IMG/VR virus record: IMGVR_UViG_3300046011_002513
Coordinates: 1 to 25,759 of that record
DNA length: 25,759 nucleotides
Source of the DNA: a virus
Direction: 5' to 3' (one strand)
Shown here: positions 1-25,759 of the stretch, one piece after another
Numbering within the stretch: position 1 is the first letter of the stretch
Layout: every line of letters begins with the position of its first letter
Notes under the pieces: generated by a model
What the model was told of the DNA's origin: nothing
The model's input: the letters and a program-made list of their open reading frames with translations, nothing else
Databases searched by the model: none
Translations under genes and position numbers: made by a program

Positions 1-1
1 G

Positions 2-1255
2 AGGCCGAAGTGGTTGCAGCAAGGTGTTGTCGAATGGAACAAAGGTTCGTTTGTTCTAGAAAATCAATCTCGTGTCATCGCAGCAGCAACATCATCTGAC
101 TCTATTCGTGGTTACGCAATCAACCTATTGTTTATTGACGAAGCAGCGTTTATTGAAAATTGGGATGAGTTCTTCAACTCAACCTTTCCCACTATTTCTT
201 CCGGGGAAACTACTAAGGTTGTGTTGGTGTCTACGCCGAATGGTATGAACCACTTTTACAAAACGTGGGACTACGCACTCCAGGGCAAAAACGAATACAA
301 CCCGATCAAAGTTATGTGGTATGACGTTCCGGGTCGTGATGACTCATGGAAAGAAAAAACACTCGCAGCAATGTCATTCGACTACGAAAAGTTCTCACAG
401 GAACACGAAGTCGAATTCTTAGGTTCGTCTGGCACACTGATTGCTGGATGGAAATTGAAAGAATTGGTTGTGAAACCTGCACTGTTTGCTCGTAATGGTA
501 TGTATATCTACGAAGAAAAACAACCAGGAAAAGTTTACGTTTGCGTTGTTGACGTTTCACACGGAAAAGGTCTTGACTATTCTGCGTTCCATATTGTTGA
601 CGTTTCGCAGATGCCATACAAACAAGTTGTTGCGTTCAGAAACAACACGATTAGTCCTATCGAATACGCTGAAACTGTTGCCCGTGTATGTAGAATGTAT
701 AATGAAGCAGCAGTCCTTGTCGAAACTAACGACATAGGTGGTCAAGTTGTAGATAGCATATATAATGATTACGAATATGAAAACATACTTTACACTGCAG
801 CATCAGGTCGTGCAGGTAAGCAAATTTCAAATGGTTTTGGTTCACAGAATGCTGAAAGAGGTGTAAGGACAACCAAAGTCATAAAATCAGTCGGTTGTTC
901 TCTGTTGAAACTTCTGATTGAACAAAACCAACTTATAATAAATGACCACAATACGATACTTGAGTTGACAACCTTTTCTCGCAAAGGTAGTAGTTATGAA
1001 GCAGAGCCAGGAAATCATGATGACTTAGTCATGCCTTTGGTTTTGTTTGCATGGATGTCTGATCAAAATTATTTCAAAGAAATGACAGACATCAACACAC
1101 TACAAAAATTGCGTGAAAAATCTGAAGAAGAATTGATGAGTGACTTATTACCTTACGGGTTTTTAGACGATGGGAATGACAATGAAGCTGTAAATGAATT
1201 AGGTATTGACGTAGAGTCACCTCATTGGATGCGTATAGCTAGTATGTGGGATTGA
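2..1255 (+). CDS. 17: Terminase large subunit, C-terminal part (gp17-like), 5' truncated
   Basis: The large terminase is the ATPase-nuclease motor that pumps DNA into the prohead and cuts the concatemer. The reading frame is open from base 2, so the N-terminus with the Walker A motif lies outside the window. Visible are a Walker B motif (LLFIDEAAF, acidic pair at bases 137-142) and the RuvC-like nuclease domain. Its expected acidic residues are the Asp in VVDVSHG (551-553), the Glu in VETND (722-724) and the Asp pair in GNHDDL (1019-1024), matching the spacing of the T4 gp17 metal ligands. The gene is followed by the tail sheath gene, as in T4. Identification is firm; only the start is missing. 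Confidence 0.95.
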   Translation, partial: RPKWLQQGVVEWNKGSFVLENQSRVIAAATSSDSIRGYAINLLFIDEAAFIENWDEFFNSTFPTISSGETTKVVLVSTPNGMNHFYKTWDYALQGKNEYNPIKVMWYDVPGRDDSWKEKTLAAMSFDYEKFSQEHEVEFLGSSGTLIAGWKLKELVVKPALFARNGMYIYEEKQPGKVYVCVVDVSHGKGLDYSAFHIVDVSQMPYKQVVAFRNNTISPIEYAETVARVCRMYNEAAVLVETNDIGGQVVDSIYNDYEYENILYTAASGRAGKQISNGFGSQNAERGVRTTKVIKSVGCSLLKLLIEQNQLIINDHNTILELTTFSRKGSSYEAEPGNHDDLVMPLVLFAWMSDQNYFKEMTDINTLQKLREKSEEELMSDLLPYGFLDDGNDNEAVNELGIDVESPHWMRIASMWD

Positions 1256-1267
1256 ATCTAGTGCATT

Positions 1268-1275
1268 TATAAATA
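1268..1275 (+). promoter_or_regulatory. Late promoter upstream of gene 18 (TATAAATA)
   Basis: An exact match to the T4 late -10 box TATAAATA lies between the terminase stop and the sheath start, 42 bases before the ATG. In T4 this box is read by the gp55 sigma factor, and a gp55 gene is present in this window. No -35 element is expected. Confidence 0.75.
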
Positions 1276-1317
1276 AAGAGAATATCTTATAATAAACCTT
1301 TGAAAAAGGAGAATCCT

Positions 1318-3618
1318 ATGTCATTCCAAATAAGTGCGGGCATCAATGTTAGTGAAGTTGACTTAACTACTATTGTTCCTGCGGTGTCAACGACAGATGG
1401 CGCTATTGCAGGTGTCTTTCGTTGGGGACCTGTAGAACAGAGAGTGTTGATAGACAACGAAAACTCTCTAGCAAGTCGTTTCGGTAAACCTACAAATTTA
1501 AATGCAGAAACATGGTTGACTGCTGCTAGCTTTTTGAGCTACGGAAATCGCTTGCATGTTTCTAGAGCTGCAAACACAACAGGCACATCACCTATTGCAA
1601 CTTCTGCAACAGTTTCTTTAAACCAAGCAAACGTAACAGTTGCTAGCACCACAGGCATTACTAATGGCATGGTTGTTGTTGCGTCTACTAATAACTCGAT
1701 AGCAGCGGGCACCAGAGTCGTTAACGTAGTTAACAGCACAGTATTCGTGCTAGCTTCAAACTCTGCAGCAGTTTTGGGCTCAACAGGCGGAACAATCCAA
1801 CTTGCAAGCGACACTGCTTTCACTGCAATTGCAAACAGCGGTTCTGTTGCAAACCTATCAGGTCAAATCGTCAAAAACCGTGAAGATTTTGACGCAAAAG
1901 ATATATCATCATACGACACTGATGTGCATTTTGTTGCAAGATTCCCAGGTGAAATCGGTAACAGTTTGAGAATTTCTGTCTGTGCTGATGCGGTCGGATA
2001 CACATCCGCAATCGACATTTCAAATAGCACTTATGCAGTTTCTAACGGAACAACTACAAAATCTACTGTAGTGACTGCTCCTGTAAATAGCACAAATGCT
2101 ACAGTTACTGTTACAGTAGCATCAACTGATTTTGCTTCTTCTAATACAGACGCGAACACAACCGTATGGTCACTTTACAATTCATTGAACTTGACAGATA
2201 GAGTTGAAGTAGGAACGCAGAAATTGAAAATTGCGTCACTATCTTCACCGAGTGTTTCTGGTAACACCACTAACGCAGTTGCTACATTTACTATGACATT
2301 TGATGAACCTGTCAAGCAAATTTCAAACGTAACCATCAATACCACACTAAATCGTTTCTGGGAATTCTATAATACATTTGACACCGCGCCTGCTAAGTCC
2401 GAATACCAATTGAATTTCGGAAATACAGCAGTTAACGCTGATGAAATGCATGTGGTTGTTGTTGACGAAATGGGTAAGGTCTCAGGTGTTCCTGGAACCA
2501 TCCTTGAAGTTTACAGCGGAATTTCTCGTGCGACAGATTCAAAGACAATTGATGGTGCTGCAAACTACTATAAAGACATCATAAATGAAAATTCTGCATA
2601 TGTATATGCAATCAATGATTTGTCAGGCGCTGCATCAGATACAGCTTCACAATTGAGATCAACAACTGTTGACGTTGCGAGTTATAACTTCGTAATGGGC
2701 AGAGACGGCGCAGATGAATCTACAATCAGTTTGACCAATCTTGCTAGATCATATGATCAATTCTTGTCACCAGAAGATGTTGACATTTCATTGATCTTGA
2801 CTGGTAAGACGATTGACAACTCAGGTCAACTAGCAAATTATCTAATCGACAATTTAGCTGAAGTCAGAAAAGATTGTGTTGTTTTCGTTTCTCCGCCAAA
2901 GTCAGATGTTATCGGCAAAACAGGAAGCGAAGCCGCTGATGCGATTGTTACAACAAGAAATAACCTCCGTTCAACATCATACGCTGTATTGGATTCAGGT
3001 TACAAATACATGTATGATCGCTATAACGATTTGTATCGTTGGGTTCCTTTGAACGGTGACATTGCAGGTCTATGTGCAAGAACTGATATTACGAATGATC
3101 CGTGGTGGTCACCTGCAGGATTGAACAGAGGTCAAATTAAAAATCTCGTCAAACTTGCATACAACCCATCTAAAGCAGATCGTGACACGCTATACAAAAA
3201 TGGTGTAAACCCTGTCGTGACATTCCCAGGTCAAGGCACACTATTGTATGGTGACAAGACTCTTCTAGGAAAATCTTCTGCGTTTGACAGAATTAACGTG
3301 AGAAGATTGTTTATTGTTCTAGAAAAGGCAATTTCTCGCTCTGCAAGAAGCACTTTGTTTGAGTTCAACGATGTATTCACTCGTTCACAATTCAAAAACT
3401 TGATAACACCTTATTTGGCAGATGTTCAGGGTCGTAGAGGTATCACTGATTTCTTGGTTGTCTGTGACGAAACAAACAACACACCTGAAGTGATTGATCG
3501 TAACGAATTTGTAGGTGACATCTACATTAAACCTGCTCGTTCCATCAATTTCATTCAGTTGAACTTTGTTGCTGTTAGAACAGGTGTTGCATTCTCTGAA
3601 GTCGTCGGACAATTCTGA
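1318..3618 (+). CDS. 18: Tail sheath protein (gp18-like)
   Basis: This is the contractile sheath subunit that surrounds the tail tube and shortens at DNA injection. The ATG at 1318 is chosen because AAGGAG (1306-1311) sits 6 bases upstream; an upstream in-frame TTG at 1300 has no ribosome site. The protein is 766 residues against 659 for T4 gp18. The N-terminus (GINVSEVDLTT, then AGVFRWGPVEQ) and C-terminus (INVRRLFIVLEKAIS, then INFIQLNFVAVRTGV) carry the typical sheath polymerisation regions. Residues about 95-330 are rich in Ser, Thr, Asn, Ala and Val and look like inserted beta-structure. They include a TTGITNGMVV...GT.V.NV..STVFVLAS segment that resembles a beta module seen in other virion proteins. 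The gene has its own late promoter and lies 30 bases before the tube gene. Confidence 0.93.
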   Translation: MSFQISAGINVSEVDLTTIVPAVSTTDGAIAGVFRWGPVEQRVLIDNENSLASRFGKPTNLNAETWLTAASFLSYGNRLHVSRAANTTGTSPIATSATVSLNQANVTVASTTGITNGMVVVASTNNSIAAGTRVVNVVNSTVFVLASNSAAVLGSTGGTIQLASDTAFTAIANSGSVANLSGQIVKNREDFDAKDISSYDTDVHFVARFPGEIGNSLRISVCADAVGYTSAIDISNSTYAVSNGTTTKSTVVTAPVNSTNATVTVTVASTDFASSNTDANTTVWSLYNSLNLTDRVEVGTQKLKIASLSSPSVSGNTTNAVATFTMTFDEPVKQISNVTINTTLNRFWEFYNTFDTAPAKSEYQLNFGNTAVNADEMHVVVVDEMGKVSGVPGTILEVYSGISRATDSKTIDGAANYYKDIINENSAYVYAINDLSGAASDTASQLRSTTVDVASYNFVMGRDGADESTISLTNLARSYDQFLSPEDVDISLILTGKTIDNSGQLANYLIDNLAEVRKDCVVFVSPPKSDVIGKTGSEAADAIVTTRNNLRSTSYAVLDSGYKYMYDRYNDLYRWVPLNGDIAGLCARTDITNDPWWSPAGLNRGQIKNLVKLAYNPSKADRDTLYKNGVNPVVTFPGQGTLLYGDKTLLGKSSAFDRINVRRLFIVLEKAISRSARSTLFEFNDVFTRSQFKNLITPYLADVQGRRGITDFLVVCDETNNTPEVIDRNEFVGDIYIKPARSINFIQLNFVAVRTGVAFSEVVGQF

Positions 3619-3624
3619 TAAATA
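3617..3624 (+). promoter_or_regulatory. Probable late promoter upstream of gene 19 (GATAAATA)
   Basis: GATAAATA differs from the T4 late consensus at one base and overlaps the gene 18 stop codon. It ends 24 bases before the gene 19 ATG, similar to the other late boxes here. The same octamer also occurs by chance inside coding regions, so confidence is moderate. Confidence 0.5.
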
Positions 3625-3648
3625 AAAGAAAAGGAATAGGAGAACAAC

Positions 3649-4254
3649 ATGCCTTTTAACATTAACACATTCAGATCACAAGGTCTTGTCAATGGCGGCG
3701 CTCGTCCGTCATTGTTCGACGTTGAAATTAGTTATAATGGGTTAGAGCAATTGAAGTTTGTCGCAAGGGCTTCACAATTGCCTGCTATGACTATCGGTGA
3801 CATTCAAATTCCTTACTTCGGAAGAAAAATCAAGTTGGCGGGTGACAGAACATTCGCTGACTGGTCTATCACTGTTATGAACGATGAAGATTTCAAAGTT
3901 CGTGCCAGATTCGAAGAATGGTCAAACAGAATTAACACTCTCGTCACAAACGTAAACGCTGCGGGTGCAAGCCCTCTACTTTACAAATCTACTGCGATTG
4001 TAAGACAGTATTCAAAGGCTGGTAAGTCTGGCGAAAATATCGGTAAGCCGATTCGTTCTTATAAATTCATCGGCATTTTCCCGACTCAAATTGACGCAAT
4101 CAATCTTGATTGGGAAACAACAAACCAGATTGAAACTTTCGACGTTACATTCTCATACGACTGGTGGGAACCATACACTGAAGAAAATACCACAGGCGCA
4201 GTCCCATACAATATTAGTCAGCCAGGTCCTGGCTTCTCTACTTCTCGTAGCTAA
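3649..4254 (+). CDS. 19: Tail tube protein (gp19-like)
   Basis: This is the subunit of the inner tail tube through which DNA passes. At 201 residues it is somewhat longer than T4 gp19 (163). Recognisable parts are the N-terminal FNINTFRSQGL followed by ARPSLFDVEI, the segment FVARASQLPAMTIGDIQIPYFGRKIKLAGDR, and FADWSITVMNDEDF with RARFEEW, all typical of the gp19 tube family. It ends with a beta-rich stretch and a Gly/Ser-rich tail. AGGAG at 3638-3642 supports the ATG. It follows the sheath gene and is closed by a strong terminator, so sheath and tube probably form a late transcription unit of their own. Confidence 0.93.
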   Translation: MPFNINTFRSQGLVNGGARPSLFDVEISYNGLEQLKFVARASQLPAMTIGDIQIPYFGRKIKLAGDRTFADWSITVMNDEDFKVRARFEEWSNRINTLVTNVNAAGASPLLYKSTAIVRQYSKAGKSGENIGKPIRSYKFIGIFPTQIDAINLDWETTNQIETFDVTFSYDWWEPYTEENTTGAVPYNISQPGPGFSTSRS

Positions 4255-4299
4255 TTAAAATTTAGCCTCTGATATGAACTAACATTTTTGTTTATACGA

Positions 4300-4330
4300 G
4301 GGGCTATCATGTCCGCATGATAGCCCCTTT
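4300..4330 (+). terminator. Strong intrinsic terminator after gene 19
   Basis: A perfect 12-base-pair stem (GGGGCTATCATG, 4300-4311, with CATGATAGCCCC, 4316-4327) closes a TCCG tetraloop and is followed at once by TTTT. It lies in the 94-base gap between tube and portal genes. No late box is seen between it and the portal, so portal expression probably depends on read-through. Confidence 0.9.
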
Positions 4331-4348
4331 TAATTTGAAGGAAATTAA

Positions 4349-5959
4349 ATGGCCAGCTTATTTGGTTTTGAAATTAGAAGAAAACAGGAAACAAGTGACC
4401 TGCCATCTTTTACTCCCGAGTATAAGGATGACGGGGCAGTTGTCGTTGCTGCTGGTGGCCAATATGGAACATACATTGATCTTGATGGCACTGTTAGAAC
4501 AGAAGCAGAATTAGTATCTAAATATCGTGAAATGGCCCAACAACCAGAAATTGATTCTGCTATTGAAGACATTGTAAACGACTCGATAGTCAATGAAGAA
4601 AATGTCAAAACAGTTGAATTGGTTTTAGATGATGTTAAAATTGCAAACAACGTCAAAAAAGCTATCACAACTGAATTTGATAATATATTGAATTTGCTAG
4701 ATTTCAACAAATATTCATATGACATTTTCAAAAAATGGTATATTGATGGTCGACTATATTATCATGTTATTATTGATGACAAGAAACTCAATGACGGTAT
4801 CAAAGAACTCAGATACATTGACCCGAGAAAAATCAGAAAAATTCGTGAAATTTCAAAAAAACGCGACAAATCTGACCCCAACGCATCCCCCATTCAGAAA
4901 ACTGCCGCCGAATACTATGTCTATAATGACAAAGGATTTCAAGCACGTGCAGGTGCTCAAGCAGCAATGGGATCCACAAACGGTTTGCGTATTGCGAAAG
5001 ACTCAATCGTTCATGTCACATCAGGTTTAACTGATCGTGATGGCACAATGGTTTTGAGTTACATGCACAAAGCAATCAAACCGATGAACCAACTCCGTGC
5101 ATTAGAAGATGCAACGTTAATCTATCGTTTAACTAGAGCGCCTGAGCGTTTGATTTTCTACGTTGACGTAGGTAACCTTCCGAAAATGAAGGCAGAACAA
5201 TATTTACGTGACATGATGACTCGCTATAAGTCACGCCTAGTTTACGATTCTAATACTGGCGAAATCCGTGATGATCGCAAAATGATGACCATGACAGAGA
5301 ATTATTGGATGGCTCGTCGTGAAGGTGCGCGAGGAACGGAAATCACATCATTACCTGCAGGTCAGAATCTCGGGGAATTAGAGGATGTTAAATACTTCCA
5401 GAGAAGATTGTTCAGATCACTCAATGTTCCTTTCAGCAGATTAGATCCTGAGTCACAATACCAACTCGGTCGTGCATCAGAAATAACTAGAGAAGAAGTT
5501 AAATTTGCTAGATTCATTGATCGTCTCCGCGCAAGATTCTCAGATTTGTTTATTGGTTGTCTTGAAAAGCAATTAATTTTGAAAAAAATTATGACACCTG
5601 AAGAGTGGGATGATTTTTCAAAACAATTTAGATTCAAGTTTGCTCGTGACAGTTTCTTTGCCGAATCTAAAGAGATGGAAATTCTCAATGATCGTATTAA
5701 CGCATTGAATAACATTTCACCTTATGCAGGAAAATACTACTCACATGAATGGATTCGTAAAAATGTCCTTCGTCAAACTGATGACGAAATTGAAGAGATT
5801 GATGAGCAAATTCAACAAGAAATGAACAATCCTCAATACCCACAGTTGGGCCCGGATGGACAACCAATAGAACAACAACCCGAGGAAGGTCCGACAGAAA
5901 CACCGAGCGGCGCGTCAATGCCTCCGCAAGCGCCAACTCAACCACAATTAGGAGTTTAA
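4349..5959 (+). CDS. 20: Portal protein (gp20-like)
   Basis: The portal forms the dodecameric ring at the head vertex that starts head assembly, docks the terminase and passes DNA. The 536-residue length fits the family (T4 gp20 is 524). Diagnostic regions include YREMAQQPEIDSAIEDIVND near residue 60, YIDGRLYYHVIID, ELRYIDPRKIRKIRE, and a central LEDATLIYRLTRAPERLIFYVD followed by VGNLPKMKAEQYL. Further on come GELEDVKYFQRRLFRSLNVPFSRL and RASEITREEVKFARFI. The C-terminal tail is rich in Pro and Gln. AAGGAA at 4338-4343 precedes the ATG. The gene starts just after the terminator, and the prohead core gene begins 6 bases after its stop. Confidence 0.95.
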   Translation: MASLFGFEIRRKQETSDLPSFTPEYKDDGAVVVAAGGQYGTYIDLDGTVRTEAELVSKYREMAQQPEIDSAIEDIVNDSIVNEENVKTVELVLDDVKIANNVKKAITTEFDNILNLLDFNKYSYDIFKKWYIDGRLYYHVIIDDKKLNDGIKELRYIDPRKIRKIREISKKRDKSDPNASPIQKTAAEYYVYNDKGFQARAGAQAAMGSTNGLRIAKDSIVHVTSGLTDRDGTMVLSYMHKAIKPMNQLRALEDATLIYRLTRAPERLIFYVDVGNLPKMKAEQYLRDMMTRYKSRLVYDSNTGEIRDDRKMMTMTENYWMARREGARGTEITSLPAGQNLGELEDVKYFQRRLFRSLNVPFSRLDPESQYQLGRASEITREEVKFARFIDRLRARFSDLFIGCLEKQLILKKIMTPEEWDDFSKQFRFKFARDSFFAESKEMEILNDRINALNNISPYAGKYYSHEWIRKNVLRQTDDEIEEIDEQIQQEMNNPQYPQLGPDGQPIEQQPEEGPTETPSGASMPPQAPTQPQLGV

Positions 5960-5965
5960 TGTATC

Positions 5966-6304
5966 ATGAGTGATAAATATAACATTGAAGATATTATCAA
6001 TTTTTCAGCGACGGAAAACCCTTTGAATGTCAAGCAAGCAGTTGATTCATTGATGTTGTCAAAGATTCATGCTGCTATTGAAGGCAAGAAAAGAGAAGTC
6101 GCAATGTCTATGTTCGGCGGCGAAGGTAAAGAAGAAGCCGGATGGGACGATGAGAAATGGGAAGATGATGAAGAAGATGAAATAGAGGACGATGAAGAGT
6201 TCGACATTTCTGATGATGACCTTGATGATCTATTGAGTGATTTAGACGATATTGACGATGTAGACCTTGAAGATGACGAAACTTCGGATTCAGAGGAAAA
6301 ATAA
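5966..6304 (+). CDS. 67: Acidic prohead core protein (gp67-like)
   Basis: This 112-residue protein has a short helical N-terminal half (NPLNVKQAVDSLMLSKIHAAIEGKKREVAMSMF) and a very acidic C-terminal half made mostly of Asp and Glu from about residue 58. That layout, and its place between portal and protease genes, match T4 gp67, a minor core protein that is cleaved into internal peptide. T4 gp67 is 80 residues. AGGAG at 5950-5954 lies 11 bases before the ATG. Sequence identity cannot be judged because of the biased composition, so the call rests on composition plus position. Confidence 0.75.
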   Translation: MSDKYNIEDIINFSATENPLNVKQAVDSLMLSKIHAAIEGKKREVAMSMFGGEGKEEAGWDDEKWEDDEEDEIEDDEEFDISDDDLDDLLSDLDDIDDVDLEDDETSDSEEK

Positions 6305-6306
6305 AA

Positions 6307-7224
6307 ATGGCAAAGTCATTAGACAACATTCTAGGTGGTTATACACCTAAAGCAAAGGGCGAACAAGAATTCGTCGCAAAACACGAAATTAAAGTCACGC
6401 CAGATGCTAACAAGAATGGCGATGATGTATTTAAGGCCTCGAAGGTAAAAACTGTCAAGCGTTCTCCTGAACGTCACGGCTATGATAAACCGCAGGACGA
6501 AAAAGTCCATGAGGAAATCATGACTTCTGCGGACAAGAAAAAAGAAAAGAAGTTGAAAGCAAAGTATGATGACTCAGGAATGAAGTCGTCAATGCAAAAG
6601 CAATACGGCGCTGAAAAAGGCAAGCAAGTTTACTTCGCAACCATTCGCAAGCAAGCAATGGAAGCTGTTGAAGTCACTGAAGGTTTGAAGTATGCACAAG
6701 TCGAACCCAAAGACGTAAAATCAGTTCTAGCAGCACATCGCGCAACTGGCGAATCTGCTCGTCATATGGGTGACGGTAAAATTGCATATTCTGGTAAAAA
6801 ACTTGTAACTTCACAAAATGAAGCAGTTGAAGTCGAGGAAGAAAAGAAGGGTCTTTATTACTACGTCAATCGTCGTAAGAGACTAGGTATCAGCAGACCC
6901 GCAGGTCACCCAAAGGCTCCGACCGCACAAGATTTCAAAAACGCAGCAAAAACTGCAAAGGAATCTGTTGAACTTGATGAAGGCGTTGCACAGGACGCAT
7001 ACAACACTCACCACAAGCGCGCAATGAAAGCAGTTGAAGACCTTGCAAAACATTTGATGAAGCACAAAGCAAACTGTGACAAATCAGACAGCAAATGGGC
7101 ACATTCTGACAACCTATGGCAAATGAAAAACATGTCTACTCAACTAGAGGACATGGTTCATAATATTGCTTCACAGAATGAACAATCTGCAGAACGCGAC
7201 AAAAATATGATTGGTAGGATCTAA
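6307..7224 (+). CDS. Lys/Glu-rich head-region protein, possible prohead core component
   Basis: Function is not established. This 305-residue charged protein occupies the place of T4 gene 68 (141 residues) but is twice as long and not clearly homologous. Visible segments are a basic N-terminus, GMKSSMQKQYGAEKGKQVYF at about 92-110, GLYYYVNRRKRLGISRPAG followed by HPKAPTAQDFK at about 182-210, and a helical C-terminus. Similar YG.EKG..V.(F/Y)AT and KAPT...F segments are, from memory, common in head-region proteins of marine T4-like phages. Candidate protease sites are VELDE|G after residue 225 and, more weakly, VEVTE|G after 125. These would fit a core protein processed during head maturation. 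The gene starts 2 bases after the gp67-like stop. Confidence 0.6.
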   Translation: MAKSLDNILGGYTPKAKGEQEFVAKHEIKVTPDANKNGDDVFKASKVKTVKRSPERHGYDKPQDEKVHEEIMTSADKKKEKKLKAKYDDSGMKSSMQKQYGAEKGKQVYFATIRKQAMEAVEVTEGLKYAQVEPKDVKSVLAAHRATGESARHMGDGKIAYSGKKLVTSQNEAVEVEEEKKGLYYYVNRRKRLGISRPAGHPKAPTAQDFKNAAKTAKESVELDEGVAQDAYNTHHKRAMKAVEDLAKHLMKHKANCDKSDSKWAHSDNLWQMKNMSTQLEDMVHNIASQNEQSAERDKNMIGRI

Positions 7225-7226
7225 TC

Positions 7227-7592
7227 ATGCCGATCATCAATAATAAAAAAGGTTTATCTGCAGTCGTTCATTTGACTTCAAATGCGACAATCACTATTGC
7301 TGGTAACAGTTCTGTTAGCAACGTTGCAATCGGTGATGAAACAGTAGTCGGCGCATATATTTCTCAAATCTGGTATGGCTCCGCAAACGGAGCGACTGGT
7401 TATTGGGAAGTCAAAAGAGGGTCAAACACTGTAGGTGTTTTCTCCGGAACAGGTTACATGGATTTTGCTGGCAACGGTATTGCGTTAAACAATGATTCTA
7501 CCGCGACGCTTGTTGCTAATTTGAATTCTGCTGCTGCAGGATTTATCGTTGTTGAATTGACAAAAAATCCTACAACTAGCGTTTATTCATAA
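7227..7592 (+). CDS. Small beta-rich head-region protein of unknown function
   Basis: This 121-residue protein has no recognised function. It is rich in Ser, Thr, Asn, Gly, Ala and Val and reads as alternating beta strands: AVVHLTSNATITIAGNSSV, GAYISQIWYGS, GYWEVKRGSNTVGVFSGTGY, TLVANLNSAAAGFIVVEL. It has no membrane segment and no signal peptide. It lies two bases after the core-like gene and 11 bases before the protease gene, inside the head assembly block, so a virion part such as a decoration or accessory protein is a reasonable inference. I recall similar small proteins at this position in marine T4-like phages but cannot confirm it here. Confidence 0.6.
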   Translation: MPIINNKKGLSAVVHLTSNATITIAGNSSVSNVAIGDETVVGAYISQIWYGSANGATGYWEVKRGSNTVGVFSGTGYMDFAGNGIALNNDSTATLVANLNSAAAGFIVVELTKNPTTSVYS

Positions 7593-7603
7593 GGTATAAA
7601 GAC

Positions 7604-8275
7604 ATGAAGTTAATTTTAGAAGATATCGAAGATGTAAAGTATATCACCGAAAAGCGTGAAGACGGTAAGAAGAACCTATACATTGAAGGTATCTTCATGC
7701 AGGGTGGTATCAAAAATCGTAACGGAAGAATCTATCCTGTTGACGTTTTAGTCAATGAGGCGACCCGCTACACTAAATCATTGGTTGAAGCAAAACGAGC
7801 ATATGGTGAACTAGGTCATCCTAACGGTCCTTCAATCAACCTTGATCGCGTTTCACACAGAATAGTTGAATTGCGTCAAATTGACAAAACCGGAAATATT
7901 TACGGAAAAGCACAGATCCTCGACACTCCTATGGGCAACATTGCTCGTGGTATTATCGAATCTGGCGGTTCTCTAGGTGTATCATCTAGAGGCATGGGAA
8001 GCATCAAAGAGAGCAACGGCATCAAAGAAGTGCAATCTGACTTCTTCCTTGCAACGGCAGCTGATATTGTTGCAGATCCTTCTGCACCCGACGCTTTCGT
8101 CCAAGGCATCATGGAAGGTGTCGATTGGGTTTGGGATAATGGCATCCTGAAAGCACAGCAAATCGCTGCACACACGCAGCGTGAAATCAATGAGGCTTCT
8201 TCATCAAGAACATTGACTGGTGATAGAAAACTTGAAATTTTTGAGGCATTCTTGGACCGTTTGGTGCAGAAATAA
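7604..8275 (+). CDS. 21: Prohead core protease (gp21-like)
   Basis: This serine protease is built into the prohead core and cleaves scaffold, core and capsid proteins after L/I-x-E before DNA packaging. At 223 residues it matches T4 gp21 (212). The family landmarks are NRNGRIYPVDVL (residues 38-49), YGELGHP with the likely catalytic His72, and GGSLGVSSRGMG with the likely nucleophile among Ser127/128. FLATAADIVADPSAPDAFV follows. Near the C-terminus REINE|A (residue 197/198) matches the cleavage rule and could be the self-processing site. The gene lies directly before scaffold and capsid genes, the standard T4-like order. Confidence 0.93.
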   Translation: MKLILEDIEDVKYITEKREDGKKNLYIEGIFMQGGIKNRNGRIYPVDVLVNEATRYTKSLVEAKRAYGELGHPNGPSINLDRVSHRIVELRQIDKTGNIYGKAQILDTPMGNIARGIIESGGSLGVSSRGMGSIKESNGIKEVQSDFFLATAADIVADPSAPDAFVQGIMEGVDWVWDNGILKAQQIAAHTQREINEASSSRTLTGDRKLEIFEAFLDRLVQK

Positions 8276-8293
8276 TCTCTAATCAATCAATTT

Positions 8294-8301
8294 TATAAAT
8301 A
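8294..8301 (+). promoter_or_regulatory. Late promoter upstream of gene 22 (TATAAATA)
   Basis: An exact TATAAATA box lies in the 57-base gap between protease and scaffold genes, 31 bases before the scaffold ATG. It would allow separate strong late expression of scaffold. Confidence 0.8.
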
Positions 8302-8332
8302 ACTAAAACGTCAAATCAAAAGGAGCATTATA

Positions 8333-9301
8333 ATGCTAAGCAAGCAAGAAAAAGACCTTATTGAAAAGGTTGTTTCTGGTGGTGGAGCTACTGGCCAGTC
8401 AATGACAGCTGATCCTACTGGTTCTGTTGCACAGGCACCAGGCAATTCAAAGAAGCAAGGCGATTCTATGCCTAAGTCACAAAATCCCGCAGGAACCGGT
8501 GTCGAAGAAACCGATCCTGAAAATAACGTTAAGCCAACTGGCGACATGTCAGCGCAAAACAAGGCATCTGTAGCAATGAAAGGTTCTGCAGTGAAAGAAG
8601 ATCTCGCAGGTATTTTCGGAGACTCATTGACCGAAGAGCAACTAGAAAAAGCATCTGCATTGTTTGAAGCAGCAATCGCAATCAAAGTTGCACAAATCGA
8701 AGAAGATTACGCAGTAGCACTTGATGAAGAAGTTGCAGATGTCAAAGCGGCATTGACTGAACAAGTCGATCAGTATTTGTCATTCGTTGCTGAAGAGTGG
8801 ATTGCAGAAAACGAAGTTGCAATTGAATCTTCATTGAAGAACGAATTGACCGAAGAATTCATCGAAGGCCTAAAGAACCTATTCGCTGAGCACTACATTG
8901 ATGTTCCTTCTGACAAGATCGACGTTCTAGAATCATTGGCGTCAGAAGTCGAAGAACTCAAATCACAACTAAACAATGAGATCAATGAAAAGATTGAACT
9001 CAAGAATACCATCAACTCATATTCATTGAAGGACACCTTTGCAGAAGTTTCTGAAGGTCTAACATTGACTCAAGTTGAAAAGTTCCGTGTAATCGCAGAG
9101 AGCCTAGAATTCAATGGCGACCTAGATTCATACAAGGGCAAACTAGAAACTATCAAAGAGAACTATTTCTCTGGTAAACCAGTCGCTACTTCAAACATTC
9201 TAACCGAAGAATTTGAAAGTGACAGCTCATCTGCAGCACCTGCTGTAACTGGCGAGATGGGTAAATACGTATCAGCTATTTCAAGAACGCTTAAGAAATA
9301 A
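8333..9301 (+). CDS. 22: Prohead scaffold (core) protein (gp22-like)
   Basis: This is the main scaffold protein that shapes the prohead and is later degraded by the gp21 protease. The 322-residue protein is acidic and largely helical, with probable coiled coil around residues 195-225 (LESLASEVEELKSQLNNEIN). Residues 15-85 form a disordered Gly/Pro/Ser-rich part. The C-terminus GEMGKYVSAISRTLKK is typical of the gp22 end. Many L-x-E motifs (LTE near residues 100, 140 and 169, and NILTE near 283) fit destruction by the protease. AGGAG at 8321-8325 supports the start. It lies between the protease and capsid genes, each of the two having its own late box. Confidence 0.9.
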   Translation: MLSKQEKDLIEKVVSGGGATGQSMTADPTGSVAQAPGNSKKQGDSMPKSQNPAGTGVEETDPENNVKPTGDMSAQNKASVAMKGSAVKEDLAGIFGDSLTEEQLEKASALFEAAIAIKVAQIEEDYAVALDEEVADVKAALTEQVDQYLSFVAEEWIAENEVAIESSLKNELTEEFIEGLKNLFAEHYIDVPSDKIDVLESLASEVEELKSQLNNEINEKIELKNTINSYSLKDTFAEVSEGLTLTQVEKFRVIAESLEFNGDLDSYKGKLETIKENYFSGKPVATSNILTEEFESDSSSAAPAVTGEMGKYVSAISRTLKK

Positions 9302-9306
9302 TTTGA

Positions 9307-9314
9307 TATAAATA
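9307..9314 (+). promoter_or_regulatory. Late promoter upstream of gene 23 (TATAAATA)
   Basis: An exact TATAAATA box begins 6 bases after the scaffold stop codon and ends 36 bases before the capsid ATG, as expected for the most abundant virion protein. Confidence 0.82.
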
Positions 9315-9350
9315 AAACTATCAAGAAAACCGAAAGGGAGTTAAAACAAC

Positions 9351-10700
9351 ATGAATATGTTAGCTGAGGAAATCTCAAAGAAGTGGGCACCTGTGCTTGA
9401 ACACACAGAACTCACACCTATCAAAGACGCTCACCGTAGAGCAGTTACCGCTCAACTTCTAGAAAACACTGAGCGTGAACTTCGCGTTACTGCAGGCTAC
9501 AACCAGCAACTAAACGAAGCAGGCATTCCTGTAAACGCAATGGGCGGTTCATCTTCTGATGCATCTACCGGCGCAATCGACACTTTCGACCCAGTGCTTA
9601 TCTCATTGGTTCGTCGTGCGATGCCTAACCTAATCGCATACGACATCTGCGGCGTTCAGCCAATGACTGGTCCTACTGGACTTATCTTCGCTATGCGTTC
9701 ACGTTATGCAAACCAGACCCACACTGAAACCTTCTACAACGAAGTTAACACTGCGTTCTCTACTGTTGCTTCTGGTGCAAACACCATCGGTAACAAGCAC
9801 GTAGGTCAGTTCCCTGGCGATTCTAACACCACTGCACTTTCTGCTGTCAACACCTACAACTACGGTGCTGGTATGTCAACTGCACAAGCAGAAGCACTTG
9901 GTACTGATTCTAATGCTGCTTTCGCAGAAATGGCATTCTCAATCGAGAAGGTCACTGTCACTGCAAAGAGCCGTGCATTGAAAGCAGAATACACCATGGA
10001 ACTCGCACAAGACTTGAAGGCAGTTCATGGTCTTGACGCAGAGTCAGAACTATCTAACATTCTTTCTGCTGAAATTCTTGCAGAAATCAACCGTGAAGTA
10101 GTTCGCACAATCAACCTAACCGCAGTTGCAGGCGCACAAGACAATACCACAGCAGCTGGTATCTTCGACCTTGACACCGACTCAAATGGTCGTTGGTCAG
10201 TTGAAAAGTTCAAGGGCTTGATGTTCCAACTAGAGCGTGAAGCGAACCAGATCGCTAAGCAAACTCGTCGTGGTAAGGGTAACATCCTACTCTGCTCTTC
10301 TGACGTTGCATCAGCACTTCAGATGGCAGGCGTGTTGGATTACACACCAGCTCTAAACAGCAACAACCTACAAGTTGACGATACTGGAGCAACCTTCGCA
10401 GGTGTTCTAAACGGTCGTCTACGTGTTTACATCGACCCATATGCAATCGGTGGTAACTATGCAACAGTAGGCTACAAGGGTTCTAGCGCATTCGACGCTG
10501 GTCTCTTCTACTGCCCATACGTTCCGCTACAAATGGTTCGTGCAGTCGATCCTGCAAGCTTCCAGCCAAAGATCGGCTTCAAGACACGTTATGGCATGGT
10601 TGCAAACCCATTTGCACAAGGTGCTAACGTTGGTTCAGGCGCATTGACTTTCAATACAAACGTCTACTACCGTCGTTTGATCGTCAACAACCTAATGTAA
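9351..10700 (+). CDS. 23: Major capsid protein precursor (gp23-like)
   Basis: This is the main shell protein of the head, with an HK97-type fold. The 449 residues are shorter than T4 gp23 (521), in the range of cyanophage-type versions. The signature VRRAMPNLIAYDICGVQPM followed by GPTGLIFAMRSRY (about residues 86-118) is decisive. The C-terminal FKTRYGMVANPFA is also typical. An N-terminal propeptide is likely: QQLNE|A at residues 52-57 fits the L/I-x-E protease rule and corresponds to the T4 site near residue 65. AGGGAG at 9335-9340 precedes the ATG. Codons here look more uniform than in neighbouring genes, as expected for very high expression. A terminator follows 31 bases later. Confidence 0.97.
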   Translation: MNMLAEEISKKWAPVLEHTELTPIKDAHRRAVTAQLLENTERELRVTAGYNQQLNEAGIPVNAMGGSSSDASTGAIDTFDPVLISLVRRAMPNLIAYDICGVQPMTGPTGLIFAMRSRYANQTHTETFYNEVNTAFSTVASGANTIGNKHVGQFPGDSNTTALSAVNTYNYGAGMSTAQAEALGTDSNAAFAEMAFSIEKVTVTAKSRALKAEYTMELAQDLKAVHGLDAESELSNILSAEILAEINREVVRTINLTAVAGAQDNTTAAGIFDLDTDSNGRWSVEKFKGLMFQLEREANQIAKQTRRGKGNILLCSSDVASALQMAGVLDYTPALNSNNLQVDDTGATFAGVLNGRLRVYIDPYAIGGNYATVGYKGSSAFDAGLFYCPYVPLQMVRAVDPASFQPKIGFKTRYGMVANPFAQGANVGSGALTFNTNVYYRRLIVNNLM

Positions 10701-10708
10701 TAAAAAGA

Positions 10709-10723
10709 TTCGGGAATACCGAA
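10709..10723. other. Short hairpin just after gene 23
   Basis: TTCGG and CCGAA form a 5-base-pair stem around GAATA. It stands directly ahead of the gene 23 terminator and may add to 3' end structure or message stability. It is weak on its own. Confidence 0.4.
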
Positions 10724-10731
10724 CTTACTAG

Positions 10732-10757
10732 GCGAGGGAGAAATCCCTCGCTTTTTT
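10732..10757 (+). terminator. Intrinsic terminator after gene 23
   Basis: GCGAGGGA (10732-10739) pairs with TCCCTCGC (10744-10751) around a GAAA tetraloop, followed by TTTTTT. This ends the capsid transcript before the gp3-like gene. Confidence 0.9.
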
Positions 10758-10761
10758 CGTT

Positions 10762-10769
10762 CATAAATA
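10762..10769 (+). promoter_or_regulatory. Possible late promoter upstream of the gp3-like gene (CATAAATA)
   Basis: CATAAATA differs at one base from the T4 late box. It lies after the gene 23 terminator and 20 bases before the next ATG, so it is well placed to restart late transcription. A ribosome site AAGGAG follows at 10776-10781. Confidence 0.5.
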
Positions 10770-10789
10770 TTGTCAAAGGAGATATCATC

Positions 10790-11314
10790 ATGAGTGTTTT
10801 AGATTACACCCCTACGAATAAAAACTTCTTATCACCGTTAGGTTTCAAGTTCTATATACAGAAATTGCCTAATGTGAACTTCTTTGTTCAAAAAGCGACT
10901 ATACCTGGGTTGGCAATGGGTGGAACTCCTATGGCAGCAAACCCGATGGTTTCTATTCCATATTCAGGTGAACATCTACAGTATAATGAATTTCAACTGA
11001 CTTTCAGAATTGATGAAGATATGAAAAATTATCTCGAGATTCACAATTGGTTGCGTGGGTTGGGTTTTCCAGAAGATTTTTCTGAATACAGAGCAATACA
11101 AAATGAGGATCAATTTCTCGGCGGCGGGTTGAAAACTAGTGCAACTTTTATCATAACTAGTAATGGCAAATCACCGAACATTGAATGCGTGTTTGAAGAT
11201 ATATTCCCTATTTCATTATCAGACGTTGTGTTCAATACCACTGACGAAACTGTGAACTATATTGAAGCAACTGCAACGTTCAGATACACGCAATATAAAA
11301 TTTCTGCCTTGTAA
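10790..11314 (+). CDS. 3: Tail completion / tube-like protein (probably gp3-like)
   Basis: This 174-residue protein starts YTPTNKNFLSPLGFKFYIQK, followed by FFVQKATIPGLAMG. The middle part is LQYNEFQLTFRIDEDMKNYL with EIHNWLRGLGFP, and the end is ATATFRYTQYKI. This pattern is shared by tube-fold proteins of T4-like phages. The position after gene 23 and before uvsY is where marine T4-like phages carry gene 3, the tail completion and sheath stabiliser protein, and the length equals T4 gp3 (about 176). The alternative is a second gp19-like tube protein. I cannot separate these by eye, so the symbol is tentative. It has its own possible late box. Confidence 0.65.
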   Translation: MSVLDYTPTNKNFLSPLGFKFYIQKLPNVNFFVQKATIPGLAMGGTPMAANPMVSIPYSGEHLQYNEFQLTFRIDEDMKNYLEIHNWLRGLGFPEDFSEYRAIQNEDQFLGGGLKTSATFIITSNGKSPNIECVFEDIFPISLSDVVFNTTDETVNYIEATATFRYTQYKISAL

Positions 11315-11336
11315 TTTCAAATAGTTATGTTATAAT
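11309..11336 (+). promoter_or_regulatory. Sigma-70-type promoter for uvsY
   Basis: TTGTAA (11309-11314, the last codon and stop of the preceding gene) is separated by 16 bases from a perfect TATAAT (11331-11336). The uvsY ATG follows 25 bases later. This is the first host-type promoter after the late structural block. Confidence 0.65.
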
Positions 11337-11361
11337 AACTTCTCAACACTAGGAGTTATAG

Positions 11362-11796
11362 ATGAAGTTAGAACGTATTTTTGAAGAATGGGAAAAAGAT
11401 TCTGAGTTCGACAAAACCGAATTAGGTGACGAATCTCTAAAGGTTGCAAAACTGCATCATAAGTATTATAGAATGCTAACACAAGAACGCATCACTAGAA
11501 GGCAACTTGAAGCAGACCTCAAAATTCTAAAACTCGAAAAACACGAATTTTACACTCAAGGTCCATCAAAAGAAAGCATGGATCGCGGATGGGTTATGCC
11601 GCCCATCGGTAAAGTGATCAAATCCGAAGTCGGCAATTATATGGACGCTGACAGAGACATTATCGACATTTCACTTAAAATTGGCATACAATCAGAAAAG
11701 ATAGATTTCTTAGAATCAATAATAAAGACACTCCTCAATCGTGGATACAACATTCGTGCTGCAATCGACTGGGAGAAATTCAAAATGGGTGCATGA
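11362..11796 (+). CDS. uvsY: Recombination mediator UvsY
   Basis: UvsY loads the UvsX recombinase on single-stranded DNA coated with gp32. The 144 residues match T4 UvsY (137). The protein is charged and helical, with a MKLERIFEEWEKDSEFD start, a central YYRMLTQERITRRQLEADL helix, and a C-terminal DFLESIIKTLLNRGYNIRAA segment, which parallels the T4 ending (SRGFAI...). AGGAG at 11351-11355 lies 6 bases before the ATG. The stop overlaps the uvsW start in ATGATG, so the two are translationally coupled. The neighbours uvsW, 55, 47 and 46 support the call. Confidence 0.88.
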   Translation: MKLERIFEEWEKDSEFDKTELGDESLKVAKLHHKYYRMLTQERITRRQLEADLKILKLEKHEFYTQGPSKESMDRGWVMPPIGKVIKSEVGNYMDADRDIIDISLKIGIQSEKIDFLESIIKTLLNRGYNIRAAIDWEKFKMGA

Positions 11797-13232
11797 TGAA
11801 AATATTAAAATACAATGACGTTTATATGAAAATTGATTGTGAAGCTGATGTTGCATATGAACTATCAGAGTATTTTACATTTTTCGTCCCAGGATACAAA
11901 TTCATGCCTGCCTACAAAAATAAAATGTGGGACGGCAAAATTCGTTTGTTCAATCCTATAACCAAACTAGTATATGCAGGTGTCATCAATCACATCATAA
12001 AATTTTGTAAAGAAAGAGAATATGATTTAGAAATTTGTGATGATTATACTGCAAATGCGTTTTCGTTAATTGAGTCGAAAGAATTTATAGAATCGTTAGA
12101 GGCACCAAGTCACATTGAAATTCGTGATTATCAAGTGTCTGCGGTTGCTCATTGTATTAGAGATAACAGAGCACTCATGGTGTCGCCGACTGCATCAGGT
12201 AAGTCGTTCATCATTTATTGTTTGATGCGATACTACAATAGAAGAACACTGATCGTAGTTCCTACAACTACACTTGTGCATCAAATGACTAGCGACTTTG
12301 CGTCATATGGGTATGACACAGATTCATATGTGCATAAAATCTTTTCAGGTCAAGAGAAAGACACGGGACAGCAGGTCGTTATCACTACTTGGCAGTCTAT
12401 TTACAAACTTCCGAAGAAATGGTTTGAAAACTTCGACGTTGTATTTGGAGATGAAGCACATACCTTCAAAGCAAAATCATTAACAGACATTATGACTAAA
12501 CTCGAGACATGCAAATATCGTTTCGGGTTCACGGGAACGCTGGATGGAACAGAAACACACAAACTTGTGCTTGAAGGTTTGTTCGGTCCGGTGCGTAATG
12601 TCATCACGACTTCAGAATTAATGGAACAAAAACATGTCAGTGAATTGAGAATCAAAGCATTAGTTTTGAAATATTCTGATGAAGTTCGTAAACTTATGAA
12701 AGGTAAGACATATCAAGAAGAAATGGATTATCTCGTAACCAAAGAAGCGAGAAACAAGTTCATACGAAATCTTGCGTTGTCTCTTGATGGACACACATTA
12801 CTTTTGTTCCAATATGTTGACAAACATGGAAAAGTGTTGTATGATATGTTAAAGACATCGGATAAACCCGTATATTTTGTGCATGGCGGTGTTGATGGTG
12901 AAGAACGTGATAGAATCAGAAAAGAAGTTATCAATTCAGATTCAAGTTTAATCATCGCATCTTACGGAACATTCTCTACGGGTATTAATATACCGAACAT
13001 CGAAAACATAATCTTTGCGAGTCCTTCTAAATCTAGAATCCGCAACCTACAAAGTATCGGTCGTGGTTTAAGGAAATCAGAAGGCAAAGACATGGCGACG
13101 TTGTTTGACATTGCAGATGACTTGACATGGAAATCATATAAAAATCACACAATAGGTCACTTCGTAGAACGTATTAAAATATACAATGACGAAAAATTCA
13201 ACTACAAAATTTATTATGTGGAGTTAAAATGA
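11793..13232 (+). CDS. uvsW: Recombination DNA/RNA helicase UvsW
   Basis: UvsW is a superfamily 2 helicase that migrates branched DNA, unwinds R-loops and helps the switch from origin to recombination-dependent replication. The 479 residues compare with 503 in T4. The N-terminal region (to about residue 100) fits the UvsW DNA-binding part (VPGYKFMPAYKNKMWDGKIR). Helicase motifs are IEIRDYQ (about 108-114), SPTASGKS Walker A (131-138), GDEAH (219-223), FTGTLDG (246-252) and SIGRGLR motif VI (421-427). The start is ATG 11793 or 11796 within the overlap with uvsY. The stop overlaps the next start (ATGA). A sigma-70-type promoter lies inside the gene at 12818-12846. Confidence 0.95.
   Translation: MMKILKYNDVYMKIDCEADVAYELSEYFTFFVPGYKFMPAYKNKMWDGKIRLFNPITKLVYAGVINHIIKFCKEREYDLEICDDYTANAFSLIESKEFIESLEAPSHIEIRDYQVSAVAHCIRDNRALMVSPTASGKSFIIYCLMRYYNRRTLIVVPTTTLVHQMTSDFASYGYDTDSYVHKIFSGQEKDTGQQVVITTWQSIYKLPKKWFENFDVVFGDEAHTFKAKSLTDIMTKLETCKYRFGFTGTLDGTETHKLVLEGLFGPVRNVITTSELMEQKHVSELRIKALVLKYSDEVRKLMKGKTYQEEMDYLVTKEARNKFIRNLALSLDGHTLLLFQYVDKHGKVLYDMLKTSDKPVYFVHGGVDGEERDRIRKEVINSDSSLIIASYGTFSTGINIPNIENIIFASPSKSRIRNLQSIGRGLRKSEGKDMATLFDIADDLTWKSYKNHTIGHFVERIKIYNDEKFNYKIYYVELK
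12818..12846 (+). promoter_or_regulatory. Intragenic sigma-70-type promoter in uvsW
   Basis: TTGACA, 17 bases, then TATGAT: 11 of 12 consensus positions with ideal spacing. It lies in the second half of uvsW, about 380 bases before the next gene, and could feed that gene and gp55. Confidence 0.5.
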
Positions 13233-13645
13233 AACTCAGAGTGTATCACGCAAAACTTGTTAACGGTGAAGATATTCTAGGATATTATGACGGTGAAATG
13301 GGTGACTCAGGTCATCGGTTTTATGACCCGATGGTTATCGAGGAAAGAACAAACCCGAACACGGGAAACGCCGTCATGGTATTAAATCAATACGCACCTT
13401 ACGGAGTTAGGGAAGAAATTCTTCTTCCCGCTTTGCATGTGCTGTTTGTAACACCTGTTTCGGAAGAATACGAGAATTATTATCGCATTTCTAAAACATA
13501 CAACAAAAAGTATATCTATCCTGCTCAACTGAAAGAGATGAAAAAAGTGACTGAAGCGATGGAAGAAGTGCTATTTAATAAAGAATCTAAAACTAAATTA
13601 GTTAGAATCAGAGCACCTAAGAGTTCTAATTCATCATTTCATTAA
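13229..13645 (+). CDS. Small protein of unknown function between uvsW and 55, possibly Sm-like
   Basis: No firm function can be given. The 138-residue protein starts MKLRVYHAKLVNGEDILGYY, where VNGEDILG resembles the first strands of Sm-like barrels. It continues with HRFYDPMVIEERT, VMVLNQYAPYGVREEILLPALHVLFVTP and a charged helical C-terminus ending in a Ser-rich tail. Small proteins with a (L/V)..GE.(V/I)(I/L)..., YPW/YAP-like, LP...V..V.P pattern occur at this position in other T4-like phages, from memory. An Sm-like fold and RNA binding are inference only. It overlaps uvsW by 4 bases, and gp55 follows after 31 bases. Confidence 0.6.
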   Translation: MKLRVYHAKLVNGEDILGYYDGEMGDSGHRFYDPMVIEERTNPNTGNAVMVLNQYAPYGVREEILLPALHVLFVTPVSEEYENYYRISKTYNKKYIYPAQLKEMKKVTEAMEEVLFNKESKTKLVRIRAPKSSNSSFH

Positions 13646-13676
13646 CCACATAGTGATTATACAGGAGCCCTACATC

Positions 13677-14252
13677 ATGTCAACCAAAAAACGTGTCAGA
13701 AATCATTATGTCAATAACAAACTGTTGCTCGAAGAAATGATCAAGTATCGTGAAAAGGTTTTGGCGTCAAAAGAAAACGGCACCCAGAAACCTCAGATTA
13801 CAAACTTCATCGGTCAATGTTTGATGTTGATTGCTCAACGTGTTTCACACAAACCGAACTTCTCAAACTACTCCTATAGAGAAGAAATGATTTCTGATGG
13901 GATTGAAAATTGCATCATGTATATTGACAACTTCGATCCTGCGAAATCTTCTAATCCGTTTGCATACTTTACTCAAATCATACATTTTGCGTTCATTCGA
14001 CGTATTCAAAAAGAAAAGAAACAACAATACATCAAGATCAAAAACATGCAAAATAGTTTTGTATTCAGTGAGTTGCAAGATTCACTAGCACATGATAATG
14101 ATGGTGGGGGTATGAACAGTAACTTCTTTGATAACGAAATCACTAGCGAGTTCGTGCGTTCATTCGAATCTAGTTTAGAGAAAAAGAAAACGGCAGCAGC
14201 AGCGAAGCAAGGTGTAGAGAAGTTCATGAACCCGGTTGACGAAACAGAATAA
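13677..14252 (+). CDS. 55: Late-promoter sigma factor (gp55-like)
   Basis: Gp55 replaces the host sigma factor on RNA polymerase and recognises TATAAATA-type late boxes, several of which are in this window. The 191 residues match T4 gp55 (185). A sigma region 2 core is visible: YREEMISDGIENCIMYIDNFDP followed by NPFAYFTQIIHFAFIRRIQKEKKQQ. The C-terminal tail has LEKKKTAAAAKQGVEKFMNP; in T4 the extreme C-terminus of gp55 binds the sliding clamp. ATG 13677 is chosen because AGGAG (13663-13667) lies 9 bases upstream; an in-frame GTG at 13653 is less likely. Confidence 0.92.
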   Translation: MSTKKRVRNHYVNNKLLLEEMIKYREKVLASKENGTQKPQITNFIGQCLMLIAQRVSHKPNFSNYSYREEMISDGIENCIMYIDNFDPAKSSNPFAYFTQIIHFAFIRRIQKEKKQQYIKIKNMQNSFVFSELQDSLAHDNDGGGMNSNFFDNEITSEFVRSFESSLEKKKTAAAAKQGVEKFMNPVDETE

Positions 14253-14263
14253 CATGTTATGAT
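14236..14263 (+). promoter_or_regulatory. Sigma-70-type promoter for genes 47-46
   Basis: TTGACG (in the end of gene 55), 16 bases, then TATGAT (14258-14263): 10 of 12 consensus positions. It ends 26 bases before the gene 47 ATG, with AGGAG at 14280-14284 in between, so it is well placed. Confidence 0.68.
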
Positions 14264-14289
14264 GTGTCAAACTAGGTATAGGAGTTTCA

Positions 14290-15348
14290 ATGAAAATTGC
14301 TTTAATAACAGACACTCACTGGGGTATCCGTGGGGACGTTGTGGCGTTCCACGATTATTTCAAGCGATCTGTTGACGAGTTCTTCCTTCCGGAACTCAGA
14401 AAAAGAAATATTAAACAAATTGTGCATTTGGGTGACTTGGTTGATCGTCGTAAGTTCATCAACTATATGACCGCCCATAGGTTGCGTAAAGATTTCCTAG
14501 AGCCTGTCAACAACGAATTTCAGTTGGACATTATCATCGGGAATCATGACACTTACTATAAAAACACGAATGAACTAAACGCCTTGCGTGAAATCGTCAT
14601 GGGTAAGTATAACAACATCAACGTTTACAGTAATTCCCATGTGAGAGATTTTGATGGTGTTGAGGTGCTGTATGTTCCGTGGATTTGTGACGATAACTCT
14701 AAGCAAACAATCGAAATGATTGAAGCAACCAATGCACAGATATGCTTTGGTCACCTCGAACTTACAGGTTTCGAAATGTATAAAGGTCATATGTCCGACC
14801 ATGGTCATGGGCATGAACTGTTCGATAAGTTTGACGTTGTTTGCAGTGGTCATTATCATCACAAATCTGATAACAAAAACATCCATTACCTCGGTGCGTT
14901 TGCAGAGTTTACATGGACAGATTATGACGACCCTAGAGGGTTCCATGTATTCGACACTGAAACCCGTGAACTAGAGTTCATTCAAAATCCTTTCAAAATG
15001 TTTTTGAAGATATGGTATGACGATATAAACAAAAACATTGACGAAGTAATACTACATAATCACGATGTAAAGGGTAAAATCGTCAAAATCATTGTGAAGA
15101 ACAAAACAAACCCATATTGGTTTGACTTGTTCATCGACAAAATTGAAAACAATGCTCCGATGGACATGCAGGTAATTGAAGATAACTTGCAATTAGATTT
15201 GGAGAATGATGACGTTGTTAGTGAAGCAGAAGATACGATTTCTATTTTCAAAAACTACATTGGTCAACTCAATTTAGAGGGAACCAAGAAAGAAAAACTT
15301 GAAAAGACAATCGTTGAACTATATCAAGAGGCAATCGCTATTCTATGA
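14290..15348 (+). CDS. 47: Recombination endonuclease subunit gp47 (Mre11/SbcD-like)
   Basis: This is the nuclease subunit of the gp46/47 complex that resects DNA ends for recombination and degrades host DNA. The 352 residues fit T4 gp47 (339). All metallophosphoesterase motifs are present: DTHWG (Asp8, His10), HLGDLVDRR (46-54), IIGNHD (82-87), FGHLELTG and SGHYHHK. The gene starts with its own sigma-70-type promoter and AGGAG. Its stop overlaps the gp46 start by 4 bases, giving coupled synthesis of the two subunits. A further promoter-like pair (TTGACG-N17-TATCAT, 14831-14859) lies inside the gene. Confidence 0.97.
   Translation: MKIALITDTHWGIRGDVVAFHDYFKRSVDEFFLPELRKRNIKQIVHLGDLVDRRKFINYMTAHRLRKDFLEPVNNEFQLDIIIGNHDTYYKNTNELNALREIVMGKYNNINVYSNSHVRDFDGVEVLYVPWICDDNSKQTIEMIEATNAQICFGHLELTGFEMYKGHMSDHGHGHELFDKFDVVCSGHYHHKSDNKNIHYLGAFAEFTWTDYDDPRGFHVFDTETRELEFIQNPFKMFLKIWYDDINKNIDEVILHNHDVKGKIVKIIVKNKTNPYWFDLFIDKIENNAPMDMQVIEDNLQLDLENDDVVSEAEDTISIFKNYIGQLNLEGTKKEKLEKTIVELYQEAIAIL
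14831..14859 (+). promoter_or_regulatory. Weak intragenic sigma-70-like site in gene 47
   Basis: TTGACG, 17 bases, TATCAT: 10 of 12 consensus positions. It sits 486 bases before gene 46. It could be chance, and is listed because the same layout recurs nearby. Confidence 0.3.
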
Positions 15349-17057
15349 TTTTATTCAAAAAAATACGATGGAAGAATCTGTTATCAACAGGTAACATCTT
15401 TACTGAACTAGACCTTCTAGAAAACAAAACAACTCTTATTGTCGGTGAAAACGGCGCAGGTAAATCAACTATTCTTGATGCTCTGTCTTTCGGTTTGTTC
15501 AATAAACCTTTTCGGAAGGTCAATAAACCTCAACTGTTGAACAGCATCACGAAGAAGGATTTGGTTGTCGAGATTGAATTTCAAATCAATCAAAACAACT
15601 ACAAAGTTGTTCGCGGCATCAAACCTAACATCTTTGAATTGTATCGTGATGGTAAACTGCTCAATCAAGACGCTGCAGCACGCGACTATCAAGAAGTTCT
15701 AGAAAAACAAATTCTGAAAATCAACCACAAGTCATTCTGTCAAGTGGTTGTTCTTGGTTCGGCGTCATTTGTTCCGTTCATGCAGTTGCCTGCACAATCA
15801 CGTAGAGAAATAATTGAGGATCTCCTAGACCTTCAAATTTTCACATCTATGAATTTGTTGTTAAAGGAAAAGGTATTGACCAATTCGACCGCAATCAAGG
15901 ATTGTGAAAGCGACAAAAAGATTCTTAAAGCAAAACTTGATTTCTTTCAGAAACATCTTGAAAGTGTGCAGACGAATAATGTTCTGCTGATTGAAGAAAA
16001 GCAAAGCAAGATTGATTCTACTGGCAAATTAATTGACGATGCAAATGTAGAGATTGATGAAATAATCTCCGCAAGCGATGCATTGAAAGAAAAATTGTCT
16101 GATCAACACACAATGAAAGCAAGGTTGCAAAAACTAGATCAACTGAAAACGCAACTCAAATCAAAGATTGACAATGCGTCAAAAACTATCAACTTCTTCC
16201 ATGACAATGATAATTGCCCCACATGCAAGCAAGGTATTGATCATGACTTTAAAACTGAAACGATCAAAACCAAAAGCACACAAATCACCGAAGTTGAAAA
16301 TGGGTTGAACAAACTAGAAGAAGAACGTTTAAAAGTCCTGAACAAATTAGAAGAATACAGTAAGATAAATAATGATCTTCATGACTTGAATTTGAAACTT
16401 TCGCAACTAAATACTAAGATCTCTGGTTGGAATGATAATATCCGTGAATGGACGAAAGAAATCAAATCAATTCAAGAGAAATCTCAAACATCACAAAACG
16501 TCCAAGACATCGAACAAATCAAAAAAGATTTGAAAGACATTGAAATCAACTTCAATGAACTGCATGATGAAAAGGTTGTATTAGCGACTGCTGCATCAAT
16601 TCTAAAAGATGGCGGCATCAAAGCAAAGATAATCAAACAATATATTCCGATCATCAATAAGTTCATTAATAAGTATTTGACTTCGATGGATTTCTTTGTT
16701 AACTTCGAATTGAATGAACAATTTGACGAAACAATCAAATCTAGATTCCGTGACGAGTTCAGTTATGCATCGTTCTCAGAAGGTGAAAAGATGCGTATCA
16801 ACCTTGCGATTCTATTTACTTGGAGAGCAATCTCTAAACTTCGCAATTCGATCAACACGAATCTGCTCATTATGGATGAAGTGTTTGACAGTTCACTTGA
16901 CAGTAATGGGACCGATGAATTTTTCAAGATCCTGCAATCACTAACTGCAGACACTAATACGTTCATCATCAGTCACAAAACTGATCAGTTGTATGACAAG
17001 TTTGAGAAAGTCGTTAAGTTCGAAAAACATAAAAACTTCTCTAAAATGGCAGCGTAA
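15345..17057 (+). CDS. 46: Recombination endonuclease subunit gp46 (Rad50/SbcC-like)
   Basis: This is the ATPase partner of gp47 in DNA end resection. The 570 residues match T4 gp46 (560). The Rad50/SMC plan is complete: Walker A GENGAGKST (34-42), a long coiled coil broken by the zinc hook CPTC (Cys291 and Cys294), the signature FSEGEKMR (from residue 477), Walker B LLIMDE (Asp511, Glu512) and the D-loop SSLD. HK in FIISHKTD is the switch-like His region. It overlaps gp47 by 4 bases. The next small gene's ribosome site TAAGGAG overlaps its stop codon. Confidence 0.97.
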   Translation: MILFKKIRWKNLLSTGNIFTELDLLENKTTLIVGENGAGKSTILDALSFGLFNKPFRKVNKPQLLNSITKKDLVVEIEFQINQNNYKVVRGIKPNIFELYRDGKLLNQDAAARDYQEVLEKQILKINHKSFCQVVVLGSASFVPFMQLPAQSRREIIEDLLDLQIFTSMNLLLKEKVLTNSTAIKDCESDKKILKAKLDFFQKHLESVQTNNVLLIEEKQSKIDSTGKLIDDANVEIDEIISASDALKEKLSDQHTMKARLQKLDQLKTQLKSKIDNASKTINFFHDNDNCPTCKQGIDHDFKTETIKTKSTQITEVENGLNKLEEERLKVLNKLEEYSKINNDLHDLNLKLSQLNTKISGWNDNIREWTKEIKSIQEKSQTSQNVQDIEQIKKDLKDIEINFNELHDEKVVLATAASILKDGGIKAKIIKQYIPIINKFINKYLTSMDFFVNFELNEQFDETIKSRFRDEFSYASFSEGEKMRINLAILFTWRAISKLRNSINTNLLIMDEVFDSSLDSNGTDEFFKILQSLTADTNTFIISHKTDQLYDKFEKVVKFEKHKNFSKMAA

Positions 17058-17067
17058 GGAGTAACCC

Positions 17068-17250
17068 ATGGAATACGGAATAAAACTAGGTGATGGATCT
17101 TGGATGCAATTTCTCAGTGAATATCACAACAACAAAAAGGCGTTGACTTTCAGATCGCATGAAGAAGCGGAAATATACGCACAGAATATTGAATTGAGAA
17201 ACTTTGTTATTGAGGCATATGATGATTCTAAATCTTCTGCAAGAAAGTGA
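17068..17250 (+). CDS. Small orphan protein, 60 residues
   Basis: No function is recognised. TAAGGAG at 17055-17061 overlaps the gp46 stop and gives a good spacing of 6 to the ATG, which supports it as a real gene. The protein reads as two short strands (YGIKLGDGSWMQF) and one helix (SHEEAEIYAQNIEL), ending with a charged tail. The KLGDGSW...T(F/W)..(H/W)EEAE..A pattern resembles tiny proteins in other marine phages, possibly a partner or regulator, but this is only impression. Its last 29 bases overlap the deformylase-like gene in another frame. Confidence 0.65.
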   Translation: MEYGIKLGDGSWMQFLSEYHNNKKALTFRSHEEAEIYAQNIELRNFVIEAYDDSKSSARK

Positions 17251-17845
17251 TCCTAGGTTGAAAGAAGGGGCAACGATCAAATTTGACGTTGCCAATCCTC
17301 CGATTAATCAAATTGATTGGAAACCGATTGACCCTGTAAAACTCGCAATTGATCTGACAGAAACAATGCTAAATGGCAATGGTATGGGGTTGTCAGCGCC
17401 TCAGGTTGGTATTCCGTTCAATGTTTTCGTCATCAAATCAAATCCTGTGATCGCAGTTTTTAATCCTAAAATCGTTGACAAAAGCACAGAACAAATTTAT
17501 CTTGAAGAAACGTCCTTGACAACTCCAGGATTATCTGTTAAAATCAAACGACCTAAGAAAATCAAAGTTCGTTACACTATGCCCAATGGTGAAACAGTGA
17601 CTGAAATTTATGATGGATTGACTTCTCGTATTTTCCAGCATCAAATGGATTATCTTGAAGGTGTGCTGTTTACGCAACGTGCGTCACTTTATCACAGAGA
17701 AAAAGCGTTTAAAGATCAGAAAAAACTTTTAACTTCGCTAAATAAACCGAAACCTCAACTAATACTTAATAACAATGCCCATGTAGGAGGAAAACCATGG
17801 CAAGATACGTCTCAACAAAAACCTATAAGCAAATTGGTCCTGTAG
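17222..17845 (+). CDS. Peptide deformylase homologue with degenerate active site
   Basis: Peptide deformylase removes formyl from the N-terminal Met of new proteins with a metal held by Cys-His-His and a catalytic Glu. Motif 1 is kept (NGMGLSAPQVG, for GxGLAAPQ). Motif 2, usually EGCLSVPG, reads ETSLTTPG, with the metal Cys replaced by Ser. Motif 3, usually QHExDH, reads QHQMDY, with catalytic Glu to Gln and the second metal His to Tyr. Only the first His and the Asp remain, so activity is unlikely. The frame is intact over 207 residues. ATG 17222 is chosen because GAGG (17212-17215) lies 6 bases upstream; ATG 17219 is possible. Both ends overlap neighbours. A C-terminal tail of about 35 residues beyond the fold overlaps queD. 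Confidence 0.85.
   Translation: MILNLLQESDPRLKEGATIKFDVANPPINQIDWKPIDPVKLAIDLTETMLNGNGMGLSAPQVGIPFNVFVIKSNPVIAVFNPKIVDKSTEQIYLEETSLTTPGLSVKIKRPKKIKVRYTMPNGETVTEIYDGLTSRIFQHQMDYLEGVLFTQRASLYHREKAFKDQKKLLTSLNKPKPQLILNNNAHVGGKPWQDTSQQKPISKLVL
17475..17503 (+). promoter_or_regulatory. Weak sigma-70-like site in the deformylase-like gene
   Basis: TTGACA, 17 bases, TATCTT (10 of 12). It lies 13 bases before the start of a stronger site and may be a second start or chance. Confidence 0.25.
17516..17544 (+). promoter_or_regulatory. Intragenic sigma-70-type promoter ahead of queD
   Basis: TTGACA, 17 bases, then TAAAAT with an extended -10 (TGT just upstream): 11 of 12 positions. It lies exactly in the motif 2 codons of the deformylase-like gene (Leu-Thr of SLTTPG gives TTGACA), 252 bases before the queD ATG. 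It is well placed to start the 7-deazaguanine operon. Confidence 0.6.
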
Positions 17846-18255
17846 CATACCGCCAATGGCGTGCTGACAGTCATTGTAACCTGATCCACGGTTATGCACT
17901 TTCATTCCATTTAGAATTTGAATCTGATACACTCGATGCCCGCAATTGGGTGGTCGACTTCGGAGGATTGAGACCACTCAAGGGTATGCTTGAAGATTGG
18001 TTTGACCATACACTTCTAGTTGCAGAAGATGATCCAAAGAAAGAAGATTTACTCGAACTAGGCAAGAAAGGTCTTGCGAAAATCACACTAGTTGAAAAGA
18101 CAGGGTGTGAAGGTATCGCAGATTTCCTATATGACTACATCAATGAACAGTTCCTTCCCACCTATGGTTGGGGTGGCAGAGTTTGGTGTTGCAAAGTCGA
18201 AGTTCGTGAAACTGATGCAAATATGGCAATGAGAGTGGGTCACCGCGGTGAGTAA
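17797..18255 (+). CDS. queD: 6-carboxy-5,6,7,8-tetrahydropterin synthase (QueD)
   Basis: QueD converts dihydroneopterin triphosphate, made by FolE, to 6-carboxy-tetrahydropterin, the second step to preQ0. The 152-residue protein has the family core SHCNLIHGYAL (about residues 25-35, catalytic Cys and zinc His), NWVVDFGGL for the (V)xDFxxL motif, WFDHTLL for the LDH motif, and EGIADFLYDYI in place of PTxENxA. The third zinc position reads HGY instead of the E. coli HGH, which I believe is normal in a proteobacterial/phage branch. AGGAGG (17785-17790) lies 6 bases before the ATG and is the strongest ribosome site in this part. The stop overlaps queE by 8 bases. Confidence 0.92.
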   Translation: MARYVSTKTYKQIGPVAYRQWRADSHCNLIHGYALSFHLEFESDTLDARNWVVDFGGLRPLKGMLEDWFDHTLLVAEDDPKKEDLLELGKKGLAKITLVEKTGCEGIADFLYDYINEQFLPTYGWGGRVWCCKVEVRETDANMAMRVGHRGE

Positions 18256-19096
18256 AATTAAAGTATCGGAGCTATTTTATTCTCTCCAAGGTGAAGGAAA
18301 ATACATCGGTGTCCCATCAATTTTTCTCCGCACTTTCGGATGTAATTTCACATGCGATGGATTTGGAATGCGCCGATTTGAAAAGAGTGTTGAGAGATTC
18401 AACGTCAATCCTGACAACTACAGCGATTACAAGCAACTACCTCTCGTCAATACAGGATGCGACTCGTATGCATCATGGGACCCGAGATTCAAACACCTTT
18501 CCCCTATGCTCACTGTCGAAGCAATCGTGGACGAAATGCAGCGGTTACTCCCGGACAACAAGTTCGGTCGTGACCAGCACCTCATCATCACTGGCGGCGA
18601 ACCCCTACTTGGGTGGCAAAAATCTTTCCCGTCTCTCATTGACGAAATCATCAACCGAAAGATGGGTCTCACTGACATTACCTTTGAAACTAATGGAACC
18701 CAGACATTACATTCTGACTTCCATGAATACTTGACAAACCTTTCAGATCATGTTAAAGTAACATGGTCGGTATCTGCTAAGTTGACAGTTTCTGGTGAAG
18801 CATGGAATGAGGCAATCAAACCTGCTGTTGTCAGTAACTACATGACTGTCCGCAAAAGCGATACCTATTTGAAATTTGTTGTTGCCAATATTGATGACAT
18901 TAACGACGTGCATCAGGCAGTAGCAGAATACAAAGATTACGGTGTCGATGTGCCTGTTTATTTGATGCCTGTTGGCGGAACAAACAACACTTACATTATG
19001 AACGAGCGTGCAGTTGCAGATTTCTGCAGAGACAATGGATTCAGATTCAGTCCTCGCATTCAAGTGCCGCTCTACAAAAACGCATGGGGAACCTAG
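18248..19096 (+). CDS. queE: 7-carboxy-7-deazaguanine synthase (QueE), radical SAM
   Basis: QueE makes 7-carboxy-7-deazaguanine from the QueD product with S-adenosylmethionine and a 4Fe-4S cluster. SLQGEGKYIGVPSIFLRTFGC is typical of QueE. The cluster cysteines are unusual: FGCNFTCDGFG gives Cys32 and Cys36, but no third Cys follows in the CxxxCxxC place; the next is Cys71 in TGCDSYASWDPRFKHLSP, so the motif is CX3CX34C. LIITGGEPLLGWQ is the SAM-binding GGE motif and TFETNGTQ is another family marker. The 282-residue length reflects the insertion. The start is GTG at 18248, overlapping queD. FolE starts one base after its stop codon. Confidence 0.92.
   Translation: MSKIKVSELFYSLQGEGKYIGVPSIFLRTFGCNFTCDGFGMRRFEKSVERFNVNPDNYSDYKQLPLVNTGCDSYASWDPRFKHLSPMLTVEAIVDEMQRLLPDNKFGRDQHLIITGGEPLLGWQKSFPSLIDEIINRKMGLTDITFETNGTQTLHSDFHEYLTNLSDHVKVTWSVSAKLTVSGEAWNEAIKPAVVSNYMTVRKSDTYLKFVVANIDDINDVHQAVAEYKDYGVDVPVYLMPVGGTNNTYIMNERAVADFCRDNGFRFSPRIQVPLYKNAWGT
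18731..18759 (+). promoter_or_regulatory. Possible intragenic sigma-70-type promoter in queE
   Basis: TTGACA, 17 bases, TAAAGT with extended -10 TGT: 10 of 12 positions. It lies 338 bases before folE. Confidence 0.4.
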
Positions 19097-19097
19097 A

Positions 19098-19775
19098 ATG
19101 ATTTCTAAAGTTATCAAAGATCGTATCGAAACTTCTGGCGGACGCTACTTTGCGTCTGACAACATTTCACAGTATATTAATCCAGAAGAACATGATATGT
19201 TGATCGCGGAGTTGACTGATAAGTTCAATAGTGTTCTGGATTCATTGATTATTGATCGTGCAAAGGATCCGAACTCACAAGGGACCGGTAAACGTCTAGC
19301 AAAGATGTATGTCAACGAAATCATGGCGGGTCGATATGAACCGCAACCTGATGTTGCAGCATTTCCTAACGATGGTTACAACAAATATACAGGTATGCTT
19401 GTTGTTCGTTCTGAAATTAAATCTCTTTGTTCACATCATCACCAACCTGTCAAGGGTGTTGCATATATCGGAGTCATTCCAGGTGAAAAAGTCATCGGTT
19501 TGTCTAAATACAGTAGAATCGCACAATGGTGTGCAAGACGAGGAACCTTGCAGGAAGAACTGTGCAACGAAGTCGCCAACCAAATTCGTAAAGCAACTAG
19601 CAGTGATGACATTGGTGTTTATATCGCTGCTACTCATGGATGCTGCGAAAATCGCGGTATTATGGCACACTCTTCATTGACGCAAACGACTGTATTACAT
19701 GGTGCGTTCCATCAACCTGATGTGAAAAAAGAATTCTTCGATTCTATAAAACTACAAGAAATGCATATCAAGTAA
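19098..19775 (+). CDS. folE: GTP cyclohydrolase I (FolE)
   Basis: FolE opens GTP to dihydroneopterin triphosphate, the first step of both folate and 7-deazaguanine synthesis; here it feeds QueD. The 225 residues match the family. Zinc ligands are visible as SLCSHHHQP (Cys111 and His114) and ATHGCCENRG (Cys182, with His180), and GLSKYSRI and TQTTVLHGAF are conserved. ATG 19098 is used because homology begins shortly after it (VIKDRIETSGGRYF); it starts one base after the queE stop with GGGGA upstream. The end overlaps the convergent homing endonuclease gene by 8 bases. Confidence 0.95.
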   Translation: MISKVIKDRIETSGGRYFASDNISQYINPEEHDMLIAELTDKFNSVLDSLIIDRAKDPNSQGTGKRLAKMYVNEIMAGRYEPQPDVAAFPNDGYNKYTGMLVVRSEIKSLCSHHHQPVKGVAYIGVIPGEKVIGLSKYSRIAQWCARRGTLQEELCNEVANQIRKATSSDDIGVYIAATHGCCENRGIMAHSSLTQTTVLHGAFHQPDVKKEFFDSIKLQEMHIK

Positions 19776-20316
19776 TTTTATACCAGTCGATATATTTTTC
19801 ACTGTTTACTTTTTTACTGACTGAAGCTATTGAACATTTCAAATGTGTTGAAGCTTCAGTCAGTGATGTAAAAATTCCGTGAGGTGTGTTTATTTTTCTT
19901 GCGGTATTTTTACCCACATTAGTATTGTCTCTTTTGCAAGCAGCAATTTTCAGGTTTAATATTTGAGCAGGTGTCCTTTTTTTGCCTCTGTTTTTTGAAA
20001 CTCTTTTTTCTATAGTTTCTTTAGATTGTTTAGTTCCTATAGCGCCGCCATCTAATGCAGTTTCAATTATTTCATTTGCCCATGTTTTTGATTTCACAAT
20101 ATCATTCTCAATAGAGAAATTTATTGCAAAACCACTTGCTTCAACAATACCGTCAAAATAAAAAACTTGACAATTAACAGGATATGAATTATGTTTTTTC
20201 AGATGATTCTTCCAATGTCTTCCAGATCCTTTATATTTGAGAGGATCTCTTATTGTTTTTCCGAAATATTTCAGATTACAATGAGAACATTGTTTGATAT
20301 AAAGATAAATAGTCAT
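19768..20316 (-). CDS. GIY-YIG homing endonuclease, free-standing
   Basis: This 182-residue protein is read against all its neighbours. The N-terminus IYLYIKQ...LKYFGKT...KYKGSGRHWKNHLKKH is a phage-type GIY-YIG nuclease start (YLY for GIY, YFG for YIG; Arg in GSGRHW). Residue Glu in FSIENDIV is a candidate for the metal-binding Glu. The C-terminus TPHGIFTSLTEASTHLKCS...W matches NUMOD1-like DNA-binding repeats of homing nucleases, and a basic linker with KQSKETIEKR and NRGKKRT lies between. AGGAGG on the - strand (20322-20327) precedes the ATG. Such genes spread by cutting phage genomes that lack them. It splits the modification cluster between folE and dpdA. Confidence 0.88.
   Translation of the reverse strand: MTIYLYIKQCSHCNLKYFGKTIRDPLKYKGSGRHWKNHLKKHNSYPVNCQVFYFDGIVEASGFAINFSIENDIVKSKTWANEIIETALDGGAIGTKQSKETIEKRVSKNRGKKRTPAQILNLKIAACKRDNTNVGKNTARKINTPHGIFTSLTEASTHLKCSIASVSKKVNSEKYIDWYKIT
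19816..19864. repeat. 13-base perfect inverted repeat inside the homing endonuclease gene
   Basis: ACTGACTGAAGCT (19816-19828) is repeated in inverse as AGCTTCAGTCAGT (19852-19864). Between them ACATTT and AAATGT form a second, inner stem around one base. The unit would fold into a 49-base hairpin in RNA of either strand. No T-run follows it on either strand, so it is not a plain terminator. Confidence 0.7.
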
Positions 20317-20324
20317 GCTGACCT

Positions 20325-20334
20325 CCTATATAGG
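20325..20334. other. 10-base palindrome at the endonuclease 5' edge
   Basis: CCTATATAGG is a perfect palindrome. It overlaps the - strand ribosome site of the endonuclease gene and lies close to where the inserted gene joins the cluster. Confidence 0.35.
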
Positions 20335-20372
20335 TTAGAGTCGGTGGGACTGGTACTCCGTGATCGACGTTT

Positions 20373-20380
20373 TATTTATG
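20373..20380 (-). promoter_or_regulatory. Possible late promoter for the homing endonuclease (CATAAATA on - strand)
   Basis: On the - strand CATAAATA reads toward the endonuclease ATG 56 bases away. It equals the box ahead of the gp3-like gene and is one base off the T4 consensus. T4 homing endonucleases are often expressed late, so the placement makes sense. It overlaps possible dpdA start codons on the + strand. Confidence 0.35.
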
Positions 20381-20398
20381 ATGGGTGGTAGTTTAGTA

Positions 20399-21754
20399 AT
20401 GGTAGATAATCACAAAAAACTTGACTATGTGATCTCGGCATGTGGAATGATGGGTGTGTTTACTCCTGATCACAATGCTAGTTGGTTTCCTGTTTACAAA
20501 GAAGCGACCGTGTCTCTGATGCGGTCGTTGAAATCAAGTATCGCAGAAACATGTGTTAATACTGAACCGCTTGTTTCTGTTCTATACAATGCATATACAG
20601 AAAAGAATCATGTCAGTGAATTTCAACGTCTGAATAACCTGAGTGCAGATTCTGTATATGCGGATTCGGGTGGGTTGCAGATTGTCACAGCAGGCAAATC
20701 AATCACACCTGAAATGAAGAATGAGATCTATAAAACGCAAACGTATTCTGATTATGCGATGTGCTTTGACGTTATTCCGCTGTCGTCTGTGTCATTGACC
20801 AGAACACGCAATGAGCGTTCTAATATCGGGAACAAAATTTTCCACAGTGAACGTCTCGGTGAAAGTGCATATGCGACGGGGGAGAACGTCAAAACGCAAG
20901 CGACTTATTTCAGAAAAGGTAGCGCAAAAACTAAAGTGATCATCATCGTTCAAGGTAATTCAGCAGACGATATGGTTGAGTTTTTTAAAGGTGTAACTGC
21001 AAGATTGGAGCCCGAGGACTATGAAAACATCGGAGGCATGGCTATCGCTGATACCTGCATCGGCAACGGAGAATTGGAATCAATTGAAATGCTCCGTGCA
21101 GCAAAACGAATTTCTGAGTTCTGTCATCCGAACATACGGAGACACCTCCACGTTCTTGGTGTTGGTTCTATTAGCAGAATGCGACCTATTCTATACCTAT
21201 TGAAATCAGGGTATCTGAATAAGTTTGAACGTGTATCGTATGACTCGAGTTCACACACTTCGACTTTCCAGTATGGATTGTTGAAACTCAATGGCACATG
21301 CAAATCTATCGGTTCGTATAGAACACCTGCTGTTGACAAACATTTCCGTAACGTGTATAATCTTTTCAATGAAACGTTTTCTCCGTTGGTGACAGAAGAT
21401 CGTTGGATGGAATTGGTATTTGGCGACGGCACGGGTGATTGGAAATTCTCTACAGTCAAAAATAGATTGTTGACCAATCCCAATGCAAACGAAATTGCAG
21501 CGGGTATGTTGTGCAACGCAGCACATACTTATTTCCAAATCCACAACTTCGTCACTAATCTCGACAAAGTATCAGGGCACCAATTGGGTGCAGTTAAGAA
21601 TTCTGATCTGAGTGAGATTGCGACAAATCGTCTACTAGGTGTCACCAATGAGGATCAAATGGATGAATGGTTGAGTAACAACCGAACATTGATCAGGTCA
21701 AAACGTATCAGTAGAGATGAAAATATGATTAGTATTGAGGACTTTTTTGCATGA
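20399..21754 (+). CDS. dpdA: DNA 7-deazaguanine transglycosylase (DpdA-like, TGT family)
   Basis: DpdA exchanges guanine in DNA for a 7-deazaguanine base, as its relative TGT does in tRNA. The 451-residue protein keeps TGT-like landmarks: YADSGGLQ (catalytic Asp about residue 89), CFDVIP, IVQGNS, GGMAIAD, LHVLGVGS and, for the nucleophile region, RVSYDSSSH (Asp about 282). The CxCxxC zinc motif of bacterial TGT is absent, which points to DpdA and not tRNA TGT. Its neighbours make preQ0/preQ1, which supports this. The start is uncertain: ATG 20399 has GGTGG 10 bases upstream, but ATG 20378/20381 or GTG 20360 are possible. The stop overlaps the queF start (ATGA). A perfect sigma-70-type promoter lies inside. 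Confidence 0.88.
   Translation: MVDNHKKLDYVISACGMMGVFTPDHNASWFPVYKEATVSLMRSLKSSIAETCVNTEPLVSVLYNAYTEKNHVSEFQRLNNLSADSVYADSGGLQIVTAGKSITPEMKNEIYKTQTYSDYAMCFDVIPLSSVSLTRTRNERSNIGNKIFHSERLGESAYATGENVKTQATYFRKGSAKTKVIIIVQGNSADDMVEFFKGVTARLEPEDYENIGGMAIADTCIGNGELESIEMLRAAKRISEFCHPNIRRHLHVLGVGSISRMRPILYLLKSGYLNKFERVSYDSSSHTSTFQYGLLKLNGTCKSIGSYRTPAVDKHFRNVYNLFNETFSPLVTEDRWMELVFGDGTGDWKFSTVKNRLLTNPNANEIAAGMLCNAAHTYFQIHNFVTNLDKVSGHQLGAVKNSDLSEIATNRLLGVTNEDQMDEWLSNNRTLIRSKRISRDENMISIEDFFA
21333..21361 (+). promoter_or_regulatory. Perfect sigma-70 consensus inside dpdA
   Basis: TTGACA (21333-21338), exactly 17 bases, TATAAT (21356-21361): 12 of 12 positions with ideal spacing. It reads toward queF, whose ATG lies 389 bases after the -10 box. 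Confidence 0.65.
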
Positions 21755-22683
21755 ATAAAATTGAAGAAATCGCGTCTAAACACCTGGGCAAAGCAGGTGA
21801 CGGATCAGTTGTCAAACCTTATGTCACACCAGATCAAGTTGACGCATCGCTATTGGTTGCAATTCCGCGCCAGTTAAACAGAACGCATTACGCTATTGAT
21901 AGTGAAACGCAAATGTTTGGATATGACACATGGAACGCATATGAAGTGTCTTTCCTGCTCGACAATGGTTTCCCAGTAAACTGTGTTGCTAAAATAATTT
22001 ACAGTTCGGATTCAGAATTTATCGTTGAATCTAAGTCACTAAAGTTGTATCTCAACTCATATAACATGCAGAAAATGGGTGCGACTTTTGTTGACGCATA
22101 CAATAATGCCACAAGTCAAATGCATGAAGATTTGAGTAATGCACTAGGAACAACTGTATCAGTTGACCTGTTTATTGAACAAGATCTCAACACGTTAGTG
22201 CCTCACAGCGCATTCCGTGGAACGTATCCGTTGCTCGAGGATATTGTTGATGTTGACAATATGACATTTCCGTGGTATAATGAAAATCCTGACATTTTGC
22301 AAGTCGATGATGAAAACAAAAATGTCATTATGAACTTCAAATCTGTTTCACTGCGTTCTAATTGCCGTGTAACAAATCAACCTGACTGGGGTGATGTTTA
22401 CGTTTCTATCGAAGGTGACAATCTGCCGACATACGAATCTATGTTGCAGTATATTGTTTCTATGAGAAAGGAAAATCATTTCCATGAAGAAATTTGTGAA
22501 TGTATCTACAAACGTCTACTCGATAAATTCCAACCACGTAAACTTCTAGTCGGTTGTCTGTATACTAGACGCGGTGGTATTGATATTAACCCAGTTCGTG
22601 CAACTGATATTGACACATTAATCAATCATTCGTATGCACTGATGACTCCTGGAATCCTAGTCAACAAAACAATGAGACAATAA
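21751..22683 (+). CDS. queF: NADPH-dependent preQ0 reductase (QueF), two-module type
   Basis: QueF reduces the nitrile of preQ0 to the aminomethyl of preQ1. The 310 residues fit the two-module E. coli-like form (282). The QueF motif ESKSLKLYLNSYN (residues 93-105) is intact; this NADPH-binding motif is lacking in the archaeal amidino-transferring QueF-L, so reduction is predicted. The catalytic core SNCRVTNQPDWG gives Cys205 and Asp212, and HFHEEICE gives His245 and Glu246. It overlaps dpdA by 4 bases, and queC starts after one base. A sigma-70 consensus site lies inside. Its presence with DpdA suggests preQ1 in the phage DNA. Confidence 0.93.
   Translation: MNKIEEIASKHLGKAGDGSVVKPYVTPDQVDASLLVAIPRQLNRTHYAIDSETQMFGYDTWNAYEVSFLLDNGFPVNCVAKIIYSSDSEFIVESKSLKLYLNSYNMQKMGATFVDAYNNATSQMHEDLSNALGTTVSVDLFIEQDLNTLVPHSAFRGTYPLLEDIVDVDNMTFPWYNENPDILQVDDENKNVIMNFKSVSLRSNCRVTNQPDWGDVYVSIEGDNLPTYESMLQYIVSMRKENHFHEEICECIYKRLLDKFQPRKLLVGCLYTRRGGIDINPVRATDIDTLINHSYALMTPGILVNKTMRQ
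22253..22281 (+). promoter_or_regulatory. Perfect sigma-70 consensus with extended -10 inside queF
   Basis: TTGACA (22253-22258), exactly 17 bases, TATAAT (22276-22281), plus TG at 22273-22274 for an extended -10. This is the best promoter-like sequence found in the window. It reads toward queC, 403 bases after the -10 box. Confidence 0.68.
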
Positions 22684-22684
22684 T

Positions 22685-23425
22685 ATGAATCTTAGTGTAG
22701 CTCTATATAATCTCCCTCAAACAGATAAAAAGGTTCTTGCCGTCCTTTCGGGCGGTTTGGATTCGTCAGTCATGACGATGTTGCTTGTGCAAAAGTATGG
22801 CAAAGAAAATGTTGTTGCTCTGTCATACGACTACGGGCAGAAACAAAAAGAAGAACTGCAACGCGCTAAAGTCCTGTGTGGAATCCTCGGCGTCAGTCAT
22901 AAAATTCTTGATCTCAACATCCTCGGTGAAATCGCAAAACCTATCTCCGCGAATATCGGCGGGACTGATGTTGCGATGCCTACAATTAAAGACGTTCTAG
23001 GTGATCCGCAACCTAAGACGTATGTTCCTTTCCGTAACATGATTTTGTTGTCTTTGACTATGGCACAGGCAGAAGCATCAGACGCTTCACATGTGTTCAC
23101 AGGTTTACAAGTTCATGATGAATATGGTTATTGGGACACGACACAGAAATTTGTCGATAGTATGAATGCTGTTGCTGCACAGAACAGAACACACAAAGTT
23201 ACTATCTTGGCGCCGTTTTCGATGCTATCAAAATATCATGAGATTGAGATATGCAAAGAACTTGACAAAGTGCATTTGTTGAAATATACTTTGACTTGTT
23301 ACGATCCTGATCTGCGAGGACGCTCTTGTGGCAAATGTCCTTCATGTGCTGAGCGTATTCAGAATTTCATGAAGGCAGGAATTGCAGACCCGATTGAGTA
23401 TCAAACACATATTCCTTGGAAATGA
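22685..23425 (+). CDS. queC: 7-cyano-7-deazaguanine (preQ0) synthase (QueC)
   Basis: QueC uses ATP and ammonia to turn 7-carboxy-7-deazaguanine into preQ0. The 246-residue protein has the ATP pyrophosphatase loop SGGLDSS (22-28), YDYGQKQKEE, YVPFRNMILLSLTMAQAE, and the zinc site Cys205-X9-Cys215-X2-Cys218-X2-Cys221 in the C-terminus, all as in known QueC. It begins one base after queF and so is probably co-translated. Unlike the archaeal and phage 9g Gat-QueC it carries no fused amidotransferase; a separate class II amidotransferase lies two genes on. A sigma-70-like site inside it (23262-23290) faces the transporter gene. Confidence 0.96.
   Translation: MNLSVALYNLPQTDKKVLAVLSGGLDSSVMTMLLVQKYGKENVVALSYDYGQKQKEELQRAKVLCGILGVSHKILDLNILGEIAKPISANIGGTDVAMPTIKDVLGDPQPKTYVPFRNMILLSLTMAQAEASDASHVFTGLQVHDEYGYWDTTQKFVDSMNAVAAQNRTHKVTILAPFSMLSKYHEIEICKELDKVHLLKYTLTCYDPDLRGRSCGKCPSCAERIQNFMKAGIADPIEYQTHIPWK
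23262..23290 (+). promoter_or_regulatory. Intragenic sigma-70-type promoter in queC
   Basis: TTGACA, 17 bases, TATACT: 11 of 12 positions. It lies 146 bases before the transporter ATG. Confidence 0.5.
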
Positions 23426-23436
23426 TTGGAGTTAAT

Positions 23437-24006
23437 ATGCTACAAAATATCAATAGAACATTGGTCGCGCAACTTTTAGCGTTCCATGTGTTGATCATCG
23501 CTACCTCTAACTATCTTGTGCAGTTTCCTGTAACAGTTGCAGGCATCTCGTTCACTTGGGCAATGTTTACATTCCCGTTAGTTATCCTTGCAACTGATCT
23601 CACAGTTCGACTTTCAAACAAATACAATGCGAGATGGATCGTAGGACTTGCCTACATTCCTGCAATCATAATCAGCACATTGTTGGCGGATTGGCGTATC
23701 GGTGTCGCGTCAGGCACTGCATATCTTATCAGTCAATTGCTTGACGTTTCAGTGTTCAACCGTATTCGTGAAGCGTTCAAAACTTGGTGGTATGCACCTG
23801 TGCTTGCGACGTTTGTTTCTAATATTATTGACACTTACACATTCTTCGGTGTTGCGTTCTATAATTCTGCAGACCCGTTCATGGCAGAAAATTGGTTCCA
23901 TATCGCAAGCGTTGATCTAGTATTCAAGATGATCGTCAGTTACCTTGTTATCATACCTCTGTATGGCATCGTGCTTAAGTATGCACTAGGAAAGGTTCAA
24001 GATTAA
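23437..24006 (+). CDS. Queuosine precursor transporter (YhhQ/QueT-type membrane protein)
   Basis: This family (DUF165/VUT) moves preQ0 or preQ1 across the inner membrane. The 189-residue protein has about six hydrophobic segments (roughly residues 9-27, 38-57, 66-84, 87-102, 117-140, 159-181). It carries family markers PLVILATDLTVRL (48-60) and QLLDVSVFNRIRE (100-112). ATG 23437 is chosen because TGGAG (23427-23431) is 5 bases upstream; in-frame ATG 23422 overlapping queC is possible. The stop overlaps the amidotransferase start (TAATG). With a full synthesis route already present, the phage may also collect precursor from outside. Confidence 0.88.
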   Translation: MLQNINRTLVAQLLAFHVLIIATSNYLVQFPVTVAGISFTWAMFTFPLVILATDLTVRLSNKYNARWIVGLAYIPAIIISTLLADWRIGVASGTAYLISQLLDVSVFNRIREAFKTWWYAPVLATFVSNIIDTYTFFGVAFYNSADPFMAENWFHIASVDLVFKMIVSYLVIIPLYGIVLKYALGKVQD

Positions 24007-24647
24007 TGTGTTCAATTATCGGTTCATTCGATAAGGACAAGGTGATTGCCCTCTGTGAGTTAAATACCTACAGAGGGCAACATTCACATTCTATCTCTTA
24101 TGCATCTGTAGATGGTGTGTATTACACACAAAAGAATTTTGGTCCTATCAACTATGATGCGATTGACAACGATGATGGCGACTACATCATAGTTCATATG
24201 CAAGCGCCGACAACTGACAATAAAAATGCCGATTGCATCCATCCCGCGATCTTTCGAGATTCAGGTGATTTGCTATGGCATAATGGAATCATCAAAGAAA
24301 AAGAAGTTGAACGTCTGCGTGAAAAATATCAGTTAACCCCAACTTGGGACACATATATACTACTGCATCACCTGACAATAGGTGGTTCGCTAAGCGATAT
24401 TGACGGGACGTTCTCTTGTTTGTGGTATGATAATTCTAGCAATTATGGTCGTTATGGGTTGAAACTATTTCGTAATGAAATCAGTCCTATGTTCATAGAC
24501 TCTAAAAGCAATATTTCTTCCACAAAATTTGAAGGCTCTGTCCCGACCGAACCCAATACTGTGTTCGGGTTCGACCCGTTCAAGAATGCATTACACCCGC
24601 ATTTCACATTTGATACAAAAGAAAACCCTTATTATTTTGGTGAGTAA
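24006..24647 (+). CDS. Class II glutamine amidotransferase domain protein
   Basis: An Ntn-type glutaminase frees ammonia from glutamine with the N-terminal Cys. The 213-residue protein starts MCSIIGSF, with Cys2 as nucleophile after Met removal. NTYRGQHS gives the Arg of the glutamine site, HMQAPT replaces the usual HxRxAT, and LLWHNGII (Asn93, Gly94) is the oxyanion/glutamine loop. There is no synthase domain, so an ammonia acceptor must lie in another protein. Its place after queF-queC-transporter suggests work on a 7-deazaguanine, in analogy to the Gat part of Gat-QueC, which makes archaeosine (G+) in phage 9g. The true substrate is unknown. TAATG overlaps join it to both neighbours. Confidence 0.8.
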   Translation: MCSIIGSFDKDKVIALCELNTYRGQHSHSISYASVDGVYYTQKNFGPINYDAIDNDDGDYIIVHMQAPTTDNKNADCIHPAIFRDSGDLLWHNGIIKEKEVERLREKYQLTPTWDTYILLHHLTIGGSLSDIDGTFSCLWYDNSSNYGRYGLKLFRNEISPMFIDSKSNISSTKFEGSVPTEPNTVFGFDPFKNALHPHFTFDTKENPYYFGE

Positions 24648-24964
24648 TGAAATATAAGTTTGACGAAGATGAATACTTAAAAGAAATCAAAGAATATGTT
24701 GACAAAACCTATGGACAACATTATTCTGGCAAGTATCAAGCAACTGACATGATTATTGACGCCGGACACGGAACAGGTTTTAATGTCGGCAATATTATGA
24801 AGTATGCGAAACGTTACGGCAAAAAGGATGGGCAATCAAGAAAGGACTTGATGAAAATCATTCACTATGCTATAATACAACTACATGTGCATGACTCAGA
24901 ACATGCACCCGAACAAACTATCTCTAAAGAATTTTTAATTGAAGGAAATAATAATGGCCATTGA
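24647..24964 (+). CDS. DUF3310-like small protein
   Basis: This 105-residue protein contains HYSGKYQATDMI, GTGFNVGNIMKYAKRYGKKD and SRKDLMKIIHYAIIQL. That matches the DUF3310 pattern (HY...(I/V)(I/D)..., F..GN(V/I).KY..R...K.....DL.K...Y) found in many phages, where it is sometimes labelled nucleotide kinase-like by relation to T7 gp1.7. No ATP-binding motif is visible, so no enzyme activity is claimed. The start overlaps the previous stop, and the end overlaps the glycosyltransferase start by 11 bases. Promoter-like sites lie within it. Confidence 0.75.
   Translation: MKYKFDEDEYLKEIKEYVDKTYGQHYSGKYQATDMIIDAGHGTGFNVGNIMKYAKRYGKKDGQSRKDLMKIIHYAIIQLHVHDSEHAPEQTISKEFLIEGNNNGH
24699..24727 (+). 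promoter_or_regulatory. Weak sigma-70-like site in the DUF3310-like gene
   Basis: TTGACA, 17 bases, TATTCT: 10 of 12 positions. It is listed as part of the recurring layout, and chance is possible. Confidence 0.25.
24848..24876 (+). promoter_or_regulatory. Sigma-70-type extended -10 promoter ahead of the glycosyltransferase
   Basis: TTGATG (24848-24853), 17 bases, TATAAT (24871-24876) preceded by TGC for an extended -10. It ends 77 bases before the glycosyltransferase ATG and lies in the DUF3310-like gene. Confidence 0.6.
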
Positions 24965-25759
24965 AATTAAAGTCCCGGTTGAAGAACTTCGTAAACGTAA
25001 ACTCTTCTTGGCGACACCTATGTATGGCGGACAGTGTGCGGGTATGTTTGCTCGTTCTGTTGCCGATCTGACTGCATTATGCACCCATTACGGCATTGGT
25101 TTGCAGATGTATTTTCTATTCAACGAGTCGCTGATTACCCGCGCTCGTAACTATTGCTGTGACGAATTTGTCCGCAGCGACGCAACTCACCTCATGTTTA
25201 TCGACTCAGACATCGGGTTCAACCCACAAGACGTTATTGCAATGCTTGCGCTTGCAGATGACGAATCGCCTTATGACATTATTTCAGGTCCTTACCCTAA
25301 GAAGTGTATTTCATGGGAAAAGGTCAAACTCGCAGTTGACAAAGGTTTCGCTGACGAAGATCCTAACAACCTAGAAAAGTTCGTCGGTGACTATGTGTTC
25401 AACCCGAAGTCGGGTGCAGGTGCTATTCCTATCGGTGAACCCGTTGAAGTCATGGAATCAGGCACTGGGTTCATGATGATCCGCAAGAACACGCTGATCA
25501 AGTTTGCCGAAGCATTCCCACAATATAACTATCGTCCTGACCATGTCCGCACGGAACACTTTGATGGCACCCGCGAGATCATGCAATACTTCCAAGCAGA
25601 GATCGACCCAAAGTCGAAGCGTTACCTGTCTGAGGACTATTGGTTCTGTCAGAAGGTTCAAGACATCGGACTCCGCAATTGGCTCTGCCCGTGGATCAAA
25701 CTGCAGCATGTCGGAACGTATATATTCGGCGGTTCGCTTGCGGATTTGGCAATGGTCTC
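24954..25759 (+). CDS. GT-A-type glycosyltransferase-like protein, 3' truncated
   Basis: The frame runs open to the window edge (268 residues seen). The protein starts at ATG 24954 after AAGGAA (24942-24947). LFLATPMYGG and FLFNESLITRARNYCCDEF are followed by a DXD-type motif HLMFIDSDIGF (Asp84 and Asp86), then SGTGFMMIRK, YLSEDYWFCQKV (Glu-Asp about 227) and LQHVGTY (His252). This order is that of GT-A nucleotide-sugar transferases, and the ATPxYG...NESLI.RARN pattern is common in cyanophage-like genomes. The acceptor is unknown: glycan, virion or modified DNA base are all possible. It overlaps the DUF3310-like gene by 11 bases and has a good promoter upstream. Confidence 0.82.
   Translation, partial: MAIEIKVPVEELRKRKLFLATPMYGGQCAGMFARSVADLTALCTHYGIGLQMYFLFNESLITRARNYCCDEFVRSDATHLMFIDSDIGFNPQDVIAMLALADDESPYDIISGPYPKKCISWEKVKLAVDKGFADEDPNNLEKFVGDYVFNPKSGAGAIPIGEPVEVMESGTGFMMIRKNTLIKFAEAFPQYNYRPDHVRTEHFDGTREIMQYFQAEIDPKSKRYLSEDYWFCQKVQDIGLRNWLCPWIKLQHVGTYIFGGSLADLAMV

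Follow-up and report, generated by a model that had tools for sequence, protein, structure and literature searches.

Does the queF gene of a T4-like phage carry a working promoter within its own codons? The window, which is the whole stretch of DNA analysed here, is a viral fragment of 25,759 bases. A consensus search of the window located TTGACA-N17-TATAAT, matching at all twelve positions, at 22253–22281 on the plus strand inside queF. The extended −10 element TGn, here TGG, lies immediately 5′ of the −10 hexamer, and all three sigma-70 elements are present. The original prediction of a perfect extended −10 sigma-70 promoter sequence inside queF was correct in both sequence and position. The consensus used for scoring is that of textbook sigma-70. 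We propose, with a probability of about 0.6, that the site is an internal promoter of the host-sigma-70 type, which would feed queC, a transporter gene and an amidotransferase-like gene.

The elements of the putative promoter are formed by codons 168–177 of the 310-residue QueF, between its QueF_N and QueF domains. The −35 element TTGACA (22253–22258) is an exact match encoded by GTT GAC A.. (V168-D169-N170), and is the same in the nearest relative, L004 of record G001. The 17-bp spacer (22259–22275) has the same length in L004, in spite of three amino-acid changes (N-M-T to K-I-S), and ends with the TGG (22273–22275) of a tryptophan codon. The −10 element TATAAT (22276–22281), also exact, is encoded by TAT AAT (Y176-N177), and L004 retains all twelve bases. 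Transcription would be expected to start at 22288, about 7 nucleotides downstream of the −10 element (5–9 nucleotides in sigma-70 promoters), which fits the start near 22288 that had been predicted; the base there is C, not the preferred purine. No A/T-rich UP element is present upstream of the −35 element, where the DNA reads CTCGAGGATATTGTTGATG, unlike in the intergenic promoters of the phage family, which are A/T-rich in this region. The intergenic promoters are located 10–59 bp from a start codon, whereas the distance from the queF site to the start of queC is 404 bp.

The gene that contains the site (21751–22683, plus strand) encodes a reductase of the bimodular NADPH-dependent 7-cyano-7-deazaguanine type, with the Pfam domains PF14819 (QueF_N, residues 28–140) and PF14489 (QueF, residues 211–284) both above the cut-off. 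The family is named 'GTP cyclohydrolase' in PHROGs (phrog_5949), at odds with both Pfam QueF domains, and the name has been copied in several phage records. The first complete gene 3′ of the site is queC (22685–23425, plus strand, PF06508), followed by a Vut_1/YhhQ-type transporter gene (23437–24006, plus strand, PF02592). These two downstream labels agree with Pfam. The third gene, said to encode an amidotransferase (24006–24647, plus strand), has no Pfam match and belongs to PHROG 12378 of unknown function; therefore, its class II amidotransferase-like label reflects the appearance of the sequence only, which includes an MCSIIG start. Codons 13–27 of this gene form a strong hairpin (24042–24086, z −5.7 relative to synonymous recoding). 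Relatives have a hairpin at the corresponding position, which in L004 shows a compensatory C-G to A-T change; P is below 0.05 in 14 of 35 homologs, with at least two pairing registers, and there is no Rfam match.

The setting resembles the phage 7-deazaguanine DNA-modification clusters described previously (PMC6884629), since folE, queD, queE, queC, queF and a TGT/DpdA-like gene occur together. That paper does not mention promoters, and the likeness is one of setting, not of site. A GIY-YIG-like endonuclease gene (19768–20316, minus strand), with a weak match to the I-TevI DNA-binding domain under the Pfam cut-off, separates folE from the TGT/DpdA-like gene as an insertion. The insertion is not supported as a reason for the queF promoter, because L004 lacks it, with folE adjoining the TGT-like gene, and yet has the site. 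T4-type genes of the window encode a gp55-like late sigma factor, SbcC/D-like subunits and an UvsW-like helicase. The gp23-type capsid protein is nearest to those of Stenotrophomonas phage DLP6 (73%) and Sinorhizobium phage phiM12 (66%).

How surprising is an exact match within a gene? The original prediction counted two exact matches at spacing 17, and both exist, at 22253–22281 and 21333–21361 on the plus strand. Its estimate of fewer than 0.01 expected exact matches per strand holds for independent bases. The site is coding DNA, however, and the estimate overstated the rarity because this constraint was ignored. When each protein was kept fixed and its codons were permuted in 150 shuffles, 0.16 exact matches were expected on the plus strand, and two or more occurred in 1.3% of the shuffles. 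Given the peptide VDN......YN and the codon usage of the window, a perfect match at the queF site has a probability of 0.067, and the tryptophan codon brings the TGG at no further cost; taken by itself, the exact match is therefore evidence of moderate strength. The excess of promoter-like matches over chance in the window is nevertheless real: with at most one mismatch, the plus strand contains five sites with spacing 17, compared with about 0.3 for other spacings; with at most two mismatches, it contains 14 sites at spacing 17, compared with 6.1 (maximum 11) in the synonymous null.

The second exact match, in the TGT/DpdA-like gene, lacks a correctly placed TGn, and in the relative its −35 element is kept while the −10 reads TATCGT. 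A site matching at 11 of 12 positions in the UvsW-like helicase gene (12817–12845, plus strand) is retained at 11 of 12 in G001. A third 12 of 12 match, with a 16-bp spacer, lies on the minus strand (13683–13656) and is antisense to the 5′ end of the gp55-like gene; it has no minus-strand gene downstream, and its −35 element is not intact in L004.

The main alternative is that the match is a coincidence of coding, with no transcriptional role. The conserved QueF motif V-[DE]-x6-Y-N-E, written in the codons that this phage prefers for V-D and Y-N, would spell TTGAC and TATAAT, and the tryptophan would supply TGG. Most of 80 homologs conserve the motif, and TATAAT is the commonest spelling of YN (357 of 622). 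In 50 nonredundant queF homologs that encode YN at this position, the spelling TATAAT occurs 27 times, compared with 28 expected, which speaks against family-wide selection on the −10 element, and only three of the 50 contain TTGACA. Family-wide conservation of a queF promoter is thus rejected. The locus L012, from a different lineage, has a 12 of 12 match at the same place in queF without TGn, which coding preference can explain. The cultured phage pf16, which has the best-matching TGT-like gene and a related queF, is uninformative about the site because it reads DFNENP there and lacks the YNE motif.

The comparison with L004, the QueF of which is 65% identical to that of the window, is harder to reconcile with a coding coincidence. 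All twelve promoter bases and the TGG are kept, even though codons for unchanged amino acids are only 47–49% identical between the window and the relative as a background. In the core of the site, all six scorable codons are identical to those of L004 (p ~0.014, amino-acid-specific rates). The identity extends over a block at 22249–22296 (plus strand), in which each of the 12 synonymous-capable codons with an unchanged amino acid is the same in L004. This is the longest such run among 4,566 shared codons; the second longest between the window and G001 overlaps the 5′ arm of the 24042–24086 hairpin. The probability of the 12-codon run at the site, scored from 22249 to 22294, is about 3e-4, its extent having been set post hoc. 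A run of at least 12 would arise somewhere among the 2,234 codons first tested with a probability of 0.14, and what gives the observation weight is therefore that the run falls on a site singled out in advance. Among the sites of the window with at most two mismatches, five of nine at spacing 17 were retained, compared with five of 69 at other spacings (Fisher p 0.001), a difference from the decoys that a coding coincidence leaves unexplained, as it does the 12-codon identity. A pattern search for FPWYNENP among IMG/VR contigs returned only two carriers, both already known, and the conservation of the queF site is consequently known from one comparison. A scan with the TGT-like protein for further close relatives found only a near-identical contig.

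The third observation that a coding coincidence does not explain is an excess centred on spacing 17 across the related phages. With at most one mismatch, 59 related contigs contain 94 coding-strand sites with spacing 17, about eight at other spacings and four on the opposite strand. Inside open reading frames, there are 68 sites at spacing 17, compared with 17.3 (s.d. 3.6, maximum 26) in the synonymous-codon null, and more than 180 bp from the end of the reading frame there are 33, compared with 10.8. Most other spacings inside reading frames fit the synonymous null, and spacing 23 is mildly raised (22 compared with 10.7). Codon periodicity was rejected as an explanation, since the remaining in-frame spacings show no increase of comparable size. 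In a set of 25 loci less than 70% identical, from which the window and L004 were left out, 12 mid-gene sites at spacing 17 were found, compared with 5.6 expected; none of 150 shuffles gave so many. Mild increases are also present at spacings 18 and 23 in this set. Therefore, roughly half of the near-perfect mid-gene sites of the relatives exceed codon chance, and about half are expected from codons, as a coding coincidence would have it. The whole records G001, G002, G005 and G007 contain 9, 11, 12 and 12 sites at spacing 17 and 0, 4, 1 and 3 at spacing 20, respectively, and 42 of the 44 spacing-17 sites are on the main strand of their record. Some of the family sites are intergenic, 10–59 bp before a gene start, as expected of real promoters, and others recur at fixed positions within genes. 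A promoter-like TTGAC(A/T)-N17 site close to the 3′ end of a gp46-like gene, some 85 bp upstream of the following gene, is shared by 13 contigs (L004, at position 3873, and homologous places in 12 others) and is degraded in the window. Taking both sides together, we consider a mere coding coincidence at the queF site unlikely, though it deserves serious attention.

Constraint on the DNA could also have a different origin. A −10-like element may cause a sigma-dependent pause of a polymerase that is already transcribing, or the block may be constrained at the DNA level in some other way. Froula and Francino (PMC1939733) described an excess of −10 motifs within the coding sequence of some genomes and suggested pausing as the reason; the conserved block also runs beyond the −10 element, to 22296. 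However, pausing does not need a consensus −35 element at 17 bp, whereas the family enrichment requires both hexamers at exactly this distance. No RNA hairpin was detected at the queF site (z +0.76), and an Rfam search returned no match there or anywhere else in the window, which argues against such constraints; a known RNA element or preQ1 riboswitch was rejected for lack of an Rfam match. We regard pausing or another DNA-level constraint as very improbable. Even less credible is the idea that the internal transcript yields a C-terminal piece of QueF as a protein of its own. In its favour, the site falls between the QueF_N and QueF domains and in-frame ATG codons follow, for example at 22330; against it, no clear ribosome-binding site precedes these ATGs, and the piece would be devoid of the N-terminal half carrying the ESKS motif.

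The preferred reading of the site as an extended −10 promoter thus draws on the spacing-17 enrichment in the family and on the retention in L004, and does not extend to queF genes family-wide. Because the exact match persists in L004, although silent codon choices mostly differ there, the site is probably a working extra promoter. Its type is ordinary and well known, and the queF site is probably a further example. Like the extended −10 promoters of sigma-70 (RpoD), it has TTGACA and TATAAT, set 17 bp apart and so within the 16–18 bp of this class, with TGn at −15 to −13. It differs from typical sigma-70 promoters in its position in the middle of a gene, 404 bp from the next start codon, and in having no obvious UP element. 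The early promoters of T4 and of five T4-like phages have a strong −35 element, TGn and a −10 element, which are recognised by the unmodified host polymerase; their −35 is GTTTAC-like, they have UP elements, and they are usually located upstream of genes (PMC2988021; PMC1524935). The queF site shares this −35/TGn/−10 architecture, in a phage that has T4-type late genes, but has a plain TTGACA, is inside a gene and lacks the A/T-rich UP element. In T4-type middle promoters, a MotA box at −30 replaces the −35 element, whereas the queF site has a consensus −35. A T4-type late promoter is excluded, since the site reads TATAATGA, not TATAAATA, at −10; the late motif TATAAATA precedes three structural genes, at 1268, 8294 and 9307. 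The queF site was not found reported in our literature searches.

Based on these comparisons, a mechanism can be proposed. The consensus −35, TGn and −10 elements written into the codons of queF would make up a promoter inside the gene, of the class served by the host sigma-70 (RpoD). Early in infection, unmodified host RNA polymerase, equipped with a factor of the sigma-70 type, would recognise each of the three. The RNA would begin near 22288 and include the 3′ part of queF, queC, the YhhQ-type transporter gene and the amidotransferase-like gene, adding message on top of read-through from upstream. Binding, transcription, its timing and an effect on 7-deazaguanine synthesis are what we infer from this arrangement. 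More tentatively, this clade of T4-like phages may possess sigma-70 promoters distributed in the codons of non-structural genes, with a strict 17-bp spacer, each boosting the genes downstream of it and the queF site among them; silent codon choice would then be partly shaped by promoters.

If the proposed promoter functions, queC, the precursor transporter and the amidotransferase-like gene would have an early promoter of their own, and the late steps of 7-deazaguanine supply would be tunable separately from the upstream genes. The spacing-specific excess inside genes suggests that codon choice in these phages also encodes promoters. Promoters within codons would be overlooked by recoding or gene-annotation work.
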